DNA from: Clostridia bacterium
GTDB lineage: Bacteria; Bacillota; Clostridia; Oscillospirales; CAG-272
DNA length: 55,013 nucleotides
Assembly (NCBI GenBank): GCA_017547755.1
Contig: JAFYOX010000111.1
Location: 1 to 55,013, forward strand
Direction of reading: 5' to 3'
Shown: positions 1 through 55,013 of the stretch, one piece after another
Position numbering within the stretch: position 1 is the stretch's first letter
Layout: every line of letters starts with the position of its first letter
The notes under the pieces: model-generated
Databases searched by the model: none
Told to the model about the DNA's origin: nothing
The model's input: the letters and a program-made list of their open reading frames with translations, nothing else
Program-made: the position numbers and the translations under genes

Positions 1-1191
1 GCTGTATGGACTCCTATCACCTACACGATCAAGTACAATGCTGGTGAAGGTGAATATACCGGCAGTCTGCCGAACAGCAAGCCGGAATGGCTCCAGCTCA
101 AGAACGCATATACATACGATAGCGCCGTAACTCTTTACGATGGTGAAGATTTCGAACGTACAGGTTATACTCTGACCGGCTGGGAAATCGGCGGAACCAA
201 ATATGATCTCGGTGAAACTGTAGAACAGAACTTCACTAAGGTACAGAGTGGTACTGTACAGGCTTATGCTGTATGGGAACCCATTGGTTATACCCTTCGA
301 TTCAACGCAGATACCGGTCTGATCAATGGCAAGAGACTCTTCACTACTTCTCCGAACTACATTGTCACAGACAATATGTCCCTTGAAGAGATTTTCGCAT
401 GGGAAAATGAAGCAGGGTTTATTGACAGCCCGGACGTAGAAGTTTCCAAGGAAGGCTATGAACTGAAGTACTGGTACTGCACTGCCAATAACAAGATCAA
501 GGTATATCCGGGTGGGAAGTTCGACATCGGAACCTTTGTTGAAAATGGTTGTGATGTAAACGAAGACGGTATCCCCATGATCAAGTTCAAGGCTGTATGG
601 GATGCATCCGATGTTACTGTAGAATATACTTTCGCTACCGAAGCAGATCGTGAACTTCCCAGCGAAGTAACCGCTCTGGTTCCTGTTGATGAAAATGTAT
701 ATCATGCAGGTGATATCGTGACTGTTCCGACACTTGCTGCAACTACTGTAGAAACAGAAGAAGGTACTTGGACGTTTGTAGACTGGAATCTCAAGGAAGG
801 TGCTACTGAATTCACTGTACAGCCGAAAGATGCTGAAAACGGTATTCTTATCACCGGTTACTGGTCTTTCACCGAAAAGGTTGAAGAACCCGAAACCGAA
901 GAAGAACCCAAGCCCGAAAAGCCTGAACCGAAGTTCGATATGCCCAAGCTCAACCTCCGTTCCATCGTGATCGATACCACCGAAGGTGGTAAGACCAGCG
1001 TTGCGTCCGGCAGATGCTACGGTGCGCTCGGTTCTACCTACCGTCTTGCAATCACTCCCGACGAAGGCTTCGAAATTGACGAAGTTCTCGTAAACGGCAA
1101 GCCGGCAGAAGTAAACAAGAACAACAAGGCAAGCTTCGTTGTCAAGGGCAACACCTACGTCGAAGTTTCCTTTGTTGAAATCGAAGGCTAA
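1..1191 (+). CDS. Cell-surface repeat protein, C-terminal part (5' end outside window)
   Basis: The reading frame is open from the first base, so the start lies upstream; 396 residues are visible. The N-terminal visible half carries at least two Listeria/Bacteroides-type repeats (Flg_new / InlB B-repeat style): segments of the form YTIKYNAGEG, FERTGYTLTGWEIGG and VQAYAVW, repeating about every 80-110 residues. A Pro/Glu-rich linker (VEEPETEEEPKPEKPEPK) follows around residues 295-315. The last 80 residues form a bacterial beta-repeat ending in FVVKGNTYVEVSFVEIEG. No LPXTG motif or transmembrane anchor follows, so if it is surface-attached the anchor must be in the missing N-terminal part. These repeats are usual in secreted or wall-associated proteins of gut Clostridia and Bacteroides. 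The specific function is unknown. A terminator follows 14 bases after the stop. Confidence 0.75.
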   Translation, partial: AVWTPITYTIKYNAGEGEYTGSLPNSKPEWLQLKNAYTYDSAVTLYDGEDFERTGYTLTGWEIGGTKYDLGETVEQNFTKVQSGTVQAYAVWEPIGYTLRFNADTGLINGKRLFTTSPNYIVTDNMSLEEIFAWENEAGFIDSPDVEVSKEGYELKYWYCTANNKIKVYPGGKFDIGTFVENGCDVNEDGIPMIKFKAVWDASDVTVEYTFATEADRELPSEVTALVPVDENVYHAGDIVTVPTLAATTVETEEGTWTFVDWNLKEGATEFTVQPKDAENGILITGYWSFTEKVEEPETEEEPKPEKPEPKFDMPKLNLRSIVIDTTEGGKTSVASGRCYGALGSTYRLAITPDEGFEIDEVLVNGKPAEVNKNNKASFVVKGNTYVEVSFVEIEG

Positions 1192-1204
1192 GTTTTCATC
1201 AAAA

Positions 1205-1237
1205 ACTCCTGCGGAACCCCCTCCGCGGGAGTTTTTT
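1205..1237 (+). terminator. Rho-independent terminator of the surface protein gene
   Basis: An 11-bp stem (ACTCCTGCGGA pairing with TCCGCGGGAGT, one G-U pair) is closed by a short C-rich loop and followed directly by six T. It sits just after the stop codon at 1191. Confidence 0.85.
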
Positions 1238-1243
1238 CCTTTT

Positions 1244-1289
1244 GGAAAAACAAAACGTCCGTGCAGATTTTGCTCTGCACGGACGTTTT
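1244..1289 (-). terminator. Rho-independent terminator of the infB operon
   Basis: A perfect 14-bp inverted repeat (AAACGTCCGTGCAG with its complement) is followed on the minus strand by a T-rich tract. It lies 17 bases past the infB stop and converges with the terminator of the surface protein gene. Confidence 0.9.
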
Positions 1290-1306
1290 CTGTTGTATTC
1301 AATGAA

Positions 1307-4300
1307 TTACTTCGCAACTTCTTCCATGATGAAGGCTTCGAGGATGTCGCCGATCTGGATATCGGTGCACTTTTCGAGGCCGACACCGCATTCGTAGCCG
1401 GCTGCAACTTCGCGGACGTCGTCCTTGAAGCGGCGGAGCGAGCTGATCTTGTCTTCCATGATGACGATACCGTCACGGACGATGCGGAGCTGGGACTGGC
1501 GGGTAACCTTACCGTCCTGAACGTAGGAACCGGCGATGATGCCGACGTTCGGTACGCGGATGGTCTGGCGGACTTCGATGTGACCGAGGAGAACTTCCTT
1601 ATAGGTCGGTGCCAGCATACCCTTCATAGCTGCGGTGATTTCTTCGATGCATTCGTAGATGATGCGGTAGGTGCGGATATCAACGCCCTGACGTTCGGAG
1701 GAGTCGATCGCGCCCTTGTCGGGACGGACGTTGAAGCCGACGATGATGGCGTTGGATGCAGCCGCGAACATTACGTCGGATTCGGTGATACCGCCGACGC
1801 CTGCGTGGATGACCTTGACCTTGACTTCGTCGGTCGAGATCTTTTCGAGGGACTGCTTGACGGCTTCTGCGGAACCGCCTACGTCTGCCTTGACGATGAT
1901 GTTGAGTTCCTTGACACCGTCGGAGATCTGTGCGAAGAGGTCGTCGAGGCTGACCTTTGCGTTTGCCTTGAACATTTCTTCCTTCGCCTTTTCACGTCTC
2001 TGGTCGGCGAGTTCACGTGCCATGCGTTCGTCTTCAACGGCGTTGAATTCGTCGCCGGCTACCGGAACTTCCGCAAGACCGATGATTTCCACCGGTACGG
2101 ACGGACCTGCGGTTTCGAGAAGCTGACCGCGGTCGTTGGTCATTGCACGGACACGGCCTACTGCGGTGCCTGCGATGACGATGTCACCCGCGTGGAGCGT
2201 ACCGTCCTGTACGAGAACGGTTGCGACCGGGCCGCGGCCCTTGTCGAGCTTCGCTTCGATGACGACACCGCGTGCACGCTTTGCCGGGTTTGCCTTGTAT
2301 TCCTTGACATCGGCGATGAGAAGGATGTTTTCGAGAAGGTCGTCGATACCCATCTTGGTGTGCGCGGAAACCGGCACGCAGATGACGTCGCCGCCCCATT
2401 CTTCGGGAACGAGATCGTACTTGGTGAGTTCGGTCATGACCGCATCTGCGTTTGCGGTCGGCTTATCCATCTTGTTGATTGCAACGATGATGTCAACGCC
2501 TGCGGCCTTGGCATGGTTGATGGATTCGATGGTCTGCGGCATGATACCGTCGTCGCCCGCTACTACGAGGATGGCGATGTCGGTGCACTGTGCGCCGCGG
2601 GCACGCATTGCGGTGAATGCTTCGTGACCGGGAGTATCGAGGAAGGTGATGCCCTGTTCGCCGAGGTTGACACGGTATGCACCGATGTGCTGGGTGATAC
2701 CGCCGGCTTCGCCGTCCGCTACCTGTGCATGACGGATCGCGTCGAGGATGGAGGTCTTACCGTGGTCGACGTGACCCATGACGCAGACAACGGGTGCGCG
2801 GGTTACGAGATCTTCTTCGTTGGATTCGGTTTCGGTGAAGAGCTTTTCTTCGATGGTGACCTTGATTTCACGGGTTACCTGTGCGCCGAGTTCGTCGGCT
2901 ACGAGGTATGCGGTATCATAGTCGATGACCTGGTTGACGGTGACCATCATGCCCATCATCATGAGACGCTTGACGCATTCCGCTTCCTTGACCTTCAGTC
3001 TCTGTGCGAGTTCGCTGACGGTGATTTCATCGGGAAGAGTGATCTTGAGCGGAGCCTTCTTTGCCTTTTCCTGATTTGCGCGGTGGAGCTTTTCCATCGC
3101 CTGGCGTTCCTTGTCGGACTTCTTGCCGGTACCGCGGTTTTCGCCCTTCTGGTTCTGCTTCTTCAGCTTCTGCTTGTTGGACTGGGTATCGTCGATGTCG
3201 GAAGTGAAGGTATCAAGACGTTCGTCGTACTTGGAGAGGTCGACGGAGGTACCGCGGGTGTCAACGACACGGGTAGTACCAGTACGCTTCTTGGAAGCGC
3301 CCTGTTCCTGCGGCTGTCTGGGCTGTGCGGGAGTATTGTTGGTGTTCTGCGGTCTCTGGTCGCGGTTGTTGTCGCGGTTGAAGTCACGGTTGCCGTCACG
3401 GTTGAAGTCACGGTTGCCGTCACGGTTGAAATCGCGGCGTTCGGGACGGTCGCCGTTCTGGGGGCGGTTGCCGTCGCGGTTGAAGTCGCGGCGTTCGGGA
3501 CGGTCGCCGTTCTGGGGACGGTTGCCGTCGCGGTTGAAATCGCGGCGTTCGGGACGGTCGCCGTTCTGAGGACGGTTGCCGTCGCGGCCACCATCGCGGC
3601 GTTCGGGACGGTCGCCGTTCTGGGGACGATTGCCGTCGCGGTTGAAGTCGCGGCGTTCCGGACGGTTGCCGTCGCGGTTCTGGTTCTGCTGACGATTCTG
3701 GCCGGCATTATTATTTGCGCCGGAATTGTTATTCATGCCGCCGTTGTTCTGCGGCTTACCCTGCTGCTGTCCATCCTGCATATGCTGACCCTGCGTTCTT
3801 TCCTGCTGATTTGTATTTTTCTCCGCTTCGGCTTCGGCTGCCTTTTTTGCTTCCTCTGCCTTGCGTGCTTCTTCTGCTTCTTTTGCTTTTCTTGCGGCTT
3901 CTTCGGCTTCGGCTGCCTTTCTGGCTTCTTCCGCCAGACGTGCTTCTTCTGCCCGACGAGCGGCTTCGGCTTCTGCGGCTTTTCTTGCTTCTTCTGCCTT
4001 GCGCGCTTCTTCAGCGAGACGTGCTTCTTCCGCACGGCGTGCGGCTTCGGCTTCCGCCGCTTTTCTTGCTTCTTCCGCTTTGCGCGCTTCTTCGGCGCGT
4101 CTTGCCTCTTCGGCTCTGCGTGCTTCTTCCGCCCGACGAGCGGCTTCTTCTGCCTCTGCCTTTGCGCGGGCTTCCGCTTCGGCTTTCGCACGTGCGGCCT
4201 CTTCGGCGGCTTTTCCTTCGGCTTCGCGCTTTTCGCGTTCAGCGGGAGATTCCGGCATGGTGATGGAAGTCTTTCCGCTCATGTAGCCGTCGATATCCTT

Positions 4301-4483
4301 GATCTGAGCCTTTGCCGTGAGCTGCTCGAACAGGAGGTTGACCTCCTCGGGAGCGAGGTTTGCGGAATTGCTTTTTACCGTAATTCCGAGTTCACCCAGT
4401 TCTCCGCAGAGATCCTTGGCTTTGACACCGAGGTCTTTTGCAAGCTGATTTACCTTAAACGTCGATGTTTGTTTTGCTGCCAT
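1307..4483 (-). CDS. infB: Translation initiation factor IF-2
   Basis: This GTPase brings fMet-tRNA to the 30S subunit and promotes subunit joining. At 1058 residues it is much longer than Bacillus IF-2 (about 716). The order is an IF2_N helix bundle (residues 1-55), an Ala/Glu/Arg-rich helical stretch (about 80-220), an Asn/Arg/Gly-rich disordered stretch with tandem [18 protein letters not shown] units (about 220-395), a second IF2_N module (about 478-535) and the G domain from about 565. G1 GHVDHGKT is at 570-577, G3 DTPGHEAF near 613, G4 NKMD near 668 and G5 SAH near 706. Domains II to IV complete the C-terminus. It is the last gene of rimP-nusA-rnpM-rplGA-infB, and its start overlaps rplGA by 29 bases, which suggests translational coupling. 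The extra length is all in the linker. Confidence 0.97.
3383..3690 (-). repeat. In-frame tandem repeats encoding the IF-2 linker
   Basis: A 54-bp unit (18 codons, [18 protein letters not shown]) occurs about four and a half times. At its 3' coding side it is followed by shorter 24-bp units encoding FNRDGNRD. Copies differ mostly by single bases (for example an RDGGR variant), so the array is recent or homogenised. Array size probably varies between strains because such repeats expand and contract by slippage or recombination. Confidence 0.9.
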
Positions 4484-4883
4484 CCACTATCATCCTTTCT
4501 GTCATCGCGGCATTCTCGTTTTTCTTCTGATTCTGGTTTTCGTTCATGGGTTCGCGCGCACGTTCCTCAAACAGGGAGAGAAGCGGACGGCACGGTCCCC
4601 GTCCGGTGAACGCGGCGGCCGCGCAGGAAGCTCTCTTGCCGAGGGCTCCGGCGAGTTCGTCCGACGTCATGCCGGCGGGAAAATGCGGTACCTTGTAGTA
4701 ATCGCATTTGTCGGTGATCTGTTTGCGGGTTCTTTCCGACGCGTCGTCGGCGATGAGGACGAATACGGCTTTCTTCCGCCGTACTTCGCCCAGCACGAGA
4801 TCGAATCCCGTGGTGACGCCTCCGGCCGCGCGGCACAGACCAATGTAGTTTTCAAGTTTTCGGTCGGTCAATTCTTTCTCCAA
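4455..4883 (-). CDS. rplGA: L7Ae-family ribosomal protein (YlxQ-like)
   Basis: A 142-residue protein with the L7Ae/L30e RNA-binding fold in the first 100 residues: an N-terminal helix, then [33 protein letters not shown] and a [19 protein letters not shown] segment. The family binds kink-turn RNA, and YlxQ in Bacillus is a ribosome-associated member. The C-terminal 40 residues ([11 protein letters not shown] and beyond) look disordered. The start is TTG at 4883, immediately after the rnpM TGA, so translation probably reinitiates from rnpM. The 3' end overlaps infB. Position between rnpM and infB is the standard Gram-positive order. Confidence 0.88.
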
Positions 4884-5189
4884 TCAGGCATTCTGTTCTT
4901 CGGAAATCCTGATTTCCTTTTCAAGTTCCGCATAGATCTCTTCGGAAATTTCACATTCCAGAGTACGGTGCAGAATTCCGGATTTTCTTGCTTTCTTAAA
5001 GCAGGTCTCGTTCTGACAGATGTACGCGCCTCGTCCGGATTTCTTTCCGGTGAAGTCAATCGAAATGATGCCTTCCGGAGAACGTACTACCCGCAGAAGC
5101 TCCTTCTTCGGGAACGTGCCCTGACATCCGACACACCGCCGTTCCGGAATCTTCTTTTTAACCTGCTGCTTCGGCTTCGTCTCAGCCAT
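4884..5189 (-). CDS. rnpM: RNase P modulator RnpM (YlxR family)
   Basis: This 101-residue protein has the YlxR signature RRCVGCQGTFPKKELLRVVR followed by a DFTGKKSGRGAYIC motif around residue 55. Both Cys-containing loops are conserved in the family. YlxR/RnpM binds RNase P RNA and modulates tRNA processing in Bacillus. I chose the ATG at 5189 because an AAAAGGAG site lies about ten bases upstream and the conserved domain begins just after. An in-frame ATG at 5273 would add 28 residues encoded by the repeat element upstream and is unlikely. Confidence 0.9.
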   Translation of the reverse strand: MAETKPKQQVKKKIPERRCVGCQGTFPKKELLRVVRSPEGIISIDFTGKKSGRGAYICQNETCFKKARKSGILHRTLECEISEEIYAELEKEIRISEEQNA

Positions 5190-5220
5190 TTCATCACGCT
5201 CCTTTTTATAGTGGGGTGTT

Positions 5221-5475
5221 TCCGGGGAAAAACTTTTTGAAAAAAGTTTTCTGAGGTTGCAAAGCAAACTCATCCGGACCCCTTTTCAAAAACTTTTAAA
5301 CTATTAGGGATAACAAAGTATGTGCAAATCGTCAGTAACTGAAGATTTTGTCAGCTTACAGAACGGTTTGGTATTCCAAATCTGCACTGTACTTTGTCTG
5401 TACCATTTGTCTGAAAGTTTTTTGGAAGGGGTTCGGGGAAACCTTTTTTTCAAAAAAGGTTTCCCCGAGGAACTT
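5221..5475. repeat. Inverted-repeat (MITE-like) element between nusA and rnpM
   Basis: Two related modules face each other. The left module (5221-5299) has GGGGAAAAACTTTTT with a partial complement, then ACCCCTTTTCAAAAACTTTT at 5278-5297. The right module (5413-5475) is the same arrangement on the other strand: a GAAAGTTTTTTGGAAGGGGT tail followed by a perfect 17-bp stem (5433-5449 with 5452-5468). The roughly 110-bp centre carries its own inverted repeat (ACAAAGTA near 5313, TACTTTGT near 5393). No convincing gene lies inside. Single modules of the same family occur elsewhere in the window. The element separates two genes that are normally almost adjacent, and transcription must pass through it. 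Confidence 0.7.
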
Positions 5476-5483
5476 TATCTTCC

Positions 5484-6530
5484 TCAGTTAGGCTTTACGC
5501 CCTTGATGTCGATCTTGCAGCCGGTGAGTTTTGCGGCGAGGCGGACGTTCTGGCCTTCCTTACCGATGGCGAGGGAGAGCTGGTCACCGGAAACGTGGAC
5601 GGTTGCGCTGCGTTCGCCGTCGAATTCCACGTCGAGAACTTCGGCGGGAGAGAGTGCGGCTGCGATGAATTCTTCGGGCTTTTCGGAGAACTGGATAACG
5701 TCGATCTTTTCGCCGCGGAGTTCTTCGACGATGGAGCCGATACGCATACCGCGGTTACCGATGCAGGCGCCGACGGCGTCAACTTCGGGGTCACGGGAGA
5801 AGACGGCGATCTTGGTTCTGGAGCCGGCTTCACGTGCAACGCTCTTGACGAGGACGGTACCGTTCGTGATTTCGGGGATGTCCACTTCGAACATCCGCTT
5901 GATCATCATGGGATGGACGCGGGAGAGGGTCGCTGCCGGCTTGCTGTCCGCTTCCATGCTGTGGTCGTGGTTGACTTCGGTGATGAAGACGCGGGTACGG
6001 TCGCCGACGTAGAGATTTTCGCCGGGGATCTGTTCGCTCTTCGGGAGAACGACGATGCTGGTGCCGGTATCAACGTCAACGTCCCCGGTGGTTTCGTCGC
6101 GCTTGACGACGAGTGCGGTGATGACTTCTTCACGCTTCTTGTCGTATTCCTTGGCGATGTTGCTCTTTTCGGCTTCGCGGATACCCTGCTTGATGACGTT
6201 CTTTGCGGCGGATGCGGAGATGCGTCCGAAGTTCTTTGTTTTGATTTCTTCCTGAACGACGGTGCCGATTTCATAGCGGCGGCTGATTGCCTGTGCGTCT
6301 TCATAGGAGATTTCCGCCTTGGGATCGGTGACGGTTTCCACAACGGTGCGGCAGCGGTAAACCTTGACGTCCTTCTTTTCCTTGTTGATCTCTACTTTGA
6401 CGCACGCGCTGTTGTATTCCTTCTTGAATGCGGATACGAGCGCGGCTTCGACCTTTTCGAGCATATAGTCAACCGGGATACCCTTGGTTTTTTCAAGCAG
6501 TTCAAGTGCTTCAAAAAGCTCTGCGTTCAT
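5484..6530 (-). CDS. nusA: Transcription termination/antitermination factor NusA
   Basis: A 348-residue NusA of Gram-positive length. The N-terminal RNA-polymerase-binding domain spans residues 1 to about 125 (NAELFEALELLEKTKGIPVD). An S1 domain follows (about 135-200), then two KH domains, with GNRG-type loops at ACIGNRGMRI (about 245) and LSLAIGKEGQNVRLAAKLTG near the C-terminus. It has no acidic C-terminal repeats, unlike the E. coli protein. It modulates pausing and termination by RNA polymerase. It is second in the rimP operon, and an AAAGG site lies about 14 bases before the ATG. Confidence 0.96.
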   Translation of the reverse strand: MNAELFEALELLEKTKGIPVDYMLEKVEAALVSAFKKEYNSACVKVEINKEKKDVKVYRCRTVVETVTDPKAEISYEDAQAISRRYEIGTVVQEEIKTKNFGRISASAAKNVIKQGIREAEKSNIAKEYDKKREEVITALVVKRDETTGDVDVDTGTSIVVLPKSEQIPGENLYVGDRTRVFITEVNHDHSMEADSKPAATLSRVHPMMIKRMFEVDIPEITNGTVLVKSVAREAGSRTKIAVFSRDPEVDAVGACIGNRGMRIGSIVEELRGEKIDVIQFSEKPEEFIAAALSPAEVLDVEFDGERSATVHVSGDQLSLAIGKEGQNVRLAAKLTGCKIDIKGVKPN

Positions 6531-6601
6531 GACAATTGTCCAAGCCTTTCAATGTAATAATTGTAGTTATCGGTGAGTGATTCTGCCGTGGATGCGGCGG
6601 T

Positions 6602-7081
6602 TTACCAGTCGAAGACGGTTTCGCACTTTGCGACCGCTTTCTTGGCGAAGCGTTTTTCTTCGCCGTTTACGGTGACGACGATGTCGTCTCCGTCAAGACC
6701 CTCGAGCGTTGCGCGGAGGGTTTTTGTGCCGCCCGTTTCTTCGGATGCCGCGAAGAACTTCAGCATGACGTCTTCGCCCGCCATCCATTCGAAATGTTCC
6801 GGACGGGTCAGGACACGTTCCACACCGGGGGAAGATACCGCCAGCATATACGCGCCTTCGATCGGATCGGCTTCGTCGAGGAGCGGGTCGATCGCACGGT
6901 GCATTTTTTCGCAGTCGTTGATGTCGATGCCGCCTTCCTTGTCGGAGTCGATGGTGATGCGCAGGATCATGTCTGCGCCTTCTCTGACGTATTCGACGTC
7001 CCAGAGAACATAGCCGAAGGATTCCGCCAGAGGTTCCGCGATGTCACGGACGGTGTCCGCGACGTTCTTTTTCTGTTTCAT
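6602..7081 (-). CDS. rimP: Ribosome maturation factor RimP
   Basis: A 159-residue RimP. The N-terminal alpha/beta domain contains PLAESFGYVLWDVEYVREGADMILRITID, and GGIDINDCEKMHRAIDPLLDE and YMLAVSSPGVERVLTRPEHFE are the family's strongest motifs. The C-terminal SH3-like barrel covers about the last 70 residues. RimP acts in late 30S assembly. It is the first gene of the nusA/infB operon, with a GAGG site before the ATG and a consensus promoter about 85 bases upstream. Confidence 0.95.
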   Translation of the reverse strand: MKQKKNVADTVRDIAEPLAESFGYVLWDVEYVREGADMILRITIDSDKEGGIDINDCEKMHRAIDPLLDEADPIEGAYMLAVSSPGVERVLTRPEHFEWMAGEDVMLKFFAASEETGGTKTLRATLEGLDGDDIVVTVNGEEKRFAKKAVAKCETVFDW

Positions 7082-7110
7082 AGTACCTCGATTTTTTTCT
7101 TATAAATCAA

Positions 7111-7140
7111 GAGAGTGGACCTTTTTGCTTGCCCACTCTC
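7111..7140 (-). promoter_or_regulatory. Hairpin in the rimP leader
   Basis: An 8-bp perfect inverted repeat (GAGAGTGG and CCACTCTC, 14-base loop) lies in the transcribed leader between the rimP promoter and start codon. No T-tract follows, so it is not a simple terminator. A role in mRNA stability or autoregulation is possible but unproven. Confidence 0.45.
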
Positions 7141-7163
7141 CATTACTTATGATCTTTGCATAT

Positions 7164-7192
7164 AGTATATCACAAACGGTCCGGAAATTCAA
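7164..7192 (-). promoter_or_regulatory. Sigma-A promoter of the rimP-infB operon
   Basis: On the minus strand, TTGAAT (7187-7192) and TATACT (7164-7169) are separated by exactly 17 bases. The promoter lies upstream of rimP and downstream of the HAD gene, which makes the two transcription units separable. Confidence 0.8.
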
Positions 7193-7263
7193 CCCTTATT
7201 TGCTGTACCGCACAACAATTTTTGGTATTGCTTATGGGAACGACAAGGGCATATTGACCAATG

Positions 7264-7968
7264 TCAGCCGCCGATGCCCATTTCGGTGCGGAATTCGGCG
7301 AGGTCGCGGACGATATGCGTCATCGTTTCGCGGGTCACGTGCGCGACGGAGGGGTTGAGGGAAGTTTCCAGTGTGATTGCGTTGTAGTCGTTGTCCGGGG
7401 TTTTGGTATTGTCGGTCGCGGCGGTGATGAGTGCGCCGGCGATGCCCGCGTTGATGCCTGCCATACCGTCGATGAGACGGTCGCCGACCATGACGCAGTC
7501 CTTCGGATCAAGATGATTGCGTTCGATGATGGCGAGAACGGCGTCGGGAGCGGGTTTTGCGGGGAATTTTTCTTCGGAAGATACGAAATCCGCGAAGAAT
7601 TCGGTCAGGCCGAAGCGGTCGAGGAAGGCGAGGGAGGTTTTGTTGCGGTGAGTATAGAGGTAGTTCTTTCCGCCGTTCTTCACGATATCGGCGAGAAGCT
7701 CGCGCATTCCTTCAAAGGGGATGACCTTCGGTTCGATCTCGTTTTCGTCCATGATGTACTGGTAATCGACGAAGCGCTTGTAGGCTTCCGGCGTGATCCC
7801 GGCGTACTTTCTGCCTTCGCCGTAATTGACGAGGAGACGGCGCCAGAGTTCGGTATGGTCGCAGGAGATGCCTTCTTCGGCGAGGACTTTTTCAAGGGAC
7901 GCGAGGACATGCGGATAGGAATCGAACAGGGTGCCGTCGAAGTCCCAGAGGTAGTGAATGTATTTCAT
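7264..7968 (-). CDS. HAD-superfamily phosphatase, phosphoglycolate phosphatase-like
   Basis: A 234-residue HAD subfamily IA hydrolase. Motif I is WDFDGTLFDSYP (nucleophile Asp9 and acid/base Asp11), followed by a helical cap. Motif II is probably the Thr in YTHRNK, the motif III Lys lies in KFPAKPAPD, and motif IV is VMVGDRLIDGMAGINAG. The likely reaction is dephosphorylation of a small phosphorylated metabolite; the substrate cannot be read from the sequence. It is the last gene of a four-gene operon and starts 19 bases after the isomerase-like gene. Confidence 0.85.
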   Translation of the reverse strand: MKYIHYLWDFDGTLFDSYPHVLASLEKVLAEEGISCDHTELWRRLLVNYGEGRKYAGITPEAYKRFVDYQYIMDENEIEPKVIPFEGMRELLADIVKNGGKNYLYTHRNKTSLAFLDRFGLTEFFADFVSSEEKFPAKPAPDAVLAIIERNHLDPKDCVMVGDRLIDGMAGINAGIAGALITAATDNTKTPDNDYNAITLETSLNPSVAHVTRETMTHIVRDLAEFRTEMGIGG

Positions 7969-7987
7969 AGTATGTCTTCTTTCTGCG

Positions 7988-8839
7988 TTAAATAAGCCGT
8001 TTCAGGTAGTCCATGCACTGCTGGATGCCGGTATCAAAGGGTTCCGGATGCTCGTTTTCGAAGGCGAGGGCTCCGGTATAGCCTGCGTTTTTCAGGATAT
8101 TCAGGCATCCGGCGATGTCGATGTCGCCCTGTCCGAAAATGCAGTCGCTGACCCAGTTTCCGTGGCCGGTTTCGTGCCAGCGTGCGCCCGGAGAAACGGA
8201 GGTATCCGTCCGATAGTGGTAGTCCTTGATGTGGACATGGCGGATGTCGCCGATGAATTCGCGGAAGAAGGGGATGGGGCTTTCGTCCACAAAGAGGACG
8301 TTGCCGACGTCTCCGCAGACGCCGACGTTGTAGGTGCGGTTTTTGATCTCGCGGTAGAAGGTGCCGAAGCCGGTCACGCCGTTGGCGTAGAGTCCCTGAT
8401 CTTCGTACAGGCAGGTCACACCGAGCGGTGCGGCATATTCTGCGATCCGTGCGGCGGCATCGGCGGTGATCTCGAGGGCTTCGTCAAAAGCGGGGAGATC
8501 GTCGGTTTTCTTCAGCCAAGGGAGAAGGGTATGGTGGAGGAACGGACAACCGAGTGCGGCGGCGATCTCCGCATGATGCCGGAGAGATTCTTCGGCTTCG
8601 GGACTGCGGTAAAGGGTCGCGCAGACGGAATAGCACGCGACGGTCAGTCCGCGATCCGCGAGGATTCTGCGGACGTTTTCTGCCGTTTCGCGGTCGGGGA
8701 CGACGGACGGATGCGCCGGATCGGCGAACTCGAGCATTTCCACGGAGGAAAAGCCGTGGTCTGCGGCATAATCCGCCGCCGCTTTTGCACCGAGTTGTCC
8801 GAGCATCGAAGTGAAACGGGAATACATGGTAAACTGCAT
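7988..8839 (-). CDS. Sugar phosphate isomerase/epimerase family protein
   Basis: A 283-residue xylose-isomerase-like TIM barrel (AP endonuclease 2 superfamily). Probable metal ligands lie in TCLYEDQGLY (Glu), GVCGDVGNVLF (Asp), RHVHIKDYHY (His) and ALAFENEHPEP (Glu), the usual four strands of this fold. I chose the ATG at 8839 because GGAGG sits eight bases upstream and the barrel begins at once (MQFTMYSRFTSML). Members isomerise or epimerise free or phosphorylated sugars or inositols; the substrate is unknown. It is co-transcribed between the cysteine desulfurase and the HAD gene. Confidence 0.85.
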   Translation of the reverse strand: MQFTMYSRFTSMLGQLGAKAAADYAADHGFSSVEMLEFADPAHPSVVPDRETAENVRRILADRGLTVACYSVCATLYRSPEAEESLRHHAEIAAALGCPFLHHTLLPWLKKTDDLPAFDEALEITADAAARIAEYAAPLGVTCLYEDQGLYANGVTGFGTFYREIKNRTYNVGVCGDVGNVLFVDESPIPFFREFIGDIRHVHIKDYHYRTDTSVSPGARWHETGHGNWVSDCIFGQGDIDIAGCLNILKNAGYTGALAFENEHPEPFDTGIQQCMDYLKRLI

Positions 8840-8861
8840 GGCAAAACCTCCGTGAAAGTGG

Positions 8862-10058
8862 TTATTTTTTCTGAAGATCCGCGATCCCCGCGCGCAGACC
8901 TTCGATGAGGGCATCGATGTCTTCGCGGGTATTGGTATAGGACAGGCTGACGCGGATGGTGGAGTCGATGCGGTCGTCTTCCGCGCCGAAGGCGGTGAGA
9001 GCGCCGCTTTTCTTTTTGGAATGGGCGGAGCAGGCGGAACCGGCGGAAACGTAGACTTCTCTTGCGGAGAGGTGGTTGAGCATGGTTTCGCTGCGCACGC
9101 CGGGGATGACGACGCTGGCGATGTTGTCAAGCTGACGTTTTGCGGGGAGATTCTGGGTAACGCCCGCGTCTGCGAGTTCCGCGAGGCGTTCGTTCAGGTA
9201 CGCGCGCAGTTCGGAGACCGCCTGACGGTTGGCTTCGCCGTTTGCATAGCCGGATTCGGCTGCGGCGGCGAATGCCGCGATGGAAAGGAGATTTTCGGTT
9301 CCGCTGCGGAAGCCGTCTTCCTGTCCGCCGCCGGGCATGACGGGGACGATGTTCTTGCGCTTGATGACCTCGCCGGAGATGTACAGCGCGGCGGCACCGC
9401 GCGGTGCGTGGATCTTATGCGCGCTGACGGAGATGGTATCCGCGCCGAGCGTGGTCGGCGTGAAGCGGAGTTTGAGGTATCCCTGTACGGCGTCGCAGTG
9501 GACGACGGCGTCGGGAAAATAACGTTTGATGAGAGAGGACGCCGCTTTGACGTCGTAGACTGCGCCGGTTTCGTTGTTGACGAGCATGAAGGCGGCAAAA
9601 ATAACGGGAGCGGCGGATTTTTTCGCGTTCTCGAGGGCGTTTTTGAGAAAATCGAGGTCGAGGACGCCGTCCTTTGTGGGGACACGGACGAGAGCGTAGC
9701 CCTGTTCGGAGAGACGTACGGCGGGATTTTCGATCGAGGGATGTTCACCGTCGGAGATCACGATGGTGCCGGGGATGCCGTCGGCGTTCGGCGTACGCTT
9801 TTTTGCGGCGGCACAGCCGAGCATGGCGATGTTGTTGGATTCGGTGCCGCAGGAGGTGAAAAGGAGCTTGTCCGGCGAGAAGCGGGGCAGTCCGAGCGTT
9901 TTTGCGACGGTGCGGCGGTATGCGGCGAGGGCATCGGCGGACGTTCTGCCGAGATGGTGGACGGACGAAGGATTTCCCCAGAGCGCGATGGCTTCGGTGA
10001 GCGCATTCACGGCGGCTTCACACGGCTGTGTGGTGGCGGAATTGTCGAGATAGTGCAT
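8862..10058 (-). CDS. Cysteine desulfurase (NifS/IscS family)
   Basis: A 398-residue class V aminotransferase-fold enzyme. The PLP lysine is Lys215 in SVSAHKIHAPRG. Cofactor contacts include the CGTESNN motif and HCDAVQG. The catalytic cysteine is Cys343 in SAGSACSAHSKKKSG, followed by IRVSLSYTNT. These features support release of sulfur from cysteine as an enzyme persulfide. No iscU/sufU scaffold or thiI follows, so the sulfur acceptor is unknown. The start MHYLDNSATT matches the family N-terminus. The gene begins 14 bases after the lipoprotein stop. Confidence 0.92.
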   Translation of the reverse strand: MHYLDNSATTQPCEAAVNALTEAIALWGNPSSVHHLGRTSADALAAYRRTVAKTLGLPRFSPDKLLFTSCGTESNNIAMLGCAAAKKRTPNADGIPGTIVISDGEHPSIENPAVRLSEQGYALVRVPTKDGVLDLDFLKNALENAKKSAAPVIFAAFMLVNNETGAVYDVKAASSLIKRYFPDAVVHCDAVQGYLKLRFTPTTLGADTISVSAHKIHAPRGAAALYISGEVIKRKNIVPVMPGGGQEDGFRSGTENLLSIAAFAAAAESGYANGEANRQAVSELRAYLNERLAELADAGVTQNLPAKRQLDNIASVVIPGVRSETMLNHLSAREVYVSAGSACSAHSKKKSGALTAFGAEDDRIDSTIRVSLSYTNTREDIDALIEGLRAGIADLQKK

Positions 10059-10072
10059 GATGTCGTTGAATT

Positions 10073-10615
10073 TTATTTGATGACGAAGAACTGGAGCATT
10101 TCCGCTACTTCTTCGAGGTGGGTGTCGTAGTTTTCGGGAACGGACGTGTAGGTGAAGAGATAAACGGTGGAACCCTTGATGCAGGCCGCCTGCATGATCT
10201 TGTAATTGAAGTCGCCGAGGCTTGCGGTGTAGATGTACTTCTTGCCGTAGACTTCGCTCATGGTGATGTTTTCTTCGGATTCGACGTTGATATTGTCGAA
10301 GACAACGCCGACTTCGCTGACGTTGGTCTGCCACCATTCGTCAACGGTGGTGTCGGTGTAGTCGAGGTCCCATGCCAGAACGGAGACACTGGACGGGTCG
10401 GATGCGCTGTAATACGCGCCTGCTGCGGCGGTGGAATAGTCGATCTGCCATTCGTCGGGAACAAAGAGGCAGAAGTCTGCCTTTTCGTCCGTTGCGCTGA
10501 TCATTCCGGTCGGCGGTGCGTACGGATCGTCTGTATTTGCGCCGCAGGACGCCAGTGCTGCCGCACACAGGAGCAGGACGATGACCAGGGCGAGCTTGAG
10601 AAGAATATTTTTCAT
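10073..10615 (-). CDS. Predicted lipoprotein, PsbP-like fold
   Basis: A 180-residue protein with a signal peptide (MKNILLKLALVIVLLLCAAA) and a lipobox LASC, which predicts lipidation at Cys24 and anchoring to the outer face of the membrane. The mature part (KADFCLFVPDEWQID, SSVSVLAWDLD, IYTASLGDFNYKIMQA, EEVAEMLQFFVIK) resembles small PsbP-like or DUF lipoproteins of Clostridia. No enzymatic motif is visible. It is the first gene of a four-gene operon with a near-consensus promoter. The fold assignment is tentative. Confidence 0.75.
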   Translation of the reverse strand: MKNILLKLALVIVLLLCAAALASCGANTDDPYAPPTGMISATDEKADFCLFVPDEWQIDYSTAAAGAYYSASDPSSVSVLAWDLDYTDTTVDEWWQTNVSEVGVVFDNINVESEENITMSEVYGKKYIYTASLGDFNYKIMQAACIKGSTVYLFTYTSVPENYDTHLEEVAEMLQFFVIK

Positions 10616-10664
10616 TTTATCGATGGATCCTTTCGGGGTGTTTCTGTTTTGATTGTATTATTAT

Positions 10665-10693
10665 AGTATAAAAGAATTTGGTTATGCTGTCAA
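10665..10693 (-). promoter_or_regulatory. Sigma-A promoter of the lipoprotein operon
   Basis: TTGACA (10688-10693) and TATACT (10665-10670) on the minus strand are separated by 17 bases. An AAAGGAT ribosome site and the ATG follow about 50 bases downstream. The gaps between the four genes are 14, 22 and 19 bases, so one transcript is likely. Confidence 0.88.
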
Positions 10694-10779
10694 GTGGAAA
10701 ATGTAAACATTGGGACGGGGCTTTGTCTGCGCTTTCCGGCGGAAATTTGAAACACGGTATAGTAATTTCCGGCGGCATA

Positions 10780-10788
10780 TGATATAAT
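10780..10788 (+). promoter_or_regulatory. Extended -10 promoter of pyk
   Basis: TGaTATAAT lies 48 bases before the pyk start. There is no good -35 box at 17 bases, which fits an extended -10 promoter. Confidence 0.6.
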
Positions 10789-10836
10789 AAACCTATGTAA
10801 ATAAATATGAAGAATCCAAATGCGGGGGAAGGAACA

Positions 10837-12273
10837 ATGCTGAAAACAAAAATCGTATGTACGCTGGGACCGGCTTCGAATTCGACGGAAATGATTGAAA
10901 AGATGGCGAAGGCCGGGATGAATGTTGCCAGACTGAATTTTTCGCACGGTACCCATGAAGAACACGCGGAAGTGATCGCGCGGATCAAGGAGGTGCGGGA
11001 ACGGCTGGCGGTGCCGCTGGCGATCCTTCTTGATACCAAGGGACCGGAGATCCGTCTCGGGACCTTTGAAGGCGGTTCCGCGATGCTGGAAACGGGGGCG
11101 TTCTTTACGCTCACGACCGGGAATATCGAAGAACCCGGGGATGCGTCGCACTGCGCGATCACCTACAGGGATCTGCCCAGACAGGTCGAACCCGGCTACG
11201 CGATCCTGCTCAACGACGGGATCATTGAACTCAATGTCCGCGAAGTGACGGAAGACAGCATCGTCTGCGAAGTCATCGCGGGCGGCGAGATCCGGAACGG
11301 AAAGGGCGTCAACGTGCCGAATGTTCCGCTCGATATGCCCCACCTCTCCGAAAAGGACAAAGGAGACCTGCTGTTCGGCATTGCACAGGATGTGGATTTT
11401 GTTGCCGCATCGTTCGTGCGCCGTGCCGAAGACGTCCGCGGTATGCGGAAATTCCTCGATTACCACAACGGACATGATATCCGCATCATTTCCAAGATTG
11501 AAAATACGGAAGGGATCGAGAATTTCGACGAGATCCTCAAATATTCCGACGGCATTATGGTCGCGCGCGGCGATATGGGGGTTGAAGTGGACTTCGAACG
11601 GCTGCCCGGTCTTCAGAAGCGCTTCATCAAGAAATGCTATCAGGCGGGGAAGATGGTCATTACCGCGACCCAGATGCTTGAATCCATGATCGAAAATCCC
11701 ACGCCGACCCGTGCGGAAATCTCCGACGTTGCCAATGCCGTATTCGACGGCACCAGCGCGATCATGCTTTCCGGCGAAACCGCGGTCGGACGCTATCCGC
11801 TCCGCGCGGTCCGCGCGATGGCGAAAATTGCCGAACAGGCCGAAAACGACGCATTCGCCATGGACGCGTACGGCTCGATGAACTACGAGATCGACTATAC
11901 CGACATCACCAACGCGCTCTGCGACGCCGCCTGCACCACGGCGAACGACATCAAGGCGAAGGCGATCATCACGCTGACCACGAGCGGCAAGAGTGCGCGC
12001 CGGATGTCCAAGTTCCGTCCCGTACAGCCCATCGTTGCCGCAACGCCGCGCATCAAGACGCTCCATCAGCTCGCGCTTTCCTGGGGCGTTTATCCCGTGC
12101 TTTCCCGTGTGCAGGAATCGCTCGACGATCTCTTCCGTCATGCGATCGACTGTGCCAAGCAGGATGACATCGTCTTCCCCGGCGATATCGTCGTTATTGC
12201 CGCAGGTACACCCGTTCTGACGCCCGGGAACACGAATATCCTCAAGGTGGAATCCGTCCGCGGGAATGAATGA
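10837..12273 (+). CDS. pyk: Pyruvate kinase
   Basis: A 478-residue pyruvate kinase converting phosphoenolpyruvate and ADP to pyruvate and ATP in the last step of glycolysis. The TIM-barrel start MLKTKIVCTLGPAS runs into NVARLNFSHG (about 29-38). The B domain follows LLDTKGPEIRLG. Catalytic motifs are RIISKIENTEGIENFDEI (active-site Lys), GIMVARGDMGVE and ITATQMLESMI. The C-terminal allosteric domain has TTSGKSARRMSKFRP. It lacks the extra PEP-utilising C-terminal domain of Bacillus pyruvate kinase. The ATG at 10837 has GGGGAAGGA just upstream; the ATG at 10807 has none. Confidence 0.96.
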   Translation: MLKTKIVCTLGPASNSTEMIEKMAKAGMNVARLNFSHGTHEEHAEVIARIKEVRERLAVPLAILLDTKGPEIRLGTFEGGSAMLETGAFFTLTTGNIEEPGDASHCAITYRDLPRQVEPGYAILLNDGIIELNVREVTEDSIVCEVIAGGEIRNGKGVNVPNVPLDMPHLSEKDKGDLLFGIAQDVDFVAASFVRRAEDVRGMRKFLDYHNGHDIRIISKIENTEGIENFDEILKYSDGIMVARGDMGVEVDFERLPGLQKRFIKKCYQAGKMVITATQMLESMIENPTPTRAEISDVANAVFDGTSAIMLSGETAVGRYPLRAVRAMAKIAEQAENDAFAMDAYGSMNYEIDYTDITNALCDAACTTANDIKAKAIITLTTSGKSARRMSKFRPVQPIVAATPRIKTLHQLALSWGVYPVLSRVQESLDDLFRHAIDCAKQDDIVFPGDIVVIAAGTPVLTPGNTNILKVESVRGNE

Positions 12274-12325
12274 GGATTGTTTCGAAATTGTAAATAATTA
12301 AGGTCATACAAAATCATAAAGTTTT

Positions 12326-12380
12326 AAAAACAGCCGTTTTCTGAGGTTTTTGCCTCGGAAAACGACTGTTTTTTGCTTTT
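12326..12380 (+). terminator. Rho-independent terminator after pyk
   Basis: A stem of about 20 bp (AAAACAGCCGTTTTC with GAAAACGACTGTTTT plus a GAGG/CCTC top, slightly imperfect) is followed by a T-rich tract. It separates pyk from the phage-like block. Confidence 0.85.
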
Positions 12381-12455
12381 CACCCCCTGTTTTTGCCTGT
12401 GAACGGAGATTGGAAAAACATTGGAAAAAGTCGGGACGACAAATCGGTTCCGGTG

Positions 12456-12464
12456 TGATATAAT
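12456..12464 (+). promoter_or_regulatory. Probable promoter of the phage-like structural block
   Basis: TGaTATAAT at 12456-12464 with a weak -35 (ACGACA) 17 bases upstream. It is the only strong promoter-like site between the pyk terminator and the first phage-type gene, so it probably drives the block. A short CGAA-AG-TTCG inverted repeat lies just downstream and could be an operator, but it is too short to trust. Confidence 0.5.
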
Positions 12465-12549
12465 ACAGGCACAACGAAAGTTCGTTCGTAAAATTCCGTG
12501 CAGCGTCACGGGATCCGGCGAACGGCGGAAAGGAGAAAACGGACAGAAT

Positions 12550-12933
12550 ATGGATGAAGTGACGGAGAAGTGCGGCGGTCTTACCGCCAAACAGCGGGAC
12601 ACGGCGTACGCCATGGTGCGCGGGCAGATGCCCCTGGAGGACGTCATGAAGAAGTTCGGCATTACGGAGACGGAATTCACCGGATGGGTGATGGACGGGC
12701 GCTTTACGGAATATGCGGCATCGCTGGCACGCGGTTATGCGGAGGCGGAAGCAGCGTATGTCTGGAAGATCCTGCAGGGACTTGTGCAGAACGGCGGTGT
12801 ATCTGCGATCCGGCTGTATTTTGACCTGGTGGGCAAGAAGCCGCCGGCAAACGGGGAAATGCGTGCGGGTACGGCTGATCTGACGGAGCTGCGCGAACGC
12901 ATCTTCCGTGAGCCGGAAGGCGGGACGGCATGA
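12550..12933 (+). CDS. Terminase small subunit (probable)
   Basis: A 127-residue protein with an N-terminal helix-turn-helix-like segment (LTAKQRDTAYAMVRGQMPLEDVMKKFGITETEFTGW) and a C-terminal helix (SAIRLYFDLVGKKPP). This is the usual shape of terminase small subunits, which recognise DNA and load the large subunit. Identity rests mainly on position: it directly precedes and overlaps the large terminase by four bases. The ATG at 12550 lies downstream of AAAGGAG at a rather long spacing, so the start is slightly uncertain. Confidence 0.7.
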   Translation: MDEVTEKCGGLTAKQRDTAYAMVRGQMPLEDVMKKFGITETEFTGWVMDGRFTEYAASLARGYAEAEAAYVWKILQGLVQNGGVSAIRLYFDLVGKKPPANGEMRAGTADLTELRERIFREPEGGTA

Positions 12934-14264
12934 CGGTACAGGGGAACGGCTATATTTTCGGTGAAAAGCACTGCGAGTATATGCGGCGCGCCTTCAGCTC
13001 GACGATCAATGTGGCGGAAGGCGCGGTGCGTGCCGGAAAAACGGTCGACAATGTGTTCGTATTTGCGGCACTGCTCGAGGATTCGCCGGATACGTTCCAT
13101 CTTGCGACCGGATCGACCCTCGGCAACGCCAAACTCAATCTCGGCGACTGCAACGGTCTCGGACTGGAGCATATTTTCCGCGGACGGTCGAAATGGACGC
13201 GCTACCGCGACAACGAAGCGCTGTGCGTGAAGACGAAACGCGGGGAACGGATCATTATTTTCGCGGGCGGAAAGAATTCCGATTCGTACAAGAAGATCCG
13301 CGGGAATTCCTACGGAATGTGGATCGCGACGGAGATCAATCTCCATGACGATGCGATCATTCAGGAGGCGTTCAACCGCCAGCTTGCCGCCGGGGACCGC
13401 CGTGTTTTCTGGGATCTCAATCCCGGCGCGCCGAACGCGCCCATCTATCGCGATTATCTCGACAAGTACGAGGCGATGCGGCAGTCCGGAGAGGTACGGG
13501 AAAACTTCTACAATTATGCGCATTTCACGATTTTTGACAATCCGGTCATCACAAAGGAGAGGTTCGGCGAGATTGCGGCACAGTACGACAGATCGTCGGT
13601 GTGGTACCGGAGAGACATTCTCGGACAGAGATGCGCGGCGGAAGGACTGATCTACCGGAAATTTGCCGACGATCCGGAGGCGTTTACGGTCGACAGCGTG
13701 CAGGTCAGGGACATCCGGTTTGTGAATGTCGGGATCGACTTCGGCGGAAACCGGTCGAAAACGACGTTTGCGGCCAGTGCGTTTCTCGCCGGCGGTGCCG
13801 GTGAAGCGGACGGAACGATCGTTGTGCTCCGCGACCATGCGGTCGGCGGAGGAAAGGGTGAGATCGACGCGGAGAGGATCAACCGGGAATGCCGGGAGTT
13901 TCTCGAAGGTCTGCGCCGGGATTATCCCGGCGTGTACATCCGGTATATCTTTGCGGACAGCGAGGCGCAGTATCTGATCAACGGGCTCCGGCGGTATCTT
14001 GCGGCGCACGGAGAGACGGTGAAGGTACAGGACGCCGCGAAACGACGCATTGCCGACCGCATTGCGTTTGTGAATCACCGGATGGCGGAAGGAAAATTCC
14101 GGATCATGCGGGAATGCACGCGTCTGCGTGACGGTCTCTGCGGCGCGGCATGGGATCCGGATGCGGCGGATGACCGCCGTCTGGACAATTTTACGTCCGA
14201 TATCGATATCCTTGATGCGATGGAATATTCGATCGAGCGGTATATGAACCGGACAAATTCGTAA
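12930..14264 (+). CDS. Phage terminase large subunit
   Basis: A 444-residue packaging motor of PBSX/Terminase_3 type. The ATPase part has a Walker A-like loop EGAVRAGKT (Lys37) and a Walker B region ending in MWIATEIN (about 130-137). The RNase H-like nuclease has acidic residues in VNVGIDFGGNRSKTTF (about 268), YIFADSEAQYL and FTSDIDILDAMEYSI. The motor translocates DNA into an empty capsid and the nuclease cuts it. All motor and nuclease motifs appear intact, so the gene is probably functional. Whether packaging is sequence-specific or headful cannot be read here. Confidence 0.93.
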   Translation: MTVQGNGYIFGEKHCEYMRRAFSSTINVAEGAVRAGKTVDNVFVFAALLEDSPDTFHLATGSTLGNAKLNLGDCNGLGLEHIFRGRSKWTRYRDNEALCVKTKRGERIIIFAGGKNSDSYKKIRGNSYGMWIATEINLHDDAIIQEAFNRQLAAGDRRVFWDLNPGAPNAPIYRDYLDKYEAMRQSGEVRENFYNYAHFTIFDNPVITKERFGEIAAQYDRSSVWYRRDILGQRCAAEGLIYRKFADDPEAFTVDSVQVRDIRFVNVGIDFGGNRSKTTFAASAFLAGGAGEADGTIVVLRDHAVGGGKGEIDAERINRECREFLEGLRRDYPGVYIRYIFADSEAQYLINGLRRYLAAHGETVKVQDAAKRRIADRIAFVNHRMAEGKFRIMRECTRLRDGLCGAAWDPDAADDRRLDNFTSDIDILDAMEYSIERYMNRTNS

Positions 14265-14279
14265 AGGAGAAGTCAATGT

Positions 14280-15638
14280 ATGATTGACAGTGAGGTTCTG
14301 GCGTATCTCGGGGAACGCGGTGCGGCGGCACAGTCGCCGATGTATGCGTACATCCGGGAATGGGAGATGTGGTGGCGCGGCAGGAACCGTGCGTTCCACG
14401 AATATCTCGAAAACAATGCCATGGGACATCCGGTGCGCCGCGAGATGTTCCGCATGAATATGGCGAAGAAGATCTGCGAGGACTGGGCGGCGGTTCTGCT
14501 GAACGACCGTACCGGCATTTCCGTTGCGGATGAAGCCGGGGAGGCGTTCGTGAAAAAGGTCTTTGCGGACAGCGGATTCCTCCGGCAGGCAAACCGTCTT
14601 GTGGAAAAGGCATTTGCGGTCGGTACGGGTGCGGCGATCCTGCGCATCGCGGACTGCCCGGCGGAAAACGGCGTGCTTCTGGCGGATGAGAGGACGCGTC
14701 TGTCGTTCGAGTTTGTCGATGCGGCGCATATCATTCCTCTGTCGGTGCACAACGGGCAGATCACGGAAGCGGCGTTTGTCTCCGAAGGTGTGGAACGCGG
14801 CAGGGAGTATGTCTATCTGGAGACGCATACCCTCGAGGACGGCGGCTACTGCATCCGCAACGTGTTCTTCGACCGTGAAGACGGGATGCTGAAGGAACGT
14901 GACGGCGGAAAGTATGCGCAGGTGATCCGTACGCGTTCGCCGGTGCCGTTTTTCGCGGTCCTGACGCCGAACATCGTCAACCACATGGACGAGATGTCCG
15001 GGATGGGGATGTCGGTGTTTGCGGATGCGCTCGACTGTCTGCGCGGAGTGGATCTGGCGTTCAACAATTTCTGCCGCGACATCAAGCTCGGCGGCAAGAA
15101 GGTGTTCATCAACCAGTCCCTCGTCCAGCGCGACGAAAACGGGAATGTGTACACGCCGGATGACGTGGCACAGCAGCTGTTCGTGACCATCGGGGACACG
15201 GATATTGCGGAGCATCCGATGATCGCGGAGCACAATCCGGAGCTCCGTACCGCCGACAACGCCGAGGCCGTGCAGAATCAGCTCGATTATCTGTCGTTCC
15301 GCTGCGGGCTCGGTACGCATCATTACACCTTCGGCGGAGTTGACGGACGTACCCGTCTGACGGCGACGCAGTACATGGGAGAACGGCAGGACATGATGCA
15401 GAATGCCGTGAAGCATCAGAAGAATGTGGAAATGTTCCTCTGCGGCATGGTGCGTGCGCTTCTGTGGTGTGCGGCGGAGGTATGGCGTCTTCCTGTGGAT
15501 GCGGATGCGGCGGTCACGGTGACGTTTGACGACTCGTTCTTCACGGATACGGAAAGTCAGCGTTCCCGCGACCTGGACGAAGTAAAGGCGGGGATCCTGA
15601 CCGCCGAAGAATACAGAAGAAAGTGGATTGAGGTGTGA
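14280..15638 (+). CDS. Phage portal protein, SPP1 gp6-like
   Basis: A 452-residue protein starting MIDSEVLAYLGERGAAAQSPMYAYIREWEMWWRG. The NMAKKICEDWAAVLLND stretch and the late FRCGLGTHHYTFGGVDGRTRLTATQYMGER region are typical of SPP1 gp6/A118-type portals, which form the dodecameric DNA entry ring and connect head to tail. An AAGGAG site precedes it. A minute reading frame (ATG TAT GAT TGA, 14276-14287) overlaps the portal start in another frame and lies closer to the ribosome site; it may be chance or a coupling device. Confidence 0.88.
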   Translation: MIDSEVLAYLGERGAAAQSPMYAYIREWEMWWRGRNRAFHEYLENNAMGHPVRREMFRMNMAKKICEDWAAVLLNDRTGISVADEAGEAFVKKVFADSGFLRQANRLVEKAFAVGTGAAILRIADCPAENGVLLADERTRLSFEFVDAAHIIPLSVHNGQITEAAFVSEGVERGREYVYLETHTLEDGGYCIRNVFFDREDGMLKERDGGKYAQVIRTRSPVPFFAVLTPNIVNHMDEMSGMGMSVFADALDCLRGVDLAFNNFCRDIKLGGKKVFINQSLVQRDENGNVYTPDDVAQQLFVTIGDTDIAEHPMIAEHNPELRTADNAEAVQNQLDYLSFRCGLGTHHYTFGGVDGRTRLTATQYMGERQDMMQNAVKHQKNVEMFLCGMVRALLWCAAEVWRLPVDADAAVTVTFDDSFFTDTESQRSRDLDEVKAGILTAEEYRRKWIEV

Positions 15639-15639
15639 A

Positions 15640-16092
15640 ATGCCCCGTATTTCGGATATTTTCGGCAGTGAGAAGCTGTCGTACGAGGAATTTGTGAAAA
15701 AGGCGGCGGAAGCGGGCGGTGAGTTCGGCGACGTCGCGGAAATGCGAAAGGCGCATACGGCGGAAATGAACCGTCTGCGTGTGACCGGCGCGGTGGAGCG
15801 TGAGGCGATGCGTGCCGGAGCGAAGAACAGCGGTCTGCTCATGCGTGTGATCGACATGGGCGGCATCACCGTGGACGAGTCCGGCGTTCACGGGATCGTG
15901 GAACAGATCGGGAAGCTGAGAGAGAGCGATCCGTATCTGTTCGCTGAAAAGGAAGCGCCGGTACCGCCGGCAAAGGAACCCGTGACCCTTCCCGCGGTGA
16001 CGGTCAGCACCGGTGCGCCGCACGGCAGAGAGACGGTGGATCCCGATCTCCTGAGCGACGCGGATTATTATGCGGGAAGAATGAAGCAGTGA
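15640..16092 (+). CDS. Capsid scaffold protein (probable)
   Basis: A 150-residue, charged, largely helical protein between portal and coat genes, the usual place for scaffold. The central region (EFGDVAEMRKAHTAEMNRLRVTGAVEREAMRAGAKN) is predicted helical and a Pro-rich hinge (PVPPAKEP) precedes the C-terminus. Coat proteins of the P22 kind need a separate scaffold and no maturation protease, and no protease gene is present. GAGGTG lies six bases before the ATG at 15640. Assignment is from context and composition. Confidence 0.65.
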   Translation: MPRISDIFGSEKLSYEEFVKKAAEAGGEFGDVAEMRKAHTAEMNRLRVTGAVEREAMRAGAKNSGLLMRVIDMGGITVDESGVHGIVEQIGKLRESDPYLFAEKEAPVPPAKEPVTLPAVTVSTGAPHGRETVDPDLLSDADYYAGRMKQ

Positions 16093-16130
16093 AATTCGGT
16101 AAATTTCTCTGTCTGACGTTTTTGAAAAAA

Positions 16131-16145
16131 GGTTTGAAACAAACC
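16131..16145. repeat. Short hairpin ahead of the coat protein gene
   Basis: GGTTTG-AAA-CAAACC forms a 6-bp stem, preceded by GTTTTTGAAAAAAGG, which resembles the core of the intergenic palindrome family. It may be a decayed copy of that repeat or a processing hairpin that stabilises the coat mRNA. Confidence 0.4.
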
Positions 16146-16167
16146 GGAAAAAGAAAGGATTTTTACA

Positions 16168-17262
16168 ATGGCTAAACTTGATTTTACCGTAAAGCAGATC
16201 GCGCGTGAGGCTCTTCCGCGTCTGATCGACAATCTGGTGTTCCCGAATCTGGTCTACAAGGAGACCGTTCCGGGGAATGCCGCAAAGAAGGGCGACGTAG
16301 TCTCCGTGCGCTGTCCCGTCCGTCTGGAGGCGAATGATTTTGACGCTTCCGCCGGTATTTCCGCGCAGAACCTCGACAACGACACCATTGACGTCAAGCT
16401 CGACCACATTGCGACCGTGGATCTTCAGCTCGGCGCGATCGAAGCGGCATGTGATTTTGAATCCGTGACCCGTCAGTTCATCGAACCCGCGGCGGCGGCT
16501 CTCGCCGAAAAGATCAACGCGGAAGGCCTTGCGCTCTACCGCGACATCCCCTATATCGCCGGGGAAGCCGGTGCGGTTCCCGACGGTCTCGACGACATCG
16601 CGCAGGCATCGTATATGCTCGATATGAACAAGGTTCCGTTCGGCAGCCGATGCGCGGTGTGGAATCCGCTGGCTACCTCGAAGCTCAAGCAGGTCCCCGC
16701 GATCGTGAATGCGGAAAAGTGCGGCTCCACCAATGCGCTCCGCACCGGTGCGATCGGCCGTGTGTTCGGCATTGACAACTATATGTCCCAGGCGGTCGCG
16801 GATCATGCACCGGCATACACCGGTACCCTGACCCTTGCCGCCGATGTGACCGACGCGGAGGAAGTGACCTTCACGGCGTCCGCGGCGTCCGGAAAGCTCC
16901 AGCACGGCGACCTGCTGAAGATCGGCGGCAAGACCTACACCGTGAAGGCGGATGCGGCGGTGACGGGTTCTTCCGTGAGAGTGGAGGTTTACCCGAAGAT
17001 GACGGCGGACAAGGGTGCGGCAGCCGAACTTGTTCCGGCGCACGCGGCAAATCTTGTGTTCCATCCGAACGCGTTCGCGTTCATTTCCCGTCCGCTGCAG
17101 GCGCCTGCCGGGGTTGAATCCTATGTGACCAGCTACAACGGCATTTCCCTGCGTGTTGTCCGCGGCTACGATATCCGCTACAAGCGTGAGATCCTGTCCA
17201 TGGACGTGCTGTACACCTTCCAGACCCTGTATCCGGAACTCGCGGTACGTTATCTCGGCTGA
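16168..17262 (+). CDS. Major capsid (coat) protein, P22 gp5-like
   Basis: A 364-residue protein with the P22 coat-family outline: N-terminal LDFTVKQIAREALPRLIDNLVFPNLVYKE, a VSVRCPVRLEANDF strand, an HIATVDLQLGAIE strand with the spine helix FIEPAAAALAEKINAEGLALY, and later FGIDNYMSQAV. A Thr/Ala-rich insertion (about 215-300) could be the inserted domain. C-terminal strands SYVTSYNGISLRVVRGYDI and ILSMDVLYTFQTLYPELAVRYLG complete the HK97 fold. It has an AAAGGA ribosome site and is expected to be the most expressed gene of the block. Confidence 0.85.
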   Translation: MAKLDFTVKQIAREALPRLIDNLVFPNLVYKETVPGNAAKKGDVVSVRCPVRLEANDFDASAGISAQNLDNDTIDVKLDHIATVDLQLGAIEAACDFESVTRQFIEPAAAALAEKINAEGLALYRDIPYIAGEAGAVPDGLDDIAQASYMLDMNKVPFGSRCAVWNPLATSKLKQVPAIVNAEKCGSTNALRTGAIGRVFGIDNYMSQAVADHAPAYTGTLTLAADVTDAEEVTFTASAASGKLQHGDLLKIGGKTYTVKADAAVTGSSVRVEVYPKMTADKGAAAELVPAHAANLVFHPNAFAFISRPLQAPAGVESYVTSYNGISLRVVRGYDIRYKREILSMDVLYTFQTLYPELAVRYLG

Positions 17263-17282
17263 TAAAAAAGGAGGAAACGACC

Positions 17283-17639
17283 GTGATCACTTACGAATTT
17301 TACCGTGACCGCTGCGGCGGTACGGCGGACGAGGCGGCGTTTTCCTCTGCCGCCGTTACGGCGGAAGCCGTGATCCGCGCTCTGCTGTATCCGGCACTGC
17401 CGGAGGATCTCACGGAATCTCAGACGGATGTCTTCCTGCGCGCGGTCTGCGCGCAGGCGGATCACAGTCTTGCGGGTGACGGAACGGGTACGGGCAGGAT
17501 CCGCAGTGAAACGCTCGGCGACCGATCCGTGACCTATGCGGACGAGTCTGCGGGAGAAGTCCGTGTGAACGGCATTTCCGTATCGCCGCAGGCGCTTCTG
17601 CTGCTTGGGAATGCCGGATGTCTGTCCCGCTGGGTATGA
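17283..17639 (+). CDS. Head-tail connector (head completion) protein
   Basis: A 118-residue protein starting with GTG at 17283, nine bases after AAAAGGAGG. The helical N-terminal half (DEAAFSSAAVTAEAVIRALLYP, ESQTDVFLRAVCAQADHS) and the SETLGDRSVTY motif followed by a C-terminal helix (SPQALLLLGNAGCLSRW) match gp6-like connector proteins that bind under the portal. It is the first gene after the coat gene, where this protein is expected. Confidence 0.7.
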   Translation: MITYEFYRDRCGGTADEAAFSSAAVTAEAVIRALLYPALPEDLTESQTDVFLRAVCAQADHSLAGDGTGTGRIRSETLGDRSVTYADESAGEVRVNGISVSPQALLLLGNAGCLSRWV

Positions 17640-17649
17640 GGAGGTACGG

Positions 17650-17994
17650 ATGGGAAATTTTTTGAATGAGGCGGTCGTTCTGCTGAAATACCGTCCGGAT
17701 CCTGCGGCGCTTACGCCGTCGTATGACCGCTATCCGCTGGAAAACGTGATGGTGCGTGAAATTTTTGCGGCGGATGCCGAAGGGACTTCCGGAGACGGCG
17801 CGGTGGTGTATTTCCTGGAAAAGGGAAGCGTCTGCCGCGATCCGCACGGCAGGACGGTCGGTTTTCCGCGTCCGGCGAAAGGGGATCTCTGCATCCTTCA
17901 TGCCGGGACGCCGGAAGAAGTGACAATGCGTGTGGCGGAAGCCGGATATTTCGGCGGCAGTCCGCTGGCGCATGTCCGCATGAAACTGAAGTAA
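17650..17994 (+). CDS. Minor capsid/head-closure protein (probable)
   Basis: A 114-residue protein (MGNFLNEAVVLLKYRPDPAA, later GAVVYFLEKGSVCRDPHGRTVGFPRPAKGDLCILHAGTPEE) of mainly beta character. In A118/TP901-like modules the second small gene after the coat gene encodes a minor capsid or stopper protein, which fits here. A GAGGAGG site lies before the ATG at 17650. No catalytic motif is seen. Confidence 0.6.
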   Translation: MGNFLNEAVVLLKYRPDPAALTPSYDRYPLENVMVREIFAADAEGTSGDGAVVYFLEKGSVCRDPHGRTVGFPRPAKGDLCILHAGTPEEVTMRVAEAGYFGGSPLAHVRMKLK

Positions 17995-18006
17995 GGGGGA
18001 CGGAAG

Positions 18007-18363
18007 ATGGTCAATGTGACGGTTTCGGCCTCCGGGATCGGGGATATCTTTCTGACGCGGCTTTCCGGAGCTTCGAGACGGCTGCAGCAGGCGGTGATCG
18101 CTTCCTGCGAACCGTTTGTTCCGTACCGGACGGGGGAACTCTGCCGTTCTGCGGTGTCAGAAGGCGAAGGTCCTTCCGGCAGGATCGTGTATACCGCGCC
18201 GCACGCGTCGCGATGCTACTACGCGGAGCGTCCGTTTTCGAAAAAAGTGCATCCGCAGGCGTGCGCGCACTGGTTTGAGGCGGCAAAAGCAGCCGATCTT
18301 GCGGCGTGGACCGATGCGGTGGCGGCGGCACTGACGGACCGCCGTCCGGAAAGGGGAGGATAA
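18007..18363 (+). CDS. Minor capsid protein, HK97 gp10/Minor_capsid_2-like
   Basis: A 118-residue protein with the family's typical elements: PFVPYRTGELCRSAV in the first half, then IVYTAPHASRCYYAERPFSKK and HWFEAAKAADLAAW. This pattern is found in head-tail joining proteins and neck components of siphophages. It lies between the stopper and the tail terminator candidates. An AAGGGGG-type site precedes the start. Confidence 0.72.
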   Translation: MVNVTVSASGIGDIFLTRLSGASRRLQQAVIASCEPFVPYRTGELCRSAVSEGEGPSGRIVYTAPHASRCYYAERPFSKKVHPQACAHWFEAAKAADLAAWTDAVAAALTDRRPERGG

Positions 18364-18366
18364 CCT

Positions 18367-18780
18367 ATGGAAAACGAATTCTACACGATGGAGCAGATCC
18401 TCTGCACCTATCTCAGCGGATGCGGTACGGTCTTTCTGCCGGAGACATGGCGGGACGGTGCGGTCTGCGTTTCCCTGACCGGCGGTCAGGAGGTATACCG
18501 GACGTATGTGGACGGTTCCTGTCTGGCAGGGCTTCCGTTTGATGTGCGCGTACGCTGTCCGAAATGTGCGGACAATGCGGCGGATAAGATGGAAGCGGCG
18601 GCGTTTTTCGCGGGGCTTGCGGACTATATCCGGCAGACGCCGATGCCGGTGGAAGGATGGCGCGTTCTGCCGTCCTCCGGAAGACCGTTCGGCGGCGGAT
18701 ATGCGAAATCCGCCGTCTGGGACGACGGGACGGAAGAATACCGTGCCGGGTATGTGCTGGAATTTTATATGAAAAAATAA
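18367..18780 (+). CDS. Tail terminator-like protein (Minor_capsid_3 position)
   Basis: A 137-residue protein: an N-terminal helix (MEQILCTYLSGC), CVSLTGGQEVYRTYVDGSCLAGLPFDVRVRCP, a central helix (AAAFFAGLADYIRQ) and the C-terminal strand YRAGYVLEFYMKK. This alpha/beta arrangement and the place just before the tube gene fit the tail terminator/minor capsid 3 group, which caps the tail tube and joins it to the head. GGAGG lies before the ATG. Confidence 0.65.
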   Translation: MENEFYTMEQILCTYLSGCGTVFLPETWRDGAVCVSLTGGQEVYRTYVDGSCLAGLPFDVRVRCPKCADNAADKMEAAAFFAGLADYIRQTPMPVEGWRVLPSSGRPFGGGYAKSAVWDDGTEEYRAGYVLEFYMKK

Positions 18781-18793
18781 GAAAGGATGCAAT

Positions 18794-19273
18794 ATGGCAA
18801 TTGTCAACAGAGCGGAGAGAAAACATTATCTGAACACCGGTACCGACTCCGCGCCGGTGTGGAGTCCGATCGGGGAAGGCTTTACCGAGTTCATGGAGTC
18901 GAAGAATGCCGTGAGCTACGGGAGACGCTACATCCATGAGGCGACCAAGCGCACCGATGTGACCGGCTATGCGCCGGTGATCGATTACGAATTTGAAGTT
19001 TACCGCGGCAATGCGGTGATCGAGGTCCTGCGTGAGATCACCGACCGTGAAATGTGCGGGGATAAGGCGCAGGTGGATCTGCTCACCGTCGATATGTTCG
19101 ACGAAACGGCGACGGGCGGCGTATACCGTGCCGTCCGCAGACGCTATTCCGTGATCCCCGACGAATGCGGTGAAGGAACGGATGCGCTCTGCTACACCGG
19201 GACGATGAAGGCGGTCGGCGACATCATTCCCGGGACGTACGTGGCGGTCAGCGGCATTTTCAATGCGGACTGA
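18794..19273 (+). CDS. Major tail tube protein
   Basis: A 159-residue protein. It starts MAIVNRAERKHYLNTGTDSAPVWSPIGEGFTEFMESKN, a common opening for siphophage tube proteins, and continues with beta strands (DYEFEVYRGNAVIEVLREITD, GVYRAVRRRYSVIPDECG) ending in GTYVAVSGIFNAD. It would polymerise into the tail tube around the tape measure. An AAAGGATG site precedes it. No sheath gene is present, so the tail should be non-contractile. Confidence 0.8.
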   Translation: MAIVNRAERKHYLNTGTDSAPVWSPIGEGFTEFMESKNAVSYGRRYIHEATKRTDVTGYAPVIDYEFEVYRGNAVIEVLREITDREMCGDKAQVDLLTVDMFDETATGGVYRAVRRRYSVIPDECGEGTDALCYTGTMKAVGDIIPGTYVAVSGIFNAD

Positions 19274-19297
19274 TAAGGCGGGGAAAGGAGGATTCCG

Positions 19298-19669
19298 ATG
19301 GAACATACATGGTATTACGGCGGGAAGACGTACCCGTTTGACATCAGCGAAAGCGAGAGCATGGCGAGAATGTGCAGTGGTCTGAATACCCTGCGCGAGG
19401 AGATCGGTGCTCTGGGCGGCGACAGCGCGAGCGACAATCTGCGCGGTCAGTGCCTCATCATCCGCCGCTTTTTCGACACCGTTCTCGGCGAGGGAACGGG
19501 CGAAGCGGTCTGCGGTGAGGCGTTCAGTGCGGACGCACATACGACGGCATACATGGAGTTTATCCTGTTTGTCAGCGCGCAGGTGAGCGCGTTCCGCGAA
19601 AAGGTCGCGGCCGTCGAAGAAAAGTATATGAACCGTGCGGCGGAACTGACGCAGGCGTATGGCGTATAA
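19298..19669 (+). CDS. Tail assembly chaperone-like protein
   Basis: A 123-residue helical protein (EHTWYYGGKTYPFDISESESMARMCSGLNTLREE, then CLIIRRFFDTVLGEG and FREKVAAVEEKYMNRAAELTQAYG). It lies between tube and Gp15-like genes, where tail assembly chaperones are encoded. It overlaps the next gene by 11 bases in a different frame. Many siphophages make a chaperone fusion by ribosomal slippage at this place, but I see no clear slippery heptamer. Confidence 0.6.
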   Translation: MEHTWYYGGKTYPFDISESESMARMCSGLNTLREEIGALGGDSASDNLRGQCLIIRRFFDTVLGEGTGEAVCGEAFSADAHTTAYMEFILFVSAQVSAFREKVAAVEEKYMNRAAELTQAYGV

Positions 19670-20264
19670 TCTGCTGACCGACCGGCTGCCGGAGTGCATT
19701 GCGGTCGGCGGCCGGGAATATCCGGTGCATACGGATTTCCGGCGGTGGATCCTTGTGGTCGAACTGTTCGCGGAAAACCTTATGGATGTGAGGTCGGCGG
19801 CAGACTGTGCGGTGCGGATCGTTTTCCGTGAGGAAAATCCGCTGGACGAGGTCCGCGGAAAGTCTGCGGACGAGGCGGTACGGGTGTACCGTGATACCGT
19901 CCGCGGGATCACGGAATTTGCGCTCTGTGGAAGGACGGCCGGTTTCCGTACGGAGGATCGTCCCGGAAAGACGCTGTCCGCGGAGCCGGTATTCGATTTT
20001 ACGGCGGACGCCGGACGGATCTATGCGGCATTTCTGCAGGTCTACGGAATGGATCTGTGCGGGACGGCGGGGAATCTGCACTTCTGGAAGTTCATGGAGC
20101 TTCTGCGGAATCTGCCCGCCGAAACGGAGTTCATGCGGGTGGTGAGCCTCCGCAGAACGGATACGGCGAAGATCGAAAATGACGATCTCCGCCGTCGGAT
20201 CCGCCGTGCCAAGGCAAGCGTGCGGATCCGCAGAGAAGAAGGAAAGGAGAAAAATTATGGCTGA
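19659..20264 (+). CDS. Bacteriophage Gp15-family protein
   Basis: A 201-residue protein with the Gp15 opening: MAYNLLTDRLPECIAVGGREYPVHTDFRRWILVVELF. Later come VFDFTADAGRIYAAFLQVYGMDL and LHFWKFMELLRNLPAETEFMRVVSLRRTD, with a basic C-terminal tail (RRIRRAKASVRIRREEGKEK). Gp15 proteins lie directly before the tape measure in many Firmicutes siphophages and are thought to act in tail assembly. It overlaps both neighbours by a few bases, suggesting translational coupling. Confidence 0.82.
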   Translation: MAYNLLTDRLPECIAVGGREYPVHTDFRRWILVVELFAENLMDVRSAADCAVRIVFREENPLDEVRGKSADEAVRVYRDTVRGITEFALCGRTAGFRTEDRPGKTLSAEPVFDFTADAGRIYAAFLQVYGMDLCGTAGNLHFWKFMELLRNLPAETEFMRVVSLRRTDTAKIENDDLRRRIRRAKASVRIRREEGKEKNYG

Positions 20265-21042
20265 TGGATCGGTAACGATCGGCGTCATGCTGGACACGGC
20301 GGCGTTTGCGGCGTCCGTGGCGTCGGTGCAGACGCAGATCGGCAGCATGGCGGCGGATATCAATCAGTCGCTGAACGGAGCTTTTTCCGGCGCGTCGGTG
20401 GATGCTTCGCTGACCGCGGCGATTGCCAATCTGGCGGGCAGCATTGCGGCATCCTCGGCGGAGGTGGTGCAGGCGATGGCAGCTCTTGCGTCATCGGCAT
20501 CGGATGCGTTTGCCGCAGGCGGATGGACGGAAGCCGGCATGACCTCGGCAGGACTGCTTGCCGGCGGCATTACGGCGGGCGGCGGTGCGGTGGCTTCGGC
20601 GGTTCAGGCGATCTCGCATACGGCGTCCGCGGCATTTGACAACAGTTCGTGGTACGGCATCGGGAACAACATGATGTCCGGGATTGCTGCCGGAATTTAC
20701 GCTGCCGGAGCGGAAGTGACGGCGGCGATCCGCGCGGTTGCGGCGGAAGCGGAAGAAGCCGTGAAGGCGTATTACGATATCCGTTCTCCGTCCGGGCTCA
20801 TGCGCGATGAGGTCGGCGTGATGATCTCGCGCGGGATCGCGGAAGGGATCCTGTCCGGTTCGGAATTTGTACGCAGTGCGATGGACAGCGTCGGACGCGG
20901 GGCGGATCGGGTGCGTATGACGGAAGGTACTTCCGGCGGACGCAGTGTGACCCAGAATATCTATCTGCGCGACAGCGATGTGTCGCCGTACCGGACGGCA
21001 CGACGGATCCGCAGGGAAAGCGAGGCAATTTTCAGAAACTGA
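20257..21042 (+). CDS. Very short tape measure protein
   Basis: A 261-residue, Ala/Gly/Ser-rich helical protein at the tape measure position. The C-terminal segment YDIRSPSGLMRDEVGVMISRGIAEGI is a standard ending of tape measure proteins, and the RSVTQNIYLRD tail is also common there. The N-terminal region (ITIGVMLDTAAFAASVASVQTQIGS in outline) resembles the usual start. The long coiled and lytic middle part of normal tape measures (600 to over 1500 residues) is missing. With about 1.5 angstrom of tail per residue the tail would be at most about 40 nm. The frame is intact. AAAGGAG lies before the ATG. Confidence 0.78.
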   Translation: MADGSVTIGVMLDTAAFAASVASVQTQIGSMAADINQSLNGAFSGASVDASLTAAIANLAGSIAASSAEVVQAMAALASSASDAFAAGGWTEAGMTSAGLLAGGITAGGGAVASAVQAISHTASAAFDNSSWYGIGNNMMSGIAAGIYAAGAEVTAAIRAVAAEAEEAVKAYYDIRSPSGLMRDEVGVMISRGIAEGILSGSEFVRSAMDSVGRGADRVRMTEGTSGGRSVTQNIYLRDSDVSPYRTARRIRRESEAIFRN

Positions 21043-21043
21043 T

Positions 21044-21907
21044 ATGGAGAAAAACTACAGGATCCGGATCCTATCCGGAGAACATACGCTGGAGCTGTCT
21101 CCGGATTCCCCGTGCCGTCTTCTTGCCGGAGGACTGTCCGGCTTTGACTGCACCGGTCTGGACGTTTCCGTGCGTCCGTATGCGTCCCGTCACGGCGGTT
21201 ATCCCGAACGGAGACGGTTTGCGGAGAGGGAGCTCGGGCTGGTATTTGAAATTGATGCGGATGAGGAAGAAACGGAAGTGCTCCGCCGTCGCATTGTGAC
21301 GATGATGAATCCGGCACGGACCTGCGAAATTGACGCGGAGATCTACGGCGTGCGCCGTAAGATTTCGGTGATCCCGTGCGGCGAAGCCGTTTTTGTCCGC
21401 GAGACTATGCACGACCGGCCGGAAGTATCGCTGGAATTTGTTGCGCCGGATGTGTTTTTTAGCGCGGCGGAATCGTCGGAAATCGTATTCCGCGATCCGG
21501 TGCCGCTTCTGACGTCACCGCTGTCGTTTTTTGCGGGCGCCGGCATGACGACGGGGATTTTCCGTACGACGGATACCACGCGCCTTTTCAACGAAGGCGA
21601 TGCGGCGTGCGGGATCGTTGCGGAAATTACCGCGGACGGCGGAGACATCGTGCATCCGGGGATTTCCTGCGGTGAGGACTTTGTGATCTGTCCCGTGACG
21701 CTGTCCGACGGGGACACGCTCGTGATCGATACCCGTGACCGCAGAAAAAATATTTATCTGAACGGGGAGCAGTATTTTTCCTTTGACCGGCGCAGTACGT
21801 TTTTTGCTCTGCCGCCGGGAGAAAATGTGGTCTCCGTCCTGTGTGACGACGGAACAGAATATGTCCGTGCGAAGCTGACGTATGTTCCGCTGTATTTCGG
21901 GATCTGA
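21044..21907 (+). CDS. Distal tail (Dit-like) protein
   Basis: A 287-residue protein starting one base after the tape measure stop. The N-terminal half (FDCTGLDVSVRPYASRHGGYPERRRF, LGLVFEIDADEEETEVLRRRIVTMMNPA) and the middle EVSLEFVAPDVFF match siphophage distal tail proteins (Sipho_tail family). The C-terminal half has ITADGGDIVHPG, LVIDTRDRRKNIYLNGEQYF and ends in TYVPLYFGI, a galectin-like part seen in Dit. It forms the hub ring at the tail tip. Confidence 0.82.
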   Translation: MEKNYRIRILSGEHTLELSPDSPCRLLAGGLSGFDCTGLDVSVRPYASRHGGYPERRRFAERELGLVFEIDADEEETEVLRRRIVTMMNPARTCEIDAEIYGVRRKISVIPCGEAVFVRETMHDRPEVSLEFVAPDVFFSAAESSEIVFRDPVPLLTSPLSFFAGAGMTTGIFRTTDTTRLFNEGDAACGIVAEITADGGDIVHPGISCGEDFVICPVTLSDGDTLVIDTRDRRKNIYLNGEQYFSFDRRSTFFALPPGENVVSVLCDDGTEYVRAKLTYVPLYFGI

Positions 21908-21920
21908 CGGAGGACAGCGT

Positions 21921-22991
21921 ATGGATTTGTATTTTCTGGATGCGGATTTTCTGCCGCTGACCGGCCCGAAGGACGGCTGTTCGTCGATCGTCTGGTCGGA
22001 ACGATATTTTGAAAACGGATCGTTCACCCTCCATTTCCCGAAGGAAATGCTTCCGGAGGTGTACGATGCCGTATATGTCCGTACCGGCGTGGAAAACGGC
22101 CGCATCAAGTGCGGCAGGATCACGTACGTGCTGACGGACGACGAAGAGGAAGCGGGCGGATGCGAGATGGGAGGGAAGATGCTTGAATCCCTGCTTGACG
22201 ATCGTGTCCTTGCAGGAAAGGGATGCAGCAGCGGTCCGCTGACGCAGGCGGTGCTCTCTGCGGTGGAAGCGAATCTGCGTTCCTGCGGCGTGGAGATCGG
22301 GGAAAGTGAGTGGATTGACGATGCGGTCAGCCTGACATACGATTGGGATACGATGTCGGAATGGCTGTATGCCGTGCTGCGCCCGTTCGGGGCGTCCTAC
22401 CGGATCGAGCTTGATCCCGGCCGGAATGTGCCGGTGTTCCGGATCGTCCGCGGGATCGACCGCAGTTCCGGCGTGGGACAGAATCTGTCGGAGAACTACA
22501 ATCTCGGGCAGGCAGTGTTTTCCTCTTCGTTCGGGAACATTGTGTCCATCCGCTTTGAGCGCGATACGGCGGATGTAAAAAATGTCGTCTACGTGGAAGG
22601 TTCGGACGGAACGGTGATCGAGGTGGACACCAGCGGCGGTTCCCCGAAACGGGAGATGTACAAGGCGGTGACGGACGTCAAGTCGTCCGATTTCGCCGAT
22701 ACGGCGGCGTATACGGCGGCACTCCGTCAGCGCGGCGCGGAGATTCTGGCGAATTACACCGAGATCTATCATATTTCCGCCGAGACGGACGCGGGAGTTT
22801 CGCTGGTGTACGGTACGGATTACGCGCTCGGTGACATCTGCGACGTTGCGGACGATGCGCTCGGGCTGTCGTTCGGGATGCGTCTGACGGCGGTGGACGA
22901 TGTGACGGAGTACGGTACCCGTACGCTGTATCCTTCCTTCGGCGAGGAAGTCCGTCAGGTCCGTCGGCTGATCGGCGGGAAGCGGTATTGA
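21921..22991 (+). CDS. Tail hub protein, ReqiPepy6 Gp37-like
   Basis: A 356-residue protein starting MDLYFLDADFLPLTGPKDGCSSIVWSERYFENGSFTLHFP. The order DAVYVRTGVENGRIKCGRITYV, GKMLESLLDDRVL, a VLRPFGASYRIELDP segment and FSSSFGNIVSIRFERDTADVKNVVYVEG matches Gp37-like tail proteins that build the baseplate hub below Dit. No peptidase or lysozyme domain is attached, so there is no visible wall-cutting activity in the tail tip. GGAGG lies before the ATG at 21921. Confidence 0.82.
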   Translation: MDLYFLDADFLPLTGPKDGCSSIVWSERYFENGSFTLHFPKEMLPEVYDAVYVRTGVENGRIKCGRITYVLTDDEEEAGGCEMGGKMLESLLDDRVLAGKGCSSGPLTQAVLSAVEANLRSCGVEIGESEWIDDAVSLTYDWDTMSEWLYAVLRPFGASYRIELDPGRNVPVFRIVRGIDRSSGVGQNLSENYNLGQAVFSSSFGNIVSIRFERDTADVKNVVYVEGSDGTVIEVDTSGGSPKREMYKAVTDVKSSDFADTAAYTAALRQRGAEILANYTEIYHISAETDAGVSLVYGTDYALGDICDVADDALGLSFGMRLTAVDDVTEYGTRTLYPSFGEEVRQVRRLIGGKRY

Positions 22992-23010
22992 GAACCGGGC
23001 GGAAAAGGAT

Positions 23011-23057
23011 GCGGGGGAACCCTTTTCCAAAAGGAGAGTTCCCTCTGGAAACTTTAT
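23011..23057 (+). repeat. Copy of the host intergenic palindrome inside the phage-like block
   Basis: GGGAAC-CC-TTTT pairs with AAAA-GG-(AGA bulge)-GTTCCC, and a GGAAACTTTAT flank follows, as in the nusA-rnpM element (GGAACTTTATC at 5469-5479). It fills the only sizeable gap between hub and fibre genes and may attenuate transcription. Confidence 0.55.
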
Positions 23058-23075
23058 TTTCAATAAGGAGAAACT

Positions 23076-23801
23076 ATGGCTGATATTTCGATTCCCGTAT
23101 TTGGCGGGATGTTTGATTCGACGATGGTGGTCGATACGGTGAACGGATTTCCGCGCGGGGACAAGGCGGTGGATGCGTCGTTTTTCGCAAAGATGATCTC
23201 GTCTTTTTACTCCGACGGGGTTCTGTCCGGCGGCGATTATGCGCAGAACGGCTTTCGCATTGTGTCGGCAGGCGGTCTTGCGGTTACGGTATCGGCGGGG
23301 ATCGCGTGGATCCGCGGCTACATGGCATGGATGCAGACGGAGGAGAGTTTTTCGCTCCGTGCCGGACACACGTACACGGTGGTTCTTCGTCTGAACACCG
23401 CAACGGGGGATTTCCATCTGATCGCGTCGGAAGATGCGGTCGGCGAACCGGCGGATACCGAACTGATGCGTGATCTGGTTCTGGCGGAGATCACGCTTCC
23501 CGCCGGATGTACGGCAGTGACGGAGAGTATGATCCTCGATACCCGCGGGGATTCCGCGAAGTGCGGATTTGTGACCTGCAGCGTGGAGGCTCTGCAGACG
23601 GTTCCGTTTGCGGTGAATGCGGGCGCGGTCGGCGGTGTCCCGGAAGGGGTACTGATGCGGAAGACGGGCGGCATTATGCTCGGCAGTCTCACGGCGGCAC
23701 CGGAGACGACCGGGGTTTCCGTGGTGCGCAATATTTCCTACGGCACCGTGCTTCCCGATGTATTGAGCGAAGGGGAAATTTTTATTCTTCTTTCGGAGTA
23801 A
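23076..23801 (+). CDS. Putative baseplate/tail fibre protein
   Basis: A 241-residue protein with a region typical of the N-terminal part of phage baseplate and fibre proteins: DGVLSGGDYAQNGFRIVSAGGLAVTVSAGIAWIRGYMAW, then a beta-rich stretch HTYTVVLRLNTATGDFHLIASED and RDLVLAEITLPAGCTAVTESMILDTRGD. The C-terminal part is short and lacks collagen-like or carbohydrate-binding repeats. It probably attaches to the hub and may contribute to receptor contact. Confidence 0.65.
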   Translation: MADISIPVFGGMFDSTMVVDTVNGFPRGDKAVDASFFAKMISSFYSDGVLSGGDYAQNGFRIVSAGGLAVTVSAGIAWIRGYMAWMQTEESFSLRAGHTYTVVLRLNTATGDFHLIASEDAVGEPADTELMRDLVLAEITLPAGCTAVTESMILDTRGDSAKCGFVTCSVEALQTVPFAVNAGAVGGVPEGVLMRKTGGIMLGSLTAAPETTGVSVVRNISYGTVLPDVLSEGEIFILLSE

Positions 23802-23820
23802 CGGAAAAGGGAGGAAAGGT

Positions 23821-24906
23821 ATGTCGATTTTATTCCGAAATACCGCGGTTCTTACGATCGGCGGTATGGAGACACGTCTGACGGTTTATTTTCAGGACGG
23901 ACTTCTCCGCGTGGAGCTGGCACCGTACAGCAGCAATCCGTCGGAAGCGTACACCGGTACGCTGAGTGCGGCGGTGACCTACGGCGGTGTGTCAAAGCAG
24001 CTTGCGGCATCTCCGTTCAAAAAGGCTGTTTCGGCGGTTTTTTCGGCGGACAAAACACAGAAGAGCATCACGCTGTCATCCCCGTCCGCAGTCGTTTATG
24101 ACGGGATGGCTTTCGCACCGCTTACGGTTTCCTGGAACGGAGACGGGACGCTTGCCGTACCGTCCGCGCGGATTTCCTATGCGTCGGGACTGCTGATCGG
24201 ATCCCTTCTGCAGCTTCGCTGGGAGGCAGATGGAGTTCCGGAAGGGTATGCTGTGCGTACACTCGGGATCTGGATGTACCGCGCACCGAAGGCGCAGATC
24301 GAGCCGAAGTACACGCGAAGCTGTCTGCTGGACCGGAAGAGTGCGAATTTTTCGCTGGAACATATGATTGACGATCTGGAGGAGAAAAATGTTCTGTTTT
24401 ACCGGATTGCGCTCGGACTCTATCCTGCGGGATCCGCGGATTTTGCCGGCAGAGACGGCTACGAACTGTATTTCGAGATTGATTCTCCGGCATATGTCTG
24501 TTCCGGACAGCAGGTGTATACGCTTGCACCGTGTAATTTCCGCTGCAGCGGAGTCCGCCGGAACCGTGTTGTGAATCTGACCTGGGAGACACTTCCTACG
24601 GCTTTGCATACCGAAGGCTTCCAGATGGACGTTACCTATGACGGAAGCACGTGGTACAGACTTTTCCTGGACAAATGTCCGTCTATGAGCTATTCCTTTG
24701 CGATTCCGCAGGGGCAGAAGAAGGCGGCGTTCCGTCTTTGCGCGTATTCCAGCCGAAGCAAATATGAGACTTCCGGAGACATATATACGCCGTGGATAAC
24801 GATCGGAAACTCCAATGTATACGTCGGATATCACGGAAGCGCGGTTCCGGCGGCAGAGATTCATGTCGGTTCTGCGGCGGCATCCGCCGCGCTGAGTGTC
24901 GGCTGA
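23821..24906 (+). CDS. Putative receptor-binding or tail tip protein, unassigned
   Basis: A 361-residue beta-rich protein that I do not recognise. The first 130 residues (LTIGGMETRLTVYFQDGLLRVELAPY, GTLSAAVTYGGVSKQLA) suggest a beta-sandwich. The C-terminal third has fibronectin-like segments (RNRVVNLTWETLPTALHTEGFQMDVTYDGSTWYRLFL, AAFRLCAYSSRSKYETSG). As the last gene of the tail module it is in the usual position for a receptor-binding protein. It ends at a perfect hairpin with no lysis genes after it. Confidence 0.5.
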   Translation: MSILFRNTAVLTIGGMETRLTVYFQDGLLRVELAPYSSNPSEAYTGTLSAAVTYGGVSKQLAASPFKKAVSAVFSADKTQKSITLSSPSAVVYDGMAFAPLTVSWNGDGTLAVPSARISYASGLLIGSLLQLRWEADGVPEGYAVRTLGIWMYRAPKAQIEPKYTRSCLLDRKSANFSLEHMIDDLEEKNVLFYRIALGLYPAGSADFAGRDGYELYFEIDSPAYVCSGQQVYTLAPCNFRCSGVRRNRVVNLTWETLPTALHTEGFQMDVTYDGSTWYRLFLDKCPSMSYSFAIPQGQKKAAFRLCAYSSRSKYETSGDIYTPWITIGNSNVYVGYHGSAVPAAEIHVGSAAASAALSVG

Positions 24907-24926
24907 CGGAAATATTTCCGTCAGCC
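24901..24926 (+). terminator. Hairpin ending the phage-like block
   Basis: GGCTGACGGAAA and its exact complement form a 12-bp stem with a two-base loop that overlaps the last stop codon. The T-tract on the plus strand is poor, so it may act as a stabilising end or with the neighbouring hairpins. Confidence 0.55.
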
Positions 24927-24928
24927 GG

Positions 24929-25045
24929 AAATAAATAAAACCGCGGACTGTTTCGGCGGTCCGCGGCATATATTTGGAACAGAGAGAAAGAACGGCGGAA
25001 GCACCGGAACGGGATCGTGAAAATCCTGACCGGTGCTTCTGCCGT
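24929..25045 (-). terminator. Terminator region of the TRAP transporter operon
   Basis: Two stems lie downstream of the TRAP permease. ACGGCGGAAGCACCGG (24992-25007) pairs with 25030-25045 at 15 of 16 positions. CCGCGGAC (24941-24948) pairs perfectly with GTCCGCGG (24959-24966) and is followed on the minus strand by TTTTATTTATTT. The second has the form of a true Rho-independent terminator. Confidence 0.75.
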
Positions 25046-25065
25046 CTTATATGGAGGGAAAAAAG

Positions 25066-27063
25066 TTATGCTTTTTTCTGTGCGGGGGTCTTTCTCGGCT
25101 TGCGGATCAGCTGGAGAACGATGCCGGCAGCGATCAGTACGAGACCGATGATGTCGGTCGCCAGACTCGGGATGACGAGCAGGAGACCTGCCGCCACGAA
25201 GATCAGACGTTCCCATACTTTTGCGGTGAGCAGGAGATAGCCTTCAAGACCGGCGGAGATGCCGACCATACCGATGACGGAGGTGATGACGATGCGGACG
25301 ACTTCCACAGCATCCGTGTCGATCCAGAGGATTTCCGGGCTGAGCGCGAAGACGTAAGGGATGATGAACGCCGCGATCGCGAGTTTGGTTGCCTGGACCC
25401 CGGTCTTCAGCGGATTCGAATGGGCGATCGCGGAGCCTGCGTACGCCGCAAGAGCGACCGGCGGTGTAATATCCGCAACGATACCGAAGAAGAAGACGAA
25501 CATATGTGCCGCGAGAACGGGAATTCCCATTTCAACAACGATCGGCGCGGTGATGGTTGCCATGAGGATGTAGTTTGCCGTGGTCGGAACGCCCATGCCG
25601 CAGATGATGCACGCGATCATCGTCAGGAAGAGCGCGAGGAAGATGTTCTGACGTGCAAGCGGAACGATGACGTTGAACAGGGTCGTTGCGAGACCGGTGT
25701 AGCTGATAACGCCGATGACGATCCCTGCCATACCGCAGGCTACGGTGACGCCGATGGCGTTTCTGGAGCCGTTTTCGACGGTTTCGACGAACTTTACGGG
25801 AGTGAAACGGGTCTCCTTATCGAAGAAACTGACCACGATGGAGATGATGATGGCGATGGAAGCCGCAAAGGATGCGGTCTTGCCGGCGGACATGAGTCCG
25901 ACGAGGGTGATGATCGGGAGAAGGAGATAACCCTTGCGGAGGATCAGCTTGAAGAAATTCGGGATGCTGTCCTTGGGAAGACCCTTCAGACCGATGCGCT
26001 TTGCTTCAAAGTGGACCATCAGGAAGATGCCCGCGAAATAGAGGAGCGCGGGAAGGATCGCTGCCGTTGCGATGGCTGCGTAGGTGTAGCCGGTCATTTC
26101 TGCCATGAGGAATGCCGCGGCACCCATGATCGGAGGCATGATCTGACCGCCCGTGGAAGCGGCTGCTTCGACTGCCGCCGCGAATTCGGGGCGGTAGCCG
26201 GCTTTTTTCATGACGGGGATGGTTACGGAGCCGGAACCGACGGTGTTGGCGACGGAAGAACCGGAGTACATCCCTTCGAGGGCGCTGGAGATGACGGCAA
26301 CTTTTGCCGGACCGCCGGCGGAGAAGCCTGCGATGGAGTTGGCAAGGTCGATGAAGAAGGAGCCGATACCGGACTTTTCAAGGAAGGAGCCGAAGAGGAT
26401 GAAGAGCACGATGAAGCTTACGCAGACGTTGACGGGCGAACCCATGATGGATACGTTCGAGTAGAAGAGCTGGTAAACGATCGTACGGACGGTCTTGAGG
26501 AAGTCAAAGCCGCGTTCGAACATACAGTGATAGAATATGTACGCGATGAAGCAGCCTGCGACGACCATGATCGGAATCCCGGTCACGCGGCGGCAGAGTT
26601 CGAACAGCATGATGATGCCGACGAGGGCGATCACCATGTCGAGGTTGGTGATCTTGGTCGCCTTTTCAATGAACGAATTGACGTTCAGGGCAAAGTAGAG
26701 GTACGGGAAGAAGGCGATCACTGCGGCGAGGGCGTCCTGCCAGCGGATGTGGACGAGATGGACGCCGTGCTTTTTGGTCGGGGGATAGAGCAGATAGCCG
26801 GCGAGCATGATGATGCCGAGGAAGAGGCTCTTGCGCGCACGTTCCTCGATATAGCCGAAAATGCAGTAGAAAATGAAGCCGATCAGCGAGACGAGAATGC
26901 CGCGCAGGATCCACTTGGAGACGGTGCCGCTGTAGCTGCGGACGTTCGACTCTTTGTCGAGGTCGGCGAGCAGGGCTTCCGCGTCGAACGAATCGTCTTC
27001 GGCGAGAAGATCCGACATGGAGTGGATTTCGGGCTCGTTGGTTGCATGAGATTTCTTGGACAT
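25066..27063 (-). CDS. TRAP transporter permease, fused small and large subunits (TAXI type)
   Basis: A 665-residue membrane protein. A soluble acidic N-terminus (about 1-45) is followed by four membrane segments corresponding to the small (DctQ-like) subunit and then the large DctM-like part. The latter contains SGIGSFFIDLANSIAGFSAGGPAKVAVISSALEGMYSGSSVANTVGSGSVTIPVMKKAGY and a repeat-like later half (VACGMAGIVIGVISYTGLATTL). Such fusions are the rule in TAXI systems. They take up organic acids or amino acids using ion gradients. The ATG at 27063 follows CAGGAG. The operon also holds the binding protein and a DUF1850 protein. Confidence 0.92.
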   Translation of the reverse strand: MSKKSHATNEPEIHSMSDLLAEDDSFDAEALLADLDKESNVRSYSGTVSKWILRGILVSLIGFIFYCIFGYIEERARKSLFLGIIMLAGYLLYPPTKKHGVHLVHIRWQDALAAVIAFFPYLYFALNVNSFIEKATKITNLDMVIALVGIIMLFELCRRVTGIPIMVVAGCFIAYIFYHCMFERGFDFLKTVRTIVYQLFYSNVSIMGSPVNVCVSFIVLFILFGSFLEKSGIGSFFIDLANSIAGFSAGGPAKVAVISSALEGMYSGSSVANTVGSGSVTIPVMKKAGYRPEFAAAVEAAASTGGQIMPPIMGAAAFLMAEMTGYTYAAIATAAILPALLYFAGIFLMVHFEAKRIGLKGLPKDSIPNFFKLILRKGYLLLPIITLVGLMSAGKTASFAASIAIIISIVVSFFDKETRFTPVKFVETVENGSRNAIGVTVACGMAGIVIGVISYTGLATTLFNVIVPLARQNIFLALFLTMIACIICGMGVPTTANYILMATITAPIVVEMGIPVLAAHMFVFFFGIVADITPPVALAAYAGSAIAHSNPLKTGVQATKLAIAAFIIPYVFALSPEILWIDTDAVEVVRIVITSVIGMVGISAGLEGYLLLTAKVWERLIFVAAGLLLVIPSLATDIIGLVLIAAGIVLQLIRKPRKTPAQKKA

Positions 27064-27104
27064 AGATGGGACTCCTGTGGGGTTGGATAATGGGAGATCA
27101 GCAG

Positions 27105-27623
27105 TTATTTCTGCTGATAGATTTCGATTTTTGCGTTGCGGCCGCAGAGTTCGCGGAGATTGATGCACTCGCCGCGGATCGTCAGGTAGTGATCGTGCAC
27201 CGTGCCGACGATGTAGTTCAGGCTGTCGTACGTGTAGGTGATCCCCGTGACGACGATGGCACCGTCTTCGGCGTAGGAGAATTCCCACGTCGGCTGATCC
27301 GCTTCCGTCGGCATGCCCGCACCGAAGGTGTAGTACCGGGCTTCCGCCACGCGGATGATGCCGTCCGATGCTTCGAACACATCGATGACGGGGGATTTGT
27401 TGACCGAATGGAGGAATTCCACTTCGAACCGCGTGCCGTCCGGACAGTCGTAGCGGGCGTAAACCTGTCCGGTTTCCGCGTTCCGGATGACGAGCGTGTC
27501 GCTGTTTCTCACGGAAACAAGGAGAAAAACGGCTGCCGCAAGAACAAACAGGGCCGCAGTGACAATCGCTGCGGCCGCTGCCTTTTTATTGTGGTTGAAG
27601 ATCGTACGGATATTCAAGATCAA
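27105..27623 (-). CDS. DUF1850 protein associated with TAXI-TRAP transporter
   Basis: A 172-residue protein with one N-terminal membrane segment (AAAAAIVTAALFVLAAAVFLL) and an extracellular beta domain. FEVEFLHSVNKSPVIDVFEA is the characteristic motif of DUF1850. Genes of this family are commonly found between TAXI binding proteins and fused permeases, which is exactly the case here. Its role in transport is not established. It overlaps the binding protein stop by four bases (ATGA), so translation is coupled. Confidence 0.82.
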   Translation of the reverse strand: MILNIRTIFNHNKKAAAAAIVTAALFVLAAAVFLLVSVRNSDTLVIRNAETGQVYARYDCPDGTRFEVEFLHSVNKSPVIDVFEASDGIIRVAEARYYTFGAGMPTEADQPTWEFSYAEDGAIVVTGITYTYDSLNYIVGTVHDHYLTIRGECINLRELCGRNAKIEIYQQK

Positions 27624-28570
27624 CCGAGCTTGCCGATTTCCTTGAAGTACTTTTCAGCACCTGCGTGGAACGGAATGGAAACGCCCTGAACGCCGCTGTC
27701 AGCGGAGAGTTCCGCACCCTTGGCGTGGGTTGCCTTGATCGCTTCGATGTTTTCGAAGATACCCTTGGTTACGTTGTATACAACGTCTTCGGAGAGATCG
27801 TCTGCGGCGATGAGAGTAGCCTTGACTGCAACGGTGGTTGCGTCTTCGGTCTGCTTGTCATAGGTGCCTGCAGCGAGGGTGTATTCGGTGTAGTAACCGT
27901 AGTTATCCTTGAGGTACTGCATTTCGGTTTCGCCGATGGAGAGGATAACGAAGTCGTTGGAGGTAGCGAGGTCGGTGATGCAGGTGGTCGGAGCGCCTGC
28001 GGTTACGAAGAACGCGTCAAGCTGACCGTCCTTGAACTTGTCAGCGGAGTCGGTGAAGCCGAGGGACTGCTTGTTGATATCGTCGAAGGTCATGCCGTAT
28101 GCTTCGAAGATCTGAGCAGCGTTGAATTCGGTACCGGAGCCTGCGTCGCCTACGGAAACGGTCTTGCCCTTGAGGTCAGCAACGCTGGTGATGCCGGGCT
28201 TTGCAACGATCTGAACAACTTCTGCGTAGAGAGTAGCAACTGCGGAGAAGCCGGTGAGTGCGCCTTCTTCAGCGAAGGTGTTGGTGCCGTTGAACGCGTA
28301 GTCCATAACGTCGTTCTGAACGATCGCCATGTCAACGTCGCCTGCAGCAACGAGCTGGATGTTAGCCTTGGAAGCGCCGGTGGACTGAACACCGAATTCC
28401 TGGCCGATCTTATCCTTCATGACCTGGCCGAGGGCGATACCGAAGGAGTAGTAAGTACCGGTTTCACTGCCGGTAGCGAGGAAGATCTTGCTGCTTCCGC
28501 CGCCGCAGGAGGTGAGAACCAGCGCAGTCATCATAACGACTGCGAGGAGGAGAGAGAGAGTTCTTTTCAT
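27620..28570 (-). CDS. TAXI-family TRAP solute-binding lipoprotein
   Basis: A 316-residue periplasmic-type binding protein anchored as a lipoprotein: the signal peptide MKRTLSLLLAVVMMTALVL precedes lipobox LTSC. TAXI motifs are FLATGSETGTYYSFGIALGQ, VQSTGASKANIQLVAAGDVDMAIVQNDVMDYA and DLKGKTVSVGDAGSGTEFNAAQIFEAYGM. It delivers a ligand (often glutamate-like or dicarboxylic) to the fused permease; the ligand is unknown. Codon use is strongly biased, suggesting high expression. The ATG at 28570 follows AGGGAA. Confidence 0.93.
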   Translation of the reverse strand: MKRTLSLLLAVVMMTALVLTSCGGGSSKIFLATGSETGTYYSFGIALGQVMKDKIGQEFGVQSTGASKANIQLVAAGDVDMAIVQNDVMDYAFNGTNTFAEEGALTGFSAVATLYAEVVQIVAKPGITSVADLKGKTVSVGDAGSGTEFNAAQIFEAYGMTFDDINKQSLGFTDSADKFKDGQLDAFFVTAGAPTTCITDLATSNDFVILSIGETEMQYLKDNYGYYTEYTLAAGTYDKQTEDATTVAVKATLIAADDLSEDVVYNVTKGIFENIEAIKATHAKGAELSADSGVQGVSIPFHAGAEKYFKEIGKLG

Positions 28571-28657
28571 AACATTCCCTGCTTTCGTAGAATATAAATT
28601 TTGAAATTTTTCCGGCGGATGTTTCAAAAAACCATCCCGCCGGATGAAATTGGTTTT

Positions 28658-28686
28658 ATTTTACACCCATATTTTGAATAAGTCAA
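28658..28686 (-). promoter_or_regulatory. Sigma-A promoter of the TAXI-TRAP operon
   Basis: TTGACT (28681-28686) and TAAAAT (28658-28663) on the minus strand are 17 bases apart. A leader hairpin (CCGGCGG-ATG arms near 28612 and 28643) lies between promoter and start. Confidence 0.8.
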
Positions 28687-28759
28687 GGGCTTTTTATTCA
28701 TTTTGGCGGCTTTTACCGAAAAAACCGGAAGGTATCCGGGAAAAATGCCGAAAAGGAGA

Positions 28760-29881
28760 TTATTTCCATCTCGCGACGGAAGTTCTGTACAGCGCTTCCA
28801 GCTGACGGGTCATTGCCGCCGCCGTGAATTTCTGTTCGTACATCTTTCTGGCACCCTCGGACAGCCGGGCACGCAGAGCGGGATCCAGCATGATTTTCCG
28901 GATGGCGTCTGCCATGGCGGCGCTGTCCTTTTCCGGGACGAGCAGACCGTTCACGCCTTCCGTGATCATGTACGGGTTGCCGCCGTACGTTGTTGCGATC
29001 GCCGGAACGTGCAGGCTCATGCCTTCCGACAGGGCGAGACAGGACGTTTCCGTACCCCACGAACAGTTGAGATTCAGGTCCATGATGTTGTAGTACGGCG
29101 CAACGTCGTCCGCGAAGCCCGTGAAGCGGACGTGATCCGCGATGCCGAGCGTTTTTGCCTGTTCTTTCAGCTCCGCATCGCACGAGCCGCCGCCGATGAC
29201 GAGCAGGACCGTGTCCGGACAGGATTCCAGAACGTTTTTCATCGTCTCAAGCAGGTATGAGTGCCCCTTGTACGGCTCGAGTCTGGCGGAGATCCCGCAG
29301 ACGAACGTGCTGTCCGCAATGTTCAGCGAACGCTTCAGTGCCGCTTGTTCCTCCGCCGTTGTCCGGCGCATTTCGTCCACGCCGTTGATGATGACCGTGA
29401 TCTTCTTCGGGTCGACCCCGGTGTCGGTCATGTTGTCCGCGGCCGCCTGTGCCACCGCGACGATGTCCGTCGCGAGGGTATTGTTGACCAGACCGTTGAT
29501 CTGCTTCCCGGGGAAGGTCGTCAGTTTCTTCGACGGCGGGAATGCGCTGTGACGGGTATAGAAACGGGACTTCACGCCGCAGAGGTACGCCGCCATTTTG
29601 CCGTAGAACGCCGAATGGGTGTGAACGATGTCCGGCTTCCAGTCACGGATGATCCGCATGACTTCGGTCATGGCACGGAGATCCATGCTTTTGTCCCGGC
29701 CGTTCCGAATTTCGATGACGGGATAGCCGGCTTCTTCAACGCACGGTTTCAGATCGGAACCGGCGGGAAGAACAACGGCGGTTTCGAATGCGGAACGGTC
29801 AAAGTTCCGCAGATAGTTCACCAGCAGACGGCCCGCGCCGCCGATGTTGGAGTCGGTCAGAATATTCAGTACACGGATCAT
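28760..29881 (-). CDS. Glycosyltransferase family 4
   Basis: A 373-residue GT-B fold glycosyltransferase. The N-terminal Rossmann domain has LTDSNIGGAGRLLVNYL and KPDIVHTHSAFYGKMAAYL. The C-terminal nucleotide-sugar domain has GISARLEPYKGHSYLLETM, LLVIGGGSCDAELK, VRFTGFADDVAPYYNIMDLNL and the EX7E-type region around TETSCLALSEGMSLHVPAIATTYGGNPYMI. It transfers a sugar from a nucleotide donor, probably in capsule, teichoic acid or lipid glycosylation. It is the last gene of the rlmI-murJ-GT run, ten bases after murJ, which suggests a cell-envelope role. Confidence 0.88.
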   Translation of the reverse strand: MIRVLNILTDSNIGGAGRLLVNYLRNFDRSAFETAVVLPAGSDLKPCVEEAGYPVIEIRNGRDKSMDLRAMTEVMRIIRDWKPDIVHTHSAFYGKMAAYLCGVKSRFYTRHSAFPPSKKLTTFPGKQINGLVNNTLATDIVAVAQAAADNMTDTGVDPKKITVIINGVDEMRRTTAEEQAALKRSLNIADSTFVCGISARLEPYKGHSYLLETMKNVLESCPDTVLLVIGGGSCDAELKEQAKTLGIADHVRFTGFADDVAPYYNIMDLNLNCSWGTETSCLALSEGMSLHVPAIATTYGGNPYMITEGVNGLLVPEKDSAAMADAIRKIMLDPALRARLSEGARKMYEQKFTAAAMTRQLEALYRTSVARWK

Positions 29882-29891
29882 GGAAGCCTCC

Positions 29892-31427
29892 TTATTTTTT
29901 CAGTTTTTTCAGAACAGCGCGCATTTCCTCACTGCCGAGGACGGTCACGCAGACCGCGTAGATGATGACGCCTGCCAGAACGGACAGCGCAAAGCCGGCG
30001 ATGACCGGCAGGGAAGAGGTAAGCGGGTATACAAACCATACCGCCGCACCCATGATGAGCGCGGAAACGATCGTTTTTCCGAGATCGAGCACGTCCGCGC
30101 GGGATTTTGAGATCATACCGGTGCGGTAAGCGAAGATCAGATTGACGAGCATATTCACTGCCGCCGCCAGTCCGGAGATCAGCGCGATGCCGCCGATGTG
30201 CAGCCATCCGCCGATCAGGACGACCACGGCAACGTTGAATGCCATGGAAACAATCGCCGCGATCATGGGGTATTTCGTCTTTTCCGCCGCGAAAAAGGCT
30301 TTCGTCAGCACTTCGCTGACCGCCGCGAAGACCATCCCGACGGCGTAGAAACGCAGAGCGCTTGCCGTCCACAGCGTATCGGCGGCGTCAAACGCGCCGT
30401 TTTCGTAGATCAGCGAGACGAACGGCTCCGCCAGTACCGCGACGCCGACCGAGATCGGCGCGATGATGAAGGTCAGCACTTTCACGGACGTACGGGTCAT
30501 GCGGTCCTTTTCACCGGTGTCGCCCGCCGCGTCCGCACGCGCGAAATACGGGAACAGCAGATTCGTCGCAACGAACGAGAACAGCCCGACGATGATGATA
30601 TACAGCCGGTTCGCGTAGCCGAGCATGCTGATCGCCCCGTCGATGCCCGAAGCGAGACGGGTATTGATGAGCGTGCAGAGCGGCGTTGTCCATGTCGCCG
30701 CGAGGATGGGCAGTGCGTTTTTCGCCGCACGTTTTGTTTCCGGCGTGAGGACAGGTGCCGTCGGACGGAAGCGGAAGCCGCGTTTCCGTACGGCGGGGAT
30801 CTGTACCGCCGCCTGTGCCGCCCAGCCGGTCAGCATCGCGCAGGACAGTCCCGTGACGGCGGTCAGCGGAGCGGTGCCGGACGCGCCGGAGAGTGCCAGC
30901 CAGCCGACCATGATGAGGTTCGAGACCAGACTGATGACGGCGGGGATGTTGTACTCTCCTTCGGACTGCAGAAATCCGACGAACGTGAACGCCAGACCGA
31001 CGAAGATCACCATCGGGAACATGATCCGCGTGAGCCGGACGGCAAGCTGTGCCGTATCCGCCGCGAGATCGGGCGCGATGAACGAGACCAGCGCGGGCGC
31101 GAAGATCACGCCGAGGACGGCGATCACCGCGGTCAGCAGAAGGATCAGATTCGTGTACGACTGCGCGAAGGAAGAGGCTTTGGCTTTTCCTTCCTTCACG
31201 GCGATGCTGTTGTAGACGGGGATGAACGCGGAGGTGACGACCCCGCCGAGGACGAAGTCGAAAATGGTGACGGGCAGACGCGACGCGGTCTCATACGCCA
31301 CGGCGTATACGGACGTTCCGAACGCACCGGCGACCATGACGTCGCGCACCAGACCCATCAGTTTTGCCGCGAGGATGATGACGCCCATCAGTGCGGCGGT
31401 TTTTGCAAAACCAAAGGATTTTTTCAT
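29892..31427 (-). CDS. murJ: Lipid II flippase MurJ
   Basis: A 511-residue MOP/MVF-family protein with about 14 membrane segments. Opening motifs MGLVRDVMVAGAFGTS and ETASRLPVTIFDFVLGGVVTSAFIPVYN are MurJ signatures. It flips the peptidoglycan precursor lipid II to the outer face of the membrane. A cationic stretch (RKRGFRFRPTAPVLTPETKRAAKN) lies in the central loop. It starts four bases after the rlmI-like stop, so the two are co-transcribed. Confidence 0.92.
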   Translation of the reverse strand: MKKSFGFAKTAALMGVIILAAKLMGLVRDVMVAGAFGTSVYAVAYETASRLPVTIFDFVLGGVVTSAFIPVYNSIAVKEGKAKASSFAQSYTNLILLLTAVIAVLGVIFAPALVSFIAPDLAADTAQLAVRLTRIMFPMVIFVGLAFTFVGFLQSEGEYNIPAVISLVSNLIMVGWLALSGASGTAPLTAVTGLSCAMLTGWAAQAAVQIPAVRKRGFRFRPTAPVLTPETKRAAKNALPILAATWTTPLCTLINTRLASGIDGAISMLGYANRLYIIIVGLFSFVATNLLFPYFARADAAGDTGEKDRMTRTSVKVLTFIIAPISVGVAVLAEPFVSLIYENGAFDAADTLWTASALRFYAVGMVFAAVSEVLTKAFFAAEKTKYPMIAAIVSMAFNVAVVVLIGGWLHIGGIALISGLAAAVNMLVNLIFAYRTGMISKSRADVLDLGKTIVSALIMGAAVWFVYPLTSSLPVIAGFALSVLAGVIIYAVCVTVLGSEEMRAVLKKLKK

Positions 31428-31430
31428 TCT

Positions 31431-32651
31431 TTATACGACCTGGAACAGGTAGAATTTCAGATAATCCGTTTCGGGGACGTTCCACAGGATCGGGTGATCC
31501 GGGGACTGCGTCCGGTGTTCGATCTGGCGAAGGCTGACGCCGGCGTCACCAGCCGCGTCCGCGATCATCTTTTCGAACAGATCAGTCTTCATGAAGTGGG
31601 AGCAGCTGCACGTTGCAAGATAACCGCCGCGCGGCAGACAGCGCATCGCACGGAGGTTGATGTCCTTGTAGCCGCGGTACGCATCGCGTACGGTGGAGCT
31701 GGATTTGGTGAACGCCGGCGGGTCGAGGATGATGTAGTCGTAATCGTGGCGCTTTTCGTTCACCATGTCGGTCAGGAGCTTGAACACGTCCGTGCAGAGG
31801 AAGGACATCCGGTCGGTCAGACCGTTCATGTCCGCATTCTTTTTCGTCTGTGCGATCGCCGTTTCGGAAATATCCACGGCGGTCACGTGTTCCGCACCGC
31901 CTGCCGCGCAGTTGAGCGCGAACGCACCGGTGTGGGTGAAGCAGTCGAGGACGCGGCGTCCCTTGGCCAGCTTTGCCGCCGCCTGACGGTTGTACTTCTG
32001 GTCGAGGAAGAAGCCGGTCTTCTGTCCGTCGATGTAGTTCACATCATATTTTATCCCGTTTTCGGTGATCGTAACGTGCCCGTCGGCGTCACCGGAGAAA
32101 GTTTCGGGTTTCCAGTAGCCGCAGAACTGTTCCATGCCTTCGAGTTCGCGCACCGCGACATCGCAGCGTTCGTAGAGTCTGCGGACGTTCACGCCGTATT
32201 CCGGCAGAACGCGCACGAGCGTTTCGAACAGCATATCCTTGATCTTTTCGGTGCCGAGGCAGAGGGTCTGCGCGACGACGATGTCTTCGAACAGGTCAAC
32301 GGTCAGACCGGGGAACTGGTCGGCTTCGCCGAAAATGAGACGGGAGGAACGGAAGTCGTCACCCATGACGGTTCTGCGGTAGTCGAGGGCATAGCGGATG
32401 CGGCGTTCGTAGAAATCCGCGTCGAACTTGTCGTTCGCGTTGCGGGAGATCAGACGGACGCGGATCTTGGAATTGGAATTGTAGTAGCCGGTGCCGAGGA
32501 AGCGTTCCTTCGGCGAGAAAACGTGCACGAGTCCGCCGTTTTCGGGCGTTCCGTCGATCTTGACGACTTCGCCTTCGAACACCCACGGATGTCCGGACTT
32601 CGCGTGCCGCTCACCCTTTTCGGTTATAAAAATACGCGGTAAATCGATCAT
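31431..32651 (-). CDS. rlmI: Class I SAM-dependent 23S rRNA (cytosine-5-) methyltransferase-like
   Basis: A 406-residue RlmI/YccW-like enzyme. The N-terminal PUA domain starts IFITEKGERHAKSGHPWVFEGEV. A linking domain (TGYYNSNSKIRVRLIS) and the catalytic domain follow: motif I VLDCFTHTGAFALNCAAGGA (about 220-240), VTAVDISETAIAQTKKNADMNG and motif IV DYIILDPPAFTKSS. It would methylate a cytosine of 23S rRNA. I chose ATG 32651, which follows AAGGAAAAG; an upstream in-frame ATG adds a non-conserved segment. It is the first gene of a run with murJ and the glycosyltransferase. Confidence 0.85.
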   Translation of the reverse strand: MIDLPRIFITEKGERHAKSGHPWVFEGEVVKIDGTPENGGLVHVFSPKERFLGTGYYNSNSKIRVRLISRNANDKFDADFYERRIRYALDYRRTVMGDDFRSSRLIFGEADQFPGLTVDLFEDIVVAQTLCLGTEKIKDMLFETLVRVLPEYGVNVRRLYERCDVAVRELEGMEQFCGYWKPETFSGDADGHVTITENGIKYDVNYIDGQKTGFFLDQKYNRQAAAKLAKGRRVLDCFTHTGAFALNCAAGGAEHVTAVDISETAIAQTKKNADMNGLTDRMSFLCTDVFKLLTDMVNEKRHDYDYIILDPPAFTKSSSTVRDAYRGYKDINLRAMRCLPRGGYLATCSCSHFMKTDLFEKMIADAAGDAGVSLRQIEHRTQSPDHPILWNVPETDYLKFYLFQVV

Positions 32652-32712
32652 AAACTTTTCCTTAAAATATAGTGTGTGTGGGATCCCGTGACGGTGCCGG
32701 AGACTTACCGGT

Positions 32713-33726
32713 TTACCGGTCGGCAAGGATCGCGTCGATTTCGGCGAGTTCTTCATCGGTCAGGTGCATATTGTCCAGCGCCTTGACATTTTCGATGACC
32801 TGTTCGGGCTTGGATGCGCCGATGAGGGCGGAAGTGACCGCCGGATCGCGCAGTGCCCAGACCAGCGCAAGCTGTGCGAGCGTCTGACCGCGGCGTTCGG
32901 CAACGGTGTTGAGCGCACGGACGGTCTTCATGAGGTTTTCGTTGATGTCGGATGCACGGAGGAACCGCGGATCATGGACAGCACGGGAGTCTTCCGGGAT
33001 GCCGTTGAGATAACGTCCGGAGAGTCTGCCGCCGGCAAGAGGACCGAACGCCATGATGCCGACACCTTCTTTTGTCAGAACGTCGGTCAGACCGTGTTCG
33101 ATCGAACGGTTGAACATGCTGTAGTTCGGCTGATGGATGAGCATGTGCATGCCCATGTCCTTCATGCACCGGATCGCACGTTCTGCCTGTGCGGGATTGT
33201 AGTTGGAAATGCCGGCATAGAGTGCCTTTCCGCTTTTCACGATGTCGTACAGCGCGCCCATGGTTTCTTCGATGGGGGTCGCGTCGTCGGGACGGTGATG
33301 ATAGAAAATGTCCACATAGTCGAGATTCATGCGCTTGAGCGACTGATCGATGCTGGCGATGAGGTACTTGCGGGAACCGTTGTTGCCGTAGGGGCCTTTC
33401 CACATATCGTATCCGGCCTTGGTGGAGATCACCAGTTCGTCGCGCCACAGATGCCAGTCGCGGCGCATATGTTCACCGAAGCTGCGTTCCGCTTCACCGT
33501 ACGGCGGGCCGTAGTTGTTGGCAAGGTCGAAGTGGGTGATGCCGAGGTCGAACGCGGTGCGCAGGATCTTCTGCTGTACGCCGAACGGCGTGATGTCGCC
33601 GAAATTATGCCAGAGACCGAGAGAGATCGCAGGAAGCAGGAGACCGCTTCTGCCGCACCGGCGGTAGGACATTCTGCTGTAGCGGTCATCTGCGGGAGTA
33701 TAGGGTACATACTGTTCGTAGCTCAT
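32713..33726 (-). CDS. gpr: L-glyceraldehyde 3-phosphate reductase-like aldo/keto reductase
   Basis: A 337-residue aldo/keto reductase closely resembling E. coli YghZ/Gpr. Shared motifs are LPAISLGLWHNFGD, THFDLANNYGPPYGEAE (catalytic Asp and Tyr), ISTKAGYDMWKGPYG (Lys) and DYVDIFYHHRPD (His). YLNGIPEDSR and TSALIGASKPEQVIENV bind the cofactor end. The E. coli enzyme reduces the toxic L-isomer of glyceraldehyde 3-phosphate with NADPH. A TATAAT-like box at 33792-33797 (minus) could give it its own transcript, but a -35 is not evident; otherwise it is read from the valS operon. Confidence 0.88.
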   Translation of the reverse strand: MSYEQYVPYTPADDRYSRMSYRRCGRSGLLLPAISLGLWHNFGDITPFGVQQKILRTAFDLGITHFDLANNYGPPYGEAERSFGEHMRRDWHLWRDELVISTKAGYDMWKGPYGNNGSRKYLIASIDQSLKRMNLDYVDIFYHHRPDDATPIEETMGALYDIVKSGKALYAGISNYNPAQAERAIRCMKDMGMHMLIHQPNYSMFNRSIEHGLTDVLTKEGVGIMAFGPLAGGRLSGRYLNGIPEDSRAVHDPRFLRASDINENLMKTVRALNTVAERRGQTLAQLALVWALRDPAVTSALIGASKPEQVIENVKALDNMHLTDEELAEIDAILADR

Positions 33727-33754
33727 GGGATTCTCCTTTCGGGATGATGAGGAT

Positions 33755-33786
33755 GGGGAGGGATTTCTTCAGAAGAGTCCCTCCCC
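33755..33786 (-). terminator. Hairpin between valS and the reductase gene
   Basis: GGGGAGGGA pairs perfectly with TCCCTCCCC over a 14-base loop. No clear T-tract follows on the minus strand, so it may be an attenuator or a processing site between valS and gpr rather than a complete terminator. Confidence 0.45.
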
Positions 33787-33800
33787 ACATGATTATAAAA

Positions 33801-36419
33801 TTAACCTAATTTCGCAATCGCAGCGATTACGCCTTCGCGCTTTTCCCTGTACATTTCAAGCTTTGCGCGTTCTGCGTCAACAACGGCTGCCGGAGCACGG
33901 CTGATGAAGCCTTCGTTGTTCAGCTTGCCTTCGGCACGCTTGATTTCGGCTTCCACGTTCTTGAGTTCGCCTTCGAGTCTCTTGCGTTCCGCTTCGAAGT
34001 CCACGAGGTCGCCGAGCGGGATGTGAACGGTCGCCGCAGAGGTGATAACGCGGACTGCGGTGTCATCGTCGTAAGCGTCAACGAGTTCCATGCCGGATGC
34101 GGATGCGAGCTTTTCGAAGAAGGATGCGCTGCCCTGGAACGCTTCCGGATACTTGGTTTCGATGAAGAGCTTTGCCTTACGGGACGGAACAACGCCCATT
34201 TCGGCACGGCGGGTACGGATCGCCTTGATCGCGTCGATGACCTTTTCCATGTTCGCTTCGTCTGCCGCGAATACGAGGTCTGCATTGTAGACCGGGTAAT
34301 CCTTGATCATGATGCTGCCTTCTTCGCCCGGGAGACCGCTGTAGATTTCTTCGGTGATGAAGGGCATGAACGGATGCAGGAGCTTGAGGGTTTCACGGAG
34401 AACATACGCAAGAACGTTCTGTGCGCATTCGCCGCGTTCGCCGCCTGCTGCAACGGACGGCTTGGAGAGTTCGATGTACCAGTCGCAGTAGATGTCCCAG
34501 AGGAAGTCGTAAACGGAGGACAGAGCAACGCCGATTTCATAGTTGTCGAGGTTGGTGTTGACGTTCTGTACGCACTGTTCGAACTTGGTGAGGATCCACT
34601 TGTCTTCCGCGGAGAGCTTGTCCGCTGCGGGAAGTTCGATCTTGTCGATGGTGAGGTTCATCATGACGAAACGAGCCGCGTTCCACAGCTTGTTTGCGAA
34701 GTTGCGGGCTGCTTCGATACGTTCGTCGGAGAAGCGCATGTCGTTTCCGGGGCTGTTGCCGGTTGCGAGAGCGAATCTGAGCGCGTCTGCGCCGTACTTT
34801 TCAATGATTTCGAGCGGGTCGATACCGTTGCCGAGGGACTTGGACATCTTTCTGCCCTGTGCGTCGCGGACGAGACCGTGGATGAGGACGGTGTCGAACG
34901 GAATGTTGTCGGTATATTCGAGTGCGCTGAAGATCATACGGGATACCCAGAAGGTGATGATGTCGTAGCCCGTAACGAGGGTGTTGGTCGGGTAGAAGTA
35001 CTTGAGGTCTTCGGTTTCTTCCGGCCAGCCGAGCGTGGAGAACGGCCAGAGCGCGGAGCTGAACCAGGTGTCAAGCGTATCGGGGTCCTGCGTCATGTGG
35101 CCGCCGCACTTCGGGCAGACTTCGCAGCCGTCCTTGTTGACAACGGTGTGACCGCATGCGTCGCAGTAGTATGCGGGGATTCTGTGACCCCACCAGAGCT
35201 GACGGGAGATGCACCAGTCCTGGGTATTTTCCATCCAGTGGAAGTAGTTCTTGTCGAAGCGTTCGGGGATGAACTTGATTCTGCCGTCGCGGACTGCTTC
35301 GATCGCGGGCTTTGCGAGGGGTTCCATGCGAACGAACCACTGCAGGGAGATCATCGGTTCGATGGTGGTGCCGCAGCGGTAGCAGGTGCCGACTTCGTGG
35401 GTCAGGTCTTCGATTTCAGCGAGGAAGCCGCCTGCGCGGAGGTCTTCGAGGATCGCCTTGCGTGCTTCGTAGCGGTCCATGCCGGCGTACTTCGGATAAT
35501 TTTCGGTGATCTTTGCGTCTTCGGTGAGGACAACTTCCATCGGGAGATGGCAGCGGCGTCCGACTTCGAAGTCGTTCGGGTCGTGTGCGGGAGTGATCTT
35601 GACGCAGCCGGTACCCTTGTCAAGCTGAGCGTGTTCGTCCGCAACGATCGGGATGCGTCTGCCGACGAGCGGGAGAACGACGTACTGACCGATCATGTGC
35701 TTGTAGCGTTCGTCATTGGGGTTTACCGCAACGGCGGTGTCGCCGAGAAGGGTTTCGGGACGGGAGGTAGCAACTTCAACATATCCGCCGCCGCCGACGA
35801 GGGGGTAACGGATGTGCCAGAAATGGCTGTGCTGTTCTTCGTAGTCAACTTCGGCGTTGGAGATGGAGGTCTTGCAGTGCGGGCACCAGTTGATGATGCG
35901 TTCGCCGCGGTAGATCAGGCCCTTGTCATAGAGTCTCTGGAAGACGTCGCGGACAGCGTTGCTGCATCCTTCGTCGAGGGTGAAGCGTTCGCGGGACCAG
36001 TCACAGGAGGTACCCATCTTCTTGAGCTGTTCGATGATGCGTCCGCCGTACTGTTCCTTCCATGCCCATGCGCGCTTGAGGAAGCCGTCGCGTCCGAGGT
36101 CTTCCTTGGTGAGACCTTCTTTGCGCATTGCTTCAACGATCTTTGCTTCGGTTGCGATGGAAGCGTGGTCGGTGCCGGGAACCCAGAGGGTGCAGAAGCC
36201 GCGCATTCTCTTGTAGCGGATCAGGATGTCCTGGAGGGTATTGTCAAGCGCGTGACCCATGTGGAGCTGACCGGTGATGTTCGGCGGGGGAATTACGATG
36301 GAGTAATGTTCCTTGGAGTGGTCGATGGTGGGAGTGAAGAGGTTCTGCTCGCACCAGTCGGCATAGATGCGTCCTTCAAATTCGGACGGAGAATAAGTCT
36401 TGGGGAGTTCTTTTCTCAT
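33801..36419 (-). CDS. valS: Valyl-tRNA synthetase
   Basis: An 872-residue class Ia synthetase that charges tRNA-Val and edits mischarged threonine. HIGH-type motif PPPNITGQLHMGHALDN lies near residue 45 and KMSKS in GRKMSKSLGNG near 522. The editing domain carries the TSRPETLLGDTAVAVNP segment. A zinc-like CDACG ... CPKCGGH segment lies before the second half of the active site. The C-terminal about 65 residues form the ValRS coiled coil (FEAERKRLEGELKNVEAE). The ATG at 36419 follows AAAGGAT. It lies 40 bases after the uridine kinase-like gene and downstream of a T-box. Confidence 0.97.
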   Translation of the reverse strand: MRKELPKTYSPSEFEGRIYADWCEQNLFTPTIDHSKEHYSIVIPPPNITGQLHMGHALDNTLQDILIRYKRMRGFCTLWVPGTDHASIATEAKIVEAMRKEGLTKEDLGRDGFLKRAWAWKEQYGGRIIEQLKKMGTSCDWSRERFTLDEGCSNAVRDVFQRLYDKGLIYRGERIINWCPHCKTSISNAEVDYEEQHSHFWHIRYPLVGGGGYVEVATSRPETLLGDTAVAVNPNDERYKHMIGQYVVLPLVGRRIPIVADEHAQLDKGTGCVKITPAHDPNDFEVGRRCHLPMEVVLTEDAKITENYPKYAGMDRYEARKAILEDLRAGGFLAEIEDLTHEVGTCYRCGTTIEPMISLQWFVRMEPLAKPAIEAVRDGRIKFIPERFDKNYFHWMENTQDWCISRQLWWGHRIPAYYCDACGHTVVNKDGCEVCPKCGGHMTQDPDTLDTWFSSALWPFSTLGWPEETEDLKYFYPTNTLVTGYDIITFWVSRMIFSALEYTDNIPFDTVLIHGLVRDAQGRKMSKSLGNGIDPLEIIEKYGADALRFALATGNSPGNDMRFSDERIEAARNFANKLWNAARFVMMNLTIDKIELPAADKLSAEDKWILTKFEQCVQNVNTNLDNYEIGVALSSVYDFLWDIYCDWYIELSKPSVAAGGERGECAQNVLAYVLRETLKLLHPFMPFITEEIYSGLPGEEGSIMIKDYPVYNADLVFAADEANMEKVIDAIKAIRTRRAEMGVVPSRKAKLFIETKYPEAFQGSASFFEKLASASGMELVDAYDDDTAVRVITSAATVHIPLGDLVDFEAERKRLEGELKNVEAEIKRAEGKLNNEGFISRAPAAVVDAERAKLEMYREKREGVIAAIAKLG

Positions 36420-36459
36420 TCTATATAGATCCTTTCGGTAAATTAACGCAGGGGAATTG

Positions 36460-37014
36460 TCAGGCATTCAGCTTTGCAAGGATTTTTTCGCCTTCGGCAT
36501 CGATATCGAAGCCGTATTCGTTGTCCACACGCCAGTCGGCGTACTGTGCGGACGGAAGGGAATATTCTTTTTCGCGCCAGCGGGCGAAATTGAGGTAGTA
36601 GCCGCCGATGAACTCGATGGTCTGACCGCGCTGGACATTGCGCGCGATGCGGCGGTAGATCCGCATTTCGATGGTCGCGTCGATATAGATCTTCACGTCG
36701 GCGAGTTCGCGGACGGATTCGTGACAGAAGATCGTGACGCCTTCGATGATGATGTGATCGTATTCGCCGGATTCCTTTGCTTCGCGGACAGCCGCGAGGA
36801 ACGCGGGGATATCCACGGAGTCGGGATGATTCCAGTCGGAATATTCCTCACCGGTGGCGGGAGAGATCATTTTGGGGAGTTCCTTTTTGAAGTAGCGGTC
36901 GGCGGCGATCACGCACACGCGGTTCTGCTTCGATTCAAGGTAGTTTTTGAGCGCGTCCGCGAAGGTGGATTTTCCCGACCCCGACGCGCCGGACACAGCG
37001 ATGATATACGGCAT
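36460..37014 (-). CDS. udk: Uridine kinase-like P-loop kinase
   Basis: A 184-residue nucleoside kinase-fold protein. Walker A is VSGASGSGKSTFADAL, followed by VIAADRYFKKE and a later DHIIIEGVTIF (Walker B-like) and VKIYIDATIEMRIYRRIARN. These correspond to uridine kinase/phosphoribulokinase-type proteins, but it is a little shorter than Udk (about 210). The substrate could differ from uridine. GGAGGAG lies before the ATG at 37014. It lies directly after the T-box terminator, so it is the first gene read when tRNA-Val is uncharged. Confidence 0.75.
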   Translation of the reverse strand: MPYIIAVSGASGSGKSTFADALKNYLESKQNRVCVIAADRYFKKELPKMISPATGEEYSDWNHPDSVDIPAFLAAVREAKESGEYDHIIIEGVTIFCHESVRELADVKIYIDATIEMRIYRRIARNVQRGQTIEFIGGYYLNFARWREKEYSLPSAQYADWRVDNEYGFDIDAEGEKILAKLNA

Positions 37015-37040
37015 ATCCGTCTCCTCCGTTATTGAGTTAT

Positions 37041-37345
37041 GAAAATAAAAAACGTCCCATAGAACATCTACAGGACGCAGAATTTGCGCGGTACCACCCG
37101 GATTTATCCAGCGGAAACACTGGATACACTTATCGGGACAACGGCAGACTGCCGGATCCCTTTTCCCTGTAACGTGGGACAGACGGCGCGGATTACCTGA
37201 GAATCTGCGTGAAATTCTCCCGTTCACCCGCACGGCTCGGGGACTACTTCCTCCGGTGCTGTCGGCGCGGATCCCAGCCTTCCGCACTCTCTGTACGATG
37301 CACTCCGGACTACTTCTTCCCGTCACGGCCTTTATTTTATGAGTA
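37041..37345 (-). promoter_or_regulatory. T-box riboswitch, probably valine-specific
   Basis: A T-box leader of about 300 nt. The diagnostic T-box GGGTGGTACCGCG is at 37099-37087. The terminator follows: stem CGTCCTGTAG with its partner and six or more T, 37041-37078. Stem I elements include an AGTA near 37310 and AGAGAG near 37289. In a GGAAGTAGTCC loop the specifier candidate is GTA at 37247-37245 (GTC in the next register); both are valine codons. Uncharged tRNA would stabilise the antiterminator and open udk-valS transcription. Confidence 0.9.
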
Positions 37346-37351
37346 CACTAC

Positions 37352-37380
37352 ATTATAGCATTCTGCGGGGTGTTTGTCAA
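37352..37380 (-). promoter_or_regulatory. Consensus promoter of the T-box-udk-valS unit
   Basis: TTGACA (37375-37380) and TATAAT (37352-37357) on the minus strand are 17 bases apart, both perfect hexamers. This strong promoter gives the T-box control over full transcription. Confidence 0.92.
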
Positions 37381-37415
37381 TCGGTATTTTGAATTTTTGC
37401 CCTGAGGGGGAATAA

Positions 37416-37966
37416 CGCGACTGCGTCGCGGAAGGTGGAAAAACGACCTGGCGGTCGTTTTTCTGGATTTATGCCACTGCGCGTGGCAGGCGCATAAAGG
37501 GGCTCAGGCGCCGCCCCTTTATGAATACCGGCTGGGAGACCCGAAGGGTCTCCGAAGGCACGGCGTGCCGGTTGTTATACTGCAGTTATGGGGTGGAGAA
37601 TACGAACGAGACGGATATGCCGTCCGTATGGGAAGTTGATTCTGGCTGACCGCCGGGAGCTGAGGGTGGCGTTTACTGCTTTATCTGAAGATAATCTTCA
37701 CCGCTGTTTCTACTGAACGTGCGTTTTGGACAGATTTGCACCAAACTTCGTAATTTCCGAACGGTCTGCCGCGTGAAAACCGCTGTCTGTCCGAGCGCTC
37801 AAGCGCGAGTCCCACATACGCAGGAGAATCCAAGGGGGAACCCCCTTGGTTGAGGTGATTCACAAGAGGGCATCGACATGCCCTCTTGTGCGCCGTCCCG
37901 CGCAGGGACATCAATCCGGAAAAACGACCGACAGGGAGTTTTTCTTCCTTCCGCACCGAAGGTGCG
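37416..37966. repeat. Gene-free array of short perfect hairpins
   Basis: This stretch has no credible gene. It holds at least eleven independent inverted repeats: 37416-37430 (6 bp), 37438-37463 (11 bp), 37472-37488 (6), 37493-37523 (11), 37535-37553 (8), 37557-37569 (5), 37681-37694 (6), 37795-37806 (5), 37830-37849 (9), 37861-37890 (13), 37895-37909 (5), 37919-37944 (7), 37952-37966 (6). Stems have different sequences but loops recur (GAA, TGGC, CGAC, TGC). An outer stem ACCGGC/GCCGGT (37527-37532, 37567-37572) may enclose two of them. It could be a structured RNA or a mosaic of palindromic repeats. The strand is unknown. Confidence 0.65.
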
Positions 37967-38022
37967 TTCCCCGAAATTTTAAGTAAAATTAAATTATTCC
38001 TGTCATTATTTCAAGACTTTGC

Positions 38023-38051
38023 TTGACATTTGAGAGGGAGTGTGGTAGGAT
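38023..38051 (+). promoter_or_regulatory. Promoter of the first solute-binding lipoprotein gene
   Basis: TTGACA (38023-38028), 17-base spacer and TAGGAT (38046-38051). A leader of about 60 bases with an AACTGGAG-type ribosome site precedes the ATG at 38118. Confidence 0.85.
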
Positions 38052-38117
38052 AGTCAAAGCGCAAAAATCTACCTTAAATTTTATTATATAACACAAAGAC
38101 GAAACTGGAGAAAAATC

Positions 38118-39647
38118 ATGAAAAAGACAATCACTCTGCTCCTCGCAATGGCGATGCTGTCTTCTGTTGTGATGACGGCTTGTTCCGACGCGACGGATAA
38201 CGCAGGCTCTTCTGCCGACGCATCCACGGTCAATACCGCTCCCGAAGCCGGCGCGGAAGCCGTTGAAGAAGAAGCTCCGCAGGACTTCTATTCCATGTCC
38301 GATCTGCCCCGTGACCTCAACCTCGACGGCTACGAAGCACGCTTCTCCCTTGAAGAAGGCGGCAACGGCGCGCTGACCGAACGTTCCATCTGGGTCGAAG
38401 AAGATACCGGTGACGTTGTTGACTCTGCGGTATATACCCGTAACCTCAAGATCATGGAAAGTCTCAACTGCAAGCTTTCCATCTCCTCCATCGGCGGCTC
38501 CGGCACTGCGACCGGCGCGATCCGTACCCAGGTACAGGCAGGTACCGATGATATCCAGATCGGCGGTCTCTATCAGTACTACGGTACCGGCATCGCTGCG
38601 GAAAACCTCATCTTCAACCTTGCTAATTCCGAAGTTTTCCCCTACAATGATTTCACCCGCGACTACTGGGGCGTTCAGTACATCGATGACCTTTCCTATA
38701 AGGGAGCAAGCTTCTTTGTAACCGGTCCTCTGTCCCTCCGCTACACCGGCGGTGTTTATGTTACCTACATCAACTCCTCCAAGTGGAACGAATTCTATCC
38801 CGAACAGAACATCTACGACATCGTCCGCGACGGTAAGTGGACCATCGACAAGATGTACGAATACGCCAACGGCGCATACGTTGACGAAAACGGTGACGGT
38901 GTTGTTGACGCAGACGACTTCTTCGGCAACGTTATCCCCTGCGAAGACCCGATGGACGGTATGGCAGCGGCTGCAAACGTAAAGTGGTCCGAAAAGGATG
39001 AAGACGGCAACATCGTTCTCACCCTCAACAGCGAACACACCATCAGCTTCTACGAAAAGCTCTATAACCTCATGTACAACGGCCAGGGTACCTGGATCGC
39101 TACCTCCGACGACAACAAGACCGCAATGAACATGTTCGCGGCAAGCAAGGCGCTCATGGCTGTCAACAAGATGTATCAGGCAGAAGTATTCTTCCGCGAT
39201 ATGTCCGACAACTACGCGATCCTTCCCCCGCCGATGCTCGATGAAAATCAGGAATTCTACAACTCCTGTATCCACGACTCCTGCACCATCTTCTGCGTGC
39301 CGATCACTGTATCCAACACCACCGCAGTCAGTGCAGTTCTCGAAGCTCTCGCAGCGGAAAGTGCACGTCTCGTATCTCCCGCATACTATGAACAGGCTCT
39401 CAAGGTCAAGTACACCCGTGACTCCGACGCCGGCGATATGATCGACCTCATCTATTCCCATATCTCCACCGACTTCGCGTTCCTGTACTCCAGCAGCCTT
39501 TCCAACATGGCTCACATCTTCCGTTCCAACATCTCCAGCAAGACCGAAGCGATCTCCTCTGCCATCGCAAGAAACGAAAAGGCATGGGGCAAGGTTCTCG
39601 ACCGTTTCGTCCAGAAACTCGACGAAGTTGCCGAAAAGCAGGGTTAA
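38118..39647 (+). CDS. Extracellular solute-binding lipoprotein, copy 1
   Basis: A 509-residue lipoprotein. The signal peptide MKKTITLLLAMAMLSSVVM ends at lipobox MTAC, so lipid attaches to Cys22; an acidic Ala-rich linker follows (about 25-60). The mature part resembles family 1 extracellular solute-binding proteins of ABC importers (YTGGVYVTYINSSKWNEF, DIVRDGKWTIDKMYEYANGAYVDENGDGVVDADDFFG, a Ca-binding-like Asp-rich loop). The ligand is probably a carbohydrate, but no permease or ATPase gene lies near it. Codon use is highly restricted, which suggests strong expression. A close paralogue of the same length follows. Confidence 0.82.
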   Translation: MKKTITLLLAMAMLSSVVMTACSDATDNAGSSADASTVNTAPEAGAEAVEEEAPQDFYSMSDLPRDLNLDGYEARFSLEEGGNGALTERSIWVEEDTGDVVDSAVYTRNLKIMESLNCKLSISSIGGSGTATGAIRTQVQAGTDDIQIGGLYQYYGTGIAAENLIFNLANSEVFPYNDFTRDYWGVQYIDDLSYKGASFFVTGPLSLRYTGGVYVTYINSSKWNEFYPEQNIYDIVRDGKWTIDKMYEYANGAYVDENGDGVVDADDFFGNVIPCEDPMDGMAAAANVKWSEKDEDGNIVLTLNSEHTISFYEKLYNLMYNGQGTWIATSDDNKTAMNMFAASKALMAVNKMYQAEVFFRDMSDNYAILPPPMLDENQEFYNSCIHDSCTIFCVPITVSNTTAVSAVLEALAAESARLVSPAYYEQALKVKYTRDSDAGDMIDLIYSHISTDFAFLYSSSLSNMAHIFRSNISSKTEAISSAIARNEKAWGKVLDRFVQKLDEVAEKQG

Positions 39648-39662
39648 TTGCTGATTTCCATA

Positions 39663-39691
39663 GAAAAAACGCCCTTTCGGGGCGTTTTTTC
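39663..39691 (+). terminator. Terminator between the two binding protein genes
   Basis: AAAAAACGCCC, TTTC loop and GGGGCGTTTTTT give an 11-bp stem with a T-tract, starting 15 bases after the first stop. Confidence 0.92.
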
Positions 39692-39726
39692 GTTAAGTTG
39701 GATGTGCGTTTTCCGTCGGAATTCCG

Positions 39727-39755
39727 TTGACTTTGGCGTCCTTTTATGGTACTAT
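39727..39755 (+). promoter_or_regulatory. Promoter of the second solute-binding lipoprotein gene
   Basis: TTGACT (39727-39732), 17-base spacer and TACTAT (39750-39755). With the terminator just upstream, the second copy has its own transcript. Confidence 0.78.
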
Positions 39756-39818
39756 TTTAGGCGTGCCCAAATTTTTAAGATGTGTTTGAAAATAAAAAGA
39801 AAAAACGGAGAAATTTTC

Positions 39819-41348
39819 ATGAAAAAGACGCTTACCGTTCTGCTTGCGCTCGCAATGCTGTCTTCCGCTGTGATGACTTCCTGCTCGGATGCGACCGACA
39901 ATGCGGAAACCACCGCTGCCTCTTCCCAGACTTCCGCTCCCGATGCTGCATCCGCAGAAGAAACCGAAGCGGACGAACCCCAGGATTTCTACACCATGAC
40001 CGGTCTGCCGCGCGACCTCAACCTCAACGGCTACGACATCAAGTTCGACGTTGAAGAAGGCAACAACGGTACTCTGACCGCACGTTCCGTATGGGTAGAA
40101 GAAGACAGCGGCGACATCGTGGATGCTGCGATCTTCGAACGCAACATGAACGTTATGGAAGGTCTCAACTGCAACATCACTCTTCTCGCGTCCGATACCT
40201 ACGGCAGCTCCTCCAACACCAAGACCCGTCTCCGTACGCAGGTACAGGCAGGCTCCGATGACGTTCAGCTCGCGGGCTTCTATCAGTACTACGGGACCGT
40301 CATCGCAACCGAAAACCTCGTATACAACATGGCAAATTTCCCCTACAACGATTTCACCCGTGAATACTGGGGTGTCGGCTACATGGACGCTCTTTCCTAC
40401 AAGGGCGCATACTTCTTCGCAACCGGTCCGATGGCTCTCCGTTACACCGGCGGTGTCTATGTAACCTACGTCAACTCCAACCTCTGGAACGAATTCTATG
40501 CAGGTACGAACCTCTACGACGTGGTACGTGACGGCAAGTGGACGTACGACTATCTGTACGATGTGACCAACGCGACCTACATCGACGCAAACGGCAACGG
40601 CTCCGCAGACGCAAGCGATACCTACGGCTTCATCCTCTCCCTGCAGGACATGGTTGACGGTATGGCGGTCGGCGCAGACGTAAAGTGGTCCGAACGTGAC
40701 ACGGAAGGCAACGTTTCCATCATCGTCAACAACGAACGCAGCATCAGCTTCTACGAAAAGCTGTACAAGCTCATGTACAACAGCACCGGCGCACACTCCG
40801 CGACCCAGGATGACAGCGTGACCGTTATGAAGATGTTCAACGACGGCTACGGCATGGCGACCATCAACAAGATGTTCCAGGCAGAAATCTACCTCCGCGA
40901 AATGGAAGACAACTACACCATCCTTCCTCTTCCGAAGCTTGACGAAGCACAGGCTGAATACAACTCCGCGATCCACGACGGCTGCACCATCTTCGCGATT
41001 CCGATCACCACCGGCAATCCCGACGCAGTCAGCGCAGTTCTCGAAGCACTTGCAGCGGAAAGCGCACGTCTCGTATCTCCCGCATACTATGACCAGGCTC
41101 TGAAGGTCAAGTACACCCGTGACTCCGACTCCGGCGAAATGATCGACCTCATCTACTCCAACATTTCCACCGACTTCGCGTTCATGTACTCCAACAACCT
41201 GACCGATATCGCACACCTCTTCCGCAATAACATTTCCAACAAGAACGAAGCACTTGCTTCCGCTATGGCAAAGTCCGAAAAGGCATGGGGCAAGATGATC
41301 ACCCGCTTCCTCGAAAAGCTCGACGACGTCATCGACTCCCAGGGCTGA
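39819..41348 (+). CDS. Extracellular solute-binding lipoprotein, copy 2
   Basis: A 509-residue paralogue of the preceding protein. The signal peptide MKKTLTVLLALAMLSSAVM ends at lipobox MTSC (Cys22). Large parts are nearly identical, for example SAVLEALAAESARLVSPAYY and QALKVKYTRDSD. Differences concentrate in the N-terminal acidic linker and in segments likely to line the ligand cleft (LASDTYGSSSNTK instead of SSIGGSGTATG). This suggests duplication followed by change in ligand. The start is the ATG at 39819 after AACGGAGAA; an upstream in-frame start would add 57 residues containing the terminator region and is unlikely. Confidence 0.82.
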   Translation: MKKTLTVLLALAMLSSAVMTSCSDATDNAETTAASSQTSAPDAASAEETEADEPQDFYTMTGLPRDLNLNGYDIKFDVEEGNNGTLTARSVWVEEDSGDIVDAAIFERNMNVMEGLNCNITLLASDTYGSSSNTKTRLRTQVQAGSDDVQLAGFYQYYGTVIATENLVYNMANFPYNDFTREYWGVGYMDALSYKGAYFFATGPMALRYTGGVYVTYVNSNLWNEFYAGTNLYDVVRDGKWTYDYLYDVTNATYIDANGNGSADASDTYGFILSLQDMVDGMAVGADVKWSERDTEGNVSIIVNNERSISFYEKLYKLMYNSTGAHSATQDDSVTVMKMFNDGYGMATINKMFQAEIYLREMEDNYTILPLPKLDEAQAEYNSAIHDGCTIFAIPITTGNPDAVSAVLEALAAESARLVSPAYYDQALKVKYTRDSDSGEMIDLIYSNISTDFAFMYSNNLTDIAHLFRNNISNKNEALASAMAKSEKAWGKMITRFLEKLDDVIDSQG

Positions 41349-41366
41349 TCTATATCCGCAGAACGG

Positions 41367-41407
41367 ATCCGCAGAAAACCGGAACACCGGTTTTCTGCGG
41401 ATTTTTT
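41367..41407 (+). terminator. Terminator after the second binding protein gene
   Basis: A perfect 16-bp stem (ATCCGCAGAAAACCGG and complement, AACA loop) followed by six T. Confidence 0.95.
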
Positions 41408-41441
41408 GCTATTTCTAAAATCTCATTAATTATTTTTAGTA

Positions 41442-41470
41442 TTGCCAAGGGGAGAATTATTTGCTATAAT
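41442..41470 (+). promoter_or_regulatory. Promoter of the ABC transporter gene
   Basis: TTGCCA (41442-41447), 17-base spacer and TATAAT (41465-41470), 37 bases before the start codon. Confidence 0.85.
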
Positions 41471-41506
41471 GAAGAAAAATCCCAACGGGAACGAAAGGAC
41501 GAAATC

Positions 41507-43225
41507 ATGCAGATTCTCAAACGGTTCATCGGGTATTACCGGCCGCACGTGAAGATGTTCATCGCGGACATGGTGTGCGCGCTGATGCTTGCCCTGTGCG
41601 ACCTCATCTACCCGAACATCACGCGCAATATGCTGAACATCTACATTCCGAACAACCAGATCAATCTTCTGGTGGTCTGGGCGGTGATCCTTCTGCTCAT
41701 ATATGTTGCGAAGCTGTTCTTCAACTATTTTGTATCCTACGTCGGACATATCGTCGGCGTGGATATGCAGGCGGATATGCGCCGGGAGGTCTTCGACCAT
41801 CTGGAACGCCTTCCGCTGACGTATTTTGACAACAACAAGACCGGTACGATCATGTCGCGCATCGTGAGCGACCTGATGGACATTTCCGAACTGGCGCATC
41901 ACGGACCGGAAGACCTGTTCCTCTCCGTGATCTCGATCGTGGGCGCGTTCATCATGATGGCGCGGATCCACATGCCTCTTGCGCTGATCGTCTGTGCGTC
42001 CCTGCCGATCATGGTGATCTTCGCGGCGCGTCTGCGCATGCGGATGAGCCAGGCGTTCACGGAAACGCGCGTAGAGATCGGGGAAGTCAACGCGGGGCTT
42101 GAAAACAGCATCGCGGGCATCCGCGTATCGAAGGCATACACGAGCCGGGAATACGAAAACGAAATGTTCGAAAAGGGCAACAGCAAATTCGTCAAGGCGC
42201 GTACGAAGGCGTACAAGGTCATGGCGGAATTCCACTGCGGCACGACGTTCATCGGGGACTTCCTGCAGGTCGTCCTGTACATCGCGGGCGGTATGTTCTG
42301 CGCGTTCGGCAAAATTTCCGTCGGTGACTTCACGGCGTTTGTTCTTTACATCGGCATTTTCATGAATCCTGTCCGCCGGATCATTTCCTTTGTGGAACAG
42401 TATCAGAACGGCATGACGGGCTTCAAGCGCTTCCTTGAGATCATGGACTACCCGATCGAAGCGGACGATCCGGACGCGAAGGAGATCGGCCGCGTAAAGG
42501 GCGAGATCGAATTCGACAATGTGACCTTCCGTTACGAAGAAGAAAAGACCGTTCTGAACGATCTGAGCTTCAGGGTGGAAGCGGGCAAGACGCTTGCGCT
42601 GGTCGGACCGTCCGGCGGCGGCAAGACGACGATCTGTCATCTGATCCCGCGCTTCTACGAGCTGGCGGGCGGCAAGATCACGGTGGACGGCACGGACATC
42701 CGGGATGTAACGCGTGCGTCTCTGCGTGAAAACATCGGCATCGTGGCGCAGGACGTCTTCCTGTTCAACGCGACGATCTACGACAACATCGCCTACGGTA
42801 CCCCCACGGCGACAAAGGAACAGGTAGAAGATGCGGCACGCCGTGCGAACATCCTCGAATACATCGAGTCCCTTCCGGAAGGCTTCAATACGATCGTGGG
42901 TGAACGCGGCATCAAGCTCTCCGGCGGTCAGAAGCAGCGCGTTGCCATTGCCCGCGTCTTCCTGAAGAACCCGCCCGTCCTCATCCTCGACGAAGCGACG
43001 AGCGCTCTCGACAACGCGACCGAGCAGATGATCCAGCACAGCCTCGAAGAACTCTCCCACGGCCGCACGACCATCGTCGTTGCCCACCGTCTCACGACCA
43101 TCAAAAACGCCGACGAGATCCTCGTCATCAGCGACAACGGCATCGAAGAACGCGGCAATCACGAATCCCTTCTCAAGAAGGGCGGCATTTACGCCGGTCT
43201 GTGGAACGGGATGAAGATCGAATAA
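41507..43225 (+). CDS. ABC exporter, fused membrane and ATPase half-transporter
   Basis: A 572-residue type IV exporter half. Six membrane helices occupy residues 1 to about 310 (MFIADMVCALMLALCDLIYP, VVWAVILLLIYVAKLFFNYF and so on). The ATPase domain follows: Walker A GPSGGGKTT at 367-375, Q-loop VAQDVFLFNATIYDNIAYG, signature LSGGQKQR from 471, Walker B VLILDEATSA and H-loop VVAHRLTTI. Multidrug, lipid or peptide export are all possible. There is no second half-gene beside it, so a homodimer is likely. Start ATG 41507 follows GAAAGGAC. Confidence 0.93.
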   Translation: MQILKRFIGYYRPHVKMFIADMVCALMLALCDLIYPNITRNMLNIYIPNNQINLLVVWAVILLLIYVAKLFFNYFVSYVGHIVGVDMQADMRREVFDHLERLPLTYFDNNKTGTIMSRIVSDLMDISELAHHGPEDLFLSVISIVGAFIMMARIHMPLALIVCASLPIMVIFAARLRMRMSQAFTETRVEIGEVNAGLENSIAGIRVSKAYTSREYENEMFEKGNSKFVKARTKAYKVMAEFHCGTTFIGDFLQVVLYIAGGMFCAFGKISVGDFTAFVLYIGIFMNPVRRIISFVEQYQNGMTGFKRFLEIMDYPIEADDPDAKEIGRVKGEIEFDNVTFRYEEEKTVLNDLSFRVEAGKTLALVGPSGGGKTTICHLIPRFYELAGGKITVDGTDIRDVTRASLRENIGIVAQDVFLFNATIYDNIAYGTPTATKEQVEDAARRANILEYIESLPEGFNTIVGERGIKLSGGQKQRVAIARVFLKNPPVLILDEATSALDNATEQMIQHSLEELSHGRTTIVVAHRLTTIKNADEILVISDNGIEERGNHESLLKKGGIYAGLWNGMKIE

Positions 43226-43250
43226 AATATTGTTTTGGTGAAATTTTTGA

Positions 43251-43301
43251 GGGGAACCTTTTCAGCGGAAAGGTTCCCCCGCGACTTTCTCCGAAAGTCG
43301 C
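43251..43301 (+). terminator. Double hairpin after the ABC exporter, intergenic repeat family
   Basis: GGGGAACCTTT pairs with AAAGGTTCCCC (43251-43279), then GCGACTTTC pairs perfectly with GAAAGTCGC (43281-43301). The first belongs to the GGGGAAnCTTTT palindrome family. The rest of the gap to radA (43302-43455) shows a further small inverted repeat (GCTTTTTTCAAAAAGC near 43370) and no gene. Confidence 0.6.
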
Positions 43302-43455
43302 AGAAACTCCCTTTCAATCCCCTATCAGCTGCCCAATCCGGCTGCAACAGATTGAAGTTTTTGCGGAGCTTTTTTCAAAAAGCGACCGTCTTCCCTTCCC
43401 GAACGATGTGTACTTTCTCCCCTTTGAAAAATCCGCATATTTTTCCCCCAAAGCA

Positions 43456-43484
43456 TTGCGAAACAAACGAAATTACGTTATAAT
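43456..43484 (+). promoter_or_regulatory. Promoter of radA
   Basis: TTGCGA (43456-43461), 17-base spacer and TATAAT (43479-43484), 34 bases before the radA ATG. Confidence 0.82.
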
Positions 43485-43517
43485 AAACCATAATAAAATC
43501 CAGAAGGAGAGCGACCG

Positions 43518-44921
43518 ATGAAAGCCCCGAAGACCGTGTATGTGTGCAGTGAGTGTGATTACCAGAGTTCGAAGTGGCTGGGGAAGTGTCCGCAGTGCAA
43601 CGCGTGGAATACGTTTGTTGAAGAGACGTATACTGCGCCGGCGAAGGCGTCGGCGGTGTCGAATTCACCGACACGCGCGGCGGCAGTCACGCCGGAACAG
43701 AGCAGGGCGGTGAAGTTCAATGAGTTTGAGATTCCCGAATATCTGCGGCACAGTACGGGGATCGGGGAGCTTGACCGCGTGCTCGGCGGCGGACTGGTCG
43801 AGGGATCGGTCATCCTGCTTGCCGGGGAACCCGGCATCGGGAAGTCCACGCTGCTCATGCAGCTGTGCGGACAGCTCGGGAATTCGTGCAAAGTTCTGTA
43901 TGCGTCCGGGGAAGAATCCCGCGCGCAGCTCAAGATGCGCGCCGAACGCCTGGACGTGAACGCGGAATTCCTCTATGTCCAGACCGAGACGAACATCGCC
44001 CATATCCTCACCGAATACGATAAGATCAAGCCCGATATCGTCATCGTCGACTCCATCCAGACGATCTATTCCGACGACCTCACCTCCACGGCCGGAAGTG
44101 TCACGCAGGTGCGCGAATGCTCGTCCCTGCTCATCAACCGCGCGAAAACCGACGGCGCCGCCGTGCTCATCGTCGGTCATGTCAATAAGGAAGGCGGCAT
44201 CGCCGGTCCGAAGGTGCTTGAACATATGGTCGACGCCGTTCTTTATTTCGAAGGCGACCGCCGTCAGCCGCACCGCATCGTCCGTGCCATCAAGAACCGC
44301 TTCGGCTCCACCAACGAGATCGGCGTGTTCGAAATGGCGGAACACGGACTCGAAGAAGTCGCCAATCCGTCTGCGATGCTTCTTGAAGGACGCCCCACCG
44401 GCGTCAGCGGAAGCTGCGCGGTCTGCATCATGGAAGGAAGCCGTCCGCTGATCGCGGAAATCCAGGCACTCGTTACACCGACCGTCTTTCCGGCGCCGCG
44501 CCGTACCGCCAACGGCATCGACTATAACCGGATGTGCCTCCTGCTCGCCGTCCTCGAAAAGCGGCTCGGACTCAAGTTTTCGACCTGCGACGTCTATCTC
44601 AACGTCATCGGCGGTCTGCATCTCGACGAACCCGCCGTAGACGCCGCCGCGTGCCTTGCGATGATCTCGTCGCTCCGCGATATTCCCGTCCCGGACGACG
44701 TCATCGCCTTCGGCGAAGTCGGCCTGTCCGGCGAATTCCGCGCGGTCGCGTCGATCGAACAGCGCGTGAACGAGGCGTTCCGCCTCGGATTCACGAAGAT
44801 CGCCCTGCCGAAGCGTGCCGCGCTGAAAAATGAAGAAGCGCTGAAGGAATCCGGCGCGGAGATCATCCCGCTTGACGGAATTTTCGATGCGCTGAAGCTG
44901 CTGGCGTCAGCGGAACAGTAA
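43518..44921 (+). CDS. radA: DNA repair protein RadA (Sms)
   Basis: A 467-residue RadA. The N-terminal zinc finger uses Cys10, Cys13, Cys24 and Cys27. The RecA-like ATPase has Walker A GEPGIGKST at 103-111, Walker B-like DIVIVDSIQTIYSD and the RadA-specific KNRFGSTNEIGVFEM near 258. A Lon protease-like domain with no protease activity forms the C-terminus (YLNVIGGLHLDEPAVDAAACLAMISS). It is a branch-migration helicase for recombination intermediates, important in repair and in natural transformation of Firmicutes. AAGGAG precedes the ATG. Confidence 0.96.
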   Translation: MKAPKTVYVCSECDYQSSKWLGKCPQCNAWNTFVEETYTAPAKASAVSNSPTRAAAVTPEQSRAVKFNEFEIPEYLRHSTGIGELDRVLGGGLVEGSVILLAGEPGIGKSTLLMQLCGQLGNSCKVLYASGEESRAQLKMRAERLDVNAEFLYVQTETNIAHILTEYDKIKPDIVIVDSIQTIYSDDLTSTAGSVTQVRECSSLLINRAKTDGAAVLIVGHVNKEGGIAGPKVLEHMVDAVLYFEGDRRQPHRIVRAIKNRFGSTNEIGVFEMAEHGLEEVANPSAMLLEGRPTGVSGSCAVCIMEGSRPLIAEIQALVTPTVFPAPRRTANGIDYNRMCLLLAVLEKRLGLKFSTCDVYLNVIGGLHLDEPAVDAAACLAMISSLRDIPVPDDVIAFGEVGLSGEFRAVASIEQRVNEAFRLGFTKIALPKRAALKNEEALKESGAEIIPLDGIFDALKLLASAEQ

Positions 44922-44967
44922 AAATGTACATTATTTTACAAATATATCTTCCCGAAAGGAAATCAAT

Positions 44968-46635
44968 ATGAAACTCCAGGACAAATTCAATCTCTACGGC
45001 ATCGATGACGAACGCAGCCGGAAGGTGATCTTCCCGACCCGCGTCGTTCTCACCCAGGGTAAAGTTACCGGCAGCGAACACCTGACCGCGTACAAGCCCG
45101 CGCAGGTTGCCATCTACGGCTACCACGACCAGTGCACCCTCGACAACCGCGGCTCCGACGTCAACGCCGGCGTTCTCGTGGACTTCGGCCGTGAACTCCA
45201 CGGCACCCTCACCGTTTCCGTATGGTCCATGAACGGCAGATACGCCGACTACACCATCCGCCTCGGTGAAAGCGTTTCCGAAGCGATGACTCCTCTCACC
45301 GAAACCGACAAGAATCCCACCAACGACCACGCGGTCCGCGACATGAAGGCGACCAGCGGTGCATGGTCCTCCAACGAAACCAACGAAAGCGGCTTCCGCT
45401 TTGCGTACGTGGAACTCAACTCCCCGGATATGTATATGCAGATCCGCTGCATCACCGCGACCCTCGTTTACCGCGACATCGAATACCGCTGTTCCTTCGA
45501 ATGCAGCGATCCGATGCTCAACAAGATCTACGACACCGCCGCATACACCGTGCATCTGAATATGCAGCGCTACCTCTGGGACGGCATCAAGCGTGACCGT
45601 CTCGTATGGGCAGGCGACATGAATACCGAACTTGCGACCATTTTCGCCGTTTTCGGCGCGAACGAAGTGGTTCCGAAGTCCCTCAATCTTGTGCGCGACG
45701 TCACCCCGACGAGCGATTCCATGAACGGCATCTCCGCGTACAATCTGTGGTGGCTGCTCTGCCATTACGAATGGTACATGGGCACGGGTGACTACGATTA
45801 TCTCAAGGAACAGAAGGATTACATCCAGGCGCTCCTGACCCGCTACATGACGTACATCGATGAAAACGGCGCGGAAACTCTGCCGGAAGGCCGTTTCTTC
45901 GACTGGCCGACGAACGATCTGCCGAACGAAAAGCACTGCGGTCTGCAGGGTCTTCTCCGTCTGGCACTCCTGCGCGGCGGCGACATCATGAAGGTGCTCG
46001 GCGAAACCGAAACGGCAGCGGAATGCTACATCGCGGCGGACAAGCTCCTCGCGCACAAGCCGGTACCGACCGCAAAGCAGCCGGCGGCACTTCTCGCCAT
46101 CGGCGGCATCAGCGATCCGAAAGAAATGTTCGATAAGGTCATTGGTCCGGGCGGCGCGGCAGGTCTGTCCACGTTCCTCGGCTACTACACGCTCTGCGCG
46201 TGTGCGGAAGCCGGCGAATACGAAGCGGCACTCGACATCATCCGCAATTACTGGGGTAAGATGATCGAAATGGGCGCGACGACGTTCTGGGAAGACTTCA
46301 ACATCGACTGGCTCGACAACGCGGCGCCGATCGACGAACCCGTTCCGGAAGGAAAGAAGGATATCCACGGCGACTACGGCGCATACTGCTACGTAAAGCT
46401 CCGTCACAGCCTCTGCCACGGCTGGGCATCCGGTCCCGCACCGTACCTCGCGGCGCACGTTCTCGGCATCAAGGTCGTTGAACCGGGCTGCAGAAAGATC
46501 AAGTTCGAACCGAACCTCGCCGGACTCGAATGGGCAAAGGGCACCTACCCGACTCCGTACGGCGACATCAGGATCGAAATCACCAGGGACGGCGCATCCT
46601 GCATCGTTCCCGAAGGCGTTGAAATTGTAAAGTAA
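44968..46635 (+). CDS. Alpha-L-rhamnosidase-like glycoside hydrolase (GH78), short cytosolic form
   Basis: A 555-residue protein without a signal peptide. Segments matching GH78 (alpha/alpha)6-barrel enzymes are WDGIKRDRLVWAGDMNTE (about 204-221, containing the candidate acid Glu), SMNGISAYNLWWLLCHYEWYMGTGDYDYL, GATTFWEDFNIDW (about 437) and SLCHGWASGPAPYLAAHVLGIKVVEPG. Known rhamnosidases are usually 700-1100 residues with extra N-terminal beta domains; here only one short N-terminal beta part is present. It would remove terminal rhamnose from imported oligosaccharides or glycosides. An AAAGGAAA ribosome site lies upstream. Confidence 0.82.
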   Translation: MKLQDKFNLYGIDDERSRKVIFPTRVVLTQGKVTGSEHLTAYKPAQVAIYGYHDQCTLDNRGSDVNAGVLVDFGRELHGTLTVSVWSMNGRYADYTIRLGESVSEAMTPLTETDKNPTNDHAVRDMKATSGAWSSNETNESGFRFAYVELNSPDMYMQIRCITATLVYRDIEYRCSFECSDPMLNKIYDTAAYTVHLNMQRYLWDGIKRDRLVWAGDMNTELATIFAVFGANEVVPKSLNLVRDVTPTSDSMNGISAYNLWWLLCHYEWYMGTGDYDYLKEQKDYIQALLTRYMTYIDENGAETLPEGRFFDWPTNDLPNEKHCGLQGLLRLALLRGGDIMKVLGETETAAECYIAADKLLAHKPVPTAKQPAALLAIGGISDPKEMFDKVIGPGGAAGLSTFLGYYTLCACAEAGEYEAALDIIRNYWGKMIEMGATTFWEDFNIDWLDNAAPIDEPVPEGKKDIHGDYGAYCYVKLRHSLCHGWASGPAPYLAAHVLGIKVVEPGCRKIKFEPNLAGLEWAKGTYPTPYGDIRIEITRDGASCIVPEGVEIVK

Positions 46636-46645
46636 ATGAAATTCC

Positions 46646-46702
46646 GTGGGGAAAAACTTTTTGAAAAAAGTTTTTCCCCACACCCCTTTTCAAAAACTTT
46701 TA
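46646..46702 (+). repeat. Complete copy of the intergenic palindrome family
   Basis: A perfect 17-bp stem (46646-46662 with 46665-46681, two-base loop) built on GTGGGGAAAAACTTTTT, followed by CCCCTTTTCAAAAACTTTTA (46683-46702), the same tail seen at 5278. It occupies the gap between the GH78 gene and the next ribosome site and probably ends or attenuates transcription. Confidence 0.75.
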
Positions 46703-46724
46703 TACCGGGAAAGGAGATAAAGTG

Positions 46725-47276
46725 ATGCTGAAATCGAAGGAAATACGGGAGAAAGCGGAGAAAATCCTGCGGGATTCGGGACTTCTGGAGGAACTTTCGA
46801 AGTACGGGGAAGCGCATCCGATCGGGAGTTACCGGATGGACATCATGGCGTGGAACGACATCGACATTGACGTCCGGAACGACGGGATGAACCCCGAAAA
46901 GCTGTACGCGCTGACGAAATATGTGATCGAAACGTTCCGTCCGGTGTGGTACGAAGCGAAGGAAGAAGTCACGGACGAAGGAAAAACGGTCTGGTTCCAC
47001 GGCTGGGAAGCGTACATCGACGGGGAACGGTGGAATTTCGACATCTGGTTCTTCGATGAGGAAACGATCGCAAAGGCGGAAGAATTCTGCGACGGGGTTG
47101 CCGAAAAACTGGCGGCGGATCCGGCGAAAAAGGCGGCGGCCGCGCAGATCAAGCGGGATCTGATTGCGGCAGGGAAGTATTCGTTCGGGCAGTTCTGCAG
47201 CATGGACGTGTACCGCGCGGTGCTGGAGCTCGGCATGACCTCCGCGGAGGAGATGATGCGGGATTACCGGAAATAA
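46725..47276 (+). CDS. Nucleotidyltransferase-like protein
   Basis: A 183-residue protein with GSYRMDIMAWNDIDIDV near residue 35. This resembles the G-S-x(n)-D-x-D core of nucleotidyltransferase-fold (MNT/GrpB-like) proteins, with acidic residues that could bind metal. The rest is helical (KLYALTKYVIETFRPVWYEAKEE, EEFCDGVAEKLAADPAKKAAAAQIKRDLI). Substrate unknown; related proteins occur as small orphan genes in Clostridia. GTG 46722 and ATG 46725 are both possible starts behind AAGGAG; I prefer the ATG. Confidence 0.6.
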   Translation: MLKSKEIREKAEKILRDSGLLEELSKYGEAHPIGSYRMDIMAWNDIDIDVRNDGMNPEKLYALTKYVIETFRPVWYEAKEEVTDEGKTVWFHGWEAYIDGERWNFDIWFFDEETIAKAEEFCDGVAEKLAADPAKKAAAAQIKRDLIAAGKYSFGQFCSMDVYRAVLELGMTSAEEMMRDYRK

Positions 47277-47278
47277 CA

Positions 47279-47306
47279 ACGCTCCGCAGAAATTTCCACG
47301 GAGCGT
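47279..47306. terminator. Weak hairpin after the nucleotidyltransferase-like gene
   Basis: ACGCTCCG pairs with CGGAGCGT across 12 bases. No good T-tract follows on the plus strand. Confidence 0.35.
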
Positions 47307-47331
47307 ATACCTGCGTTGCGAACCCGTTGCT

Positions 47332-47360
47332 TTACTTTTGACCCCAGTCGGTGGTATACT
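47332..47360 (+). promoter_or_regulatory. Promoter of the XRE regulator gene
   Basis: An extended -10, TGgTATACT (47352-47360), with a weak -35 TTACTT (47332-47337) at 17 bases. Confidence 0.6.
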
Positions 47361-47407
47361 GTAATCACCGGCCGGAGTTCTTTTATTTATAGAAAGGAAG
47401 AAAGCAT

Positions 47408-48190
47408 ATGTCGAAATTCGGAACCATTTTACGTAATCTGCGTCTTGAGCGCGATTTGACACAGGCGGATGTCGGCGAGGGGATCGGCGTGTCCCCGCAG
47501 GCGGTGTCCAAGTGGGAGAACGAGAACGGACTGCCCGACGTGACCCAGCTCATTCCGCTTGCGGATTATTTCGGCGTGACGGTGGACGCCCTGCTCGGGC
47601 ATGATCCGGACAAGGATGAACGGGAGATCACGGCGCACATCGAACGTCTCGAAGGAAAGCTGACGGATGAAGGAAACTGGGATGCACAGATGGAGGAAAA
47701 CCGCGCGATGCTGCGGAAGTACCCGAAAGACTGCCGCCTGATGGTACAGATGTGCCGGATATTGTATTTTTATCCGAAGCAGACGGGGATCGACGGGACA
47801 CCGGAATCGGACAAATGCGCGGACGAACTGGTCGAATGGGGCGAGAAGGTACTGCGGGAGTCCACCGATTCGCACCTGCGGAACGAAGCGGTGCGGTTTC
47901 TGGTATATACGCTCGATATTCAGGTGAAGTTTGACAAGGGCAAGAAATATGCGGAAATGATGCCGCCGTATGAACTTTGCCGCGAATCGCTAATGCGTTT
48001 CCTGTGTGAAGATGACGCGGAAACCGTGGCATTCTATTCGAAATTCGCCGGTACTCTTCTGGGGGATGTGAACTGGATGGGGGAAATGTATGAAATTTCC
48101 CGCAAACGCAGCGGCGTCGGACAGCCGTTCGGGAAAATTCCTGAGATAAAGGAAAAACTGAAGCAGCTCAATGCCCTCTGCGGCGAATGA
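47408..48190 (+). CDS. XRE-family helix-turn-helix regulator
   Basis: A 260-residue protein. The N-terminal HTH covers residues 1-60 (FGTILRNLRLERDLTQADVGEGIGVSPQAVSKWENENGLPDVTQL). The C-terminal 190 residues are helical with TPR-like character (WDAQMEENRAMLRKYPKDCRLMVQMCRILYFYP) and could bind a peptide or partner. Such stand-alone regulators are common in Clostridia; the target is unknown. AAGGAAG precedes the ATG. Confidence 0.85.
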   Translation: MSKFGTILRNLRLERDLTQADVGEGIGVSPQAVSKWENENGLPDVTQLIPLADYFGVTVDALLGHDPDKDEREITAHIERLEGKLTDEGNWDAQMEENRAMLRKYPKDCRLMVQMCRILYFYPKQTGIDGTPESDKCADELVEWGEKVLRESTDSHLRNEAVRFLVYTLDIQVKFDKGKKYAEMMPPYELCRESLMRFLCEDDAETVAFYSKFAGTLLGDVNWMGEMYEISRKRSGVGQPFGKIPEIKEKLKQLNALCGE

Positions 48191-48238
48191 ATCACAGAAA
48201 AAAGCGGACAGTCCCCCCTGTCCGCTTTTTTCTGTGAT
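48191..48238 (+). terminator. Strong terminator after the XRE gene
   Basis: A perfect 21-bp stem (48191-48211 with 48218-48238) around a TCCCCC loop, containing the standard core GCGGACAG ... CTGTCCGC followed by six T. Confidence 0.93.
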
Positions 48239-48251
48239 TTCAACATTTTCA

Positions 48252-48280
48252 TTGACAGTCCGTCCAATCCGTGCTATAAT
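48252..48280 (+). promoter_or_regulatory. Consensus promoter of alaS
   Basis: TTGACA (48252-48257), 17-base spacer and TATAAT (48275-48280), both perfect. The leader to the ATG is only about 60 bases, too short for a T-box. Confidence 0.93.
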
Positions 48281-48345
48281 AATTTATTGATATCGAATAA
48301 ATCAATACATTCTACATCTTATATAAACACAGGAGACACACCATC

Positions 48346-50979
48346 ATGCAGTGGACTTCAGTAAACGATCTGCGAGAAAAATATCTCTCGTTCTTTGAAT
48401 CCAAGGGACATCTCAGACTCCCTTCCTTCCCGCTCGTTCCCCAGAACGACAAATCCCTTCTTCTCATCAACTCCGGTATGGCTCCGATGAAGAAGTTCTT
48501 CACCGGCGAAGTGGAACCGCCGCGCAAGCGCGTTACCACCTGCCAGAAGTGCATCCGTACCCCTGACCTGGAACGCGTAGGCCACACCGCGCGTCACGGT
48601 ACCTACTTCGAAATGCTCGGCAACTTCTCCTTCGGTGACTACTTCAAGGATCAGGCGATTCCGTGGGCATGGGAATTCCTTACCCAGTGCCTCGAAATTC
48701 CGGAAGAACTCCTCTATCCGTCCATCTACGAAGAAGACGATGAAGCGTTCGAACTCTGGAACAAGAAGATCGGCGTACCCGCAGAACGCATCGTCCGTCT
48801 CGGCAAGGCCGACAACTTCTGGGAACACGGCACCGGTCCCTGCGGCCCCTGCTCCGAAATCTACTTCGACCGCGGTCTGAAGTACGGATGCGGCTCCCCG
48901 GACTGCAAACCCGGCTGTGACTGCGACCGCTTCATGGAAATCTGGAACAACGTATTCACCCAGTTCAACTCCGACGGCAAGGGCGGCTACACCGAACTCG
49001 AACACAAGAACATCGACACCGGTATGGGTCTCGAACGTCTCGCATGCGTTATGCAGGGCGTTGACAACATGTTCGAAGTTGACGGCGTACGCAAGATCCT
49101 CGACAAGGTCGTTGAAATCTCCGGCAAGAATTACGGCGAAGACAAGAACGCCGACATCTCCATCCGCGTTATCACCGACCACGTACGCGGCGCTACCTTC
49201 ATGATCTGCGACGGCGTTATCCCGTCCAACGAAGGCCGCGGCTACGTTCTCCGCAGAATCCTCCGCCGTGCTGCCCGTCACGGCAAGCTCCTCGGCATCA
49301 GCCGTGAGTTCCTCACCGAAGTATGCGACGTTGTGATCGCAGAAAACGTTGCGGGTTATCCCGAGCTCGGCGAAAAGGCAGGCTACATCAAGAAGGTCAT
49401 GTCCATCGAAGAAGACCGTTTCAACGCGACCATCGACGCCGGCCTTTCCATCCTCTCCGACCTCATCCGCACCACTCTCGCAGAAGGCGCAGACACCATC
49501 TCCGGTGAAGACGTCTTCAAGCTTTACGATACCTTCGGATTCCCGATCGACCTGACCCGCGAAATCACCGAAGAAAGCAACCTCCGCATTGACGAAGATA
49601 CCTTCAAGATGCTCATGCAGCAGCAGAAGGTCCGTGCGCGTGAAGCAAGAGCCAACATCTCCGGCTGGAGCGACGCGTCCAAGTCCTTCATCTCCACTCT
49701 CCCGGCAACCGAATTCACCGGCTACACCGATTATAAGACCGAAGGCGCAAAGATCATCGCGATCCTCTGCGAAGACGAATCCGTGAACGAAGTTTCCGAA
49801 GGCGAATGCACCATCATCCTCGACAAGACTCCCTTCTACGGCGAAGGCGGCGGTCAGATCGGCGATACCGGTACCATCTACAAGGCAGATGCGATCGTCA
49901 ATGTTTATGACACCAGAAAGACCGACGGCGTTTACATCCACCTCTGCACCGTGGCGAACGGTACCTTCAAGGTAGGCGACACTGTAACCGCTGACATCGA
50001 AGATATGCGCCGTGAAGCGATCAAGAGAAACCACTCCGCGTGCCACCTCCTTCAGGCGGCTCTCCGCAAGGTTCTCGGTACACACGTTGAACAGGCTGGT
50101 TCCTACGTGGACAACAGCCGCGTACGTTTCGACTTCACGCACTTCCAGGCTCTCACCGCTGACGAACTCAAGCAGGTTGAAGCGCTCGTCAACGCGCACA
50201 TCCTTGTTGGCCACGCGATCGAAACCGTTGTGACCGACATCGAAACCGCGAAGAAGGAAGGCGCAATGGCTCTGTTCGGCGAAAAGTACGGCTCCGAAGT
50301 CCGCATGGTCAAGATGGGCGGCTTCTCCACCGAACTCTGCGGCGGTACTCACTGTGACAATACCGGCAAGATCGGTCTCTTCAAGATCGTTTCCGAATCT
50401 TCCGTAGCGGCAGGCGTACGCCGTATCGAAGGCGTAACCGGTCTGGGCGTTCTCGAACTCATCGCAGAACGTGACAACCTCATCGGCGAAACCGCACACG
50501 CTCTCAAGGCTCAGAACCCGAACGAAATGCCGAACCGTGCAGCATCCCTGCTCGGCGAAATTTCCTCCCTTAAGAAGGAAATCGACAGCCTGAACTCCAA
50601 GCTCGCAGCAAACCGTCTCGGCGAACTCGTTGACGGTGCTGTGGAAGTCGGTTCCTTCAAGCTCATCGCAGCAGACCTCGGCGCGACCGGCGTTGACGCG
50701 GCTCGTACCCTCTGCGACCAGATCAAGGACAAGATGCCCGAAGCCGTTGCTGTATTTGCAGTGAACGACGGTGCAAAGCTGAACTTCATCGCAGCGGCTG
50801 GTTCCGCAGCAGTCAAGTCCGGCGCACACGCAGGCAAGCTCGTCGGTGCCGTTGCGGCAGTAACCGGCGGTAAGGGCGGCGGACGTCCCGACAGCGCAAC
50901 CTCCGGCGGTAAGGATGTATCCAAGGTAGCGGAAGCTCTCGCTGCAGCAAAGGACATCCTCGCAGGCATGCAGAAGTAA
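48346..50979 (+). CDS. alaS: Alanyl-tRNA synthetase
   Basis: An 877-residue class II synthetase that charges tRNA-Ala. The catalytic core begins LREKYLSFFESKGHLRLPSFPLVP, with PPRKRVTTCQKCIRTPDLERVGHTARHGTYFEMLGNFSFGDYFKDQAI (motif 2 region). The editing domain zinc ligands lie in NHSACHLLQAALRKVLG (about 561) and LCGGTHCDNTG (about 664). The C-terminal DHHA1 domain ends with a GGKGGGRPDSATSGG stretch. Length and order are those of bacterial AlaRS. Codon use is highly biased, fitting strong expression. AGGAG precedes the ATG. Confidence 0.97.
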   Translation: MQWTSVNDLREKYLSFFESKGHLRLPSFPLVPQNDKSLLLINSGMAPMKKFFTGEVEPPRKRVTTCQKCIRTPDLERVGHTARHGTYFEMLGNFSFGDYFKDQAIPWAWEFLTQCLEIPEELLYPSIYEEDDEAFELWNKKIGVPAERIVRLGKADNFWEHGTGPCGPCSEIYFDRGLKYGCGSPDCKPGCDCDRFMEIWNNVFTQFNSDGKGGYTELEHKNIDTGMGLERLACVMQGVDNMFEVDGVRKILDKVVEISGKNYGEDKNADISIRVITDHVRGATFMICDGVIPSNEGRGYVLRRILRRAARHGKLLGISREFLTEVCDVVIAENVAGYPELGEKAGYIKKVMSIEEDRFNATIDAGLSILSDLIRTTLAEGADTISGEDVFKLYDTFGFPIDLTREITEESNLRIDEDTFKMLMQQQKVRAREARANISGWSDASKSFISTLPATEFTGYTDYKTEGAKIIAILCEDESVNEVSEGECTIILDKTPFYGEGGGQIGDTGTIYKADAIVNVYDTRKTDGVYIHLCTVANGTFKVGDTVTADIEDMRREAIKRNHSACHLLQAALRKVLGTHVEQAGSYVDNSRVRFDFTHFQALTADELKQVEALVNAHILVGHAIETVVTDIETAKKEGAMALFGEKYGSEVRMVKMGGFSTELCGGTHCDNTGKIGLFKIVSESSVAAGVRRIEGVTGLGVLELIAERDNLIGETAHALKAQNPNEMPNRAASLLGEISSLKKEIDSLNSKLAANRLGELVDGAVEVGSFKLIAADLGATGVDAARTLCDQIKDKMPEAVAVFAVNDGAKLNFIAAAGSAAVKSGAHAGKLVGAVAAVTGGKGGGRPDSATSGGKDVSKVAEALAAAKDILAGMQK

Positions 50980-50994
50980 TTGAATAAAAATAAT

Positions 50995-51031
50995 CGGGGA
51001 GGAACTTTTTTAAGAAAAGTTCCTCCCCGAC
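50995..51031 (+). terminator. Hairpin terminator after alaS, intergenic repeat family
   Basis: A perfect 16-bp stem (TCGGGGAGGAACTTTT and complement, TTAAG loop). It is a copy of the GGGGAnnAACTTTT palindrome found elsewhere in the window. No long T-tract follows. Confidence 0.7.
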
Positions 51032-51032
51032 T

Positions 51033-51062
51033 TGCATAAAGACGGTCCGGACTGCTATAATG
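51033..51062 (+). promoter_or_regulatory. Promoter of the metallo-hydrolase gene
   Basis: TTGCAT (51033-51038), 18-base spacer and TATAAT (51057-51062), with GGAGG and the ATG about 25 bases downstream. Confidence 0.75.
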
Positions 51063-51084
51063 AAGAAAAAACGGAGGTTTCTCC

Positions 51085-51939
51085 ATGAAAATTACGTTTC
51101 TCGGGACGGCGGCGGCTACGGCGTGTCCGCTGGTGTTCTGCCGGTGTGCGGCTTGCCGTACGGCGTGGAAAAGGGGAGGGAAGGATTTCCGCCGGCGTTC
51201 GAGCGTGCTGATCGGGGACGATCTGCTGATCGATCTCGGACCGGACGTGATGAGTGCCGCGTTTGCGTTCGGTGCGGACATCAGCCGGGTACGGTATCTG
51301 CTGCAGACTCACTCCCACTCCGACCATTTTGATGCCGGGCATTTCATCACCCGGATCGCCGATTATGCAGCGTCGGACACGCTTCCTTTTGAGCTCTGCG
51401 CTTCGCCGGAGACGCTCCGGCATATGTCCGAGCGTCTGGCACGCGAGGAAGACGGTGCGTCTCTGATGACGCCGGAGTGGCAGGAACGGCTGAACCTGAC
51501 GGTGCATCCGATGCGTCACGGCGATGTCATCGAAGCCGGCGGACGGCGGATCACCGCCGTCGGAAGCAATCACGATCCGAACGACGGCTCTCTCCTCTGG
51601 GCGATCGAGGAAGACGGCGCGGCGTTTCTCTATGCCACGGATACGATGAAATTCACGGACGAAGCAATCGATCTTTTCCGTTCCCGCGGGTTCCGCTTTG
51701 ACGCCGTGGCGATCGACCATACCTACGGTCCCGGAACACCCGGCGGCGGTCATCTGTGCGCCGACGAGGTGATTGCCGAGATGGAGCGTCTGCGGACAGC
51801 GGGCGTTCTTGCACCTTCGTGCCGGATTCTGGCGACGCACATTTCCCATGAAGGGATGCCTCTGCACGACGAACTGAGCGAATTTGCGTCCGCACACGGG
51901 TACGGGATCGCATGGGACGGTCTGACCGTCGAAGTATAA
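51085..51939 (+). CDS. Metallo-beta-lactamase-fold hydrolase, PhnP-like
   Basis: A 284-residue MBL-fold protein. The zinc motif is THSHSDHFD with His76, His78, Asp80 and His81. Additional ligands probably lie in ITAVGSNHDPND, LLYATDT-type ATDTMKF and ILATHISHEG. The N-terminal FLGTAAATACPLVFCRCAACRTAW, with Cys residues, is typical of the PhnP/phosphodiesterase group. It probably hydrolyses a phosphodiester such as a cyclic sugar phosphate; the substrate is uncertain. It has its own promoter and terminator. Confidence 0.82.
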   Translation: MKITFLGTAAATACPLVFCRCAACRTAWKRGGKDFRRRSSVLIGDDLLIDLGPDVMSAAFAFGADISRVRYLLQTHSHSDHFDAGHFITRIADYAASDTLPFELCASPETLRHMSERLAREEDGASLMTPEWQERLNLTVHPMRHGDVIEAGGRRITAVGSNHDPNDGSLLWAIEEDGAAFLYATDTMKFTDEAIDLFRSRGFRFDAVAIDHTYGPGTPGGGHLCADEVIAEMERLRTAGVLAPSCRILATHISHEGMPLHDELSEFASAHGYGIAWDGLTVEV

Positions 51940-51943
51940 TAGG

Positions 51944-51972
51944 AAAAACGTCCGGTCTGCCGGACGTTTTTT
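51944..51972 (+). terminator. Terminator of the metallo-hydrolase gene
   Basis: AAAAACGTCCGG, TCTG loop, CCGGACGTTTTTT: a 12-bp perfect stem with a T-tract. Confidence 0.92.
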
Positions 51973-51984
51973 GCGGAAAATCAT

Positions 51985-52024
51985 GGATTCCGTCTTGCGC
52001 GGAAGGACGGAATCCTGTTATAAT
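51985..52024 (+). promoter_or_regulatory. Aldo/keto reductase promoter with operator-like inverted repeat
   Basis: TTGCGC (51995-52000), 18-base spacer and TATAAT (52019-52024). A perfect 10-bp inverted repeat, GGATTCCGTC (51985-51994) and GACGGAATCC (52006-52015), encloses the -35 box. A protein binding the repeat would block RNA polymerase, so it is a good operator candidate. Confidence 0.65.
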
Positions 52025-52054
52025 AGAAGAAAAACGACCAACGGAGGTTTTTCT

Positions 52055-53038
52055 ATGAATACGATTTCTTTTCGTACGTATCCCGTGCCGCTGTCGCGCA
52101 TCTGTCTCGGAACGGCGGGCTTCGGCAATGCCGGTCTGACCGGGGAACCGCTCGCGCAGGCGTTCGCGATCCTGGACGCATACTATGCGATGGGCGGACG
52201 TTTCCTTGATACGGCGAATGTTTACGGCCGCTGGGGTGTGGACCGCACCAACGCATCCGAGCTGGTGCTCGGACGATGGCTGAAGGAACGCCGGATCACT
52301 GACATGACGATCACCACCAAGGCTTGCCACTGGGCTCCGGAAGCACCGGACGTTTCCCGCGTGACCGCAGACGCTATGGCGCACGACGTGGAAGAAAGCC
52401 GCGCTTCGCTCGGTCTGGACAGGCTCGACATCCTGCTTCTCCACCGCGACAACGAGGCTGTGGACATCCGGACGATCGTGGATTTCTGCGTTTCCTATGT
52501 GGACAAGGGCATCATCGAACGGTTCGGCTTCTCGAATTTCCGTGCGGACCGCGTAAAGACGGCGATCGAATATCTCGGCGCGGACTGGGACCGTTATTTT
52601 GTCGGCGTATCGAACGAGCAGAGCCTTGCCATGGACGGTGCGGAAGGATATGCCCCCGGTTCCGGCATGATCGCGACCGACGCGGCTCTGCGCGGCGTAC
52701 AGGCAGTGCATGAATTCCCACTGTTCCCGTACTCCTCGATCGCGCACGGCTTCTTCACGAAATTACAGCGGTGCGGCGCCGTATACGACGGCGCATGGAA
52801 GAATACCGACGATTTCCGCGGGAACAGAGCATGGCTCACCGCGAAAAACGGCGCGGCGTACAACCGTCTGACCGCACTTTCGGCGGAAAAGGGAATGTCG
52901 CTGTCCATGCTTTCGCTCGGCTATCTGCTCGCACAGCCGTACACTCTCCCCGTGATGACCGTCAGCCGCACGGAACAGCTCGACGAGCTGAACGCCGTCG
53001 CGGAAACCGCATGGGATACGGCGATGTTTGAAGCGTGA
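52055..53038 (+). CDS. Aldo/keto reductase family protein
   Basis: A 327-residue aldo/keto reductase. The usual catalytic tetrad lies in GGRFLDTANVYGRWG (Asp, Tyr), ITTKACHW (Lys) and LDILLLHRDN (His). The core is IERFGFSNFRADRVKTA and SIAHGFFTK. The C-terminus MTVSRTEQLDELNAVAE lines the cofactor. It probably reduces a sugar or similar carbonyl with NAD(P)H. GGAGG precedes ATG 52055. It ends immediately beside the convergent AraC-family gene with no terminator between. Confidence 0.87.
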   Translation: MNTISFRTYPVPLSRICLGTAGFGNAGLTGEPLAQAFAILDAYYAMGGRFLDTANVYGRWGVDRTNASELVLGRWLKERRITDMTITTKACHWAPEAPDVSRVTADAMAHDVEESRASLGLDRLDILLLHRDNEAVDIRTIVDFCVSYVDKGIIERFGFSNFRADRVKTAIEYLGADWDRYFVGVSNEQSLAMDGAEGYAPGSGMIATDAALRGVQAVHEFPLFPYSSIAHGFFTKLQRCGAVYDGAWKNTDDFRGNRAWLTAKNGAAYNRLTALSAEKGMSLSMLSLGYLLAQPYTLPVMTVSRTEQLDELNAVAETAWDTAMFEA

Positions 53039-53917
53039 TCAGAGCCGTTTTTTCCGGCGGTATTCCAGCGGCGTCTGTCCGAACAGTTTACGGAAGGATT
53101 CCGAAAAATAACTGATTCCGCTGAATCCGCAGGCGAGGGCGATCTCCGTGACGGACAGTTCCGTGGTCAGAAGAAGTTCCGACGCTTTGCCGAGACGGTA
53201 GTGATTGAGGTAGGTGGTCGGCGTTTTGCGGACGTATTTCCCGAACAGACGGCAGCATTTGCTTTCGCAGACCCGTCCCGCTTCGGCGATTTGGGAAAGG
53301 GAAAGTTTTTCCGCATAATGCTGTTCGATGAGATCGAGCATCGCCTGGATGGAAGCGAGGTCGTTCGCGTCGGAGCCGTTCTGCGGAGCGGGTTCCGGCA
53401 TATTTTCGAAGAGCAGAGACCAGATATAACAGAATAATCCGTGGATCTTCAGATGTGCCGCCTTGCTTTTGCTCTGGCGGTACATTTCGTTTAAGGCGCC
53501 GATCACTTCCGTCTGCCAGTCCTCTTCCTGCCGCAGAATGAGATAGGGCATACTGCGGTTCCGGGTCACCCGAAGGACATAGGTGCTGTCGAAAAACGGC
53601 GACATACTCAGCATTTTCGGATTCAGGCGGATGCAGAGGATTTCCGAGGGTTCTTCCCCGACCGGACGGGCATAGTGCATCTGGCGGGAGTTGACAAAGA
53701 TCGTCTCGCCGGGGTGCAGGGTGAGGAGCTCCCCGTTGACGCTGTGTTCCGCCGTTCCGCGGAGCGTGACGAGGAATTCCACGTCGTTGTGCCAGTGAGC
53801 GATCCCGCCGCGCTGCCGGAGCGTCGGGTGTTCACAGACCAGCAGGCGGATAAAGGCATCGTAATCGGGAAAGGAATATTTCACCCGTTCGCCCTGTGTT
53901 TCGTCCAGTATTATCAT
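53039..53917 (-). CDS. AraC-family transcriptional regulator
   Basis: A 292-residue regulator. The N-terminal cupin has GGIAHWHNDVEFLVTLRGTAEHSVNG and LHPGETIFVNSRQMHYARP. The C-terminal two-HTH domain (about 190-292) has LSLSQIAEAGRVCESKCCRLFGKYVRKTPTTYLNHYRLGKASELLLTTELSVTEIALACGFSGISYFSESFRKLFGQTPLEYRR in outline. Such proteins usually sense sugars or related metabolites. It lies between the reductase (convergent) and an acetyltransferase (divergent), both possible targets. ATG 53917 follows CAGGAG. Confidence 0.9.
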   Translation of the reverse strand: MIILDETQGERVKYSFPDYDAFIRLLVCEHPTLRQRGGIAHWHNDVEFLVTLRGTAEHSVNGELLTLHPGETIFVNSRQMHYARPVGEEPSEILCIRLNPKMLSMSPFFDSTYVLRVTRNRSMPYLILRQEEDWQTEVIGALNEMYRQSKSKAAHLKIHGLFCYIWSLLFENMPEPAPQNGSDANDLASIQAMLDLIEQHYAEKLSLSQIAEAGRVCESKCCRLFGKYVRKTPTTYLNHYRLGKASELLLTTELSVTEIALACGFSGISYFSESFRKLFGQTPLEYRRKKRL

Positions 53918-53993
53918 GATTTTCTCCTGATATACAGAATTGTTATAAAAACAACGAATATTATGATAGATTTTTGCTTTTGGATACAGTATA

Positions 53994-54022
53994 ATCATAA
54001 CATCGGGGCGGCGGAAAGTCAA
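53994..54022 (-). promoter_or_regulatory. Promoter of the AraC-family gene
   Basis: TTGACT (54017-54022) and TATGAT (53994-53999) on the minus strand, 17 bases apart. It is back to back with the acetyltransferase promoter, so one operator could control both. Confidence 0.78.
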
Positions 54023-54031
54023 TATCTCCGC

Positions 54032-54060
54032 TTTACAAAACGGTGAAAATATGGTATCCT
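54032..54060 (+). promoter_or_regulatory. Promoter of the acetyltransferase gene
   Basis: TTTACA (54032-54037), 17-base spacer and TATCCT (54055-54060), 40 bases before the ATG. Confidence 0.72.
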
Positions 54061-54100
54061 ATCGTATATCAGACATCAGACATACGGAGGAACGAAGACC

Positions 54101-54718
54101 ATGACCATGAAAGAAAAAATGCAGTGCGGCGAGCTGTATCTCTGCGAAGATCCGGAGATCGTCGAAGAACAGCGCCTTTGCCTCGAAAAACTCTACGATT
54201 TCAACCAGACCCGTCCGTCGGAACTCGACAAGCGTACGGAAATGCTGAAGGATATGTTTGCGGAGATCGGTGAAGACTGCTACATTGAGCCGCCGCTGCA
54301 CGCGAACTGGGGCGGACACCACGTCCACTTCGGAAACGGCGTATACGCCAATTTCAACCTGACCCTTGTGGATGACTCGCACATCTACGTCGGCGACAGC
54401 ACCATGTTCGGTCCGAACTGCGTTCTCTCGACGGCGGGGCATCCGATCGATCCCGAGCTGCGCGAGCTGGTGTACCAGTACAATATGCCGATCCATATCG
54501 GGAAAAACTGCTGGCTGGGAGCGGGCGTCCTCGTCATGCCCGGCGTGACCATCGGCGACAACACCGTCATCGGCGCGGGAAGCGTAGTCACAAAAGATAT
54601 TCCCGCCAATGTGGTGGCATTCGGCACGCCCTGCCGCGTGATCCGCGAGATCGGCGAACGGGACAGGGAATATTACTTCCGTGACAAAAAAATTAACTGG
54701 GACGAAATCAAAAAATAA
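54101..54718 (+). CDS. Maltose/galactoside O-acetyltransferase-like (hexapeptide family)
   Basis: A 205-residue left-handed beta-helix acetyltransferase of LacA/Maa type. The N-terminal helices (EEQRLCLEKLYDFNQTRPSELDKRTEMLKDMF) are the Mac domain. Hexapeptide repeats follow: HVHFGNGVYANFNLTLVDDSHIYVGDSTMFGPNC, catalytic His114 in STAGHPIDPELRE, then GKNCWLGAGVLVMPGVTIGDNTVIGAGSVVTKDIPANVVAFGTPCRVI. It transfers acetyl from acetyl-CoA to a sugar hydroxyl. GGAGG lies ten bases before the ATG. The start could also be ATG 54107. Confidence 0.93.
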   Translation: MTMKEKMQCGELYLCEDPEIVEEQRLCLEKLYDFNQTRPSELDKRTEMLKDMFAEIGEDCYIEPPLHANWGGHHVHFGNGVYANFNLTLVDDSHIYVGDSTMFGPNCVLSTAGHPIDPELRELVYQYNMPIHIGKNCWLGAGVLVMPGVTIGDNTVIGAGSVVTKDIPANVVAFGTPCRVIREIGERDREYYFRDKKINWDEIKK

Positions 54719-54764
54719 AAAATATTACGGCGATTCCTGTATGTGTGAGAGCTTACAGTCGCAG

Positions 54765-54801
54765 TACGGCGGTATTTGTTGGGAGTACCGCCGTATTTTT
54801 T
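54765..54801 (+). terminator. Terminator of the acetyltransferase gene
   Basis: TACGGCGGTA and TACCGCCGTA form a 10-bp perfect stem followed by six T. Confidence 0.9.
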
Positions 54802-54817
54802 GGGAGATATTTTTCTC

Positions 54818-54848
54818 GGGGGAAACTTTTTTAGAAAAAGTTTCTCCC
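54818..54848. repeat. Copy of the intergenic palindrome family
   Basis: GGGGGAAACTTTTT with AAAAAGTTTC(T)CCC, one interruption. It lies between the acetyltransferase terminator and the convergent tRNA terminator. Confidence 0.65.
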
Positions 54849-54874
54849 TTGAATTCTGCAAATCCGCAAAAGGA

Positions 54875-54905
54875 CAAAAAAAGCGATGTACTTTCGTACA
54901 TCGCT
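54875..54905 (-). terminator. Terminator of the tRNA-Gly gene
   Basis: On the minus strand AGCGATGTAC, GAAA loop, GTACATCGCT and then a run of T. Confidence 0.93.
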
Positions 54906-54917
54906 ATAACTTGAACA

Positions 54918-54990
54918 AGCGGATTACGGGGCTCGAACCCGCCACCTCAACCTTGGCAAGGTTGCGCTCTACCAAATGAGCTAAATCCGC
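54918..54990 (-). tRNA. tRNA-Gly, anticodon GCC
   Basis: A complete 73-nt cloverleaf on the minus strand. The acceptor GCGGATT pairs with AATCCGC, the D arm is GCTC/GAGC, the anticodon stem CAACC/GGTTG encloses loop TTGCCAA (anticodon GCC), and the T arm GCGGG/CCCGT has the TTCGAGC loop. CCA is not encoded and must be added after transcription. The promoter lies beyond the window. Confidence 0.97.
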
Positions 54991-55013
54991 GTTTCCGAAG
55001 TGCGCCAATCTCA

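Follow-up and report, generated by a model that had tools for sequence, protein, structure and literature searches.

Few gene transfer agents (GTAs) are known in Gram-positive bacteria. In RcGTA, about 15 kb of siphovirus-like genes include a shortened tape measure, and the regulator and lysis genes lie outside the cluster; PBSX of Bacillus subtilis has a contractile tail and a larger locus that includes lysis genes of its own. In the definition set out by Kogay et al. (2022; PMC9662315), a GTA consists of Caudoviricete-derived proteins forming a tailed-phage-like particle, and is encoded by an endogenised genome, often in several loci, that is inherited vertically and co-diversifies with the host; mostly random host DNA is packaged, the GTA genome itself exceeds the head capacity and the packaged DNA reaches other cells. 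Co-divergence with the host is described there for RcGTA and the Rhodogtaviriformidae. A GTA of gut Clostridia, FpGTA of Faecalibacterium, has been described by Borodovich et al. (Nat Commun 2026, PMC12946183), where it is counted as the second Gram-positive GTA after PBSX. According to its authors, FpGTA operon I is present in all 12 Faecalibacterium genomes that they examined, the particles were shown experimentally to hold about 9 kb of DNA, and the protein accessions include RCH50849.1 for the coat and RCH50851.1 for the portal. Judged by titles and abstract openings, no other GTA of gut Clostridia than FpGTA is described among the papers listed by the literature searches, and its description has overtaken the claim of an initial annotation of the present locus that no such agent was on record for these bacteria.

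The window analysed here, a stretch of 55,013 nucleotides, comes from a ruminant-gut bacterium (genome G000) whose relatives carry the same operon. Gene calling and profile searches identified 17 intact co-directional genes on the forward strand, from 12550 to 24906, which probably represent the structural operon of a GTA that has been domesticated and is inherited vertically; part of the gene starts were taken from a codon-usage caller. The small terminase TerS (12550–12933) has an HTH-like domain (PF13022), which was matched in 23 of 39 TerS scanned, the two shortest of 41 candidates (L062 and L071) being excluded. The large terminase TerL (12930–14264) was assigned by PHROGs (E 2e-23), with no match in the Pfam families searched; its Walker A motif, Walker B glutamate and nuclease acidic residues, as we take them to be, are near-invariant in 42 homologues, in agreement with the intact ATPase and nuclease motifs noted by the initial annotation. 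The portal (14280–15638; PF05133, phrog_533), the scaffold (15640–16092; PF06810) and a P22-like major coat protein (16168–17262; PF11651, E 9e-43) follow, and then the head-tail adaptor (17283–17639; phrog_541), a protein in connector position (g7, 17650–17994, with an uncertain start at 17605 or 17650), a minor capsid protein or connector of the Minor_capsid_2 type (18007–18363; PF11114, phrog_556) and a gene in the putative tail-terminator position (g9, 18367–18780), which is fused to the tube gene in some relatives. The tail tube protein (18794–19273) matches phrog_3099, for which no function is named, and was assigned from gene order and fold: its AlphaFold2 model has a mean pLDDT of 67, and phage tail tubes rank first among its PDB matches, none of which reaches an E value of 0.001. 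Downstream lie a DUF6673/phrog_4450 gene in the presumed position of the tail assembly chaperone (19298–19669), a Gp15 family gene (19659–20264; PF06854) and, from profile matches, a short tape measure protein of 261 aa (20257–21042), whose best matches fall within the C-terminal portions of longer tape-measure profiles, and the distal tail protein Dit (21044–21907). The operon closes with a Gp37-like tail hub (21921–22991; PF14594, alternative start possible at 21882), a tip or baseplate-like virion protein assigned by profile match (23076–23801) and a fast-evolving terminal gene (23821–24906; 52% identity to the nearest relative, dN/dS 0.39), putatively a receptor-binding tip protein, whose structure model (mean pLDDT 48) was too poor for use. 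Family profile searches gave no match for g7 and the terminal gene.

The operon is flanked by pyk on one side and by a TRAP-transporter operon on the other. A terminator-like stem-loop behind pyk (12335–12364) sets the upstream limit of the locus, and a second one (24941–24966), from the same kind of stem-loop scan, its end; the predicted operon promoter (12436–12464) has a weak -35 element, ACGACA, within the conserved motif GGAYGACA, a spacer of 17 bp and TATAAT. As the scans yielded 6 promoter-like sites (5.5 in shuffled sequence) and 13 terminator-like sites (11.8 in shuffled sequence), we rely on the edge sites because of their position and, for the promoter, also because of its conservation. 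None of the 20 repeat families listed, out of 29, pairs both operon edges as att sites would, the sole tRNA of the window lies at 54918, and no holin or endolysin gene was called next to the cluster. The observation of the initial annotation is confirmed, with 17 co-directional, intact particle genes where it counted 15.

Core-protein distances correlated with those of a single host reference gene, RpoB, over 40 genomes (r=0.926; 0 of 2000 permutations as high), and also within the window genus g1 (0.905), the sister genera g24 (0.783) and g53 (0.751) and genus g100 (0.975). These 40 were left from 48 genomes with a core protein after G254 and G431 had been dropped as distant and G005, G010, G015, G023, G308 and G597 for want of a usable rpoB. 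The element tree shared 30 of 37 splits with the RpoB tree, against a mean of 0.28 and a maximum of 3 in 500 label shuffles, and two element-tree splits with support of at least 99 conflict with it. Compared with the nearest relative, G009, dN/dS was 0.058–0.387 for all 17 genes, pointing to purifying selection, and it ranged from 0.037 to 0.60 in eight further pairs; one 42-residue TerL fragment without synonymous changes gave no ratio. The dS values of the element (0.49–1.14) and of flanking host genes (0.28–0.89) overlap, the element mean (0.79) being somewhat above that of six flanking genes (0.59). Overall, the comparison favours a domestication of the cluster, and an active phage lineage was rejected on the grounds of host co-divergence and purifying selection. 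The vertical phylogeny, the low dN/dS and the spread over three genera and a second family, all read from sequences, lend support to the candidate GTA proposed in the initial annotation.

A coat homologue search returned a single, open coat gene in 16 of 25 window-genus genomes, in 7/12 and 7/9 genomes of two sister genera (leaving out a weak 30% match in G230) and in 16 of the 20 genomes of the second family, f10. Across 71 sampled genera of the window's own family, strong matches were confined to g1, g24 and g53, with one additional 31% match and three marginal ones; the weak coat relatives G254 (31%), G431 (33%) and L023 (50%) were left aside. On the host tree, the distribution of non-carriers requires at least five changes; these, the two well-supported conflicting splits and the element dS above that of the flanks were counted against a GTA. 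The core gene order is preserved in the f1 loci read, some of which lack tail-shaft genes. The expected conservation at one place held for presence of the cluster, in three genera and the second family, and failed for the site: the pyk–TRAP position is common to the window and G009 only, among the loci read, so that it was rejected as the ancestral site, and elsewhere in the genus the cluster occupies other chromosomal positions. This variation of site within the genus was also counted against a GTA. In G001, G005, G010 and G016, the genes upstream of the cluster include a 243-aa gene and PHP, with an EamA transporter matched as well in G010 and in G016; the G000 homologues of these genes adjoin an unlinked regulator gene, and from this juxtaposition the window lineage seems to have relocated the structural operon away from its regulator. 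In g100, a site in front of ackA is used in 6 of 9 loci. Lysis genes, missing beside the window cluster as first annotated, adjoin the corresponding clusters of one sister genus and of some members of the second family, and in G011, G015, G016 and G023 a holin-peptidase trio lies on contigs other than that of the cluster. For G000, which is 75% complete, a search for the PF05105 holin identified no lysis gene, a further point counted against a GTA. The initial annotation had named a varying site and nearby lysis genes as signs against its own reading; our observations touch on both, yet the vertical phylogeny outweighs them. The database viral entries L024 and L025 are suggested by these comparisons to be host-owned loci.

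The unlinked regulator is ArpU-like, and in G000 it lies on another contig than the structural operon. It was present in 15 of 16 carriers and in 2 of 9 non-carriers (Fisher p 5e-4, relatedness ignored). The promoter motif GGAYGACA, with at most one mismatch, occurred in 13 of 14 genus loci and in 58 of 20000 random 150-bp windows from the same loci. LexA-type boxes were found inside the operon promoters of all seven g24 loci and at 11 of 17 regulator promoters, no box being found near the promoter of the other 6 regulator genes. The boxes at the G000 regulator promoter each carry one mismatch, for which the background is 11.4% of random 300-bp windows, and the window operon promoter has no clear LexA-type box; both facts, like the six boxless regulator genes, were counted against a GTA. 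Upstream of lexA itself (20 genomes searched, 17 loci read; G012, G016 and G294 left out), a box with one mismatch to GAACNNNNGTTC was seen in each of the 13 genomes read from g1 and g24; the two g53 loci did not show the motif, and one f10 locus had no box, the other a weak site 202 bp upstream. Taken together, the boxes at the regulator and sister operon promoters predict an SOS induction of the cluster. In such a scenario, DNA damage would release LexA from the regulator promoter and, in some sister species, also from the operon promoter; the ArpU-like regulator would then switch on the operon via the conserved GGAYGACA/TATAAT promoter, capsids would assemble and the terminase load them with pieces of host DNA, the short non-contractile tail with Dit, hub and tip would bind kin cells, and lysis would depend on genes encoded elsewhere in the window genome. 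Domestication is documented by the comparisons, and the GTA function is deduced from the anatomy of the cluster.

At about 1.5 Å per residue, the 261-aa tape measure predicts a tail of about 39 nm for the window species, and mere stubs are predicted for relatives that lack a tape measure. The gene-order comparison showed that the tail shaft is shrunken or missing in several lineages that retain the head and packaging genes, including forms of the cluster without tape measure. This is the opposite of what is expected of a tail-based killer and makes it unlikely that the cluster encodes a PBSX-like particle, domesticated and SOS-induced, which packs host DNA without injecting it and kills competing strains. 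PBSX is likewise fixed and induced by DNA damage, the SOS-type control predicted for the cluster agrees with such a particle and the fast evolution of the terminal gene would be in keeping with selection on target range. Among the best-conserved genes of the cluster, however, are coat, portal and TerL, which, with the TerL catalytic residues near-invariant in the 42 homologues, argues for DNA-filled heads under strong selection. In the account of FpGTA (PMC12946183), PBSX is discussed as a rival reading and is said not to inject its DNA.

We consider it very improbable that the locus is a decaying prophage, short-lived and deprived of its arms by chance, or a satellite that forms capsids and depends on a helper phage for its mobilisation. 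Its patchiness across the genera of the family and the variable site between species would suit such an element; the trees already contradict it by co-divergence over two families, every gene is under purifying selection, the carrier genomes hold one open copy each, and the g100 site before ackA recurs. Among the matches listed, no tyrosine integrase (PF00589) is on one of the 46 contigs that bear the cluster, as the initial annotation had it for the locus, while 42 of the 46 cluster-bearing genomes have one elsewhere; together with the repeats listed and the tRNA scan, this gave no integrase with att sites beside the cluster. Another host-serving role of a head-tail particle, such as DNA protection or export or interference with infecting phages, is hardly credible although the function is deduced from anatomy, since terminase, portal, Dit, hub and tip are all retained and would presumably be needless together for it. 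A tailocin, against which the initial annotation had also cited the terminase and coat genes, was rejected because terminase, portal and coat are present and the head and packaging genes well conserved.

The most probable reading is a GTA. Against the published definition, the particle proteins, known here from genes alone, are Caudoviricete-derived by similarity, the element is endogenised in several loci (the operon between host genes, the regulator and the holin-peptidase trio elsewhere), and it is vertically inherited and co-diversifies with one host gene, RpoB. If this holds, a GTA has been conserved across two families of gut Clostridia, together with its regulator, a predicted SOS switch and graded tail reductions, and gene exchange in rumen and hindgut, as well as the reasons why GTAs are retained, become directly testable. 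We propose only tentatively that it is an ancient SOS-controlled lineage predating the split of the two families, whose tail was dismantled stepwise (the tape measure shortened from 330 to 113 aa and was later lost; the tail terminator became fused with the tube), from siphovirus-like to podovirus-like, possibly the stock of FpGTA-type agents.

Among phages, Clostridioides phage Hain-Saunders-2022a (CP103806, Leicestervirus) has the gene order of the window (TerS, TerL, portal, scaffold, coat, connectors, tube, Gp15, tape measure, tail proteins), with best-match identities to the cluster of 49% (TerL), 29% (tube) and 27% (Gp15); unlike the window element it is a complete phage: it has recombinases and replication genes, its tape measure gene is about 2.6 kb long, and a further minor capsid gene separates the portal from the scaffold. 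Deposited phages are distant, the best matches among those listed being 38% for coat, 41% for portal and, along its full length, 49% for TerL, with a partial TerL match of 61% over 56%. PBSX is similarly a fixed phage-derived particle locus of a Gram-positive host under SOS control (predicted for the window), and differs in its contractile tail, larger locus and own lysis genes. RcGTA resembles the window in its siphovirus-like set of about 15 kb, short tape measure, external regulator and, as presumed for the window, external lysis genes, and differs in host phylum and in control, which is by CtrA/GafA there and predicted as LexA/ArpU-type here; the window coat is of the P22 type. Like RcGTA and the Rhodogtaviriformidae as described (PMC9662315), the window element co-diverges with its host. 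FpGTA, as reported (PMC12946183), shares with the window the gut Clostridia host, a compact operon of TerS, TerL, portal, scaffold and coat in which replication genes were not found, and the distribution over two loci, its lysis genes being in the second. FpGTA particles have been seen, whereas the window system is known from its genes; the FpGTA TerS is reported without an obvious DNA-binding domain, and retention of the HTH-like domain by the window TerS was counted against a GTA. FpGTA, in which no tail was identifiable, is described as most likely podovirus-like; the window cluster, with tube, Gp15, tape measure, Dit and hub, departs from such a layout without a tail shaft. Set apart from FpGTA by this description, the window locus looks like a different, siphovirus-type variant, the tail shaft of which was lost in some relatives.

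The window is one contig (C108) of the 3.05 Mb draft genome G000 (75% complete, 117 contigs), whose closest named relative by coat protein is Clostridia bacterium RGIG1778 from goat cecum (95%). Between pyk and the TRAP-transporter genes, on the forward strand at 12550-24906, lie 17 genes, all intact, which by protein family similarity together make up one full small phage-like particle. Profile matches and gene order identified TerS, TerL (named from PHROGs profiles, without Pfam support), portal, scaffold, P22-type coat, connectors and tube, and profile matches identified DUF6673, Gp15, a 261-aa tape measure, Dit, a Gp37-like hub and a tip protein; the terminal gene would encode a second tip protein. 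The tube is a probable assignment from gene order and a moderate-confidence structure model, whose best PDB matches are phage tail tubes (E 1e-3 or weaker). The scans placed a promoter at 12436-12464 (+) and a terminator-like stem between pyk and the operon; another such stem, at 24941-24966, lies at the 3′ end. No repeats pairing the operon edges were seen among the repeat families listed (best 20 of 29), and a tRNA scan of the window found none close to the operon.

The operon is under purifying selection. Against the nearest relative, G009, dN/dS of all 17 genes ranged from 0.058 (coat) to 0.387 (terminal gene), and eight more species pairs gave 0.037-0.60. The dS values were 0.49-1.14 (mean 0.79) for the operon and 0.28-0.89 (mean 0.59) for six flanking host genes, suggesting either an operon of roughly the age of the species split or one whose synonymous change runs slightly faster. 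The TerL positions that we take to be catalytic are near-invariant across 42 homologues.

The coat gene is single copy, with an open frame, in every carrier. It was found in 16 of 25 genomes of the window's genus (g1), in 7/12 and 7/9 of the sister genera g24 and g53 (a weak 30% match in the genome G230 being left out of the g24 count), and in 16/20 genomes of a second family, f10. The family sample of 395 genomes yielded 31 coat matches at E 0.001 or better (27 strong in g1, g24 and g53, one of 31% in g9, three marginal), and the order sample of 394 genomes yielded 26, with 16 strong in f10, the window genome, one g24 genome, seven marginal and one 33% match from another family. Core gene order is conserved in the loci read from the window's family, tail-shaft genes being missing in some; f10 loci span less DNA: their head genes are the same, no tape measure was called, and a 350-360-aa protein weakly matches a phage tail family (two loci scanned). 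More distant P22-type coats occur in other gene settings (L023, 50%; L055 of G254, 31%; L072 of G431, 33%). Two IMG/VR viral contigs, L024 and L025 (coat 53%), appear to be host loci catalogued as viruses, since they carry the cluster and L025 also shares an upstream ORF with the host locus L051.

Descent was compared in the 40 genomes having both RpoB and the core proteins (TerL, portal, coat). Core-protein and RpoB distances correlated with r=0.926, a value reached in 0 of 2000 permutations, and with r from 0.75 to 0.975 inside single genera. The element and RpoB trees had 30 of 37 splits in common, compared with a mean of 0.28 and a maximum of 3 for 500 label shufflings; among the seven splits of the element tree only, two contradict RpoB with strong support (99, 100), namely g24 as a single clade and one group inside g53. 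With non-carriers added to the host tree, presence and absence require 5 changes, and because non-carriers mostly cluster in subclades we read the absences as losses. Some may instead reflect incomplete genomes, such as G007 (70% completeness), where an ArpU-like regulator is still present.

In g24 this small regulator lies upstream of TerS (phrog_36, phrog_248; one copy scanned), as does a zinc-ribbon-like ORF in most loci. In G000 it is unlinked to the cluster, at L185:9237-9584 on contig C100, where it is preceded by a zinc-ribbon-like ORF and has a promoter with boxes. In a profile search of g1 for the regulator, 15 of the 16 carriers had a match, as did 2 of the 9 non-carriers (Fisher p 5e-4, relatedness ignored); the G010 match has one stop inside. 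G009 alone among the loci read shares the pyk-TRAP site with the window; sister species have sites in common with one another. In the genus g100, 6/9 loci occupy one site, with two common upstream genes and ackA downstream (one locus scanned, others by similarity), two lie elsewhere and one is on a contig too short for a site call. In four genomes (G001, G005, G010, G016) the cluster comes after a gene of 219-256 aa and a PHP gene; in G010 and G016 the upstream matches include an EamA transporter. Homologues of all three adjoin the regulator on C100, where the cluster is absent; the simplest reading is that the window lineage relocated its structural operon and left the regulator behind.

All seven g24 operon promoters fit TTGACA-GAACNNNNGTTY-N5-TATAAT exactly, where GAACNNNNGTTY is a LexA-type box. 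In g1, 13/14 loci have a conserved GGAYGACA (11 exact) and a weak -35, the control being 58/20000 random windows from the same loci, and we read this promoter as probably activator-dependent. LexA-type boxes (one or two, ≤1 mismatch) lie near a strong promoter in 11 of 17 g1 regulator genes; in G000 the promoter has a box on either side, each with one mismatch. For G011, G015, G016 and G018 no box was seen; the one site in G007 is weak and lies apart from the promoter, and the G003 contig does not extend far enough for box reading. An exact box occurs in 1.3% of random 300-bp windows and one with ≤1 mismatch in 11.4%; lexA itself has a one-mismatch box 78-178 bp upstream in 13/13 g1 and g24 genomes read. 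We infer that LexA and the regulator may act at these promoters.

Tail genes of relatives were read with a simple gene caller. In g53 the tape measure was identified in five loci, at 276-330 aa (G242 and G209 not assignable); it spans 236-262 aa in twelve g1 species and 113-142 aa in G003, G012 (by position only), G334 and G194; neither it nor Gp15 was called in the coat-Dit interval of G005, G006 and five g24 species (L028, L029, L041, L042, L044-L046). In G005 and G152 a single reading frame joins the tail-terminator-position gene to the tube, and G308 gives a weak signal of the same; G047 and G322 each match one half of the pair. A terminator fused to the tube would allow no more than a single ring, so such particles should be nearly tailless.

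Downstream of the cluster, g24 has an amidase-type ORF in 7/7 loci and a called holin in 4 (L041 and L047 were the loci scanned for families). The cluster of g147 is followed in 5/5 loci by a small ORF weakly matching holins and an endolysin-like ORF (NlpC/P60 slightly below the Pfam cut-off; families scanned in L060). Four genomes (G015, G016, G011, G023) carry on a separate contig (L131-L134) a PF05105 holin, a fibre-like ORF and a peptidase that, from its sequence, we take to be M23-type; a search for PF05105 in G000 found none.

Deposited phages are distant, the best coat and portal among the matches listed reaching 38% and 41%. For TerL the best listed was 49% over its length, in a C. difficile Leicestervirus, besides one partial match of 61% over 56%. 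The Leicestervirus has the same gene order, but is a full phage genome with a longer tape measure. In L191 (MT835795), a human-faecal phage scaffold, relatives of TerL and portal adjoin a long DNA-binding-like ORF, possibly a transposase. The main rival explanation is that the genes build a PBSX-type killing particle. The cluster shows all three sequence-readable features of the published gene transfer agent (GTA) definition (PMC9662315), whose other features concern random packaging, head size and delivery. We group it, as a candidate, with the known GTAs, and it appears to be a variant distinct from those described. The initial annotation held that no GTA was known in gut Clostridia, a claim outdated by the Faecalibacterium agent FpGTA, published in January 2026 (PMC12946183). 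Of the agents described, FpGTA is the closest to set beside the cluster.
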